Shown in pieces: positions 1 through 41,856 of a stretch of 41,856 bases of DNA (position 1 is its first letter; every line of letters starts with the position of its first letter). A model generated the notes under the pieces. That model was not told where the DNA came from. It ran no database searches and saw nothing but the letters and a program-made list of their open reading frames with translations. Origin of the DNA: a virus; the IMG/VR virus record IMGVR_UViG_3300020723_000139, positions 1-41,856 of that record; one strand, given 5' to 3'. A program made the translations under genes and the position numbers.

Positions 1-118
1 CCCCTACCTCTCCGACCTCCCTACGGTCTCCTACGCCCTCTCTCGGGCTTTAAAATCCCTTTCTAAATCAATAACTTACGTATTCCCCTCAGGTTTGTAG
101 GGGATAGTCAAATTTCGC
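1..118. other. pyrimidine-rich leader without a clear gene
   Basis: The first 60 bases are C/T-rich and clearly richer in GC than the rest of the window. I see no gene with a start here. One frame is open from base 2 to a TAG at 98-100, so the 3' end of an upstream gene is possible. Small inverted repeats are present: GACC 14-17 with GGTC 25-28, GCCC 35-38 with GGGC 45-48 followed by TTT, and TCCCCT 84-89 with AGGGGA 99-104. The middle one could be a weak terminator for an upstream operon. Confidence 0.35.
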
Positions 119-147
119 TTTACTTTAATGCAATTATGGCGTATAAT
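119..147 (+). promoter_or_regulatory. sigma70-type promoter
   Basis: The -35 box TTTACT (119-124) and a perfect -10 box TATAAT (142-147) are separated by 17 bp. A start of transcription is expected near 154, about 25 nt before the ATG at 179. It shares the GTATAAT form with most of the other early-type promoters in the window. Confidence 0.6.
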
Positions 148-178
148 AGTTGTATAAATGATGAAAAAAGGAACTGAA

Positions 179-391
179 ATGAGCGTAATTTATAAGTCAA
201 AATCTGAGTTGGCTAAAGAAACTGAAAAACAAATTAAAGCATTCCTCCGTAAAGGTGGTTCGATTGAAGTTGTTAAGTCTCGTAAAGCACCAAAACAAAT
301 GATGCGTTCGAAATCTTCACGTGGCTTTGTTCAAGGTACTTCTGGTTTTCCAGCTGGTGCTCCACGCAAATCTGCTTTCAGTTTAGTTTAA
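179..391 (+). CDS. small basic phage protein
   Basis: This is a 70-residue basic protein of unknown function. I prefer the ATG at 179 to the upstream one at 158 because AAGGA at about 168-172 lies at good Shine-Dalgarno spacing from it. The N-terminal half is probably helical (about residues 5-22), followed by the strand-like stretch FLRKGGSIEVV. The C-terminal half is rich in Ser, Gly, Lys and Arg and looks disordered. It is the first gene after a sigma70-type promoter and is followed 18 nt later by another small gene, which fits an early accessory role. Nucleic-acid binding is possible from the charge, but nothing shows it. Confidence 0.6.
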   Translation: MSVIYKSKSELAKETEKQIKAFLRKGGSIEVVKSRKAPKQMMRSKSSRGFVQGTSGFPAGAPRKSAFSLV

Positions 392-409
392 TTTTTTAGG
401 AGATCATAA

Positions 410-784
410 ATGTCTGAATTCAAATCTTGGGAAGAAATGTCTGCGTTGGAACAAGCCCAGTGCACTTACTCGGACTTTCATAAAGATGCTTATGGTTTCC
501 GTCCACGCAATGATGTTAGCAATTGGACACTAGAGGATTTTGATCGTGAGTTCGCTGTGTTTGCTCGTGTATGTGAAGAGAATCGCATCCAAGAAGAAGC
601 TGCAGAAGCTGAAGCAATTATTCGTTTCGAGGATCGTGTAACAAATCTTATGCACACTGGCACTAATCGTGCTCGTGTTATTGCTTGGCTCATGGATGCT
701 GAGGGTGTTAATGGTGACTTTGAGTATTTCTGTTTTACGCAGGGTCTTCCTTATGGTTACTTCAAAGAAATGGAAGTAGCATGA
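410..784 (+). CDS. conserved phage hypothetical protein
   Basis: This acidic 124-residue protein has a clear ribosome site (AGGAG, 399-403) before the ATG at 410. The N-terminal part carries YSDFHKDAYGFRPR and the C-terminal part GLPYGYF. From memory, similar sequences recur in many tailed-phage genomes as an uncharacterised family. The middle (about residues 50-75) is a charged Glu-rich helix. There is no catalytic motif, signal peptide or membrane segment. Its stop overlaps the start of the next gene (ATGA), so the two are probably translationally coupled. Confidence 0.65.
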   Translation: MSEFKSWEEMSALEQAQCTYSDFHKDAYGFRPRNDVSNWTLEDFDREFAVFARVCEENRIQEEAAEAEAIIRFEDRVTNLMHTGTNRARVIAWLMDAEGVNGDFEYFCFTQGLPYGYFKEMEVA

Positions 785-1128
785 TTTTAGCAAGAGAACT
801 TACAACTTGGGAAGATGGTATGGATTGTAACCATACATATATAATGAGCGAATCAATGGATAAGATTTTTGGTTATTTCAAAAAGAATAATCCTAAAGAT
901 TTTATGATGTTTAAAAATTTTATTCGCATTGATACAAGGTATCGTAAGTTTAAAGTTATTCAACGCAACTTAAATTTTGCTGGGCAGAAACCCTCTAATC
1001 GAACTTGGGAAATTAAAGGTAGCAAGGATCACGTATATACTGTTGAAGAAACAGAAAATGGTTTGAGTTGTAGCTGTATTGGTTTTAAATATCATGGTAA
1101 GTGTAAACATATCGAGAGTGTAAAATGA
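781..1128 (+). CDS. SWIM zinc-finger-like protein
   Basis: The protein has 115 residues. Its C-terminus reads SCSCIGFKYHGKCKHIESV, matching the SWIM zinc-finger pattern CxC-x(n)-CxH. SWIM fingers bind DNA or protein partners in recombination and transposition proteins. The first 60 residues show no recognised fold. It overlaps both neighbours by 4 nt and lies directly before DNA ligase, so a role in DNA transactions is plausible but inferred only from context and the finger. Confidence 0.55.
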   Translation: MILARELTTWEDGMDCNHTYIMSESMDKIFGYFKKNNPKDFMMFKNFIRIDTRYRKFKVIQRNLNFAGQKPSNRTWEIKGSKDHVYTVEETENGLSCSCIGFKYHGKCKHIESVK

Positions 1129-2432
1129 ACATCAATAAATTTTTGGATAGTCTTGCGGCAAATGCTTCACGCAACTTTAAGAAAGAACAACTAGAAGCAA
1201 ACAAAGATAATGAAACTCTCCGTGAAGTAATTCGTTTGGCTCTTGATCCATTTACTCAATTTTATATCCGTAAGATTCCAGCGTATACTCCACAGACAGA
1301 ACAAACTAATGTTACGTTGAGGTTTGCATTGGATTCTTTATTTGATTTATCCAGTCGTCTAGTAACAGGAAATGCGGCAATTGCTCATCTTAAAGGTATG
1401 CTAGAAGTTCTAAGCCCAGATGACGCTAAGGTTATTGAAAGAATTATTCAAAAAGATTTGAAGTGTGGGGTTCAAGTATCAACAGCAAATGATGTATGGA
1501 TGGGACTCGTTCCAGAATATCCATGCATGCTTTGCTCACCATTTGAACAGAAATTGGTTGATAAGATTAAATTCCCAGCCTATGCTCAAATGAAGATGGA
1601 CGGTATGCGTTTCAATGCGATCGTTCGTGATGGTAAGTGTGAATTTAGGAGTAGAAATGGCAAAGAAATTTTATTACTTGGCAATTTGGAGCAAGAGTTT
1701 ATTTCTCTTGCTGGTTCTGTTGATTGTGTTTTTGATGGTGAACTTTTGGTAATGGATGACGATAGTTGTCAGTTTATGGATCGTCAGACTGGTAATGGTA
1801 TCCTCAACAAAGCAAACAAAGGAACTATATCAGCTGAAGATGCAGCAAAGGTTCATGCTTCTGTTTGGGATTTAATTCCTTATGTTCAATTTATTGACGG
1901 ACATTGCGGAACTCCATATTCAAAAAGGTTCTCAACTCTTGAGGCGATTGTAAATAAACAACCAGCCAAAGATAAAAAGATTTGGGCTGTTACTTCAACC
2001 ATTGTTGAAACGATTGAACAGGCTCAGGAGATTTTTCAAGATTATCTATCAAAGGGATATGAAGGTATTATTCTTAAAGATGGTAATGGTGTTTGGGAAG
2101 ATAAACGTAGCAAGACTCAGATTAAATTCAAAGGCGAACTAGAATGTGATCTTAAGATCGTTGCAATTGAAGAAGGTACTGGTAAGTATGCAGGAATGCT
2201 GGGTAATATTGTTTGCGAATCAGCTGATGGTAAAATTAAAGTAAACGTAGGCTCTGGTTTTAATGATACACATCGCAAGAATTATGGTCAAGAAATAGTT
2301 GACAAAATCGTGGCAATCAAGTATAATAGTAGAATAAAGAATAAGTTGGGAGACGAGAGTTTGTTTCTTCCAATCTTTGTTGAAATTCGTGATGATAAAG
2401 ATATCGCAGATAGTTCAAAGGACATAAAATGA
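1125..2432 (+). CDS. 30: ATP-dependent DNA ligase (T4 gp30-like)
   Basis: The enzyme seals nicks using ATP through a covalent lysyl-AMP. Motif I is KMDGMR, with the adenylated lysine at residue 157. Motif III-like FDGELLVMD follows, then motif IV EGIILK near 313 and motif V KTQIKFKGE near 335, followed by an OB-fold region. At 435 residues it is close to T4 ligase (487) and has a helical N-terminal region. Start and stop both overlap neighbours by 4 nt. A perfect sigma70 promoter lies inside its 3' end (2299-2327). It should join Okazaki fragments made by the polymerase, helicase and primase encoded in this window. Confidence 0.92.
   Translation: MNINKFLDSLAANASRNFKKEQLEANKDNETLREVIRLALDPFTQFYIRKIPAYTPQTEQTNVTLRFALDSLFDLSSRLVTGNAAIAHLKGMLEVLSPDDAKVIERIIQKDLKCGVQVSTANDVWMGLVPEYPCMLCSPFEQKLVDKIKFPAYAQMKMDGMRFNAIVRDGKCEFRSRNGKEILLLGNLEQEFISLAGSVDCVFDGELLVMDDDSCQFMDRQTGNGILNKANKGTISAEDAAKVHASVWDLIPYVQFIDGHCGTPYSKRFSTLEAIVNKQPAKDKKIWAVTSTIVETIEQAQEIFQDYLSKGYEGIILKDGNGVWEDKRSKTQIKFKGELECDLKIVAIEEGTGKYAGMLGNIVCESADGKIKVNVGSGFNDTHRKNYGQEIVDKIVAIKYNSRIKNKLGDESLFLPIFVEIRDDKDIADSSKDIK
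2299..2327 (+). promoter_or_regulatory. consensus sigma70 promoter inside the ligase gene
   Basis: TTGACA (2299-2304) and TATAAT (2322-2327) both match the consensus perfectly, with a 17-bp spacer. It lies in the last 140 bp of the ligase coding sequence, about 100 bp before the gene starting at 2429 and the radical SAM gene after it. Confidence 0.7.
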
Positions 2433-2794
2433 AAGTAGCAATCAATACATGTTTCGGTGGGTTTGGTATTTCAAATGTAGCGTTTGAGAAATTGCTTGAG
2501 CGTAAGGGTATCGCATTCGATAAGGTGCCAGCAAAATGGCCAATTCGTGGTAACGACTCAGACTATTACAAAGCTGGTAGTCCACAATCTGATGCGACAT
2601 ATCTAAGTGAGTATGAATTCTATGAACAACGCAATGATCCAGATTTGATTGCAGTGATTGAAGAATTGGGTAAAGAAGCATGGGGTTTTGCAGCAGAACT
2701 AGCAATCGTTGATATTCCTGATGATGTCGAATGGCATATTCACGAGTACGATGGTCTTGAGCATGTAGCAGAAAATCATAGGACTTGTGGTTAA
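2429..2794 (+). CDS. conserved phage hypothetical protein
   Basis: This 121-residue acidic protein begins with KVAINTCFGGFGIS. That N-terminal signature is familiar from many phage genomes, always without a known function. The C-terminal half (VDIPDDVEWHIHEYDGLEHV) resembles the same family. No catalytic residues can be assigned. It overlaps DNA ligase by 4 nt and the radical SAM gene by 1 nt, and can be transcribed from the promoter at 2299-2327. Confidence 0.65.
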   Translation: MKVAINTCFGGFGISNVAFEKLLERKGIAFDKVPAKWPIRGNDSDYYKAGSPQSDATYLSEYEFYEQRNDPDLIAVIEELGKEAWGFAAELAIVDIPDDVEWHIHEYDGLEHVAENHRTCG

Positions 2795-4293
2795 TGATTG
2801 ATGCTGTTATTCTTAGTGGTGGTCAAGATATGCCAAACGACTACCCTAAGATACAAAGATCGCTTGGTCCATACAGGGTTGCTTCTGCTTTAGAAAAAGC
2901 AGGATACACTACATGTGTAATTGATTATATTCAGTATCTTTCAGTAGAAGAAATTATCAATGCTTTGAAAAATGTTTTAACACCTAATACTTTATGGGTT
3001 GGTATTTCTTCTACTTTTTTCTACTCACCATTAGCAAAGAAGGTTGGTCTTTCTAGGATGTACCAAAATATATCTTATGAAAAAATTTCTAAAGTATATG
3101 AATTTATTAAAGCGAACAGTAATGCTAAGATTGTTTTTGGTGGAGCATATGCCCTTCAAGCACACGCTGATCCGATGATTGATTATTACATTGCTAGTTA
3201 TGCTGATGTGACTGTTGTAGAATTAACTGATTTCCTTTCAGGTAAGAAAATATATCTTGAACATTCAACTGAGATTGATATTGGTGGAACTAAGTCTGTG
3301 TTGATTGATTCTGGTAAGTATAAAGAACCAGAAATGAATTCATTGGAAACCTTTTGGCATAAAAAAGAATACAACATATTACCAACCGAATCATTGCCTA
3401 TTGAATTTGCTAGAGGGTGTATTTTTAAATGCAAGTTTTGTAACTATCCCCTTCTTGGTAAAAAGAAAGGTACATACATTAGAGATATGTCTCAGGTTCG
3501 TGATGAGATAATTAAAGTGTGGGAAGAGAATGGAACTGATTCATTTTATATGACAGATGATACCTTCAATGATGATAATGATAAGATGGAAGAATTTCAT
3601 AAGTTGTTTACATCGTTGCCGTTCAAACCTAAGTTTAGCGCATTTCTTCGACTTGATTTGATTGATAGATTCCCGCATCAAGCAGATCTTCTTTTAGAAG
3701 CTGGTTTGATTGGTAACTTTTTTGGGATTGAATCATTCAATCATAAAAGTGCTAGAGCAATTGGTAAAGGTTTGCACCCAGATAGAATTAAGAAACGTCT
3801 AAACTGGGTGAGAGAAAAATGGGATGGTAAGGTTAATACTGTAGTAGGATTAATTGTTGGTTTACCGTATGATGATGAGAAGTATTTTAGAGAACTTGAA
3901 ACATATCTTATGTCTTCAGAATACCCTGCTCAGAGAACTGTTATTAATCCTCTGCATATTTTTGATAGGAGCAAAGGTGTTAATCTTTATGGTTCTGAGT
4001 TTTCAGTTAACTCAGAAGTCTATGGATATAAGTTTGATTCGAATGGTAGATGGTATCATGAAGAACAGGGTTTTGGTTTTGATGATATGATAAATGTTTC
4101 AAACTATTTTTCAGAATTGATGAGCAGTAAAAATAAAGTTAGTGGATTTGAGATGTTGACATATATGAATCTTGGTATTTCGTTGAAAGATATATTAACA
4201 TACACTGAAGATGAATTAATACAACGCTATGATATCCCAAAATTAAATAATGAAAAATTGACAATGTATAAACAAATGATTGGAGCAGTATAA
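2794..4293 (+). CDS. radical SAM protein with cobalamin-binding-like N-terminus
   Basis: I start this at the ATG at 2794, which overlaps the previous stop as TAATG; the upstream TTG at 2785 is less likely. The product has 499 residues. Residues 1-150 look like the Rossmann-type B12-binding domain that often precedes radical SAM cores, but no DxHxxG motif is visible. The cluster motif CIFKCKFC has cysteines at 209, 213 and 216, the canonical CxxxCxxC that binds [4Fe-4S] and S-adenosylmethionine. It is followed by a TIM-barrel-like region to about 420. The family performs radical methylations, thiolations and rearrangements. The substrate is unknown; in a phage replication block a nucleotide or tRNA substrate is a guess. 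Confidence 0.85.
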   Translation: MIDAVILSGGQDMPNDYPKIQRSLGPYRVASALEKAGYTTCVIDYIQYLSVEEIINALKNVLTPNTLWVGISSTFFYSPLAKKVGLSRMYQNISYEKISKVYEFIKANSNAKIVFGGAYALQAHADPMIDYYIASYADVTVVELTDFLSGKKIYLEHSTEIDIGGTKSVLIDSGKYKEPEMNSLETFWHKKEYNILPTESLPIEFARGCIFKCKFCNYPLLGKKKGTYIRDMSQVRDEIIKVWEENGTDSFYMTDDTFNDDNDKMEEFHKLFTSLPFKPKFSAFLRLDLIDRFPHQADLLLEAGLIGNFFGIESFNHKSARAIGKGLHPDRIKKRLNWVREKWDGKVNTVVGLIVGLPYDDEKYFRELETYLMSSEYPAQRTVINPLHIFDRSKGVNLYGSEFSVNSEVYGYKFDSNGRWYHEEQGFGFDDMINVSNYFSELMSSKNKVSGFEMLTYMNLGISLKDILTYTEDELIQRYDIPKLNNEKLTMYKQMIGAV

Positions 4294-4823
4294 TGAAACG
4301 TGAACTTGATGAAATACTCTGTGCAAAGTATCCTCTGATCTTTAAAGATCGTCACGAGAATATGCAACACACAGCAATGTGCTGGGGGTTTGAAACTGGT
4401 GATGGTTGGTATAATATCATTGATACTCTTTGTGGTCTATTGACAAGCGATTATCGTAGCGCAAAAAGTCGTTATGAACATCTTATAGAAACAGGTGTTG
4501 GTAATGTTCTTTACGGAACAAAAACAGTAACACAAGAAGCTGTTGATGAAGCAAAAACAAAACTTGACGAAGAAAGTCTGAAAGTTCCAGTTGCTGTTCA
4601 AGTAAAAGAAAAGTTCGGTGGACTAAGATTCTATGTTCAGGCTGCAACTGATAAACATTATCAGTATATTACTTTTGCTGAGTCTATGAGTTATCGTACT
4701 TGTGAAGAGTGTGGTGCTCCAGGTAAAACTTATACTGATGGATGGCATATGACTCTGTGTGATATTCATGCAGAAATGAATGGTAAAGAAGAAGAATATG
4801 AATCTGATGAAGGGGATGAATAA
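4293..4823 (+). CDS. phage protein with C-terminal zinc ribbon
   Basis: The protein has 176 residues. The conserved-looking core VQVKEKFGGLRFYV is followed by CEECGAPG and then LCDIH, probable zinc ligands of a small ribbon. I recall similar proteins in many phages, annotated only as hypothetical. The C-terminus is very acidic. TAATG junctions link it to both neighbours. No enzyme motif is visible. Confidence 0.65.
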   Translation: MKRELDEILCAKYPLIFKDRHENMQHTAMCWGFETGDGWYNIIDTLCGLLTSDYRSAKSRYEHLIETGVGNVLYGTKTVTQEAVDEAKTKLDEESLKVPVAVQVKEKFGGLRFYVQAATDKHYQYITFAESMSYRTCEECGAPGKTYTDGWHMTLCDIHAEMNGKEEEYESDEGDE

Positions 4824-5188
4824 TGTTTTACGGTAAAGATATGGTCGAAGAAAACTTTGACGTTCTCTTACGCAAATTAGAACAACAGGAATTGTTTTTG
4901 TTTGAACCAATGCCAAGTTATAAAAATGGTGAACGATGGACTGATGAGTTCCGCACTCGTGATGGTCATACTAAACTTGCTGATGGATCATGGGTAACTA
5001 TTCATAAAGTAAACACTTGGGTTGAAAAACTTAAGAAAGATACCATCGAGTTATATGAACAGAATACAAAACAATCTCGTGAGATTAATTTACTCAAACA
5101 ACAAAGATATGAGATGGAATTTGGTTTGCGTTCTGCGCAGAAATCTTTAAACAAAGCATTAGCAATGAAAGGTAATAGTTATGAATGA
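4823..5188 (+). CDS. phage hypothetical protein with coiled coil
   Basis: This 121-residue protein has a first half containing aromatic strands and the loop DGSWVTIHKVNTWV. The last 50 residues form a long charged helix with heptad-like spacing, probably a coiled coil. No function can be assigned. It is coupled to its neighbours by a 1-nt overlap upstream and an 8-nt overlap downstream. Confidence 0.6.
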   Translation: MFYGKDMVEENFDVLLRKLEQQELFLFEPMPSYKNGERWTDEFRTRDGHTKLADGSWVTIHKVNTWVEKLKKDTIELYEQNTKQSREINLLKQQRYEMEFGLRSAQKSLNKALAMKGNSYE

Positions 5189-5471
5189 TAAAGTATGGGT
5201 AAAGGTTGACTGTATTGCACAGCATAAAGTAAGTTATATGGTTCAGGCTCCAAAGGATCACCCTGAATATGCTCTTGATGATGTCACTATGGAAACTGCC
5301 AAAGAATTTTCTCAGACATATCTTGGTGAAACTATTTTTAGCCATCGTGTTGTTTCTGAACAAGAAGCACTTGACATTTGCGATATTGAAAATGATTATC
5401 TTAAGGATTGGACAGATGAACAAAAGATTAATACTCTGTTCACCAAAGAAGGCGAAAAGAGGGATTATTAA
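5181..5471 (+). CDS. conserved phage hypothetical protein
   Basis: This acidic 96-residue protein has an N-terminal beta-rich part and the C-terminal stretch DYLKDWTDEQKINTL, which I recall from uncharacterised small proteins of other marine phages. There is no catalytic or binding motif. It overlaps the upstream gene by 8 nt and the exonuclease gene by 1 nt, so it is expressed with the replication genes. Confidence 0.6.
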   Translation: MNDKVWVKVDCIAQHKVSYMVQAPKDHPEYALDDVTMETAKEFSQTYLGETIFSHRVVSEQEALDICDIENDYLKDWTDEQKINTLFTKEGEKRDY

Positions 5472-6040
5472 TGTTTATATTTGACGTAGAAACTTTGGGT
5501 GTTGAATCTAATGCTGTTGTTTTATCGGCAGCATTGCTTCACTTTGACCCAGAGAAACGTCCAACCTATCAAGACTTGCTAGACAATGCGTGCTTTGTTA
5601 AGTTGAACGCAAAAGATCAAGCAAAACGTCTTGGTAGAACTGTTGATGTGAGAACACTAGAGTGGTGGGCAAACCAACACGAATATGTTCGTAGTGTTTC
5701 TTTTGATGCAAATTCAATAGATATGTATGCAGAAGATGCAATTAAAGAGTTACATAATTATATGAACAAATATATTAATGCAAATGGTCAAACTATGTGG
5801 GCAAGGGGTTCTCTTGATCAAATGGTAATTGATTCGCTTGCTAAAAAACTTGACATGCAACCTATTACTGGGTATAATATGTGGAGGGACGTTAGAACTG
5901 CAGTTGATTTACTCAGTGGTGGAACTAATGGTTATTGTGAAGTGAATCATCCCTTATTTGAACGAGCGCAAGTTATTAAGCACCATCCTGTTCATGACTG
6001 TGCTCTTGATGCTATGATGTTAATGTATGGAAAGAGTTAA
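5471..6040 (+). CDS. dexA: DexA-like 3'-5' exonuclease
   Basis: This 189-residue protein is a DEDDh 3'-5' exonuclease. The ExoI motif FDVETLG supplies D5 and E7. WARGSLDQMVID near 112 supplies the second acidic site. HHPVHDCALDAMM near the C-terminus carries the catalytic histidine and final aspartate. T4 DexA (227 residues) is the nearest named relative and degrades DNA from 3' ends; a role in degrading host DNA or processing ends is likely. The gene overlaps DNA polymerase by 1 nt. A consensus sigma70 promoter for the polymerase lies inside it (5850-5878). Confidence 0.8.
   Translation: MFIFDVETLGVESNAVVLSAALLHFDPEKRPTYQDLLDNACFVKLNAKDQAKRLGRTVDVRTLEWWANQHEYVRSVSFDANSIDMYAEDAIKELHNYMNKYINANGQTMWARGSLDQMVIDSLAKKLDMQPITGYNMWRDVRTAVDLLSGGTNGYCEVNHPLFERAQVIKHHPVHDCALDAMMLMYGKS
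5850..5878 (+). promoter_or_regulatory. consensus sigma70 promoter for DNA polymerase
   Basis: TTGACA (5850-5855) and TATAAT (5873-5878) are both perfect, with a 17-bp spacer. The site lies in the exonuclease coding sequence, about 160 bp upstream of the polymerase start at 6040. Confidence 0.7.
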
Positions 6041-8526
6041 TGGAATTTTATACCTCAGTAAACCCTATCGGAGATCGAATCTTTGTTAGAGGTGTTGAGA
6101 ATGGTAAACGCTATCAACGTAAGTTAGAGTTTAGTCCTACTCTTTATGTGACTGCCAAGAAACCCTCCAAGTGGAAGACACTGGAGGGAACATTCGTTGA
6201 TGAGATTAATCCAGGCACAATCAAAGATACCAGAGAATTTATTAAACGCTATGATGGTGTTGAAGGATTCGCTGTATATGGAAACTCAAACTATGCGTAT
6301 CAATACATAAGCGATAATTATCAGCATGATATCAATTGGGATATGGAACAGATTAAAGTGTTCACGATTGATATTGAAACTTCAACAGAGAATGGTTTCC
6401 CTGATATTAAATCAGCCAATGAAGAAATTCTTCTTATCACAGTTAAAGAACTTCAGACAAAACGTATTATTACTTTTGGAAGTAAAGCATATGTCAATCC
6501 ACGTGAAGATGTAATCTATGTTAACTGTAAGAATGAACAAAACCTACTAACCCAATTCCTAGAATTTTGGACTAAGAGCCATCCAGATGTTATCACTGGT
6601 TGGAATACTGACTTCTTTGATATGCCATATCTTATCCGTAGGATTGAGCGTGAACTTGGTGATGGCGAATCTAATAAGATGAGTCCATGGGGATATGTTA
6701 ATGAACGAAAGACTTTCATTAAAGGTAATGAAGAGATTCACTACGATATCGTTGGGATTGCTCAACTAGATTATCTTGAACTCTATAAGAAATATACATA
6801 TTCTAAACAGGAAAGTTATCGTTTGGATTATATTGCTGGTGAAGAACTTGGTGACAAGAAGAAAGTAAATCCAGGAGATTCATTTAAAGATTTCTATACT
6901 AATCACTGGCAGCAATTCGTTGATTATAATATTCATGACGTAGAGTTGGTTGATAAGTTAGAAGACAAGATGCGTCTTATCGAATTGCATTTGACCATGG
7001 CTTATAATGCCAAGATTAATTTCGAGGATGTTTATTCGCAGGTTCGCATGTGGGATACGATTATCTATAATCATCTACGTAAAAAAGGTATTGTTGTTCC
7101 TGCCAAGAGTCACTCAGGCAAAGATGCTCAATTTGAGGGTGCATATGTTAAAGATCCAATTATTGGTCTTCATAAATGGATGGCTTCTTTTGACTTGAAC
7201 TCATTGTATCCGCATTTGATTATGCAGTATAACATTAGTCCTGAAACTTTGACATCGGAAAAGATTAGCGTTACTGTTGATAAACTTTTGAATCAAGAAA
7301 TTGATACCACATATGTTAAGCAACGAGATCTTGCTTTGACTGCCAATGGATGGACTTATACTAAAGAGTTTAAAGGTTTCATGCCAGAGTTAATGGAACA
7401 GATGTATAAAAATCGTTCTAAGTTCAAGAAACAAATGCTTGCCATCCAACAAGAGTATGAAAAAGATAAGTCTAAGAAACAATTGCTGAAAGATATTTCT
7501 CGTTTGAATAATCTGCAGATGGCTATGAAGATTGCTTTGAACTCTGCTTATGGTGCAATGGGTAATCAGTATTTCCGTTACTTTGATATTCGTATGGCTG
7601 AGGGTATTACTACTTCTGGTCAGTTGTCTATTCGTTGGATGGCCAACAAGTTAAATGCCTTCATGAATAAAACATTGAAGACTGAAGGTAAAGATTATGT
7701 AGTTGCAATTGATACTGATTCAATCTACCTTACTCTTGAAACATTAGTTGAACAAACTTGCGCTGGCAAAACTGATGAACAGAAAATTAAATTCATGGAT
7801 AAAATCTGTGAAGATGTTTTCCAACCATTCATTGATTCAGGTTACCAAGAACTAGCAGACTATATGAATGCGTATAGTCAGAAGATGCAGATGAAGCGTG
7901 AGGTTCTAGCTGACAAAGGTATCTGGACTGCCAAGAAACGATATATTCTTAATGTGCATAATTCAGAGGGTGTTCAATATGAGAAACCTAAAATTAAAGT
8001 TATGGGTCTTGAAATGGTCAAGTCCTCTACTCCTGCAGTTATTCGTGATAAATTGCGAGATTCGATTGAGGTTATTCTTAAAGGAAATCAATCACATTTA
8101 CAGAACTACATATTAGAGTATCGTAAAGAGTTTGAGAAACTTCCTGTTGAAGAGATTGCGTTTCCTCGTGGTGTTAATGGTATGAAACAATACGCTGGTT
8201 CACCTATCTATTCTAAGGGAACACCAATTCATGTTCGTGGTGCTTTATTGTTTAATCACTATACTAAGAAGATGGGTCTTGATAAAAAGTATCAACCAAT
8301 TCGTGATGGTGATAAAATTCGATTTGTTTATGTTCGCAAACCAAATCCATTCCAAGAAGATGTTATTGCATTCAGTCAAGAGTTACCACCAGAGTTTGAA
8401 TTGAACTCCTACATAGATTATGATAAACAATTTGAAAAGGTATTTCTCGATGCCCTACAAATTATTATTGGTTCGCTTGGTTGGAATACATCAGAACAAA
8501 GTTCATTAGAGGATTTCTTTGGATGA
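6040..8526 (+). CDS. 43: family B DNA polymerase (gp43)
   Basis: This is the replicative DNA polymerase with 3'-5' proofreading. In order: Exo I FTIDIET (108-114; D111, E113), Exo II GWNTDFFD near 187, Exo III YNIHDVELVD, polymerase motif A DLNSLYPHL near 385, motif B KIALNSAYGAMGN near 498, motif C AIDTDSIY near 557 and the KKRY motif near 631. At 828 residues it is slightly shorter than T4 gp43 (898). The C-terminus SSLEDFFG (821-828) resembles the clamp-binding tail of T4-type polymerases. The same SSLEDFF ends the TET/JBP-like protein at 12694-14010. It overlaps its neighbours by 1 and 4 nt. Confidence 0.96.
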   Translation: MEFYTSVNPIGDRIFVRGVENGKRYQRKLEFSPTLYVTAKKPSKWKTLEGTFVDEINPGTIKDTREFIKRYDGVEGFAVYGNSNYAYQYISDNYQHDINWDMEQIKVFTIDIETSTENGFPDIKSANEEILLITVKELQTKRIITFGSKAYVNPREDVIYVNCKNEQNLLTQFLEFWTKSHPDVITGWNTDFFDMPYLIRRIERELGDGESNKMSPWGYVNERKTFIKGNEEIHYDIVGIAQLDYLELYKKYTYSKQESYRLDYIAGEELGDKKKVNPGDSFKDFYTNHWQQFVDYNIHDVELVDKLEDKMRLIELHLTMAYNAKINFEDVYSQVRMWDTIIYNHLRKKGIVVPAKSHSGKDAQFEGAYVKDPIIGLHKWMASFDLNSLYPHLIMQYNISPETLTSEKISVTVDKLLNQEIDTTYVKQRDLALTANGWTYTKEFKGFMPELMEQMYKNRSKFKKQMLAIQQEYEKDKSKKQLLKDISRLNNLQMAMKIALNSAYGAMGNQYFRYFDIRMAEGITTSGQLSIRWMANKLNAFMNKTLKTEGKDYVVAIDTDSIYLTLETLVEQTCAGKTDEQKIKFMDKICEDVFQPFIDSGYQELADYMNAYSQKMQMKREVLADKGIWTAKKRYILNVHNSEGVQYEKPKIKVMGLEMVKSSTPAVIRDKLRDSIEVILKGNQSHLQNYILEYRKEFEKLPVEEIAFPRGVNGMKQYAGSPIYSKGTPIHVRGALLFNHYTKKMGLDKKYQPIRDGDKIRFVYVRKPNPFQEDVIAFSQELPPEFELNSYIDYDKQFEKVFLDALQIIIGSLGWNTSEQSSLEDFFG

Positions 8527-9134
8527 GATATATTTTAAATAAAGTAAAAAATTTTCAGCCAGTTCTTTCCGTAGATAATATTTTTACCAAAGAAGAATTG
8601 GATAAAATTAATTCACAACTATCTTCTGTTAATACGACAGCAGCAATTGCTGGGTGGGGTTCATCCATTACTACAGATGAAGAAATGAATGCAGCTGTTT
8701 TACATAGTCATCAAGCAAGAAAATCTAATGTATATTGGTTAGATAATTCAGAGTATGATTGGATTTATGATAAACTTCAGATTGCTATTAATCATGTAAA
8801 TCTAACAAACTTTAATAAAGTTTTATACTCAATTGAATCATTACAGTATACAGAATATGATTCTAAGTATAATGGTTTTTATTCTTCTCATGCTGATGCT
8901 TATGAAGATAATCCACCTCTGAATCGATCGCTATCGTTTTCTCTTCAAATATCAAAACCTGAAGATTATACTGGAGGAGATGTAAAAATTTATTATCAGG
9001 ATAAAATTTTTACAGCAAATAAGGCATATGGTACAGTTACATTTTTTGATTCAAAACTATTGCATGAAGTAACACCTGTAGTTTCTGGGTTTAGAAAAAG
9101 TTTAGTTGGTTGGATTATTGGTCCAAGAATATGA
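8523..9134 (+). CDS. 2OG-Fe(II) oxygenase, prolyl-hydroxylase-like
   Basis: I start this at the ATG at 8523, overlapping the polymerase stop as ATGA. The product has 203 residues. The double-stranded beta-helix metal site is visible: HxD at H123/D125 (in SSHADA), distal H181 (LLHEVTP) and the 2-oxoglutarate-binding R191 (GFRKS), with TGGDV between them. Such enzymes hydroxylate protein, nucleic acid or small-molecule substrates using Fe(II), O2 and 2-oxoglutarate. The layout is closest to prolyl 4-hydroxylase/PKHD-type enzymes. The substrate is unknown. It sits between DNA polymerase and a second oxygenase. Confidence 0.8.
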   Translation: MRYILNKVKNFQPVLSVDNIFTKEELDKINSQLSSVNTTAAIAGWGSSITTDEEMNAAVLHSHQARKSNVYWLDNSEYDWIYDKLQIAINHVNLTNFNKVLYSIESLQYTEYDSKYNGFYSSHADAYEDNPPLNRSLSFSLQISKPEDYTGGDVKIYYQDKIFTANKAYGTVTFFDSKLLHEVTPVVSGFRKSLVGWIIGPRI

Positions 9135-9679
9135 ACAATATTAGGATTATTAAAACTGGGATTAATGTTTCAAAGATTTTGAAACAACTAAAAGATCATC
9201 CTGACGATTGGATGGCTCAACGAAATATCGAGGGTGCTCAATCTTTAATCGATAGAGGATATGATAATATCCCAGTTGGTAATCTTCAGTTGGTAATCGG
9301 TGCTGTAGAAAAAGCTGAAGACTTTGTAGGAGACAGCGAGATTTGCGTACCAACTCCAGCAATCAAACATCACACAGAGATAGTAGGATTTCTAAAAAGA
9401 AATTTTAAGAAATTCAGTAGATGCGGTTTCCTTTCTCTTGCTTCAGGTGAACACGTTGGGCTACATATTGATGAGGGAACTTATTATCTTACAAGAGATC
9501 GTTATCATTTATCCATTCAAGGAAAATATAGATATTTTGTAGGCGACGAATCAGTTATTGTTGAACCTGGAACTTTACTTTGGTTCAATAACAAACTTAT
9601 GCACGGGACTGAAAACATTGGTGATTGCACTCGGATTACTTTTGTATTTGATGTTCCACATTCTAAACAAAATCCATAG
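9131..9679 (+). CDS. 2OG oxygenase, aspartyl/asparaginyl hydroxylase-like
   Basis: The start at 9131 overlaps the previous stop (ATGA). The product has 182 residues. HxD is H112/D114 in GLHIDEG, distal H158 lies in LMHGTENIG, and a following arginine near 168 lies in TRITF. The GEHVGLHIDEG...EPGTLLWFNN layout resembles aspartyl/asparaginyl beta-hydroxylase-type cupins. The substrate is unknown. Together with the preceding gene it forms a tandem oxygenase pair between gp43 and thioredoxin. Confidence 0.75.
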   Translation: MNNIRIIKTGINVSKILKQLKDHPDDWMAQRNIEGAQSLIDRGYDNIPVGNLQLVIGAVEKAEDFVGDSEICVPTPAIKHHTEIVGFLKRNFKKFSRCGFLSLASGEHVGLHIDEGTYYLTRDRYHLSIQGKYRYFVGDESVIVEPGTLLWFNNKLMHGTENIGDCTRITFVFDVPHSKQNP

Positions 9680-9687
9680 GAGGATAT

Positions 9688-9939
9688 ATGAAAGTTAAAA
9701 AGTTTTATGCAGAATGGTGTGGACCATGTAAAGGGTTATCAATGGTAATTGCTGGAGCAGGAGATAAGATTACTATTCCAATTGAGAATATTGATATTGA
9801 TACTAACATTATGGAATCAGTTCAGTATGATGTTAGATCTGTTCCCATGTTAGTTCTCGTTGATGATAATGGAAAAGAGATCAAACGTCTAAATGGTATG
9901 GTAAATGAAACACAATTGTTAGAATTTTTAAAGGTATAA
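9688..9939 (+). CDS. trx: thioredoxin
   Basis: This short (83-residue) thioredoxin has the active site WCGPCK at residues 10-15 and the cis-proline stretch RSVPMLVLVDD. It lacks the extra N-terminal strand and helix of bacterial thioredoxin, like T4 glutaredoxin/NrdC-type proteins. A strong AGGAGG ribosome site precedes it (about 9679-9684). It could supply electrons to the NrdA/NrdB ribonucleotide reductase encoded at 32-36 kb; that link is inferred. Confidence 0.88.
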   Translation: MKVKKFYAEWCGPCKGLSMVIAGAGDKITIPIENIDIDTNIMESVQYDVRSVPMLVLVDDNGKEIKRLNGMVNETQLLEFLKV

Positions 9940-9940
9940 T

Positions 9941-11014
9941 ATGGCAAGCATCCTAGACAAAATCAAGAAGAACTCAACTATCAAAGACTCTGCGATTCTA
10001 TCTGAATCAAAGTTCTTTAAGAAGAAGGATATGATTCCTACTTCAGTTCCAATTATCAACGTAGCCTTATCAGGTCGCCTTGATGGTGGACTTACTCCAG
10101 GTATTACTATGTGGGCTGGACCATCGAAACATTTTAAAACTGCCTTCAGTTTGTTGATGGCTAAATCTTATTTGGACAAATATCCCGATGCAGCACTTCT
10201 TTTCTACGATTCTGAATTTGGTACTCCTCAGTCTTATTTTGATACCTTTGGCATTGATACATCCCGAGTGGTTCACACTCCTCTTACAGACGTTGAACAA
10301 TTAAAGATTGATATCATGCAACAACTACAAAACGTAGAGCGTGGTGATCATCTTATTATTGTTATTGACTCTATTGGTAATCTTGCTTCTAAGAAAGAAG
10401 TTGAGGATGCATTGGAAGGTAAGTCTGTAGCAGATATGACCAGAGCAAAACAAATGAAGTCTTTGTTCCGTATGGTAACACCACACTTGAACTTAAAAGA
10501 TATTCCTTTGGTTGTTGTTAATCACACCTATATGGAAATTGGTTTATTTCCAAAAGCAATTGTCGGTGGTGGTACTGGCGCAATGTATTCAGCAGACAAT
10601 GTCTATATCCTTGGACGTCAACAAGAAAAAGAAGGAACAGAGATTGTTGGTTATAACTTTATTATCAACGTAGAGAAGAGTCGTTATGTTAAAGAAAAAT
10701 CTAAGATTCCTGTTAGTGTTACTTTTGAAGGTGGTCTTAGCAAGTGGTCTGGTTTATTGGATGTTGCTCTTGAGTCAGGACATGTTATTAAGCCATCTAA
10801 TGGTTGGTACTCAAAAGTGGATCTTGAGACTGGGGTTGTAGAAGATAAAAAGTATCGTATTAAAGATACTGACTCAAAAGATTTCTGGCTACCAATTCTT
10901 ACAAGTAAATCATTCTATGATTTTATCAAGAACAAATATTCAATTGGTCAGGGTGAAGTAATGATGCGTGATGACCTTGATGAAGCACTTGAGGCATTGG
11001 CATTTGATGAGTGA
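9941..11014 (+). CDS. uvsX: UvsX RecA-like recombinase
   Basis: This 357-residue RecA-superfamily strand-exchange protein matches T4 UvsX (391). The Walker A variant GPSKHFKT is at 60-67, with Walker B-like LIIVIDSIGNL, the L2 region VGGGTGAMYSADN and an acidic C-terminus (DDLDEALEALAFDE), as in RecA/UvsX. It forms filaments on single-stranded DNA for recombination-dependent replication with gp41, DNA polymerase and ligase. AAGG lies six bases before the ATG. Confidence 0.93.
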   Translation: MASILDKIKKNSTIKDSAILSESKFFKKKDMIPTSVPIINVALSGRLDGGLTPGITMWAGPSKHFKTAFSLLMAKSYLDKYPDAALLFYDSEFGTPQSYFDTFGIDTSRVVHTPLTDVEQLKIDIMQQLQNVERGDHLIIVIDSIGNLASKKEVEDALEGKSVADMTRAKQMKSLFRMVTPHLNLKDIPLVVVNHTYMEIGLFPKAIVGGGTGAMYSADNVYILGRQQEKEGTEIVGYNFIINVEKSRYVKEKSKIPVSVTFEGGLSKWSGLLDVALESGHVIKPSNGWYSKVDLETGVVEDKKYRIKDTDSKDFWLPILTSKSFYDFIKNKYSIGQGEVMMRDDLDEALEALAFDE

Positions 11015-11324
11015 CCATCTTGCAAAACCTTATATCCTTGTTGAGAATCGCAAAACAGGACATGATGCGATAAAGTTGACTTCTGGACCATTTCAGGGTA
11101 TAATATATTCTTACGGTAAAGTTAAGTTTGAAGAGCAACATGATGATACTTGCAAACTTAATTTTGAGTATGAAGTCCATAATAATCAAATAGAATATAA
11201 CAAAGAAGAATTCGAATTCTATATTGGTGAACTTCTTCAGTTTATTATGGCAGAAGAACTACAAAGAAATAATATTACTTACACTGGCGGAATTGATGAG
11301 AATAGAAACGAAGATTCTGAGTAA
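11007..11324 (+). CDS. conserved hypothetical protein between uvsX and 41
   Basis: I choose the ATG at 11007, overlapping the uvsX stop by 8 nt, rather than the upstream start inside uvsX, giving 105 residues. From memory, a short gene in this position between uvsX and gene 41 is common in marine T4-like phages, but its function is not known to me. The sequence is acidic with mixed alpha/beta character and no motif. A sigma70 promoter (11076-11104) lies inside it, and its 3' end overlaps the helicase gene by 29 nt. Confidence 0.6.
   Translation: MSDHLAKPYILVENRKTGHDAIKLTSGPFQGIIYSYGKVKFEEQHDDTCKLNFEYEVHNNQIEYNKEEFEFYIGELLQFIMAEELQRNNITYTGGIDENRNEDSE
11076..11104 (+). promoter_or_regulatory. 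sigma70 promoter for helicase gene 41
   Basis: TTGACT (11076-11081) and TATAAT (11099-11104) have a 17-bp spacer and sit within the preceding coding sequence, about 190 bp before the helicase start at 11296. Confidence 0.65.
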
Positions 11325-12684
11325 TCTTGTATATGATGAGCAGTATTGTCGTAAGGTAATCCCATTCATTAGAACAGATTACTTTTCAGAAAGAAAAGAA
11401 GCGATCCTTGCCAAAGTTATTTTGGATTTCTTTACGAAGTATAATAAACCACTGACTAAAGAAATTCTATCAATTGAGGTAGGAAACCGAACTGACATTA
11501 ATGACAAAGAACTTTCTGAGATTAATAGTTATGTAGATACTATGACTCATGAGGATGTTAATGAATCATGGATGTTGGAACAAACTGAGAAGTTCTGTAA
11601 AGATAAGGCTGTCTATAATGCAATTCTACACTCGATCCGAATCATTGATGGCGGAGATAAAGTTAACACCAAAGATTCCATACCTTCTATCCTTTCTGAT
11701 GCTCTTGCCATCTCTTTCGATAATCACGTTGGTCATGATTACATCGAAGATAGTGATGCACGTTATGACTTCTATCACCGAATTGAAGAAAAGATTCCTT
11801 TCGATTTAGATATGTTTAATAAGATTACCAAAGGTGGTTTATCCAAGAAAACTTTAAACATTGTTTTGGCTGGTACTGGTGTTGGTAAATCTTTGTTTAT
11901 GTGTCACGTTGCTGCTGGAGTATTAACTGCTAGTAAGAATGTTCTTTACATTACTATGGAAATGGCTGAGGAAAGAATCGCTGAGCGTATTGATGCGAAC
12001 TTGTTGAATCTTACTATGGATGAGTTGAAAGTTATTGATAAAGATATCTTTGATAATCGTATCAATAAGATCTCTGGTAAAACACAGGGTAAATTAATCG
12101 TTAAAGAATATCCAACTGCAGGTGCTCATGCTGGTCACTTTAGAGCATTGCTTGAAGAGTTGAAGTTGAAGCGTGAGTTTCTTCCTGACATTATCTTCAT
12201 TGACTATCTAAACATTTGCGCAAGTCAGCGTATGAAGCAAGGTGGAAGTATTAATTCTTATACATATATTAAGAGTATCGCTGAAGAGTTACGTGGTTTG
12301 GCAGTAGAATATAATGTTCCAATTGTTTCTGCCACGCAAACTACTCGAAGCGGATTCACAAATAGCGATCCAGGTTTGGAAGATACTTCTGAATCGTTTG
12401 GATTACCAGCCACTGCTGACCTTATGTTTGCGCTAGTATCTAATGAAGAACTTGAACAGTTGAATCAGATTGTTGTTAAGCAGTTAAAGAATCGTTATAA
12501 CGATCCAAGTTTTTACAAGAGATTCGTCATTGGTGTTGATAGAGCCAAGATGAAGTTATATGATGTTGAGGCATCTGCTCAAGTAGGTTTATCTGACTCA
12601 GGTCAAGATGATGTTCCTATGTTTGACAAAAGTGAATTTGGAAAGCGTCAGAAAGCAGAAGGTTTCAGTGGGTTTAAGTTTTAG
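11296..12684 (+). CDS. 41: replicative DNA helicase gp41 (DnaB family)
   Basis: I choose the ATG at 11296 (MRIETKILSNLVYD); upstream in-frame starts lie inside the previous gene. The product has 462 residues, against 475 in T4 gp41. The N-terminal helical domain is followed by a RecA-like motor: Walker A AGTGVGKS at 192-199, TMEMAEERI, Walker B DIIFIDYLNI and the motif SATQTTRSG. It is a hexameric 5'-3' helicase that works with primase gp61, encoded at 31068-32099. A TAGGAG site follows its stop and serves the next gene. Confidence 0.94.
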   Translation: MRIETKILSNLVYDEQYCRKVIPFIRTDYFSERKEAILAKVILDFFTKYNKPLTKEILSIEVGNRTDINDKELSEINSYVDTMTHEDVNESWMLEQTEKFCKDKAVYNAILHSIRIIDGGDKVNTKDSIPSILSDALAISFDNHVGHDYIEDSDARYDFYHRIEEKIPFDLDMFNKITKGGLSKKTLNIVLAGTGVGKSLFMCHVAAGVLTASKNVLYITMEMAEERIAERIDANLLNLTMDELKVIDKDIFDNRINKISGKTQGKLIVKEYPTAGAHAGHFRALLEELKLKREFLPDIIFIDYLNICASQRMKQGGSINSYTYIKSIAEELRGLAVEYNVPIVSATQTTRSGFTNSDPGLEDTSESFGLPATADLMFALVSNEELEQLNQIVVKQLKNRYNDPSFYKRFVIGVDRAKMKLYDVEASAQVGLSDSGQDDVPMFDKSEFGKRQKAEGFSGFKF

Positions 12685-12693
12685 GAGAATAAT

Positions 12694-14010
12694 ATGGTAA
12701 AAGTAATTGTAGCTGAACAGAAACACAATTGTGAAGATCTTCTTGGTAAGTTTGTTGACGAATCACATTATGATCATCTTATCGAAGAAGATACTGATGT
12801 TTATATGCCACCACAATTTGGTGAAGATCCAATCTCAGAGAAACGAATTGTATTAAAGTTTAGGAAAAACTATTTTAGTAAAGAACAACAAGATGCCGCA
12901 TATGTCGGACTTAGAGAAGCAGCGATTCGCACAGAGAATCGTGGACTTGCTTCTGGTATCAAAGATGGCATTCTTGCCACAACTGAAGGTCGCGAGTGGG
13001 TCACAAACTACCAACAGGAAATGATGGATGCGTTGCTAAAGAATCGAAACTCTGCTCTTGATGAAGAAGATGTTATTGATGTTATTCGTGCCAAGTATCC
13101 TACTGAAACTGATAAGCGTATGGCAGGTGGTAGTGGTAAAAACAACGTATGGGTTATCTCACGTTTCCGTGGAACTAAGTTTGATTTTGAAGCATGGCTA
13201 GATACTATCAAACCACTTGGTCGTCAGAATCGTGCTGAGGCATGTGAAGATGTTATGGAAATGATTAGTACCACTACCTATGGTACTGCAGTTAATTCTG
13301 GTATCGCTGGTTGGTTCGATCGTTATCCTCGCATTCCTTATGGTCGTGCCACTTCCTATACTCGTGACAACTTTGATAAGTTTGTAATGTCATATCCATT
13401 CCTGCAGAATCTTGCTGAAGGATTTAAAAATCTTTTACCTCAACGCTATGCTGCACAAATGAAAGCAGCAAACAAACTAGATCCAAGGTTCTTAGTTCCA
13501 GGAACACCATTCACAACAGTAACTGTTAATAAAACATTTAGAACTGCGGCACATAGAGATGCTGGTGATTTGAATGAGGGTTTATCTAATCTGTTAACAT
13601 TATCCAATGATGGTAATTACACTGGTGGATATTTGATTGCTCCTGAGTATCGAATTGCAGTTAATCCACGTCCAGGAGATTTGCTTCTAATCAATAATCA
13701 CGAAGTTATGCATGGCAATACACCTATTGTTTGCGCAGAAGGTTCTGAGCGTATATCATTGGTTGTGTATTTCCGTGAGAAAATGTTAGAACTTGGTTCT
13801 TTTGAATATGAAGACTGTCGTTATAATTTTGTTGAACATCGTAGACGTAATCACGAGCATCCAATGTGGCAAAAACTTTGGAATGGTGTATCAGAATCTA
13901 TGTGGACTAGTCAAGAATGGTATGATTACTGCGAAGAAAAACTTGGTCGTGAGGAATTAATGAAATATCATCCAGAAGCAAATTCTTCTTCACTTGAGGA
14001 TTTCTTTTAA
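12694..14010 (+). CDS. TET/JBP-family 5-methylpyrimidine (thymine/5mC) dioxygenase
   Basis: This 438-residue Fe(II)/2OG dioxygenase has a C-terminal half with the TET/JBP layout: VNKTFRTAAHRDAGD (H287, D289), then YTGGYLIAPEY, VNPRPGDLLLINNHEVMHGNTP (distal H340) and ERISLVVYFRE (R353). Eukaryotic JBP and phage TET enzymes with this pattern oxidise the methyl group of thymine or 5-methylcytosine in DNA. Whether this one makes 5hmU or 5hmC cannot be told from sequence. The N-terminal 240 residues are uncharacterised. The last seven residues, SSLEDFF, equal the tail of DNA polymerase, suggesting sliding-clamp binding. It has its own ribosome site (AGGAG, about 12684-12688) and heads the modification island. 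Confidence 0.78.
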   Translation: MVKVIVAEQKHNCEDLLGKFVDESHYDHLIEEDTDVYMPPQFGEDPISEKRIVLKFRKNYFSKEQQDAAYVGLREAAIRTENRGLASGIKDGILATTEGREWVTNYQQEMMDALLKNRNSALDEEDVIDVIRAKYPTETDKRMAGGSGKNNVWVISRFRGTKFDFEAWLDTIKPLGRQNRAEACEDVMEMISTTTYGTAVNSGIAGWFDRYPRIPYGRATSYTRDNFDKFVMSYPFLQNLAEGFKNLLPQRYAAQMKAANKLDPRFLVPGTPFTTVTVNKTFRTAAHRDAGDLNEGLSNLLTLSNDGNYTGGYLIAPEYRIAVNPRPGDLLLINNHEVMHGNTPIVCAEGSERISLVVYFREKMLELGSFEYEDCRYNFVEHRRRNHEHPMWQKLWNGVSESMWTSQEWYDYCEEKLGREELMKYHPEANSSSLEDFF

Positions 14011-14714
14011 TGTGTAGCGTTATTGGTGCTTTGATTCAGAATCCTACTGAAAAGGATTTTGAATCTATCCGTAAAGTATTTCTTGAGTCAAAGATTCGAG
14101 GAATGCACGCAACTGGTTTATCTTATATTAAAGATAATAAGATTATTACATTTAAAGAAGCAGTTCCTGCAGATAAATTTATTCATTTAGATAATTTAGA
14201 GGAGATGGTCAATGACGATGGTAATCTTTACCTTATTGGTCACTGTAGATATTCTACTAGCGATTTATTGTATAATCAGCCGATAGCAAGCGAAACCCAT
14301 TCTATTGTTCATAATGGAGTTATCACTCAAGAACTTCCAGAGAACTGGAGTAAGATATTTCATTATCCTTGTGAAACAAAGAATGATTCTGAATTAGTTT
14401 TACATTCTGATAATGCTCTTGGTGAATATCCAGATGCATCTATGGCAGTTTGTGAGTTGTCACTAAAAAAAGAACTTACTGTTTTTAGAAATGGTAAACG
14501 TCCATTATATTTGACTTCTTTAGTAAATGGAGTTATAATTACTTCTACTGCAGATATTCCTAAACGTGCAGGTATTAGAATGCCAGCAGTAGAAGTGCCA
14601 ATGAATACTTACCTCACGTTTGATTCAAATATGACAATGAATGTTAATCTTGTTAAGACTAACAAACCAGATTTACAAAAGGTAAACTATGAGACTGAAG
14701 AAATATCCAACTGA
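14010..14714 (+). CDS. class II glutamine amidotransferase
   Basis: This 234-residue N-terminal-nucleophile (Ntn) hydrolase fold stands alone as a single domain. Cys2 (MCSVIGALI) is the nucleophile, exposed after Met removal. GHCRYST, IVHNGVI and TKNDSE are the other class II signatures, as in PurF, GlmS and AsnB. The enzyme releases ammonia from glutamine for a partner synthetase. No synthetase domain is fused; the next gene encodes an amidoligase and overlaps it by 26 nt, so the two probably work as a pair. A promoter (14511-14539) lies inside it. Confidence 0.85.
   Translation: MCSVIGALIQNPTEKDFESIRKVFLESKIRGMHATGLSYIKDNKIITFKEAVPADKFIHLDNLEEMVNDDGNLYLIGHCRYSTSDLLYNQPIASETHSIVHNGVITQELPENWSKIFHYPCETKNDSELVLHSDNALGEYPDASMAVCELSLKKELTVFRNGKRPLYLTSLVNGVIITSTADIPKRAGIRMPAVEVPMNTYLTFDSNMTMNVNLVKTNKPDLQKVNYETEEISN
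14511..14539 (+). promoter_or_regulatory. sigma70 promoter upstream of the amidoligase gene
   Basis: TTGACT (14511-14516) and TATAAT (14534-14539) have a 17-bp spacer and lie inside the amidotransferase gene, about 150 bp before the amidoligase start. Confidence 0.55.
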
Positions 14715-15570
14715 TAAATTTACTTACGGAATGGAGATAGAGTGGGGTGATGTGCCTCGCTCTTTTTCAATTCCAGAACATCTCGGAACTTGGGAACACT
14801 CAGAACGAGATATTATTAACTTAAGAGAGCCATATCAATATGTCTGCGCTGACCCACTTGGTGAATCTCCTCCAGTCGGTGGGGAAATTAATACTAAACC
14901 GACTAAGACTTGGGAAGAGCAGGTTGATCGCTACTTTGAACTCAAACAGTTATTTGAGAAGGAAGGACACCCACCTACTGTTGGTGCTACTGCTCATACT
15001 CATATTCATTGCCGTGTACCGAATCTCCGAAATGATATCAATGCTCTGAAGCGTTTGACAAAGTATATTAAAGAAAACCAACACCAAGCAGTTGAACACG
15101 TCTATGGTTACTTTGAACATAATCAAATGAAAGGTGCCAAAGGCGCAAAAATGTATTTGAAGTTTGATGGTGGTCGAACTCTGCCTGACTATATGGCTGA
15201 TAACATTATTAATCTAGCGACTGACTTTGATTCATTCATTAAGATGCACGCTGCAGGTAAAGATGGAGTATCAATGGGTCGCCCATTCCGCTACGCTATT
15301 AATATGTACGCACTGAAGCATATCGATACGGTAGAGTTTAGATTGTTCCGTGGTACAATGGATCGTACGGAACTTGAATCGTGTTTCCGATTTGTTCAAG
15401 ACTTTCTTGATGCTGCGTTGAATACTGGTGAATCAGTAGTACAATTAATTTCAAATAATAATTATAAATTCCCTCCAATGATTTGGGATCTTCATCAGTT
15501 TATTGGTTGGGAGAAAACAAAACATCCAGAAGATCGTGGAGAAAAAGTAAGAACATATGTTGAAGTATAA
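14689..15570 (+). CDS. amidoligase (COOH-NH2 ligase, glutamine-synthetase-like fold)
   Basis: This 293-residue protein carries the signatures of the phage/bacterial putative amidoligase family: YGMEIEW at 13-19 and GGEIN at 64-68 (metal-binding acidic residues), AHTHIHCRVP near 105 and NMYALKHIDTVEFRLFRGT near 206-224. The family is related to glutamine synthetase and gamma-glutamylcysteine synthetase and joins a carboxylate to an amine with ATP. Known gene neighbourhoods pair it with class II amidotransferases, as here. AAAAGG precedes the ATG at good spacing. The substrate is unknown. In this island, adding an amino acid or amine to a modified base is one option and tagging a peptide is another. 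Confidence 0.78.
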   Translation: MRLKKYPTDKFTYGMEIEWGDVPRSFSIPEHLGTWEHSERDIINLREPYQYVCADPLGESPPVGGEINTKPTKTWEEQVDRYFELKQLFEKEGHPPTVGATAHTHIHCRVPNLRNDINALKRLTKYIKENQHQAVEHVYGYFEHNQMKGAKGAKMYLKFDGGRTLPDYMADNIINLATDFDSFIKMHAAGKDGVSMGRPFRYAINMYALKHIDTVEFRLFRGTMDRTELESCFRFVQDFLDAALNTGESVVQLISNNNYKFPPMIWDLHQFIGWEKTKHPEDRGEKVRTYVEV

Positions 15571-16063
15571 AGTAATAGAAGATTGTGTATCAAGAGATTT
15601 GCAAAACAAATATTTGGAGATCTCAGAAGGTATACATTGGACCTATAATAAAACTTGTATACATCCTTTAGATATTCCAATTCAGAATGAAACTACATTT
15701 GATGTTGGACAACTAACATGTAGAGTTCCAGAACACGATTATAATTTGTTCCTCCCTCTTCTAGATCATTTTGAACAATACTCTAAAATTAATCGCATAA
15801 AATATAATTTGTTATGGAGATGTTCTGAAACAAATAATAGACATACAAGTTTACATAAAGATGGTGATGACCAATGTATGAGTGCAGTATATTATGTTAA
15901 TGATTCTGATGGAGATACCATCATAATTGATGGTGATGATGAATATAGAATTAAACCAAAGAAGGGATCTATTCTAATATTTCCTGCGCATCTAATTCAT
16001 GCCTCATCTAACCCATCAAATGCGTTTGAGAGAATTTGTATAAATTTGGTAGTAACAAAATGA
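15557..16063 (+). CDS. 2OG-Fe(II) oxygenase
   Basis: This 168-residue protein has HxD at H100/D102 (SLHKDGDDQ), distal H148 (HLIHASSNP) and R159 (ERICIN). IKPKKGSILIFPA between them is the usual strand before the distal histidine. The small single-domain form resembles phage prolyl-hydroxylase-like oxygenases. It overlaps the amidoligase by 14 nt and the acetyltransferase by 4 nt, placing it firmly within the modification island. The substrate is unknown. Confidence 0.78.
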   Translation: MLKYKVIEDCVSRDLQNKYLEISEGIHWTYNKTCIHPLDIPIQNETTFDVGQLTCRVPEHDYNLFLPLLDHFEQYSKINRIKYNLLWRCSETNNRHTSLHKDGDDQCMSAVYYVNDSDGDTIIIDGDDEYRIKPKKGSILIFPAHLIHASSNPSNAFERICINLVVTK

Positions 16064-16611
16064 AATTACTAAATTGCCCACGTGCGGATTTTATCGCAGC
16101 AATAACTACAGACAAAGAAGATAACTTTGCTAAGACGTTTGTTGCCAAAGCAGATATGCAAGACCAATGGGATTATTGTATTGGCGCATTCGATGGTAAT
16201 GAATTAACTGCTGCAATTATCACCACAATATCAAAGACCAAACCTCATGTTGCAAACCTTCAACTGTTACATACATTTGCAAAACATAGAGGTAAAGGTT
16301 CAGCTCGATTACTTTGTGAAGATTCATTGAAGCGAGCAAGAGCCACTGGTGCTACATACTTCAGAGTATCTTCCGAGAAGACGGCAGTTGGTTTCTATGA
16401 ACGATTGGGTTTTAAGTTTTGGGGTACTCAAAAGAGTGGTTGCCAATTATCCATATTCAGGATAAATGGAGATAATTATTCAGAAGCTGATTACGACTAC
16501 TCCGATACAATTATCAACAAGGCTGTTAATCGCAAAGGTAAAGGTGGCTGTGTAACTCTGTTTAGTCTTGCAGAGGATCAGAAACAACTTGACTTTCATT
16601 CATTTTTGTAG
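16060..16611 (+). CDS. GNAT-family N-acetyltransferase
   Basis: I choose the ATG at 16060 (ATGA overlap). The product has 183 residues. The acetyl-CoA-binding motif A is LLHTFAKHRGKGSARLL, followed by ATYFRVSSEKTAVGFYERLGF, the typical motif B region. A C-terminal extension of about 45 residues ends in QLDFHSFL. GNAT enzymes acetylate primary amines, and in phages a member (Mu Mom-like) can modify DNA bases. Its place in the island makes a modified base or an amine precursor a candidate substrate, which is inference. A sigma70 promoter is embedded in its 3' end. Confidence 0.82.
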   Translation: MKLLNCPRADFIAAITTDKEDNFAKTFVAKADMQDQWDYCIGAFDGNELTAAIITTISKTKPHVANLQLLHTFAKHRGKGSARLLCEDSLKRARATGATYFRVSSEKTAVGFYERLGFKFWGTQKSGCQLSIFRINGDNYSEADYDYSDTIINKAVNRKGKGGCVTLFSLAEDQKQLDFHSFL

Positions 16612-16617
16612 TATAAT
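16589..16617 (+). promoter_or_regulatory. sigma70 promoter
   Basis: TTGACT (16589-16594) and TATAAT (16612-16617) have a 17-bp spacer. The -35 box lies in the acetyltransferase coding sequence and the -10 box just after its stop. Transcription should begin near 16624, 13 nt before the next ATG at 16637. Confidence 0.7.
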
Positions 16618-16636
16618 ATAATTTTGGGAACACACT

Positions 16637-16957
16637 ATGACACACTTGAGAGAAGAAAATTTGGCAGTTGTTACAAGAAGAATTGCTGAGGATGCATGGG
16701 TAACTAATCTTGATGGAACAAAATCAAGAGCAGTATCTTGGTGCAAATGCTGTAGGGTTCATAAACCTTTAAGTGCATTTTACTTAAAATCAAAGAGTAC
16801 TAGAAAACATAAAAATGATGTTCGAGGATATTGTTGCATTTGTTTTGATGAACAAAACAAAAAAGCAAAAGAAATTCGTGAAGAACGAAATGCAGTCAAA
16901 CAATTGAATATTCTGATCAATGAATTAAAGATAGAATTTGAGACTGCGAATCAGTAA
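16637..16957 (+). CDS. small zinc-finger protein
   Basis: This basic 106-residue protein contains CKCC and, about 30 residues later, CCIC. Each forms a CxxC knuckle with KPLSAFY between them, like the zinc-binding part of phage HNH/endonuclease VII-type proteins. No HNH catalytic residues are present. The C-terminal 40 residues are a charged helix, probably a coiled coil. It is the first gene after a strong promoter and overlaps the next oxygenase by 1 nt. DNA binding is likely but unproven. Confidence 0.6.
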   Translation: MTHLREENLAVVTRRIAEDAWVTNLDGTKSRAVSWCKCCRVHKPLSAFYLKSKSTRKHKNDVRGYCCICFDEQNKKAKEIREERNAVKQLNILINELKIEFETANQ

Positions 16958-17520
16958 TGAATTTCGAACATATTTTTCCATCAGTTATAGGTTATGAGAT
17001 TAATAAAGATTTAACAGATAACATTTTGCTTATTGCAAAAGAATATCTTTCTGATGATTCTAAGATAACCTATGAATGGAATTATAAAAACACATATGGT
17101 AATATCTTAATAGATGATAAATTAAATTTTGTATATGAGAAGATAGCTGAACTATCAAATACATATTTGATAACCTCTAATATTAAACCACCAGAAAAAT
17201 TAGAAATACAACTTTTCTTTAGTGAAATATACGGAAACGACACTCATGTTAAACACTCTCATCCAGGAGCATTACTTTCTGGATTATTTTATTTGACTGT
17301 TCCAGATGATGCTGCTCCAATTATTTTTTATGATACGAGCCCACATTATGATTATATTCCGTATAATGCATTAAATCCATCTGATGACCGTAGGCAATAT
17401 ATTATAAATCCAAAAGAAGGTATGGTTCTAATATGGAATTCTTGGTACCAGCATGAAGTTCCAAAATCAAATAGTATTAAACCAAGAATTACAGCAGTGT
17501 TTAATGTTGCTAGAAAATAA
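16957..17520 (+). CDS. 2OG-Fe(II) oxygenase (Oxy_5/TIGR02466-like)
   Basis: This 187-residue protein has VKHSHPGALLSGLFYLTVP, the hallmark of the 2OG-FeII_Oxy_5 family, with an HxH pair (H100, H102) instead of HxD. Distal H166 lies in WYQHEVP and R177 in KPRITAVFNV. The substrate of the family is not established. It overlaps the pyrophosphorylase-like gene by 1 nt. Confidence 0.8.
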   Translation: MNFEHIFPSVIGYEINKDLTDNILLIAKEYLSDDSKITYEWNYKNTYGNILIDDKLNFVYEKIAELSNTYLITSNIKPPEKLEIQLFFSEIYGNDTHVKHSHPGALLSGLFYLTVPDDAAPIIFYDTSPHYDYIPYNALNPSDDRRQYIINPKEGMVLIWNSWYQHEVPKSNSIKPRITAVFNVARK

Positions 17521-18536
17521 TGGATTACAGACAACCTCAAAATAATAGAGAAGCGTTCATTCGCTGGTACGCATGGTCATTGAAGTATGATGACTGTGAT
17601 CCAGCTGTTTGGTGCACGAACTATCTCAATAAGCGTTACGAGCATAATGATGAACAACGTCTTTGGCTCGCTTGGCTTTACGGTAACACTTATCAACTAC
17701 CAACTGCGTGGGTATTGATGAATGAATTTCCTGATTATGAATTAGCAACAGTTGATAGAATTACGCAGTGGAACTCAACAAATTATAAACGATTACGTTA
17801 CCAAACTGATACCAAGTGGAACAAGGGGCATCTCCCTGCCATGTTTGCTTCATATCAGCAATTTATTGGTAACAAAACTCAACGAGAAAGAATGGAAGGG
17901 TTTTATGGAGACAATGAAGAGACAAACTTTGATAACCTGTGGGAAAGCGTTAAGTCTGGGCTGCATAAGTTTGGTCGCTATTCCACTTGGTTTTATCTTC
18001 AGCATCTTAAGCATACCGCTGGTATTCTTATCAGCCCTACTAGTCTCATGCTGGATGATTATGATGGCTCTCGGTCTCATCGTAATGGATTATTATGCGC
18101 CCTCGGCAGACATTACGATATGGATAGAAAACTCACTGAACAAGAGTATGCAACTCTTGAGTCAGAAGCCAGATCTATTCTCATCGAAACCAAAGATAGA
18201 TTCCCAGATTTGGAAACGCAAATAGATTTTTTTACAATGGAAACCTGTCTGTGTTCGTTTAAGAAAATCTTTAGAGCACATCATGGACGTTACCTTGGTT
18301 ACTACTTAGATCGTCAGGCTGAAGAGATTATTAAAGCAGAGGGTGATGGTTGGTATGGTATTGATTGGGATGTTCTGTGGCAAGCACGTGAAGAAACTAT
18401 TGACTTACGTCTAGATCACAAAAGAGGAATCGATAAAGAAAAGTTTCCTGCATTTATAAATTCAGGTAAAATAGAAAACTTGGATTGGATGTTTGATGAT
18501 GAAGAACCTATGTTAATTGGATTGGAGAATTTTTAA
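17520..18536 (+). CDS. probable alpha-glutamyl/putrescinyl-thymine pyrophosphorylase-family protein
   Basis: This 338-residue helical protein is rich in Trp and Tyr. It carries FGRYSTWFYLQHL near 152-164, then SLMLDDYDGSRSHRNGL and FFTMETCLCSFKKIFRAHHGRYLGYY. I recall near-identical motifs in cyanophage proteins annotated as alpha-glutamyl/putrescinyl thymine pyrophosphorylase. That is a glycosylase-fold family proposed to replace the pyrophosphate on a phosphorylated 5-hydroxymethyluracil with an amine. The assignment is from memory of the family, not from catalytic residues. Neighbouring TET/JBP dioxygenase, amidoligase and P-loop kinase genes support it. It joins both neighbours by 1-nt overlaps. 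Confidence 0.58.
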   Translation: MDYRQPQNNREAFIRWYAWSLKYDDCDPAVWCTNYLNKRYEHNDEQRLWLAWLYGNTYQLPTAWVLMNEFPDYELATVDRITQWNSTNYKRLRYQTDTKWNKGHLPAMFASYQQFIGNKTQRERMEGFYGDNEETNFDNLWESVKSGLHKFGRYSTWFYLQHLKHTAGILISPTSLMLDDYDGSRSHRNGLLCALGRHYDMDRKLTEQEYATLESEARSILIETKDRFPDLETQIDFFTMETCLCSFKKIFRAHHGRYLGYYLDRQAEEIIKAEGDGWYGIDWDVLWQAREETIDLRLDHKRGIDKEKFPAFINSGKIENLDWMFDDEEPMLIGLENF

Positions 18537-18988
18537 TGGCTATTACTAAAGGTCAAATGACTGGACTTACTGGTGCTATGTATGAAGATATGAATCCTGC
18601 TAGTGTTTCAATTTCAAATACTGGTGCTATTACTGGAACTATTATTGGAGCAGCAGGTAGTACGATTACTACTGGAACAGGAATAAGTTCTATCTCAATT
18701 CGAACAAGTGCTGATGAAATCTTTGATAGATATTCTTTAAATGAGTTTCTTGTTGAGCATCGTGTTCAAGAATTTGAACTTATGAAACTCCGTGAAACCA
18801 CTGTTGACTATGCTGATGTTATTAAAAATAATCTAGCAAAGACTGCTTCTAAAGAAATTATCAAGAAAATGACCTTCACAAAGAAACATGAGATTGATAG
18901 TGATACTCATTCATTCCGTGGACGTGTTTGGGTATTTACGAAAGATGAACTAAACAAAATGATTGAGGAGATCAGAAATGGCATTTGA
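18536..18988 (+). CDS. conserved phage hypothetical protein
   Basis: This 150-residue protein has a first 60 residues that are Gly/Ser/Thr/Ile-rich and look like an extended or beta-type linker (TGAITGTIIGAAGSTITTG). From 65 on it is helical with a charged, conserved-looking segment (VQEFELMKLRETTVDYADVI). From memory, similar proteins occur in marine T4-like phages without known function. It overlaps the kinase gene by 11 nt. Confidence 0.55.
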   Translation: MAITKGQMTGLTGAMYEDMNPASVSISNTGAITGTIIGAAGSTITTGTGISSISIRTSADEIFDRYSLNEFLVEHRVQEFELMKLRETTVDYADVIKNNLAKTASKEIIKKMTFTKKHEIDSDTHSFRGRVWVFTKDELNKMIEEIRNGI

Positions 18989-19586
18989 AGAACGTATCGG
19001 CGCAACTGATATTATTACATTCGAAAGAACTACCATGGAAACAAAAGAACGAAAGATAGTTGCTGTCGGTGGATCTCCTGGAACTGGAAAGACTACGTTA
19101 TTCCGTAAATATATGGAAGATAAACAGTGGATCGGAGTTGAGCCAGCAAAATTAGTATCAACAATGTATAATACCGAACGAGATCTTTATATCCTTGGTA
19201 AATACGAAGAGGGTGAAACCTTTGCTGGAACCGATCGCCTTTCTATGGCTGTTCAACCACCTCTTCAAGAATGGGTCGCTTCCCATAACTGCAATATCCT
19301 TTTCGAGGGAGATCGGGTTTTCAACCAATCATTCCTAGAGTTCTGCATGGGTCTCCCAAATACCAAGCTAGAAGTGGTATTTCTAAAGGCTCCCAAAGAT
19401 ATTTTAGAACAACGCTATAAAGATCGTGGATCTGACCAGTCAGAACAATTCCTAAGAGGAAGAGAAACTAAATATAGTAACTTGATGTCTAATTTTGAAC
19501 TTATGCCATATATTACTGAGTTTGTAAACACTAACTTAGAGGAGCAGGGGAAGGTTCTTGCATTTTTGGAGAAGCAGTTTAGTTAA
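18978..19586 (+). CDS. P-loop kinase, candidate 5-hydroxymethylpyrimidine DNA kinase
   Basis: I choose the ATG at 18978 because GAGGAG (18965-18970) lies seven bases upstream. The 202-residue product has Walker A GSPGTGKT at 32-39 and a Walker B-like strand NCNILFEGDRVF. LEQRYKDRGSDQSEQFLRGRETKY resembles the lid region of nucleoside and polynucleotide kinases. By context it may be the DNA 5-hydroxymethyl kinase that activates hydroxymethylated bases for the pyrophosphorylase-like protein. A nucleotide kinase is the alternative. The fold is well supported; the substrate is inferred. Confidence 0.7.
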   Translation: MAFEERIGATDIITFERTTMETKERKIVAVGGSPGTGKTTLFRKYMEDKQWIGVEPAKLVSTMYNTERDLYILGKYEEGETFAGTDRLSMAVQPPLQEWVASHNCNILFEGDRVFNQSFLEFCMGLPNTKLEVVFLKAPKDILEQRYKDRGSDQSEQFLRGRETKYSNLMSNFELMPYITEFVNTNLEEQGKVLAFLEKQFS

Positions 19587-19606
19587 GCAAGCATCTTCTG
19601 GGGATT

Positions 19607-20302
19607 ATGTATCACCTAGAAAACGCCAATTATGACTTTATGGAATTACTGAATTTCTATTCAGTACCTTTCCGAGCGAAATTCATACCCTCAAAAATAT
19701 GGAAAGATTTAGATAACTACCGAAACGACTCAGTTGGACTAGGTAATTATGTTAAGAAGTGGCGCACTAAAATAGAATGGAGAAAAGAGCCATCTAAAGC
19801 CACAAGATTTAAAAGAGGGGTTAGTATTGCAGGCGAATACGATATCGAGAAACGCCAGTGCTGTCTTATAATCTATACAGATTATTTTAATACATTCCCC
19901 TTTACTGAAAATGGTTGGAGAAATTTTAAGTTCCGATTAATAACATGCCTTCAGCATGAGATTATCCACTACATGCAATATGATAGACGTGACGATCAAT
20001 GGAGCCACTACGTAGTTCCATATAAAAAAGCCCATAACAAAAGAAAGAATGACGAGAGACAATATCTCTCTGAGTTCGATGAGATCCAAGCATATGCTCA
20101 TTGTATATTAATGGATTTTAAATCTAGACGTCCAAATATGGATATTGAAACCCTCCTCAATAGATGTAAAACCCATCGTGATTCTAGAACTTTAACATAC
20201 TTCTTAAAGACATTTGATTATGATTTTAAGAATAACGCAGCAATACCTAAATTAATGCAGCAAATAGTTAAATGGGAACGTAAATATAATCGAATTACTT
20301 AA
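19607..20302 (+). CDS. HExxH metallopeptidase-like protein
   Basis: This 231-residue basic protein carries LQHEIIHYMQYD, an HExxH zinc-protease motif (H117, E118, H121), and a downstream acidic stretch LSEFDEIQAYAH that could give the third zinc ligand. It may be a phage zincin with proteolytic activity, but the family is uncharacterised as far as I know. It is the last gene before the first clear late promoter, so it ends the early/middle block. GGGG lies shortly upstream of the start. Confidence 0.6.
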   Translation: MYHLENANYDFMELLNFYSVPFRAKFIPSKIWKDLDNYRNDSVGLGNYVKKWRTKIEWRKEPSKATRFKRGVSIAGEYDIEKRQCCLIIYTDYFNTFPFTENGWRNFKFRLITCLQHEIIHYMQYDRRDDQWSHYVVPYKKAHNKRKNDERQYLSEFDEIQAYAHCILMDFKSRRPNMDIETLLNRCKTHRDSRTLTYFLKTFDYDFKNNAAIPKLMQQIVKWERKYNRIT

Positions 20303-20313
20303 ATCCATCTCGT

Positions 20314-20321
20314 TATAAATA
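20314..20321 (+). promoter_or_regulatory. T4-type late promoter box TATAAATA
   Basis: This is a perfect TATAAATA octamer, the -10 element recognised by T4 gp55-type sigma with the sliding clamp. It is in the intergenic gap 32 nt before the ATG at 20353 and heads the internal-head-protein operon. Confidence 0.75.
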
Positions 20322-20352
20322 AAGATATAACACTACTTAATTGATGGATTAA

Positions 20353-21696
20353 ATGAAAGATTATAGACAACTAATCAAAGAACTACCGAGTAAAACGATA
20401 GTTCTAGCCTGTGGAAAGTTTAACCCTCCGACTATCGGACATGAACTTCTTATAAAGGCTGTCAAATCTCTAGCCGAGCAGAAGAATGCCAGCTACGCCA
20501 TTTATGCGTCCGATCTAAGCGACGCTAAAAAGAATCCTCTAATAGTAGAAAAGAAAGTACAGTATTTAAATCTGTTATTTCCGAATACACATTTTTCTAC
20601 ATACTCAGATAATATTAATGAAACAGTTTCTAAACTAAAAGAAACTTATCGAAAAGTTATCGTTGTTACAAGCGCAGATAAAGTAGCATCACTAAAGAAA
20701 TCTTTGAAAGAAGCTACAGTTATATCAGCAATGGATAAAGATCCAGACAGCGAAGATACTACTCGTACTTATGCAGTTAAAGGTTTATACGAAGAGTTTA
20801 AAAAGAATTTACCTTCAGCAATTCGTGAAATTGATTCTCGTAGATTAATGAATGATTTAAGAGTTGGTTCAGGATTAGAACCAATCAAAGAAGAAATTAA
20901 ATTAGTCAAAGATAATCTACGTGAACAATATTTCCGTGGTGAAATATTTAATGTTGGTGAACACGTTGAGTCAGATGGTCAAGAATATGAAATTATTAAA
21001 CGTGGTTCTAATCATTTGTTGCTAAAAGAATCAACAGGTAAATTAGTAAGCAAATGGATTCAAAATGTTAAATTAATAGAAACCGATATGCAAAAGAAAA
21101 AATTAAAATCATTTAGAACTATCGCAGAAACTTACGACCATCACCACGAAGAAGCGATGCAGCATAAAGATAATGCAGAGAAATCTAAAACTGCTGGTAA
21201 CATGGGTGGTTATCATGCACATATGGTTAATCATCACGACTCAATGGGTCGCTGGCATGAATCTAAAGGTAGACATTCTTCTGCTGAGCGTGAGTGGGAA
21301 AAAGCTGAACAACATCATAGCGAAGGATTAAAACATCCTTATGTTTCTGAAAGTGTTATTAAAGAAGAAACTAAAATTGAACACCATGCTGACCACAAGT
21401 TAATTGACCATGGTCATGCTGTTCAAATTAAAATTGGTAAAGAACACCACTCTAAGATTGGTAAACTACAACACGGGCAACGCCATTCTTTTAAAGAAAA
21501 AGATGGAGAGAATCACTGGGTTGCTGTAAAGCGTGGTGATCGTTTACATTTTTTACCTAATCATTTAGATACACAGACTATGTCTTCAATGTCTTGTCAT
21601 ATCGGTGCTGCTGACTGGAATGGTCCATCAGGTGCTGCTCCTCAAGATGGAAGACAACCATTTGATCCAATGAGTAGTTCGAATGCTGACGTTTAA
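20353..21696 (+). CDS. nucleotidyltransferase-fold virion/internal head protein
   Basis: This 447-residue late protein starts with MKDYRQLIKEL, which resembles the T4 internal-protein capsid-targeting peptide (MKTYQEFIAEA) and contains the head-protease motif I-x-E. A cytidylyltransferase-type domain follows: GKFNPPTIGH at 21-30 (HxGH-like), then VIVVTSADKVASL, as in NMN/phosphopantetheine adenylyltransferases, to about residue 180. The C-terminal half is His-rich and low in complexity (DHHHEEAMQHKDNAEKSK). It is first in the operon after the late promoter. It is probably packaged and may be injected; catalytic activity is untested. Confidence 0.68.
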   Translation: MKDYRQLIKELPSKTIVLACGKFNPPTIGHELLIKAVKSLAEQKNASYAIYASDLSDAKKNPLIVEKKVQYLNLLFPNTHFSTYSDNINETVSKLKETYRKVIVVTSADKVASLKKSLKEATVISAMDKDPDSEDTTRTYAVKGLYEEFKKNLPSAIREIDSRRLMNDLRVGSGLEPIKEEIKLVKDNLREQYFRGEIFNVGEHVESDGQEYEIIKRGSNHLLLKESTGKLVSKWIQNVKLIETDMQKKKLKSFRTIAETYDHHHEEAMQHKDNAEKSKTAGNMGGYHAHMVNHHDSMGRWHESKGRHSSAEREWEKAEQHHSEGLKHPYVSESVIKEETKIEHHADHKLIDHGHAVQIKIGKEHHSKIGKLQHGQRHSFKEKDGENHWVAVKRGDRLHFLPNHLDTQTMSSMSCHIGAADWNGPSGAAPQDGRQPFDPMSSSNADV

Positions 21697-22075
21697 AGAC
21701 TATGTTTCTGATAGAGAAGCAATTGATGAGGCAACAACTTCATCAAGAATGCATGCTAAGTTTAGATTAAGAACTAGCAAAACTAAACGTAAACAAAGAA
21801 GTAAAATAGCAACACATACTGTTGCTAATGGTAAGAAAGCTGAAAGCAGAGCCAGAAGAATGGCTATTAGAATGATGAAGAAAAGAATGTTGCGTGGTAG
21901 AAAGTTACGTAATCTAGCACCAGATGAAAAAGCAAGTATTGAAAAGCGTATGAAAACAAAAATGGCGCAGATTAAACAAATGACTTCAGGTCTAGTTGCG
22001 ACAGTTAGAAGAATTGAAAAATCAAGATTAACCCATGGGGAAGTTTCTCGTGGAAAAACTAGAAGAGTATTTTAA
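21683..22075 (+). CDS. very basic head-associated DNA-binding-like protein
   Basis: In this 130-residue protein about 30% of residues are Lys or Arg. The start MLTFKDYVSDREAIDEA resembles a capsid-targeting peptide with I-D-E as a possible processing site. The rest is a series of basic helices (SRARRMAIRMMKKRMLRGRK). It probably binds DNA in the head, like the T4 internal proteins. The start overlaps the preceding stop by 14 nt. I know of no named homologue. Confidence 0.62.
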   Translation: MLTFKDYVSDREAIDEATTSSRMHAKFRLRTSKTKRKQRSKIATHTVANGKKAESRARRMAIRMMKKRMLRGRKLRNLAPDEKASIEKRMKTKMAQIKQMTSGLVATVRRIEKSRLTHGEVSRGKTRRVF

Positions 22076-22522
22076 ATGGATGAATTAAAAACCGCAATTA
22101 AAGTATTGTTGGCAAATGCTACTGTCATGTATTATAAAACACACCAATTCCATTGGAACGTAGAAGGTATTTTATTTACACAATATCATGCATTCTTTGA
22201 AGAAGTTTACGTTGATGTATATAATTCTATTGATCCTACTGCAGAACTGCTACGTAAGATTGATGACTATGCGCCAGTAAGTATTGATGAGTTATACAAA
22301 TATAAAACAATCGAAGAAGAATCAACTAGATTAATACTTCTTTCTGATATTTTGCAAAAGTTAATCGAAGCAAATCAAGAAGTGATTAACAGCCTAAATA
22401 AAGTGTTCGAACTAGCAAATGCAAATAAACAACAAGGTATTTGTAATTTTATTGCTGACCGAATCGATACACATCAGAAACATGGATGGTGGTTAAAAAC
22501 ATCCGCAAAGAAAATAGGTTAA
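22076..22522 (+). CDS. dps: Dps-family ferritin
   Basis: This 148-residue four-helix protein has the Dps ferroxidase signature with exact spacing: H26 in HQFHWNVEG, H38 (+12), D53 (+15) and E57 (+4), within FHWNVEG...YHAFFEEVY...SIDPTAELLR. Dps forms 12-subunit shells that oxidise Fe(II) and shield DNA from oxidative damage. Unlike its neighbours it lacks the capsid-targeting-type N-terminus. It lies in the middle of the late head-protein operon, with no gap to the gene before it. It may protect phage DNA or sequester iron; whether it is in the virion is unknown. Confidence 0.85.
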   Translation: MDELKTAIKVLLANATVMYYKTHQFHWNVEGILFTQYHAFFEEVYVDVYNSIDPTAELLRKIDDYAPVSIDELYKYKTIEEESTRLILLSDILQKLIEANQEVINSLNKVFELANANKQQGICNFIADRIDTHQKHGWWLKTSAKKIG

Positions 22523-22523
22523 T

Positions 22524-23717
22524 ATGAAATCATTCCAAACATATTTAAAAGAAGAAGCCGAAGGTGCTAAGTTAAAGCACATTACGCATCCTGAAGATCG
22601 TCCATTAATGCATGGTCACGAAGGATTTGAACATGCTCATGGTGCTTTAATGCACGCACATGAACATATGAAAGCTGGTAAGAACAATAGTAACCTTACC
22701 ACTAAGTATGATGGTTCTCCTGCTGTAGTTTTCGGCACTCATCCTAAGAATGGTAAATTCTTTGTTGCTTCTAAATCAGCATTTAATAAAGAACCAAAGA
22801 TTAATCATACTGATGCTGACATTGACAAGAATCATGGCCACGCTCCAGGTCTTGCCACTAAATTAAAAGCTGCGTTACATCACCTACCTAAAGTTACACC
22901 AAAAGGTAAAGTATATCAGGGTGATATTATGCACTCTGAGGGTGATGTTAAACACGATAAAAAATCTGGTAAAGCATCCTTTACTCCTAACACTATTACC
23001 TACACTGCGCATGGTGAAGAAGCCAAGAAAGCTACAAAAGCAAAAGTAGGTGTTGCTGTTCATACTCAATATCATGGTAAAGATATTCAATCATTATCTG
23101 CTCATCATGAAGTTAATCATCACGAATTTGGTCAGCATCCTGATGTTCACCACCATGATGCCAGCTATGATACTAGCACAGCAAATCATTCTAAACAAAA
23201 TCAAGATGAGTTTCATAAACATATGGCAGCTGCCAAAGCAGTTCATGACACTCATGGCGACAAAATGTATAATGCTATTCACCCAGCGCATAGTGGTGAA
23301 CATGGTCATCTAGCAACATACATTAACTCAACTGTTAGAAATAACACTACTCCAAACGTAAAAGATTTTAAATCTCATCTTGAAGCCCACCATGCTAAGC
23401 AAGTTGCTGGTGTTAAGACAGAAAAAGCCCAAGAACAAAAACGTGCAAAAGGTAAAGAAGAAATTGCCCACGTTGAGAAAAACAAAGGGCATTATGAGAA
23501 TACATTAACTGCTCATAATCATTTGGCAGCAGCAAAGAATACATTAGTTAAATCTTTAGAAAGTGGTCATAGTAATTATGAACACCACATCGAAGGTAAA
23601 GAATCCAAACCAGAAGGTTTTGTTATTAATCATGAACACAATGGTAAAACAGAACCATCTAAACTTGTGAATCGTGCTGAGTTCGCAAGATCAAATCTTT
23701 TAAAGGTGCGTAAATGA
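22524..23717 (+). CDS. ligase-fold (DUF6267-like) internal head protein
   Basis: This 397-residue His-rich protein starts MKSFQTYLKEEA, a capsid-targeting-like peptide with L-K-E. It carries nucleic-acid-ligase superfamily motifs: TTKYDGSP with K61 (motif I KxDG), KVYQGDIMHS near 128, VGVAVHTQYHG, and EGFVI near 365 followed by KLVNRAEF. It matches what I remember of phage DUF6267 proteins. If active it would self-adenylate or ligate nucleic acid; if packaged it could act at entry. The C-terminal coils are Lys/His-rich. It overlaps the next gene by 4 nt. Confidence 0.68.
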   Translation: MKSFQTYLKEEAEGAKLKHITHPEDRPLMHGHEGFEHAHGALMHAHEHMKAGKNNSNLTTKYDGSPAVVFGTHPKNGKFFVASKSAFNKEPKINHTDADIDKNHGHAPGLATKLKAALHHLPKVTPKGKVYQGDIMHSEGDVKHDKKSGKASFTPNTITYTAHGEEAKKATKAKVGVAVHTQYHGKDIQSLSAHHEVNHHEFGQHPDVHHHDASYDTSTANHSKQNQDEFHKHMAAAKAVHDTHGDKMYNAIHPAHSGEHGHLATYINSTVRNNTTPNVKDFKSHLEAHHAKQVAGVKTEKAQEQKRAKGKEEIAHVEKNKGHYENTLTAHNHLAAAKNTLVKSLESGHSNYEHHIEGKESKPEGFVINHEHNGKTEPSKLVNRAEFARSNLLKVRK

Positions 23718-24784
23718 AATCATTTAAATCATTCTTAAACGAAGAAATTTATTTCGAAGATAATCTAACAGAAGCTGCTGACGATGCTTCTAAAGAAGGT
23801 GGCGTTTCCAATAATACTAAAGGTGTTCTTCATGAACTTTTAGTTGGCAAACATTTAAACAATGGTCAGCATATGTCTAAACATGAAAATGCTGAAGGTG
23901 AAACACCACAACAAGCGCATGATCGTTTAAAGAAACAGATTCATCCTAATGATTATAAACGTATTGAAGCAAATGCCAAAAGCGCAGCTGCAGATATTCA
24001 TAAGAACATCCAAGCAACTCATCCAGGTCATGTAATTCATGGAGTTCATTGGACTTCAAAACCTGGAGATACAGAAAAAGTAACTGGTGTTAAAGCAACT
24101 CAGAAACAAGACTCTTCAGATATCTATATTTCTACTCACCACCCTAAGAAACCTAAAGATGAAACCCATCATGGTTATAGTTTAAAGGTTAGTGATAAAT
24201 CTAGTAAGAATGTTCCATCATCAAGTCTTGGTATGAAATCAAGTGGTGAAAAGGCGCAATCGCTTTATAAAGAACACCAAAAGAAAATTAAAACGATGCA
24301 TCCTGAGTTAGAAGGTAAGAACGAAGAAGCACGTAAAGAATGGGCACAAAAGAACCCAGAGAAACACAATCAAGTTAAAGCTGAAAATAAAAAACTATTG
24401 GCCAATGTTGCGCATCACCATGCTGCTGAATTACAACATCATTTAGATTCTGGTAATCATGAACACGTAGTTAATCATATCCGTGATGTTCTTGCAGCTA
24501 AAAGTACTCCAGCTGCAGAAGCTGGTAAAGCAAACTTCTCTAAACATACTACATACCAAACTGCAAAGGGTGTTCAACATCATACAGCAAACCCAGCTCA
24601 AGATTATGAACATATTCTAAAAGATCATAAGAATATTAAAGTAAAAGCAAGTGGTGGCTCTGTTCATTTTAGTCACACTGATCCAAAAACTGGTAAAGAA
24701 ACAAAGTTTGCTTCTCAAGCGCATAAGTTTGATTCACAAAGCGATCCATTATCAACAATTAAAAGCGCAGGTAAAGCTGTATGA
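23714..24784 (+). CDS. internal head protein, possible PD-(D/E)xK nuclease
   Basis: This 356-residue protein begins MKSFKSFLNEE, again a capsid-targeting-like start with L-N-E. GVLHELLVGKHL (E in a helix), DSSDIYIS (D) and GYSLKVSDKS (LK) are spaced as in PD-(D/E)xK nucleases. I recall similar uncharacterised proteins in marine T4-like phages. The C-terminal half is His/Lys-rich. The nuclease reading is tentative; packaging is better supported by the N-terminus and the operon. Confidence 0.6.
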   Translation: MKSFKSFLNEEIYFEDNLTEAADDASKEGGVSNNTKGVLHELLVGKHLNNGQHMSKHENAEGETPQQAHDRLKKQIHPNDYKRIEANAKSAAADIHKNIQATHPGHVIHGVHWTSKPGDTEKVTGVKATQKQDSSDIYISTHHPKKPKDETHHGYSLKVSDKSSKNVPSSSLGMKSSGEKAQSLYKEHQKKIKTMHPELEGKNEEARKEWAQKNPEKHNQVKAENKKLLANVAHHHAAELQHHLDSGNHEHVVNHIRDVLAAKSTPAAEAGKANFSKHTTYQTAKGVQHHTANPAQDYEHILKDHKNIKVKASGGSVHFSHTDPKTGKETKFASQAHKFDSQSDPLSTIKSAGKAV

Positions 24785-25200
24785 TTTCCTTTAAAGAATA
24801 CTTAGAAGAAGCCAAGCGTGGATTGTGGGATAACATCCATGCTAAACAAGAAAGAATTAAGAATGGTTCTGGTGAACATATGCGCAAACCAGGAAGCAAA
24901 GGTGCTCCAACTGATGCAGCATTAAAAGCGTCTCAAACAAATGAAGCAGCAGTTGACGCAAAAGGATATAAGTCATCTACTGGTGGGCTAACACAAAAAG
25001 GTCGTGATCACTATAATGCACAAGGTGGTCATTTAAAGGCTCCAGTTACTACACCACCTTCAAAGTTAAAGGCTGGTAGTAAAGCTGCCAATCGTAGAAA
25101 ATCTTTTTGTGCACGTATGAGTGGCGTTGATGGTCCAATGAAGAAACCTAATGGTGAACCAACTCGTAAAGCACTAGCATTAAGAAAATGGAATTGTTAA
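24781..25200 (+). CDS. DUF6321-like head protein
   Basis: This basic 139-residue protein begins MISFKEYLEEAK, the clearest of the shared capsid-targeting-like leaders (L-E-E). The C-terminus RRKSFCARMSGVDGPMKKPN and its end KALALRKWNC match a domain I recall as DUF6321 in phage proteins. The function is unknown. ATGA overlap with the preceding gene; 1 nt separates it from the next. Confidence 0.65.
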   Translation: MISFKEYLEEAKRGLWDNIHAKQERIKNGSGEHMRKPGSKGAPTDAALKASQTNEAAVDAKGYKSSTGGLTQKGRDHYNAQGGHLKAPVTTPPSKLKAGSKAANRRKSFCARMSGVDGPMKKPNGEPTRKALALRKWNC

Positions 25201-25201
25201 A

Positions 25202-28072
25202 ATGATTACCTATAACGAATTAAAAGAAAAATGTACTTGCTGGACAGGTTACAAACGTAAACCTGGAACTGCACCATGCGCTGAAGGAAGCTGTGTGAAA
25301 GAAGAACTAGAAAAACACCACGCATTAGCGTTTGGTCGTATGAACCCAATTACTTCTGGCCATGAGGCAGTAGTTAATAAACTTCATTCAGTTGCCAAAG
25401 AACATAATGCTACTCATAGTCTTGTAGTTTCTCATAGCCAAGATTCTAAGAAGAATCCTTTATCTGCTGAACAAAAAGTTAATCACGCTAAACACGCATT
25501 CCCTGGAACAAATGTAACTGCTGCTAGTAAAGAAGCACCTACAATCCTCCACCATGCTGCAGCTGCTCATGCTGCTGGCGCAACTCACTTACATGTAGTT
25601 GCTGGTTCTGATCGCCATGAAGAGATGCATAATCTTCTTCATAAATATAATGGTCAGAATGCTGCTCATGGCAATTATAATTTTAAAAAGATAACAGTAC
25701 ATTCTTCTGGTGAACGTGATCCAGATGCAGAAGGAACTACTGGTATCTCTGCAAGTAAAATGCGTGAACATGCTGCTTCTGGAAACAAAAAAGCATTCCA
25801 CGCTGGAGCACCATCAAAAATGAAACCAGAACACAAGGACGCCATGTATAACGATGTGCGTAAAGGTATGAACTTAAAAGAAGAAACTATGGATCAACAA
25901 GACGATCACGCTAAACAACTAAAGCGTTTTAAAGACCAAATGACCAAAGGTAATGGTCCAAAAATAGATCCTGAACTTGCTTTAGATAAAAAAGAAAAAG
26001 CAGCTATGGGTGTTAAAGAACATCTAGATGCTAACGCTGGCGCAGGTGCTTGGATTAATGATTTTATTTCTTCAACTAATCCACGTTTTAATAATAAGTC
26101 TAAATCAGAACGTCGCAAAATGGCTATTGGTGCTTACATGGCTGCCAAAGCAAAAGGTATGAAAGAAGAATTTGAAATTGAAGAAGGATATGATAAAACT
26201 TCTGCAATGCATAAAGCTGCTAAACAAGCTGCTCAAGGTTTTGATGGTAAAGCAATCTACCATCCAAATGGTCACGCAGAAGTAAGAATGCGCGCAATGG
26301 TTCATGGTCATAGTACTGTTAATCCGCATGGAACAGTTTTAATGTCTGGTGAGGAAAAAGCCAAACGTGCTGCTAAAGAACATGGTGGCAAAGCTGAAGG
26401 TAGTATAGTTCATTTTAAAGAAGGTACTCTTCAAGGTAACGTAGCTGGTGGTGATGCAATGAACACAACTACTTCTGCTCCATCAGATAATAAAATGCCA
26501 GCAGGTAGTGTTAAGAAAGTTAAAGGATTCAAATTTTTTAATGGCACAAATGAACCAAATACTCAAATGGCAGTTAAAGAAGAAACTCTAGATGAACGTA
26601 ATAAAGCCAATGCTCTTATGCGTAAAACTATGGACGCTTCTCGTGGTGCTCGTTACAAATTAAACAATCCAGTTCCTGCTGCTGAACCAGAACATAAAAC
26701 TGCCCAAGCGCATAATAAAGCAATTGGTCGTGCGCTACGTAATGAAGGTACCATAGAAACTTCAACTGGAAGAGTTCATAAAAAAGATGAATGGGAAGGA
26801 TATCCTTCTACATTTAAAGATAAAGACGATAACAAGTTACTAAAAGGTAATGAACGTAGTCGAATGAATAAAGCAATCCCTCCAAACGATAAGTTAAAGG
26901 AAGCTGCTACTGGTAATCCAGGAAATGGTTACCATGGTGCTGTTCAAAGTCCAGATGAGAAATATGAAGCAACACATAAACATGTTAAGAACTTAACTGA
27001 CGCTGATGATAAGACAGTTAAACATTATCTAGATTCTGCTCATGGTCGCCATTTGGCTGGTCGTGAAGAAGATCATGAGTATATTAAAAAGGACTTTAAG
27101 AAATTTAAAAAGTATTATCGTCCAGAAATGCATGAGTCAACTGAGATGGCTAGATTAGATCTTCAAACTATTATTAACAATGTTAATAGAGTTAAACCAA
27201 TGGTTGATAAAGAAACTGATCTACCAGATTGGATTGAATCTAAGATTACTATGGCTGCAGATTATATCAAGTGCGTAAGCGATTATATCGAAGCAGCAGA
27301 ACAAATCGGAACTGGATTAGAAGAAGAAACTGCTCCAGTTGGTAAAGTTCAAAAAATTGATAAAAAAACCGCAGTAATAAAATTACATCCTAATGGTGCA
27401 GCTTCTGACACCGATGAGGGTTGGGCTAAACCAAAAATTAAAGAGGGAACTATGAAATCATATAAAGATTTTTTACAAGGATTAGATGAGGCTTCTAAAA
27501 AGAAACCAGCATGGCTTCTTGATGCTGAATTAAATGCAGAGAAGAAAGAAGGCAAACTTAAAGAAGCAAAAGAAGGCAGTGCTGAAGATAAAAAAGAAGA
27601 TAAAGCTGGTATGAAGCGTACTGGGATGACTGCCAAAGAATGGGAAAAGTCTGCTGAAGATAAAAAAGAAGATATGCAGGAAGCTAATTGGATCAAGGGT
27701 GCTATTAAACATCCAGGCGCAATGACTGCTGCTGCAAAACGTGCTGGCGAAACTAACGCTGAGTACGAACAGCAACATAAACACGATTCTGGTAAAGCAG
27801 GTCGTCGTGCTCGTCTAGCATTAACTTTAAAGAAAATGCATGAAGAACAGATTAATGAATATGAAGCAGATAAGAATGGTGTTTATCGTCATACTAAGAA
27901 AGCCACTTACGGAACATCTTATGTTGATCCAGAAGGTGCTGACGAAACTGCTGCTGATCTAAAGAAAAAAGAAAAGAAAACAGCTGGACGTAAAGCAGGT
28001 TCAGGTGCTGGTGTATACAAGCCACGTGCAACAATGTCCAAGTTAAAACAACTTGGCGCAACTTATAAATAA
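25202..28072 (+). CDS. 956-residue modular internal head protein with NMNAT-like domain
   Basis: This is a mosaic of modules. It has an N-terminal MITYNELKEK start, a Cys-rich patch (CTCWTGYKRK...CVKE) and a nucleotidyltransferase domain of about 37-215 with GRMNPITSGH at 45-54 and GISASKMRE near 180. Several short modules follow (AGAGAWINDF..., ETAQAHNKA-like, RLDLQTIINNVN..., RARLALTLKKMH..., basic AGRKAGSG tail) that I recall from other phage head proteins. Modules are separated by [L/I]-x-E sites: L225-K-E, I326-E-E, L565-K-E, L706-E-E and I746-K-E. A second leader-like start, M751 KSYKDFLQGLDEA, has AAGAGGG upstream. It may be processed by the head protease and injected. Confidence 0.66.
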   Translation: MITYNELKEKCTCWTGYKRKPGTAPCAEGSCVKEELEKHHALAFGRMNPITSGHEAVVNKLHSVAKEHNATHSLVVSHSQDSKKNPLSAEQKVNHAKHAFPGTNVTAASKEAPTILHHAAAAHAAGATHLHVVAGSDRHEEMHNLLHKYNGQNAAHGNYNFKKITVHSSGERDPDAEGTTGISASKMREHAASGNKKAFHAGAPSKMKPEHKDAMYNDVRKGMNLKEETMDQQDDHAKQLKRFKDQMTKGNGPKIDPELALDKKEKAAMGVKEHLDANAGAGAWINDFISSTNPRFNNKSKSERRKMAIGAYMAAKAKGMKEEFEIEEGYDKTSAMHKAAKQAAQGFDGKAIYHPNGHAEVRMRAMVHGHSTVNPHGTVLMSGEEKAKRAAKEHGGKAEGSIVHFKEGTLQGNVAGGDAMNTTTSAPSDNKMPAGSVKKVKGFKFFNGTNEPNTQMAVKEETLDERNKANALMRKTMDASRGARYKLNNPVPAAEPEHKTAQAHNKAIGRALRNEGTIETSTGRVHKKDEWEGYPSTFKDKDDNKLLKGNERSRMNKAIPPNDKLKEAATGNPGNGYHGAVQSPDEKYEATHKHVKNLTDADDKTVKHYLDSAHGRHLAGREEDHEYIKKDFKKFKKYYRPEMHESTEMARLDLQTIINNVNRVKPMVDKETDLPDWIESKITMAADYIKCVSDYIEAAEQIGTGLEEETAPVGKVQKIDKKTAVIKLHPNGAASDTDEGWAKPKIKEGTMKSYKDFLQGLDEASKKKPAWLLDAELNAEKKEGKLKEAKEGSAEDKKEDKAGMKRTGMTAKEWEKSAEDKKEDMQEANWIKGAIKHPGAMTAAAKRAGETNAEYEQQHKHDSGKAGRRARLALTLKKMHEEQINEYEADKNGVYRHTKKATYGTSYVDPEGADETAADLKKKEKKTAGRKAGSGAGVYKPRATMSKLKQLGATYK
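27441..27454 (+). promoter_or_regulatory. possible internal ribosome site and in-frame start
   Basis: AAGAGGG (27441-27447) lies four bases before an in-frame ATG (27452, residue 751 of the 956-residue protein). The ATG begins a second capsid-targeting-like peptide, so a separate product of about 206 residues could be made. Confidence 0.35.
28064..28071 (+). promoter_or_regulatory. T4-type late promoter box TATAAATA
   Basis: A perfect TATAAATA octamer spans the end of the preceding gene, 30 nt before the ATG at 28102. It gives the following virion gene its own late promoter. Confidence 0.75.
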
Positions 28073-28101
28073 CTTAAAGTCCAAATTCAAGGAGAATAAA
28101 A

Positions 28102-29016
28102 ATGGCACTATGGGGAAATCAAGACACATTAGCGTCTTCACCAAAAAATATCGCTAGAAAGGCAATTTTTGATGCCACTAGCACTAGCATTGTAAATACA
28201 ACTAATAAAACAATCAGCTTAGTTAATTCTACTACTAACTTTACTAATGGTGATGCCGTTCTGTATTCTGTTAATGGTGGAACAGCATGTACTGGTCTAA
28301 CAGATGCAACTGTTTATTATGTTCGTCGCGTAGATTCTTTCAACGTAGCGTTATATGATACTCTTGCTCATGCTGTTGCTGGCGGTGCAACTGGTTTGGT
28401 TAATATTAGTGCAGTTGGTACTGGTACTACTCATTCTTTACAGCGTTATGCTAACACTGCAAATACTAATTCTGGTAGTGGTAAAGCAGGTAATAACACT
28501 TCAGTATTCTTAGTTACTAAAGAAGAAGCCCAAACACCAGAAAATAGAGCAAAAGGAATTAAAGGTCCAGGCTGGTATAATTATCTAACTTATACTGCTG
28601 CTGACAGTTCAGTTCGCAATAAAGTAGAAAAACTTATTGCTTTTGAATCTGAAGTAACTGAAACATCTTCAAACTACGTAACTACTAATGATCCATTAGT
28701 TTCTGGTTTAATTACTATCGGTACACAACCTTCTAGCGTTGCTGGTGCTTCTACACCATACACTGGTACATTCGCAGTTGCTGCGACTATTACTGGTAAC
28801 GGAACTATTGGTTACCAATGGCAAGTTTCTACAGATGGCGGAACTACTTACACTAACGTAACTAACGCTGGCGTATATAGTGGCGCAACAACTAATACTC
28901 TAACATTGACTGCTGCTGCTAAAGCAACATACAATAACTACAAGTATCGTGCTGTTCTAAGTGCTACTGACTACACAACTCAGACTTCTGCTGCTGCAAC
29001 TCTAGTTTACGCTTAA
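28102..29016 (+). CDS. virion structural protein with Ig-like domain
   Basis: This 304-residue protein begins MALWGNQD, a start I recall in abundant marine T4-like virion proteins. Residues 30-200 are Thr/Ser/Asn/Gly-rich beta sequence. Residues 215-303 form an Ig-like domain (GYQWQVSTDGGTTYTN and TLTLTAAAKATYNNYKYR). Phage Ig-like domains often decorate capsids or tails and bind surfaces weakly. A late promoter and an AAGGAGAATA ribosome site precede it and a strong hairpin follows, so it is probably made in large amounts. Confidence 0.72.
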   Translation: MALWGNQDTLASSPKNIARKAIFDATSTSIVNTTNKTISLVNSTTNFTNGDAVLYSVNGGTACTGLTDATVYYVRRVDSFNVALYDTLAHAVAGGATGLVNISAVGTGTTHSLQRYANTANTNSGSGKAGNNTSVFLVTKEEAQTPENRAKGIKGPGWYNYLTYTAADSSVRNKVEKLIAFESEVTETSSNYVTTNDPLVSGLITIGTQPSSVAGASTPYTGTFAVAATITGNGTIGYQWQVSTDGGTTYTNVTNAGVYSGATTNTLTLTAAAKATYNNYKYRAVLSATDYTTQTSAAATLVYA

Positions 29017-29032
29017 TAAATAAATTATGTAA

Positions 29033-29056
29033 GGTGGGGAGGTTTTTCTCCCCATC
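29033..29056 (+). terminator. strong hairpin after the virion protein gene
   Basis: A 9-bp stem (33-41 against 48-56 of this block, one G-U pair) has core GGGGAG/CTCCCC and a GTTTTT loop. Only a short T run (CTTT) follows, so a classical terminator is possible but not certain. It may instead protect the mRNA end. Confidence 0.5.
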
Positions 29057-29077
29057 ACTCTTTGAAGGTATTATGGT

Positions 29078-29455
29078 GTGAATGAAAAGTTAAATGAATC
29101 GAATTTTCTACTTTATGCGATGCATCATTATGATAACACTCAGTGTTATAGTTTAGCAGAGTTCGAAGATGATTTAAAAAAGTTTTTATATCTTAAGAAA
29201 CTAATATCTCGATATAAAAACAATGGCGATTTAAAAGAAAGACTAATACTCAATCATATAATCGTTCTTTATAATCTATTCGGTGAAGCTACTACTAAGA
29301 TGTTATTTTATAAAGTAGATGAAGAGTGCTGGGATATTCTAACAACATTCCTAGTATATCTTGATAGGATGCCAGAATCTTTACCTGATTTTGGCATAGT
29401 GTTATCGGAAGTTGTATTAGATGAGAAAGTTATCTCAATACTAAGGAAGATCTAA
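29078..29455 (+). CDS. conserved phage hypothetical protein (GTG start)
   Basis: No in-frame ATG serves this frame, so I take the GTG at 29078, with GAAGG (29064-29068) as ribosome site. The 125-residue product is helical and acidic and contains NFLLYAMHHYDNTQCYS and KERLILNHIIVLYNLFGEATTKML. I recall this family from most marine T4-like genomes without a function. Its stop overlaps the next start. Confidence 0.65.
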   Translation: MNEKLNESNFLLYAMHHYDNTQCYSLAEFEDDLKKFLYLKKLISRYKNNGDLKERLILNHIIVLYNLFGEATTKMLFYKVDEECWDILTTFLVYLDRMPESLPDFGIVLSEVVLDEKVISILRKI

Positions 29456-29997
29456 TGAGTAGCCGTATTATAGACAATCTGTTAGCATATAAAGTTTTAC
29501 GTATGTTAGTAACAAACTTTGTTGATACCGATGCATTTAAACTCGGTATCATTGACGCACACGGTAATACATTAATTAAAACTAGCCAATTCAAAACTGA
29601 TGCTCAACGTAATGCATATAATTATCTAACACGTTTAGTTTTTAATCTTAAAAAATTAATTAATAAATTTGGCGGAGAAAGTAGACTAAAAAGTTTTGCT
29701 GCTGCTCTTTGGTTAATTAAAGAAAACTATCAAAGCGGTTCAAGAACTACTTCTCAGTTAGAAGAGAAATTTAAAAAACTAATGGAAACTGAAATCCATT
29801 TAGTTGAAGAGGAAATTTTAGTTGGTAGATTCCTTAAAGAAGATGGTGATGGTGGCGCTGTAGTTGGTGGACCACCAGCCAATAATACATCTGGTCCAGT
29901 GGCAACGCAAGAGCCAAAGATTTATCCTAATAGTAAGAAGAAACCTATATTTGGATTAGCAAGACGTTCAGCACTGGCAGTTAAAGAGATTAAATAA
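29455..29997 (+). CDS. conserved T4-like phage hypothetical protein
   Basis: This 180-residue protein has a helical N-terminal 125 residues (LLAYKVLRMLVTNFVDTDAF, then AYNYLTRLVFNLKKLINKF). They match a family I recall from marine T4-like phages, usually next to the gene upstream, as here. The C-terminal 45 residues are Gly/Pro-rich and disordered with a basic end. There are no catalytic motifs, signal or membrane segments. Confidence 0.62.
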   Translation: MSSRIIDNLLAYKVLRMLVTNFVDTDAFKLGIIDAHGNTLIKTSQFKTDAQRNAYNYLTRLVFNLKKLINKFGGESRLKSFAAALWLIKENYQSGSRTTSQLEEKFKKLMETEIHLVEEEILVGRFLKEDGDGGAVVGGPPANNTSGPVATQEPKIYPNSKKKPIFGLARRSALAVKEIK

Positions 29998-29998
29998 A

Positions 29999-30442
29999 AT
30001 GTGGATTTTGTCATTTGTTCCTGATGCTTGGCTTCAGTTTGCTGTTTATTGTATATTGATTAGTGGTGTTGGTATGTATGTGGTAAGTTTCTTTTTGAAC
30101 TTTATACCACCTGCATTACCATATAAAGAACCAATTAGAATTATGGGAACTTTACTAGCAATTGCTGGTATTTGGTTCCATGGTGGTGCTGCTGCTGATG
30201 CAGAATGGCGAGCGAAAGCTGCAGATTTACAAAATAAGATTGCAGTAAGCGAAGCCCAATCTAAAGACAACAATGTAAGAATTAAAACTGTTTATGTTGA
30301 TCGTGTTAAAGTAGTTAAAGAAACACAAGTAGTAATACAAGAAAAAATTAAAGAAATTGAGAAACATATTGATTCTCAATGTACTGTTGATACTCAGGTT
30401 ATTAATATCCTCAATGATTCCGCAAAGAGGAAAGTGAAATGA
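29999..30442 (+). CDS. inner-membrane spanin-like protein
   Basis: This 147-residue protein has two hydrophobic segments (about 11-35 and 47-63) followed by a long periplasmic-type coiled coil (about 70-130). It is placed directly before, and overlaps by 4 nt, a small lipoprotein gene. This is the arrangement of Rz/Rz1-like spanin pairs, which fuse inner and outer membranes at lysis. Two membrane segments rather than one is unusual for an i-spanin, so another coiled-coil membrane role remains possible. Confidence 0.55.
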   Translation: MWILSFVPDAWLQFAVYCILISGVGMYVVSFFLNFIPPALPYKEPIRIMGTLLAIAGIWFHGGAAADAEWRAKAADLQNKIAVSEAQSKDNNVRIKTVYVDRVKVVKETQVVIQEKIKEIEKHIDSQCTVDTQVINILNDSAKRKVK

Positions 30443-30699
30443 AACTATTATTAATTGTTCCTGTATTATTATTGGCTGGCTGTTTAGCAACACCTGTGCA
30501 GAGAAGTTTTCCCGAGGTTCCTGAAGAACTAAAGGTGGCTTGTCCAGATTTGAATTTACTTGAACCGACAACTAAACTTAGTGAAGTTGTTTCGGTTGTG
30601 ACTAAGAACTATGGTCAATATCAAGAATGTCAAATTAAAGTTGACGCTTGGATTGAATGGTATAAAACACAAAAAGAAATCTTTGAATCGGTAAAGTAA
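30439..30699 (+). CDS. outer-membrane lipoprotein, Rz1-like spanin subunit
   Basis: This 86-residue protein has a lipoprotein signal peptide; the lipobox LAGC places the acylated Cys at 15. The mature part is short (FPEVPEELKVACPDLNLLEP...) with a C-terminal helix. The overlap with the upstream coiled-coil membrane gene supports an o-spanin role. Size and layout resemble Rz1-like lipoproteins. Confidence 0.6.
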   Translation: MKLLLIVPVLLLAGCLATPVQRSFPEVPEELKVACPDLNLLEPTTKLSEVVSVVTKNYGQYQECQIKVDAWIEWYKTQKEIFESVK

Positions 30700-30700
30700 A

Positions 30701-31027
30701 ATGGATCTACCACAAGAGAGAATAGCAAAATTGGAAGCTCAAGTCGAAGGCATTAAAGATGATGTCGCAGCCGTAAAACAAGACATCAAAGAATTGCATT
30801 CTCGCATTACCACAGGTAATCGCGAGATTACTGATCACATTGATCGCAAGATTGACGATCTAGCAAAGTCTGATGAAGACCAACATACTGCAATGGGTAA
30901 AAAAATTGATGCAATGAAAGATCGTATAGATTTACTTGAACGCTGGAAATGGATGATCGTTGGTGGTGCAATTGCAGTTGGTTATCTATTATCCCATATT
31001 AATATTTTGGATAAAATATTCAAATAA
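30701..31027 (+). CDS. coiled-coil protein with C-terminal membrane anchor (XhlA-like)
   Basis: In this 108-residue protein, residues 5-80 form a heptad coiled coil (RIAKLEAQVEGIKDDVAAVKQ), then ERWKWMIVGGAIAVGYLL forms one transmembrane segment near 83-101. The arrangement resembles XhlA/hemolysin-type holin partners. It is next to the spanin-like pair, consistent with a lysis cassette. No endolysin lies beside it in this window. Confidence 0.55.
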   Translation: MDLPQERIAKLEAQVEGIKDDVAAVKQDIKELHSRITTGNREITDHIDRKIDDLAKSDEDQHTAMGKKIDAMKDRIDLLERWKWMIVGGAIAVGYLLSHINILDKIFK

Positions 31028-31030
31028 AGT

Positions 31031-31059
31031 TTGCTTTGCAAGAGCATATGGGGTATAAT
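31031..31059 (+). promoter_or_regulatory. sigma70 promoter for primase
   Basis: TTGCTT (31031-31036) and TATAAT (31054-31059) have a 17-bp spacer. The expected start of transcription is at about 31066, only about two bases before the ATG at 31068, so the mRNA may be nearly leaderless. Confidence 0.6.
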
Positions 31060-31067
31060 TACTCTAT

Positions 31068-32099
31068 ATGCTCTATATTGATAACAAATACGCACAAATC
31101 CTTGGCACTCGTCTAAGGAACTTCAAACAAAAGAAAGACTACCTCTGGAATTACAGTTGTCCAGTGTGTGGAGATTCTTCGAAGAACAAACTCAAGGCTC
31201 GTGGTTATATTTACCGTGGTGAGCAAGAGTTATTTGTTAAGTGTCACAACTGCGGTTATGGTACTAACCTTGGTAATCTAATTAAGTATGTGGATGCGAA
31301 ACTTTATGATGAATATGTTTTGGAACGCTACAAAGCTGGCGCATCAAAACACCATGATCACAAAGACGTTAAACAAACAAGCGTCATCTTAGAAACTCCC
31401 AAAGAAGAATTACTTGAGGATGATATTCTCTCAAGTTTATCACGATTAGATAAACTACCATTGAATCATCCAGCAGTTGAGTATTTAATTAATAGAAAGA
31501 TTCCAAAAGATAAATGGAGTCTACTATATTTTGCTCCAAAGTTTAAAGCGTTTACTAATTCAGTAACTGCTAAATTCCAAGAGCCAATTAAGGATGAACA
31601 TCCTAGAATGATTATACCTTTCTTTACACCAGCAGGTAAATGTTTTGCTTTTCAAGGCAGAGCATATGGTAAAGAAGAACCTAAGTATTATACCATTAAA
31701 GTTGATGAAACACAGGAGAAGATTTATGGACTTGACAGGATTGACTACTCTAAAAGAATATATGTTGTTGAGGGACCAATTGATTCGTTATTCCTTCCAA
31801 ATGCAATTGCTGTATCAGGAGCAAGTTTTGATACCCCTACTATTCGGCAGCTATTGGCTAATGCAACGATAGTAATGGACAATGAACCAAGAAGCAAAGA
31901 GATAACTAAGTTTCTTGAAAAAAATATTGAAGCAGGTTATTCTGTTTGTATGTTCCCTGAGCATATTGAACAGAAAGATATTAATGATATGATTTTACAT
32001 GGTAATATGACAGCCGATGAGATTATAGATACGATAAATACAAATACCTTCAAAGGAATGGAAGCAAAATTGAAATTTAGTACATGGAAGAAAATATGA
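31068..32099 (+). CDS. 61: DNA primase (T4 gp61-like)
   Basis: This 343-residue protein has the N-terminal zinc-binding CPVCGDSS (31-38) and CHNCGYG near 58. A TOPRIM-like catalytic core follows, with YVVEGPIDSLFLPNAIAVSG near 230 and IVMDNEPRSKE. It makes RNA primers with helicase gp41 and DNA polymerase gp43, both encoded here. T4 gp61 has 342 residues, the same length. No ribosome site is obvious, matching the near-leaderless promoter. The stop overlaps the truncated ThyX gene by 4 nt. Confidence 0.9.
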   Translation: MLYIDNKYAQILGTRLRNFKQKKDYLWNYSCPVCGDSSKNKLKARGYIYRGEQELFVKCHNCGYGTNLGNLIKYVDAKLYDEYVLERYKAGASKHHDHKDVKQTSVILETPKEELLEDDILSSLSRLDKLPLNHPAVEYLINRKIPKDKWSLLYFAPKFKAFTNSVTAKFQEPIKDEHPRMIIPFFTPAGKCFAFQGRAYGKEEPKYYTIKVDETQEKIYGLDRIDYSKRIYVVEGPIDSLFLPNAIAVSGASFDTPTIRQLLANATIVMDNEPRSKEITKFLEKNIEAGYSVCMFPEHIEQKDINDMILHGNMTADEIIDTINTNTFKGMEAKLKFSTWKKI

Positions 32100-32251
32100 A
32101 AGTTAAGATGGTAAGTTATAGTCAAGCTGCCGATGAATATGAATTCGATGGTTTGACTAATGTACAGGATTTAATTGCGTTCTGTGCACGTGTTAGTAAT
32201 CCAAGCAATCAGTTCAACACAGAGACTAATAAAAATTGGGGCGAAGTATGA
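32096..32251 (+). pseudogene. thyX: N-terminal fragment of thymidylate synthase ThyX
   Basis: This 51-residue open frame begins MKVKMVSY and contains LIAFCARVSNPSNQ, which matches the start of flavin-dependent thymidylate synthase ThyX as carried by many marine phages. Full-length ThyX has over 200 residues with an RHRxxS flavin motif, absent here. The frame ends in the ATGA that starts nrdA. Both junctions are exact 4-nt overlaps, so the truncated frame may still be translated and couple primase to nrdA. I treat it as a remnant, perhaps retained as a coupling leader. Confidence 0.6.
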
Positions 32252-34047
32252 CAGATATTGTGCATGGCATAAAGGTAGACTATTCTCGTGATGAATTGTT
32301 TGATGAGTTAGGTAAGTTAAGATTAAAAGAAAGTTATATGAAGGATGATGAAGTAAGCCCACAAGAGAGGTTTGCTTTTGTTTCAAATAAATTTGGGAGT
32401 AACCCTGAACATGCGCAACGACTATATGAATACAGCAGCAAGCATTGGCTATCTTATTCTACTCCCATTCTCAGTTTTGGTCGTAGTAAACGTGGCATGC
32501 CTATATCATGTTTCCTTAATTATATCGAAGATACTGCAGAGGGTTTAGTTGATAATCTTAGCGAAACTAATTGGCTATCTATGCTTGGGGGTGGTGTGGG
32601 CATTGGCTTTGGTATTCGTAGCGCAGACGATAAATCTACTGGTGTCATGCCTCACCTCAAAATGTATGACGCAAGTTCTTTGGCATATCGTCAAGGTCGT
32701 ACTCGCAGGGGTAGTTATGCTGCTTACTTGTCTATTGATCATCCAGATATCATAAACTTTCTTGAGATGCGCAAGCCGACAGGCGATCAAAACATGCGCA
32801 CTCTTAATATGCATCATGGTATTAATATCCCTGATGCGTTTATGCAGATTATTGAAAACTGTATGCTAGATCCAGATGCAGATGATAAATGGAATTTGAT
32901 TGACCCAGCGTCAAACGAAATCCGTGAAACTGTTTATGCCAAAGAACTCTGGCAACGCATTCTAGAAATGCGTATGATGACTGGTGAACCATATCTACAT
33001 TTTATTGATGAATCAAATCGTAAAATGCCTCAGTGGTTAAAAGATAAAGGTTTACAGATTAATCAATCTAATCTCTGTTCAGAGATTATTCTTCCAACAG
33101 ATGTTAAACGAACAGCAGTTTGTTGTTTATCTTCTTTAAACCTTGAACACTATGATGCTTGGAAAGATGATAAACTATTTTTGAAAGACGTTGCTGAGAT
33201 GCTTGACAATGTTCTTCAATTCTTTATTGATAACGCACCAAAGACTATTAAACGTGCTATCTATTCAGCCAAACAAGAACGTAGTATTGGTATTGGTGCT
33301 TTGGGTTGGCATGCATATCTTCAACGCAATAATTTGCCATGGGAATCACCAATGGCGATCGGCAGAAATAAACAAATCTTTGCTAATATCAGAGGACAAC
33401 TAGATGAAGCGAACAAACAATTGGGATTGGAACGTGGTGAAGCACCTGATGCAGTGGGTACTGGGAATAGGTTTAGTCATCTTATGGCTATTGCTCCCAA
33501 TGCTTCTTCTTCCATTCTCATGGGGAATACTTCTCCTTCTATTGAACCTTATCGTGCCAATGCTTATCGCCAAGACACTTTATCGGGTTCTCACCTAAAC
33601 AAGAACAGGTGGCTTGATGAAATTATCCAAAAAGAAGCAGTCAATCATAAAGAAGGTTGGGCAGACGAAGTGTGGTCTAGCATCATTGCGAATGATGGTT
33701 CAGTTCAGCACCTCGATTGGATGGACGAGTGGACAAAAGATGTTTTCAAAACTTCTATGGAAATCGACCAGCGTTGGGTCGTCCAACATGCAGCAGACAG
33801 GCAAGTATATATAGACCAAGCGCAGTCATTAAATGTTTTCTTTAGACCTGATAGCAATATCAAATACATTCACGCTGTGCATTTCCAAGCATGGAAACAA
33901 GGTTTGAAAACTATGTACTACTGCCGTAGTGATAAGATTGCTAAAGCAGATAAAGTATCTAAGCGTATCGAACGTGAAGTGATTAAAGAAATCGATTTAC
34001 ACGCATTAACAGGAGATGCTGACGCTTGTCTAGCGTGTGAGGGATAA
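32248..34047 (+). CDS. nrdA: ribonucleotide reductase class I large subunit
   Basis: This 599-residue alpha subunit starts at the ATG at 32248 (MTDIVHG). The catalytic residues are C88 (ISCFLN), N275, C277 and E279 (SNLCSEI), the second redox Cys at 292/293 (TAVCCLSS), Y557-Y558 (MYYCRS) and a C-terminal CLAC pair (594/597). It reduces ribonucleotides to deoxynucleotides with NrdB. Most NrdA proteins have about 750 residues; the N-terminal ATP-cone seems absent, so dATP feedback inhibition may be lost. Two oxygenase genes separate it from nrdB. Confidence 0.93.
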   Translation: MTDIVHGIKVDYSRDELFDELGKLRLKESYMKDDEVSPQERFAFVSNKFGSNPEHAQRLYEYSSKHWLSYSTPILSFGRSKRGMPISCFLNYIEDTAEGLVDNLSETNWLSMLGGGVGIGFGIRSADDKSTGVMPHLKMYDASSLAYRQGRTRRGSYAAYLSIDHPDIINFLEMRKPTGDQNMRTLNMHHGINIPDAFMQIIENCMLDPDADDKWNLIDPASNEIRETVYAKELWQRILEMRMMTGEPYLHFIDESNRKMPQWLKDKGLQINQSNLCSEIILPTDVKRTAVCCLSSLNLEHYDAWKDDKLFLKDVAEMLDNVLQFFIDNAPKTIKRAIYSAKQERSIGIGALGWHAYLQRNNLPWESPMAIGRNKQIFANIRGQLDEANKQLGLERGEAPDAVGTGNRFSHLMAIAPNASSSILMGNTSPSIEPYRANAYRQDTLSGSHLNKNRWLDEIIQKEAVNHKEGWADEVWSSIIANDGSVQHLDWMDEWTKDVFKTSMEIDQRWVVQHAADRQVYIDQAQSLNVFFRPDSNIKYIHAVHFQAWKQGLKTMYYCRSDKIAKADKVSKRIEREVIKEIDLHALTGDADACLACEG

Positions 34048-34712
34048 TGATACCAGCAACTATAATTGACGACTTCTTTGAGACACCAACATTGGTTAGA
34101 GATTATGCTTTATCTTTAGATTATAAAAATACAGGAATATTCCCAGGCACTAGGACTGACAATTTAAAAGATATAAATCAAAATCTGTATAATCATCTAA
34201 CTTCAAAAATTGTATCAGTATTTTTTGATCTTTCAAAAGATAAACTTAATTGGGAGTTTGATATTAGGTTTCAGTTGGCTCCAGAAAAATATAAAGAAGG
34301 GTGGGCTCATACTGACGGTGATGTTGCTAATTTTGCTGGAGTAGTTTATCTCAATCCAACTGCACCATTGAATGGTGGAACTTCTTTATGTTATCCATCA
34401 GTTCCAAGTAATTGGAGAGATGAGAATCATACAGTAAAGACTATTTCGTTTAGAGATAAACTATATTCTGGTGATATAGATAATGCTGATGATAAAAGAG
34501 TTGAACATAATAGTCAATTTTATACTACGTTAGAAGTACAAAATATTTTCAATAGGGCATTTATATATGACGGTAATAAGTGGCATAAAGAAAATAAATT
34601 ATTTGGAGAAGGTAATGAATCTAGATTGACATTGGTTTTCTTTGCCAATATAATCACTTTTGGATCAACCAAATCTCCATTAGAAAAATGGAAAACAATT
34701 TCGGGATATTGA
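34047..34712 (+). CDS. 2OG-Fe(II) oxygenase-like protein (DUF6445 type)
   Basis: This 221-residue protein begins IIDDFFETPTLVRDYAL and carries GTRTDN and WAHTDGD. HxD is H88/D90, distal H180 lies in KWHKENKLFGEG and R193 in SRLTLVFF. The GVVYLNPTAPLNGGTSL strand fits the double-stranded beta-helix, and the overall pattern is what I recall as DUF6445. The substrate is unknown. A sigma70 promoter is embedded near its 3' end, and the gene lies inside the nrdA-nrdB operon. Confidence 0.72.
   Translation: MIPATIIDDFFETPTLVRDYALSLDYKNTGIFPGTRTDNLKDINQNLYNHLTSKIVSVFFDLSKDKLNWEFDIRFQLAPEKYKEGWAHTDGDVANFAGVVYLNPTAPLNGGTSLCYPSVPSNWRDENHTVKTISFRDKLYSGDIDNADDKRVEHNSQFYTTLEVQNIFNRAFIYDGNKWHKENKLFGEGNESRLTLVFFANIITFGSTKSPLEKWKTISGY
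34626..34654 (+). promoter_or_regulatory. consensus sigma70 promoter before the nrdB block
   Basis: TTGACA (34626-34631) and TATAAT (34649-34654) are both perfect, with a 17-bp spacer, inside the oxygenase coding sequence. It lies about 60 bp before the next gene (34714) and about 590 bp before nrdB. Confidence 0.65.
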
Positions 34713-34713
34713 T

Positions 34714-35244
34714 ATGTTGAATATTGGTGACGTTTATGAGATAGATACATTTCTTACTGAATCTGAAAGAGAAATCGTTGATAATGAATTTGAGAATCCT
34801 AGTTGGGAATTGAAGGGTGGTGAACTTGCATTAAGATCTCATGGAATTCCAATTAAATCTTTTCTGTATAAAGAATTACAAGGAACTAAAATTGAAGATC
34901 TATTCAAATCTAAAGTTGAAGGTATTTTAAACACTAAAATAAAAACATCAAGGATTTATGGAAATGGTCAAGCCCATGGACAATGTGGTTTCTTACACTA
35001 TGATGATAATGATGCAAACTCCCTTTCTGGAAGTTTAGTTTATTATGTTCATAAACAATGGCCACCATTCTTTGGTGGACATCTTATTTTTACTGAAAAC
35101 GATACTGTTGTAAAGTCAGTATTCCCATATCCAAATTCCGCAGTTCTTTTTAATTCTGCTATGCAACACTGCCCATTGGAACCAACAATCTACTGTTTAG
35201 ACATGAGAATAAGTATAGCATATAAATTTAAGGTAATAGAATGA
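34714..35244 (+). CDS. 2OG-Fe(II) oxygenase
   Basis: This 176-residue protein has HxD at H95/D97 (FLHYDDND), distal H152 (MQHCPLEPT) and R165 (DMRISIAYKF), with FFGGHLIF and SAVLFNSA strands between. The layout resembles phage prolyl-4-hydroxylase-like enzymes. The substrate is unknown. It overlaps nrdB by 4 nt, so it is co-translated with the reductase. Confidence 0.75.
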   Translation: MLNIGDVYEIDTFLTESEREIVDNEFENPSWELKGGELALRSHGIPIKSFLYKELQGTKIEDLFKSKVEGILNTKIKTSRIYGNGQAHGQCGFLHYDDNDANSLSGSLVYYVHKQWPPFFGGHLIFTENDTVVKSVFPYPNSAVLFNSAMQHCPLEPTIYCLDMRISIAYKFKVIE

Positions 35245-36233
35245 TCACAAAAACAAAAAATAATTTAACAGACCAGCGAACATATTTTAAACCATTCAAT
35301 TATCCATGGGCATATGATGCTTGGTTGAAACACGAACAGGCTCACTGGCTTCATTCTGAAGTTCCAATGGCTGAAGACGTAAAAGACTGGAAAAAGAAAT
35401 TAACAAATGAAGAAAAACAATTCCTCACGAACATCTTCCGATTCTTTACTCAAGGAGACATTGATGTTGCTGGGGGTTATGTTAACAATTACTTACCGTA
35501 TTTCCCGCAGCCAGAAATACGTATGATGCTCATGGGTTTTGCTGCTCGTGAAGCATTACACATTGCTGCTTATAGCCACCTTATTGAAACATTAGGTATG
35601 CCTGAATCAACTTATAATGAATTTCTTGAATATCAAGAAATGAGGGATAAACACGAATATGTTACCGAACTCAGTTCGAAAAATGGTACTCTTGCGTCAA
35701 CTGCAACGCACATCGCAGTATTCTCTGCTTTTACAGAAGGTATGCAGCTTTTTAGTTCTTTTATTATGCTCCTTAATTTTCCTCGTCATGGTATTATGAA
35801 AGGGATGGGGCAAATTGTTACTTGGTCTATTGTTGATGAAACGATGCACTCTGAGAATATGATTCGTTTGTTTAAAGAATTTATTAAAGAAAATAATGAA
35901 ATTTGGAACGATGAACTGAAGGGTAAGATCTATACCATTGCTGAGCGAATGGTGGAGTTAGAAGATAAATTTATTGACCTTTGCTATGCTAATGGTGATA
36001 TGCGCGATTTATCTGCAGCTGATGTTAAACAGTATATTCGTTATATCGCAGATCGTCGTCTTATCTCATTGGGTATGAAAGGTATTTACAAAGTTAAAAA
36101 GAACCCATTACCATGGGTTGAGGAAATGATTAATGCACCAGTGCATGGAAACTTCTTTGAGAATCGTGTAACTGACTATGCTAAAGGTGCGCTGTCTGGG
36201 TCTTGGAATGACGTATGGGGCAAAGCAGCATGA
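35241..36233 (+). CDS. nrdB: ribonucleotide reductase class I small subunit
   Basis: This 330-residue ferritin-like beta subunit has the metal ligand and radical residues D73 (TQGDID), E104 and H107 (REALHIAAYSH) and the tyrosyl-radical Y111. Their spacing is the same as D84/E115/H118/Y122 of E. coli NrdB. The second half-site is EGMQL and DETMHSENM. It supplies the radical to NrdA. The stop overlaps the mini zinc-ribbon gene by 4 nt. Confidence 0.93.
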   Translation: MITKTKNNLTDQRTYFKPFNYPWAYDAWLKHEQAHWLHSEVPMAEDVKDWKKKLTNEEKQFLTNIFRFFTQGDIDVAGGYVNNYLPYFPQPEIRMMLMGFAAREALHIAAYSHLIETLGMPESTYNEFLEYQEMRDKHEYVTELSSKNGTLASTATHIAVFSAFTEGMQLFSSFIMLLNFPRHGIMKGMGQIVTWSIVDETMHSENMIRLFKEFIKENNEIWNDELKGKIYTIAERMVELEDKFIDLCYANGDMRDLSAADVKQYIRYIADRRLISLGMKGIYKVKKNPLPWVEEMINAPVHGNFFENRVTDYAKGALSGSWNDVWGKAA

Positions 36234-36379
36234 TAGTAAAACAATTTCAATGTCCGTCTTGTGCGGCAGAAGGAAAAATTACAGTAAAGGGCGATGACTT
36301 TAATTTTGAAGATATTGTTTATTGCCCTTTATGTTCAGCTGATATTTACGAAGAAGAGGAACTAGAAAAAGATGAGTAA
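36230..36379 (+). CDS. 49-residue zinc-ribbon protein
   Basis: This tiny frame starts in the nrdB stop (ATGA) and overlaps the next gene by 8 nt. It encodes two CxxC pairs (CPSC and CPLC about 24 residues apart) on a beta-ribbon-type backbone, with an acidic tail (EEEELEKDE). It is almost certainly a zinc ribbon. It could be an electron-transfer or regulatory partner of the reductase, or a transcription factor-like ribbon; nothing decides this. Confidence 0.65.
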   Translation: MIVKQFQCPSCAAEGKITVKGDDFNFEDIVYCPLCSADIYEEEELEKDE

Positions 36380-36857
36380 CATTAAATTTGTGAGTAATGT
36401 TCTTTCGCCATCTCTATTAGAAATTATAAAAGATTTTTCTAGAACTGGAGAAGTCCGACATAGTTATATGAGTTGGGGTTCAGATATTATTAAGGATAGT
36501 AATCCAGTATTAGTCAAAGACCTAAACGATCAAATAACATCTAGAATATCACAAGAGATAAAACAATACCTACCAGAATATAATAGCATTGGTTGTATGT
36601 GGTATGGTTGGATAAGAGGTAGCTACATCCCATGGCATGGTGATAGTCATGTTAAGTTTGGGGCAACAATCTATCTAAACGAATATTGGGATGATGACTG
36701 GGGTGGTTACTTTGCCTATAAAGATAATAATGAGATCAAGTGCATAAAACCAGAATACAATAAGATGGTTTTTATTGAACCTCCAATCCAACATACAGTT
36801 TTTAATACCTCTTCAGTAGCTCCAATCAGAGAAACTATACAAATATTTGGTAGATAA
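36372..36857 (+). CDS. 2OG-Fe(II) oxygenase
   Basis: This 161-residue protein has HxD at H89/D91 (PWHGDSH), distal H141 (PIQHTVFNTS) and R153 (PIRETIQIF), with WGGYFAY as the usual Gly-rich strand. It is a small prolyl-hydroxylase-like enzyme; the substrate is unknown. It is the last of eight such enzymes in the window. The start is coupled to the zinc-ribbon gene. Confidence 0.78.
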   Translation: MSNIKFVSNVLSPSLLEIIKDFSRTGEVRHSYMSWGSDIIKDSNPVLVKDLNDQITSRISQEIKQYLPEYNSIGCMWYGWIRGSYIPWHGDSHVKFGATIYLNEYWDDDWGGYFAYKDNNEIKCIKPEYNKMVFIEPPIQHTVFNTSSVAPIRETIQIFGR

Positions 36858-36861
36858 ATAT

Positions 36862-36878
36862 ATGTCCTATGTGGACAT
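36862..36878 (+). promoter_or_regulatory. hairpin with the endonuclease start codon in its loop
   Basis: ATGTCC (36862-36867) and GGACAT (36873-36878) form a perfect 6-bp stem around a TATGT loop that contains the ATG at 36869. No Shine-Dalgarno is visible. A GATAAATA box, one mismatch from the late consensus, lies at 36853-36860. The stem could limit translation of the endonuclease. Confidence 0.4.
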
Positions 36879-37294
36879 TTAATAATCAAATCATTGAAGA
36901 TTTACCAGAAGATTGTGTTGGCTTTGTTTATTTAATTACGAACAAAGCCACAAGTCGCATGTATATCGGTAAGAAGTTAGCGAAGTTTTCTAAGACAACC
37001 TATAAGATGGTTACTCAGAAAAATGGTATAAAAAAGAAAAAAAAGATTCGTGGCAAGATTGATAGCGACTGGAGAGAATATTATGGTTCTAGTATTGAAC
37101 TAAATAAAGATGTTGAGTCTCTCGGTAAAGAAAACTTTATACGTGAGATTTTATTTTTGTGTAAATCTAAAGCAGAATGTTCTTATATAGAAGCAAGGGA
37201 ACAGTTCGGGAGGAAAGTATTAGAATCAGACGACTACTATAATGGACAGATATCTGTTCGAGTCCATGGTTCTCATATTAAAAACAAATTATGA
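36869..37294 (+). CDS. GIY-YIG-type endonuclease (Seg-like)
   Basis: This 141-residue protein has FVYLITNKATSRMYIGKK, the GIY-YIG nuclease core, followed by a Lys-rich loop, then DWREYYGSS, and conserved-looking EARE and YYNGQI segments. It resembles T4 Seg-type homing endonucleases and related phage nucleases. It lies after the nrdA-nrdB block, a common site for mobile endonucleases in T4-like phages. It overlaps the next gene by 4 nt. Confidence 0.72.
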   Translation: MWTFNNQIIEDLPEDCVGFVYLITNKATSRMYIGKKLAKFSKTTYKMVTQKNGIKKKKKIRGKIDSDWREYYGSSIELNKDVESLGKENFIREILFLCKSKAECSYIEAREQFGRKVLESDDYYNGQISVRVHGSHIKNKL

Positions 37295-38424
37295 CATATC
37301 TACTATTCGGAACAGCATTAGCATTATCTGCTTGCGCTGCTTACTATTCTATTATGGGGTTAGTTGCGATTTTCGCAGCTTCAGCCATACCAATTTTCAT
37401 TATGGGTTCGCTACTTGAATCATCAAAATTAGTTGTTGCTTCATGGCTATACCGTAATTGGAAAGAAGTTCCAGTATTATTAAAATATTACTTTACTGTA
37501 GCTTTAGTAATTTTAATGCTACTAACGTCAATGGGTATTTTTGGTTATCTATCAAAAGCCCATTTAGATCAAGCAATACCATCTGGAGATGTGCAAGCAA
37601 AACTTTCATTAATAGATGAAAAAATTAAAACCGAAAAGGAGAATATAAATGCAAGCCGTAAAGAACTTTCTCAACTCGATGCTCAAGTTGATCAAACCAT
37701 CTCAAGAACCACAGAAGCCAGTGGAGCAGAGCGTGCCATTTCCATTAGACGAGGACAGCAAAAAGACCGTAACAGAATCCTCAACGAAATCGGTCAAGCG
37801 CAAACCAAAATCGCCAAATACAACGAAGAGCGTGCGCCAATCGCCAGCGAAGTCCGCAAAGTCGAAGCCGAAGTCGGTCCAATAAAATATATTGCAGCAT
37901 TATTATATGGTGATAATCCAGAAAATGATGTATTAGAAAAAGCAGTTCGCTGGGTTATTATAATGATTGTTTCAGTATTTGATCCACTAGCAGTTTTATT
38001 ATTAATTGCTGCTAACTGGCAACAGAAACGTAATAGAGAAGAAGTTGAACCAATTCAACAAGAAGTTTTTATTGATCAGGGCGAACTACCAGATCCTCCA
38101 CCAGAATCACCATCAATTGAAGTTACTTTAGAAGATAATTTACATGCTTCTGATAATGCTCAGTTATCAATAAAAGGCGATGAGCATATTGTTGAGAAAA
38201 ATATCAGCAATTATGAATCAGCTGAAATAACTGACGAAGAACTTAATATTACAGTTGATGAAAGTAAAGATTGGGAACCTAATCTATACAATCGTCTTGA
38301 AAAACGTGATGATTCACTACCTCAAAAAACCCAATCATTTCTAAATAAAGCCAAAGAAGTTTTCTCAACTATTGGTGTAAAAACCATAGAAAAGGAAGTA
38401 GAAGACTTGCAAAATAAGAAATAG
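37291..38424 (+). CDS. multi-pass membrane protein with large coiled coil
   Basis: This 377-residue protein has about three N-terminal membrane segments (3-20, 23-42, 66-88). A long coiled coil of about 95-200 (SLIDEKIKTEKENINASRKE) follows, then a further membrane segment (WVIIMIVSVFDPLAVLLLIA, about 222-243) and an acidic cytoplasmic-type tail. I recall strongly similar proteins in marine T4-like phages, with no known function. It could organise the host membrane during infection or take part in lysis control. Confidence 0.68.
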   Translation: MTYLLFGTALALSACAAYYSIMGLVAIFAASAIPIFIMGSLLESSKLVVASWLYRNWKEVPVLLKYYFTVALVILMLLTSMGIFGYLSKAHLDQAIPSGDVQAKLSLIDEKIKTEKENINASRKELSQLDAQVDQTISRTTEASGAERAISIRRGQQKDRNRILNEIGQAQTKIAKYNEERAPIASEVRKVEAEVGPIKYIAALLYGDNPENDVLEKAVRWVIIMIVSVFDPLAVLLLIAANWQQKRNREEVEPIQQEVFIDQGELPDPPPESPSIEVTLEDNLHASDNAQLSIKGDEHIVEKNISNYESAEITDEELNITVDESKDWEPNLYNRLEKRDDSLPQKTQSFLNKAKEVFSTIGVKTIEKEVEDLQNKK

Positions 38425-38496
38425 CCATTCCTAAATAGTCCTATAATAAGAGGGTAAAAGATTAAACCCCAACCATAATAACTATATGGATAAAGT

Positions 38497-38772
38497 ATGG
38501 ATTTATTTAAATTGGTGGCGGAGGTTGGATTTCCCATTGCTGCAGCTGCTGCAGCTGGTTATTTCGTTTTCCTAACCCTTAAATTTATTTTAGCTGGCGT
38601 AACTTCCTCTGTTAAACAGATGGCTGGTATCATCATGGCATTAGATAAACGTGTTTCAGCCATGAACCACGATGTCATTCGAATTGATACTAAAGTAAGT
38701 CATGCACTCCATATTCCACCTGATTTAGATAGAATCGCTAGAGCAGAGCAATCTGATGCGAGGAGAGATTAA
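38497..38772 (+). CDS. small membrane protein, holin-like (paralogue A)
   Basis: This 91-residue protein has an N-terminal membrane segment of about 9-34 (GFPIAAAAAAGYFVFLTLKF) and then an amphipathic helix. It aligns without gaps over about 71 residues with the protein at 39146-39427, sharing MDL, GFPI, GY, AL, DxIR and KV positions. Small size, one membrane segment and a charged tail recall holin/UviB-type proteins, but no assay-level evidence exists. A 72-nt gap precedes it, containing only a weak TATAAT without a -35 box. Confidence 0.6.
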   Translation: MDLFKLVAEVGFPIAAAAAAGYFVFLTLKFILAGVTSSVKQMAGIIMALDKRVSAMNHDVIRIDTKVSHALHIPPDLDRIARAEQSDARRD

Positions 38773-38954
38773 TGACATTTACATTTACAATTACTGCTAT
38801 GCAGTTATATACCGTAGGGTTTTTTAGTTTTATTGCTTTTCTCCTTTACCTTTATACTAAAGATAATGGAGATGATCACCTGACTCATATTAGACATGAT
38901 ATTGAGATGAAAAAAGAATGGTTTAGAATGCTTGCTGAAAGGAACGCAAAATGA
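38772..38954 (+). CDS. 60-residue membrane protein
   Basis: It has one hydrophobic segment (about 9-28, LYTVGFFSFIAFLLYLY) followed by a charged helix (HIRHDIEMKKEWFRM). No family is recognised. It overlaps the previous stop by 1 nt and the next gene by 4 nt. It lies in the set of small membrane proteins between the endonuclease and the curli-like genes. Confidence 0.55.
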   Translation: MTFTFTITAMQLYTVGFFSFIAFLLYLYTKDNGDDHLTHIRHDIEMKKEWFRMLAERNAK

Positions 38955-39139
38955 TTTACGTAGATTACAATTTTGATTTAAACGATAATGTTATTATTTT
39001 TGATGCAGATTTAAAACTATCTGGTCAATCAAATGGAAATAAATGGGGCAATCTTCCAGAAGCATGGAAAGAAGGAGATATGTTTAAACTTGTAACTGGC
39101 GCAAATGGCAAAGTTGCTTTGTTAAGAACTAAAGAGTAA
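38951..39139 (+). CDS. 62-residue hypothetical protein
   Basis: This is a short, probably beta-rich soluble protein (DFDLNDNVIIFDADLKLSG-like strand pattern with a WGNLPEAWKEGD loop). No motif, signal or membrane segment is present. It is coupled to the preceding gene by a 4-nt overlap. I do not recognise it. Confidence 0.5.
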   Translation: MIYVDYNFDLNDNVIIFDADLKLSGQSNGNKWGNLPEAWKEGDMFKLVTGANGKVALLRTKE

Positions 39140-39145
39140 TAGAAA

Positions 39146-39427
39146 ATGGATTTAGTCTCATTAATTAATAAGTATGGATTTCCTATTGTTGCCGCAGGTG
39201 GCATGGGTTATTTGGTTTATTATGTTTGGAAATGGGTAACGACTGAGATTAAGCCAGTAACGACTGAAGCAAATAATGTATTGATCGCATTAATCGATCG
39301 AATTAGAATGTTGGATAATGATCTTATCCGATTAAATCAAAAAGTGAATGTCATCCTTTCGTTGCGTGAACAGGGAAATTTAAAAGATGATTCACAAAAG
39401 AGTACTGTTAATAACACTGATAAGTAA
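39146..39427 (+). CDS. small membrane protein, holin-like (paralogue B)
   Basis: This 93-residue protein is a paralogue of the one at 38497-38772: MDL, GFPI, GY, AL at 48-49, DxIR and KV occur at the same positions. It has a membrane segment near 11-30 (GFPIVAAGGMGYLVYYVWKW) and a charged tail. Its last 41 nt overlap the CsgF-like gene, so it heads or joins the curli-like operon. Holin-type or membrane-anchor roles are possible. Confidence 0.6.
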   Translation: MDLVSLINKYGFPIVAAGGMGYLVYYVWKWVTTEIKPVTTEANNVLIALIDRIRMLDNDLIRLNQKVNVILSLREQGNLKDDSQKSTVNNTDK

Positions 39428-39830
39428 TGTCGCAATTGCCACACCATTGCCAGATCAGTCATTTAAATCTCCATCCTTCAATGGCAATGGCTATTCATCA
39501 CACGTTCTTACAATAGAGAACCAAGAGTATACAAGACAACAACAAATAGTTAAAGATGCATTGGCAGCAGCCCAAGCAGCTGCCAATGCTCAACAAAATA
39601 CAAACATTGCTAAATTTTTAAATAATTTAGAATCTCGTATTTACGCTCAAATCTCTCAAAATTTGGCAACCGCAATGTTTGCCAATGGAGGTTCAAATAG
39701 CGGAACATTAAACTTTGAAGGTAATTTAATTAGTTGGACTAAAGATAGTTCAAATGTATATCTTAGCGTAACAGATACATTAGGTAATGTTACAAATGTT
39801 ACAGTACCACTTGGGCAGTTTACTTTCTAA
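39387..39830 (+). CDS. csgF: CsgF-like curli assembly protein
   Basis: This 147-residue secreted protein has a signal peptide ending near 18-19 (VAIA). The mature N-terminus reads PDQSFKSPSFNGNG, matching the CsgF segment FRNPNFGGNP that inserts into the CsgG pore. A helical, Ala/Gln-rich middle and a beta-rich C-terminal domain (NLISWTKDSSNVYLSVTD) follow, as in CsgF. CsgF caps CsgG and anchors the growing curli fibre on the cell surface. The start overlaps the upstream gene by 41 nt and the stop overlaps csgG by 1 nt. Confidence 0.82.
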   Translation: MIHKRVLLITLISNVAIATPLPDQSFKSPSFNGNGYSSHVLTIENQEYTRQQQIVKDALAAAQAAANAQQNTNIAKFLNNLESRIYAQISQNLATAMFANGGSNSGTLNFEGNLISWTKDSSNVYLSVTDTLGNVTNVTVPLGQFTF

Positions 39831-40699
39831 TGAAAAAGTTAATTTTATTATCACTAATATTAATTCTTTCTGGTTGCGCTGTAATACAGAAAGCTGGCTA
39901 TGAATATAAGCCAGAAGTAGCACCCAATAAACTTGAGAAAGAATTTGATGCTATTCCTGCGCCTGATGGTAAAAAAGTAACTGTCGCTGTTTATAGTTTT
40001 CAAGATAAAACTGGACAGCGTAAACCTACACCTGGAATTGCTAACTTATCCACTGCTGTGACGCAAGGTGGCGAAGTATTTTTAATTCGTGCTTTACAAG
40101 ATGTAGGTAAAGCGCAATGGTTTGATGTAGTTGAACGTGTTGCTGTAGATAATCTGACAAAGGAAAGAACAATCATTCGTCAGATGCGCGAAGCATATGA
40201 AGGAAAAGAAGCAAAACCACTAATGCCACTTCAATTTGCTGGTTTAATTATGGAAGGTGGCATTATTGGTTATGATTCTGGTTCTGAATCTGGTGGTGCT
40301 GCTCATAGATTTTTAGGTATTGGTTCTCAAACTCAATACTCTAAAGATACGGTAACAGTATCATTAAGAGCAGTATCTGTAAATACTGGTAAAGTATTAG
40401 TTGCAGTTACTGTAACTAAAATAGTTTATTCAACAGCAGATTCTGTAGCTGTATTAAAGTTTTTAAATAATGGAACAGAAGCATTTGAAGCTGAGGCAGG
40501 TTTAACAATTAATGAGCCAGGAACATTGGCAATAAAGGCAACGATTGAAGCAGCAGTAGTTGAATTAATTAAAGAAGGCGAACGAAGAGGAGTGTGGGAT
40601 TATAAAAAGACCACACTATCGCTTCCAGTTATAATCCCTGATAAAAAATATGAAGGAAACGAAAACCAAAACAAAGAGAACCTAAAGGAGAAGAACTAA
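39830..40699 (+). CDS. csgG: CsgG-like outer-membrane curli secretion lipoprotein
   Basis: This 289-residue protein has lipobox LSGC (acylated C16). VAVYSFQDKTGQRKP and LSTAVTQGGEVFLIRALQD match CsgG, as do WFDVVERVAVDNLTKER and the paired barrel strands around DTVTVSLRAVSVNTGKVLVAV. CsgG forms a nine-subunit channel that secretes curli subunits. In the constriction loop, E. coli Y51/N55/F56 correspond to T67/N72/L73 here, with one extra residue, so the aromatic constriction is lost. It has the usual length for the family. Confidence 0.9.
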   Translation: MKKLILLSLILILSGCAVIQKAGYEYKPEVAPNKLEKEFDAIPAPDGKKVTVAVYSFQDKTGQRKPTPGIANLSTAVTQGGEVFLIRALQDVGKAQWFDVVERVAVDNLTKERTIIRQMREAYEGKEAKPLMPLQFAGLIMEGGIIGYDSGSESGGAAHRFLGIGSQTQYSKDTVTVSLRAVSVNTGKVLVAVTVTKIVYSTADSVAVLKFLNNGTEAFEAEAGLTINEPGTLAIKATIEAAVVELIKEGERRGVWDYKKTTLSLPVIIPDKKYEGNENQNKENLKEKN

Positions 40700-40717
40700 G
40701 GAACGTAACTTAGTTCT
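40692..40717 (+). other. perfect 9-bp inverted repeat between csgG and the repeat-protein gene
   Basis: AGAACTAAG (40692-40700) and CTTAGTTCT (40709-40717) flank an 8-nt loop and overlap the csgG stop. An A-rich run follows, not T-rich, so a simple terminator on the + strand is unlikely. Processing, attenuation or differential expression of the downstream gene are options. Confidence 0.5.
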
Positions 40718-40727
40718 AATAAAAAAG

Positions 40728-41534
40728 ATGGTTAAAAGAATGAAAGGAAACGGCGAATTTCCGAGAAAATTATTCGCAATTCTAGCATTGACTGCAATGT
40801 CAATGTCGGGTTATGCTGCTGATAATAGCATTTATATTGATCAGTCTGGCGATAATAGTACGATTAATATTACCCAAGATGGTGCTGGTAACACGGTAAG
40901 AGGATTACCTGGAATTGGTACTAGTAGTCAAACTCCTGCAAAAATTTGGGGAGACAATAATACCGTAACTATCGATCAAATTGGTAGTGGCAACATGTTA
41001 AGGTTTGGTATTGATACTACTACAGGTGGAAATGGTACACCTAGCATTCGTTACAGCGTAACAGGTAATAATGCTGACGCAACAATTAAAAGTATGAATC
41101 CAGGATCAACTAATGATAGTCCTATAATTGATGTTCAACAAGTTGGAAATTTTGCTTTCTTGAATATTAATCAAACAGGTGCTGGTCAAAATAATAGTAT
41201 TACTGCATTGCAGAGTGGTGGTAATAATAACAGTTTAACTGTTAATCAAAGCAGTGATACTAATGCTACAGTTTCAGTTAATCAAACTGGTGGCGGTGGA
41301 AATACTACTACAATTAATCAAAGTCAGGGAACTAATTCTATTTCTTTAGTAACAGTTGGTGCATCTAACGCAACTACAATTAATCAAACTGGTGATAACC
41401 AAGCTAGCATTAATATTACTGGTTCTAGTAATACAACTTCACTAACACAAACTAATGTAAGTGGTGGTAATAATATATTTAATTATACTGGTGTTGGTTC
41501 TGGAAATAGTGTAACAGTTTTACAGAACAAATAA
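40728..41534 (+). CDS. curlin-repeat (CsgA/CsgB-like) secreted protein
   Basis: This 268-residue protein has a signal peptide (FPRKLFAILALTAMSMSGYA, then ADN). Tandem degenerate repeats of the curlin type follow, N-x-[IV]-x-[IV]-x-Q-x-G-x-x-N: IYIDQSGDNSTINITQDGAGN, VTIDQIGSGN, LNINQTGAGQN, TTINQTGDNQ and others, about eight to ten units. The start could be 40728 or the ATG at 40740; neither has a good ribosome site. It is the likely export substrate of the CsgG/CsgF pair. Amyloid formation is expected from the repeats but not shown. Confidence 0.78.
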   Translation: MVKRMKGNGEFPRKLFAILALTAMSMSGYAADNSIYIDQSGDNSTINITQDGAGNTVRGLPGIGTSSQTPAKIWGDNNTVTIDQIGSGNMLRFGIDTTTGGNGTPSIRYSVTGNNADATIKSMNPGSTNDSPIIDVQQVGNFAFLNINQTGAGQNNSITALQSGGNNNSLTVNQSSDTNATVSVNQTGGGGNTTTINQSQGTNSISLVTVGASNATTINQTGDNQASINITGSSNTTSLTQTNVSGGNNIFNYTGVGSGNSVTVLQNK

Positions 41535-41535
41535 T

Positions 41536-41856
41536 ATGAAATATTTTATATTATGTTTATTTGTCGCTGGTCTTTCTAATTGCGGTGCGCCGCATGCTGC
41601 TGTCGGAAAGATTACTGAACAAGTAAACTCACCTCCTTCAATCCAGAGAGATAAAGAAACACTCTCTGGTGCGAAAGGGACTGGTGTTGAAATGAACGAC
41701 GCAATTAAAACAACTCGTGGTAAAGTTGGCATCACATTTGCTGATGATACTAAAGTAGAGATAAACGAAAACTCTAGACTGGTCATTGATGACTTTGTCT
41801 ACGATCCAAAAGCAAAGAGTGGTAAACTTGCAATGAAAGTTGCGCTGGGTACTGTT
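41536..41856 (+). CDS. FecR-domain protein (truncated by window end)
   Basis: The visible 107 residues start at 41536 with a signal-type hydrophobic stretch (FILCLFVAGLSNC). The Cys could be a lipobox-like site but Asn before it is unusual. The mature part AIKTTRGKVGITFADDT and VEINENSRLVIDDFVYDP matches secreted FecR-domain proteins, which form beta-rich periplasmic or extracellular domains. No stop is reached. It is one base from the curlin-repeat gene, so it belongs to the same operon. Its role may be surface assembly or sensing. Confidence 0.7.
   Translation, partial: MKYFILCLFVAGLSNCGAPHAAVGKITEQVNSPPSIQRDKETLSGAKGTGVEMNDAIKTTRGKVGITFADDTKVEINENSRLVIDDFVYDPKAKSGKLAMKVALGTV

Follow-up and report, generated by a model that had tools for sequence, protein, structure and literature searches.

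Several described phage systems are close to the locus analysed here. The operon of phages PaMx11 and M6 encodes PUGT (gp46), an FAD enzyme (gp47), an acetyltransferase (gp48), a kinase (gp49), an HMUDK helical protein (gp50) and a TS-like protein (gp51), and the hydroxymethyl group is made by the TS-like enzyme on dUMP. In PaMx11-type phages an FAD lyase frees 5-aminomethyl-dU from N-glycyl-thymidine. The aGPT-Pplase2 thymidine hypermodification of Salmonella phage ViI and the Ackermannviridae uses a TS-like hydroxymethylase together with a PLP enzyme; the Pfam family ADDT (amino acid:DNA transferase) is the renamed aGPT-Pplase2 family. Other systems include a TET dioxygenase: Microbacterium phage Kozie has the set TET-ADDT-DAO-KIN, and a ParB-TET-aGPT-Pplase2-5hmU kinase set has been published for Rhodococcus phage Tonitrus (PMC11955845).

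The window, a 41.9 kb fragment of IMG/VR record IMGVR_UViG_3300020723_000139 rather than a full genome, contains an island (12694-19586) with intact genes for a TET/JBP dioxygenase, GAT2, a GS-like amidoligase, a GNAT, an ADDT and a P-loop kinase, inside a T4-like replication block (helicase, UvsX, polymerase). An initial annotation had proposed that this was a DNA base hypermodification island. Re-reading of the sequence bore out all of its ORF positions; its gene list was without 16637-16957 and 18536-18988, and it assigned the amidotransferase no role. The features are as follows:

2785..4293, + strand, radical SAM protein, possible outlying pathway member (Radical_SAM 2.7e-15)
12694..14010, + strand, TET/JBP 2OG-Fe(II) dioxygenase, TET (Pfam Tet_JBP 1.5e-24)
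14010..14714, + strand, stand-alone class II glutamine amidotransferase, GAT2 (GATase_6 1.2e-7)
14689..15570, + strand, GS-like amidoligase, AMIDL (Amidoligase_2 0.011, below cut-off)
15557..16063, + strand, 2OG-Fe(II) oxygenase, passenger and not core (2OG-FeII_Oxy_3 8e-7)
16036..16611, + strand, GNAT acetyltransferase, predicted amine acylation (Acetyltransf_10 1.5e-11)
16637..16957, + strand, small HNH/endonuclease-VII-like protein, passenger (PHROG 2255 7e-5)
16957..17520, + strand, 2OG-Fe(II) oxygenase, passenger of variable position (2OG-FeII_Oxy_5 9e-18)
17520..18536, + strand, amino acid:DNA transferase family protein, ADDT (Pfam ADDT 3.8e-22)
18536..18988, + strand, U150, 150 aa, overlapping the kinase start (family searches)
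18978..19586 (alternative start 18963), + strand, P-loop kinase, KIN (Ploopntkinase3 8.6e-7)

The cassette resembles the PaMx11/M6 operon in its kinase, transferase and amine-decorating order: the ADDT fold is similar to PUGT, KIN is homologous to the operon kinases, relatives of AMIDL occur in sister operons, and acetyltransferase action would be the last step. It differs in that the hydroxymethyl group would be made by TET on DNA, GAT2 replaces the FAD enzyme, an amidoligase is added and no HMUDK helical protein was seen in the cassette. ADDT relatives in ViI/Ackermannviridae shared about 28% identity across 93% of the length, but neither a ViI-type TS-like hydroxymethylase nor a PLP enzyme was seen in the cassette. 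Caulobacter phage Cr30, with a T4-like genome, has TET, ADDT and KIN proteins 43%, 29% and 37% identical to those of the window; unlike the window it has no GAT2, its genes are spread over about 9 kb, and it carries ThyA and a TAGT-like gene. Tonitrus and Kozie share the three core steps (TET, ADDT and kinase) with the window. Kozie, in contrast to the window cassette, has an FAD enzyme, and GAT2, amidoligase and GNAT, all present here, are not described for either phage. The suggestion in the initial annotation that the complete combination could be a new pathway thus holds for one part only: the TET-ADDT-kinase core has a precedent in Tonitrus (PMC11955845), whereas the GAT2/amidoligase branch is undescribed within the literature searched. 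The new base that the annotation also suggested stands as a prediction.

Analyses of the three core proteins were consistent with successive action on the thymine methyl group. TET has the HxD...H...R signature of the Tet_JBP domain, and the residues originally assigned to it (H287/D289/H340/R353) were correct and invariant across 36 relatives. Its profile matched TET2 among known structures (5e-6), and the protein is predicted to convert thymine in DNA to 5-hydroxymethyluracil. KIN, whose Walker A motif is invariant among relatives, matched the HMUDK-type 5-hmdU DNA kinases (hhalign 97.4%, 1.3e-11) with similarity extending past the P-loop; its own Pfam match is Ploopntkinase3, not HMUDK_HMUD1. 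KIN is predicted to be a 5-hydroxymethyl-dU DNA kinase. ADDT scored 79.6 bits against PF18724 (cut-off 26.2), and the first-ranked Foldseek match of its AlphaFold model (pLDDT 77) was 8z2m/8z2n, a 5-phosphomethyl-dU glycinyltransferase (prob 1.00, E 3.4e-3, TM 0.54/0.62). Since hhalign of ADDT against PUGT profiles was below significance (3.4%, E 0.013), the link between the two rests on this moderate fold match and on PUGT relatives and ADDT belonging to one Pfam family. ADDT is predicted to swap the phosphate of 5-phosphomethyl-dU for a nitrogen nucleophile. The fold and profile searches placed neither 17520-18536 nor the kinase in unrelated families. A PDB sequence search returned no convincing relative of ADDT, GAT2, AMIDL or KIN, an NCBIfam search added nothing specific, and a nucleotide-level search of the whole island against a phage collection gave no matches. 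A scan of genome contigs found no ADDT relatives and so gave no clue to host or prophage.

The linkage of these genes was assessed in a census of 65 distinct related TETs whose entire interval had been sequenced; these are from related phages, and the counts are not independent events. A decorating module followed TET in 65/65, and no TET was without a decorator. In 46 of the 65 it was GAT2...ADDT...KIN (GAT2 and KIN in 46/46), in 18 it was made up of glycosyltransferases, and in one it comprised two ADDT-like genes and KIN. The 18 glycosyltransferase-type intervals contained no ADDT, GAT2 or KIN. One swap partner is Pfam TAGT, the 'TET-associated glycosyltransferase'; in such phages, as here, an orthologous TET lies between the helicase and U231, with a glycosyltransferase where the window has its GAT2-ADDT-KIN module. 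The TET tree requires the module to have changed at least 14 times, and in at least 7 of these cases between the ADDT and glycosyltransferase types. If this is true, the TET locus is a socket for exchangeable glycosyltransferase or aminating modules.

The module swap, the ADDT fold match, the KIN profile match, the occurrence of AMIDL relatives in thymidine operons and the lack of C5-MTases in related records are independent lines of support for a base hypermodification island and for the proposed series of a post-replicative TET hydroxymethylation, a kinase and displacement by a nitrogen nucleophile. We consider the order TET-KIN-ADDT highly likely, and it is likely that the cassette as a whole carries out thymine hypermodification starting on finished phage DNA. 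TET would oxidise the thymine 5-methyl group in phage DNA to hydroxymethyl, and KIN would phosphorylate it to 5-phosphomethyl-dU. ADDT would then flip the base out so that a nitrogen nucleophile could displace the phosphate; with GAT2 splitting glutamine and passing ammonia to ADDT, 5-aminomethyl-dU would arise in one step. AMIDL would form an amide bond between the 5-aminomethyl-dU amine and a carboxylate, probably that of an amino acid, GNAT would acetylate the amine or the added residue, and the resulting phage DNA would be shielded from restriction. If this reading is true, phages can make hypermodified thymine wholly on finished DNA: TET takes over from the hydroxymethylase that acts on nucleotides, and the glutaminase and amide-bond maker would be the helpers missing from the textbook version of the pathway.

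GAT2 is a predicted ammonia source and part of the cassette core. Its class is the classical ammonia supplier, and its N-terminal Cys nucleophile (C2) and glutamine-site residues (R80, N102-G103, D126) were invariant in 35 relatives. Among the AMIDL loci, GAT2 (44 loci) and DAO (10 loci) never occurred together. DAO was absent from the island, with none above cut-off in 7 GAT2-cassette relatives; a 165 kb glycosyltransferase-type relative had one DAO-family match. As GAT2 is present in every ADDT cassette at this slot and never alongside the FAD lyase, the co-occurrence suggests that GAT2 hands glutamine-derived ammonia to ADDT, a proposal to which we give an even chance, and the ADDT nucleophile may be ammonia instead of an amino acid.

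AMIDL scored 16.1 bits against Pfam Amidoligase_2, under the cut-off of 22, and the top PDB folds for its model were glutamine synthetases/GmaS, each individually weak (E 0.04 or worse). Its motifs (E16/E18, GGEINT 64-69, H105/H107, R201, E216/R218) were invariant in 18 relatives, and it aligned with the amidoligase of phage Simon (hhalign 1e-42). AMIDL relatives are found inside canonical, thymidylate-synthase-type thymidine-hypermodification operons: Simon and its relatives have the order PUGT-DAO-AMIDL-LMWP-HMUDK-HMUDKhel-TS, which is the PaMx11 order with AMIDL-LMWP replacing the acetyltransferase gp48. In these operons the FAD lyase (DAO) occupies the position of the cassette's GAT2, and in a hybrid locus (L277) GAT2-ADDT-AMIDL-LMWP is joined to HMUDK/HMUDKhel/TS. 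This company bears out the earlier view of the amidoligase and acetyltransferase as amine decorators, and tips us somewhat toward AMIDL acting on a base-linked amine. AMIDL is absent from 16/46 ADDT cassettes and is therefore optional.

The best-surviving alternative is that, as in PaMx11 or ViI, ADDT adds an amino acid, either glycine or serine, that GAT2 and AMIDL then amidate its free carboxylate in the manner of asparagine synthetase, and that GNAT caps the amine. The ADDT fold match is a glycinyltransferase, the ammonia-supplying class of GAT2 and the likely carboxylate-amine ligase activity of AMIDL would suit such a pair, and the two genes overlap (14689-14714) and adjoin in other phages too. 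Against this, the 16 cassettes without AMIDL retain GAT2, and AMIDL occurs without GAT2 in PUGT-DAO operons, indicating that AMIDL does not require it; GAT2 tracks ADDT rather than AMIDL. We regard this alternative as unlikely, with some real weight. The preferred reading in its full form, in which a DNA aminase that depends on glutamine and a DNA-base amidoligase, both behind a TET socket, build an amino-acid side chain held to the base by an amide bond, is tentative and falls a little short of an even chance. Neither activity has been described previously, as far as the literature was searched; if real, the glutaminase-coupled DNA aminase and DNA-base amidoligase would be new DNA-acting activities, useful as DNA-labelling tools and for grasping phage restriction evasion.

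A second alternative is that the DNA is modified by TET-ADDT-KIN only, with GAT2-AMIDL-GNAT a neighboring metabolite or peptide/protein-modifying set. Such a role has been proposed for other phage GAT-II/amidoligase genes; LUZ24-like Pseudomonas phages carry GAT2 relatives, and the amidoligases of one podovirus are accompanied by ATP-grasp and gamma-glutamyl cyclotransferase genes. However, the strict partition of GAT2 (46/46 ADDT cassettes, 0/18 glycosyltransferase versions of the slot), the AMIDL-LMWP pair in the acetyltransferase slot of TS-type operons and an LMWP-KIN fusion (locus L263) make this improbable.

The substrate base is very probably thymine, judging from gene content. A search of 24 related records (up to 247 kb), with working positive controls, turned up no C5-cytosine methyltransferase. 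Most relatives have ThyX and not ThyA, a TS-like dUMP hydroxymethylase was absent from TET-type relatives up to 247 kb (the window itself being a fragment), and TET and TS were found together in 0/62 AMIDL loci. In Cr30, ThyA lies beside TET, ADDT and KIN, and TET and TS are thus not always alternatives. On a cytosine route, TET would convert 5-methylcytosine to 5hmC, to be decorated by the kinase, ADDT, GAT2 and AMIDL. Some phage TETs reportedly use 5mC as substrate, the TET-associated TAGT glycosyltransferases are swap partners at this slot, and in Melnitz phages TET and a KIN relative are accompanied by an HhaI-type MTase, so that the KIN relative may act in a cytosine pathway. The lack of C5-MTases in the 24 records, which disfavors any route dependent on one, and the presence of ADDT, KIN and AMIDL relatives in thymidine operons render the cytosine route quite improbable. 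As a cultured Caulobacter phage with the TET-ADDT-KIN core, Cr30 opens the thymine question to direct test.

That the genes are ordinary replication-module neighbors without joint function, or a decayed island, is scarcely credible despite the T4-like replication block around them, given the conserved synteny, the invariant catalytic residues and the purifying selection on the core genes (dN/dS about 0.07-0.27), for which neither linkage loss nor catalytic-residue loss was seen.

The remaining genes were less constant. The GNAT gene has a likelier start at the ATG at 16060, and its slot was occupied in all 46 ADDT cassettes, by a GNAT, by a member of a second GNAT family or by a protein resembling LMW phosphatases. 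The initial annotation had listed two further 2OG oxygenases in the island, but their sporadic occurrence does not support them as pathway members: same-place relatives of 15557-16063 were seen only in a few close contigs, and a relative of 16957-17520 was present in 6/46 ADDT and 1/18 glycosyltransferase cassettes. The HNH gene 16637-16957 (5/46 ADDT cassettes) was rejected along with both on the same grounds. A ParB-like c1 gene and the c15, c16, c19 and c20 genes were sporadic among loci. U150 gave no significant family in Pfam and PHROG searches; it is fast evolving and has no strict tie to ADDT (29/46 ADDT cassettes, 1/18 glycosyltransferase ones). The cassette genes are common across metagenomic phage contigs. 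Outside the island, the radical SAM protein at 2785-4293 shares 47% identity with a radical SAM/B12-binding protein located within other cassettes; it occurs only with ADDT-type loci, with none in glycosyltransferase-type loci, and may belong to the pathway.

The virus record was linear (41,856 bases) and encoded T4-like replication proteins (both ribonucleotide reductase subunits, DNA ligase, exonuclease, DNA polymerase, UvsX-like recombinase, DnaB-like helicase and primase) and, at 40728-41534, a phage protein with curlin repeats (Pfam Curlin_rpt, 1.3e-7). Immediately 3' of the helicase gene, and on the same strand, was a run of mainly overlapping genes, for which the ORFs and domain calls agreed with the gene list of the initial annotation:

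12694-14010, helicase strand, TET/JBP dioxygenase (TET)
14010-14714, helicase strand, class II glutamine amidotransferase (GAT2)
14689-15570, helicase strand, amidoligase (AMIDL)
15557-16063, helicase strand, first 2OG oxygenase
16036-16611, helicase strand, acetyltransferase (GNAT)
16637-16957, helicase strand, small HNH-like protein
16957-17520, helicase strand, second 2OG oxygenase
17520-18536, helicase strand, Pfam amino acid:DNA transferase family protein (ADDT)
18536-18988, helicase strand, 150-aa protein (U150)
18978-19586, helicase strand, P-loop kinase (KIN)

Three more 2OG-type oxygenases were encoded in the window (8481-9134, 9110-9679 and 34714-35244; two 2OG-FeII_Oxy_3 and one Asp/Arg hydroxylase-like), for a total of six with TET.

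The TET residues H287, D289, H340 and R353 were unchanged across 36 relatives, the AMIDL motifs (E16/E18, GGEINT, H105/H107, R201, E216 and R218) were kept in 18/18, and KIN retained its Walker A motif. GAT2 residues C2, R80, N102-G103 and D126, kept in 35/35, are those expected for a working class II glutaminase, the predicted activity. The core genes were under purifying selection (dN/dS 0.07-0.27), with U150 evolving faster (0.21-0.38).

To compare what follows TET, IMG/VR loci with relatives of TET (80), ADDT (80) or GAT2 (28, the sets overlapping) were gathered, and genes were called and clustered from TET to the next conserved gene, U231. In these related phages, some represented by contig fragments, 65 distinct TETs had a complete interval and none was bare of a decorating module. 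An ADDT cassette followed 46, a glycosyltransferase 18 (ten of GT1 type, four matching the Pfam family named "TET-Associated Glycosyltransferase" (TAGT), and four presumed, with no Pfam match), and two ADDT-like genes plus KIN the remaining one. GAT2 and KIN were present in all 46 ADDT cassettes, and ADDT, GAT2 and KIN were absent from the 18 glycosyltransferase-type intervals. The cassettes took three forms: 23 had AMIDL with GNAT, as in the window, 16 lacked AMIDL and had a second GNAT family, and seven paired AMIDL with a low-molecular-weight-phosphatase-like protein, LMWP. On a maximum likelihood TET tree (quick method, no bootstrap) module type required at least 14 changes, and in seven or more of these an ADDT type and a glycosyltransferase type replaced one another. 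Such swaps behind one TET are expected if both modules share a substrate, the TET-made hydroxymethyl base; a 2013 prediction reportedly held that these bases serve as starting points. Four loci (L224, L243, L249 and L261) carried a TAGT glycosyltransferase and an ADDT cassette within one cluster, and some phages may thus have both decorations. The first and second 2OG oxygenases, like the HNH-like protein, occurred sporadically among related cassettes and were rejected as core components.

The ADDT AlphaFold model (pLDDT 77, pTM 0.80) best matched, in the PDB, the 5-phosphomethyl-2'-deoxyuridine glycinyltransferase (PUGT) of PaMx11 (8z2m: probability 1.00, E 3.4e-3, TM 0.54/0.62), followed far more weakly by AGOG-type DNA glycosylases. 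Direct profile comparison of the ADDT and PUGT clades, both within Pfam ADDT, gave no significant match. KIN aligned with kinases encoded in canonical thymidine operons (97.4%, E 1.3e-11), and the match extended past the P-loop into GKYE...GTD / GHYE...GCD and LFEG stretches. KIN relatives in mycobacteriophages were annotated as adenylate kinase, terminase small subunit or HicA-like toxin; that of Mycobacterium phage Rinkes (L189 1-5506) lay downstream of ParB and deazaguanine genes.

Among 50,697 phage records searched by tblastn, at the threshold used, AMIDL relatives were identified only in phage Simon and Vibrio phage 2.275.O. The gene order in Simon was PUGT (E 1e-60 to 8z2m), an FAD enzyme (DAO), AMIDL, LMWP, a 5-hmdU-DNA-kinase-like protein (HMUDK), its helical partner (HMUDKhel) and a thymidylate-synthase-like gene (TS). 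PaMx11 has the identical order, with PUGT and FAD proteins 40-42% identical to those of Simon, but carries the acetyltransferase gp48 in the AMIDL-LMWP slot. In PaMx11, glycine is added and then cleaved by the FAD enzyme to give 5-aminomethyl-dU, which is then acetylated. In Vibrio phage 2.275.O (L192 7896-12156) the AMIDL relative and a GAT2-like protein adjoined 7-deazaguanine genes, which suggests that amidoligases also occur in another kind of DNA modification.

A broader scan identified 62 distinct AMIDL loci, most with one of two layouts, TET-GAT2-AMIDL-LMWP-ADDT-KIN or PUGT-DAO-AMIDL-LMWP-HMUDK-HMUDKhel-TS. Across these 62, DAO (10 loci) never co-occurred with GAT2 (44 loci), nor did PUGT with GAT2, ADDT with DAO, or TET with TS. 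In one hybrid (L277 6420-16796, IMGVR_UViG_3300046517_000320), GAT2-ADDT-AMIDL-LMWP was followed by HMUDK-HMUDKhel-TS in place of TET and KIN, and in another locus (L263 3184-4257) LMWP and KIN were fused in a single 358-aa ORF. Based on these gene arrangements, the blocks that supply the hydroxymethyl group (TET or TS) and the amine (GAT2 and ADDT, or PUGT and DAO) appear to be interchangeable, and AMIDL appears to come after the amine step. Outside the AMIDL set the blocks are not always exclusive, as phage Cr30 combines TET, ADDT, KIN and ThyA.

The gene arrangements across the AMIDL loci led us to propose a route in which TET would convert T to 5-hydroxymethyluracil, KIN would phosphorylate this to 5-phosphomethyl-dU, ADDT would use GAT2-derived ammonia to form 5-aminomethyl-dU, AMIDL would form an amide bond, and GNAT would acetylate. 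The main rival has ADDT attach an amino acid whose carboxylate is amidated by GAT2 and AMIDL together; it is weakened by each occurring without the other, GAT2 without AMIDL in 16/46 cassettes and AMIDL without GAT2 in PUGT operons. As for the amide-forming step of the proposed route, the top fold matches of the AMIDL model were glutamine synthetases and GmaS, which converts methylamine to gamma-glutamylmethylamide; at E 0.04 and worse, this modeled likeness is a hint only.

In the open-licence literature, no report was found in which thymidine hypermodification was linked to GAT2 or to an amidoligase, and it is plausible that the cassette holds new chemistry. The set of TET, aGPT-Pplase2 and 5hmU kinase is already known, from Rhodococcus phage Tonitrus (PMC11955845).

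With regard to the base modified, no C5-cytosine methyltransferase was detected in 13 relatives, of which ten were IMG/VR contigs (62-174 kb) and three the complete phages DLP6, Cr30 and C48C1, while the control genomes were positive. Nor was one detected in 11 additional contigs with AMIDL, which reached 247 kb. The majority of relatives had ThyX without ThyA, and so could make thymidylate yet had no visible nucleotide-level hydroxymethylase. Methylophilales phage Melnitz (L188 2466-6546) encoded consecutively an HhaI-type methylase, a distant TET relative, a 427-aa protein and a KIN relative, a row that appears to be the cytosine equivalent of the window's pathway. TET homologues in the GenBank records of DLP6 and Cr30 were labeled "SNF2 DNA repair protein", which masks the family.

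Lastly, a radical SAM protein (window 2785-4293) shared 47% identity with a radical SAM/B12-binding protein that other cassettes contain, and was seen in ADDT-type loci only. It may thus perform further side-chain tailoring in some phages.
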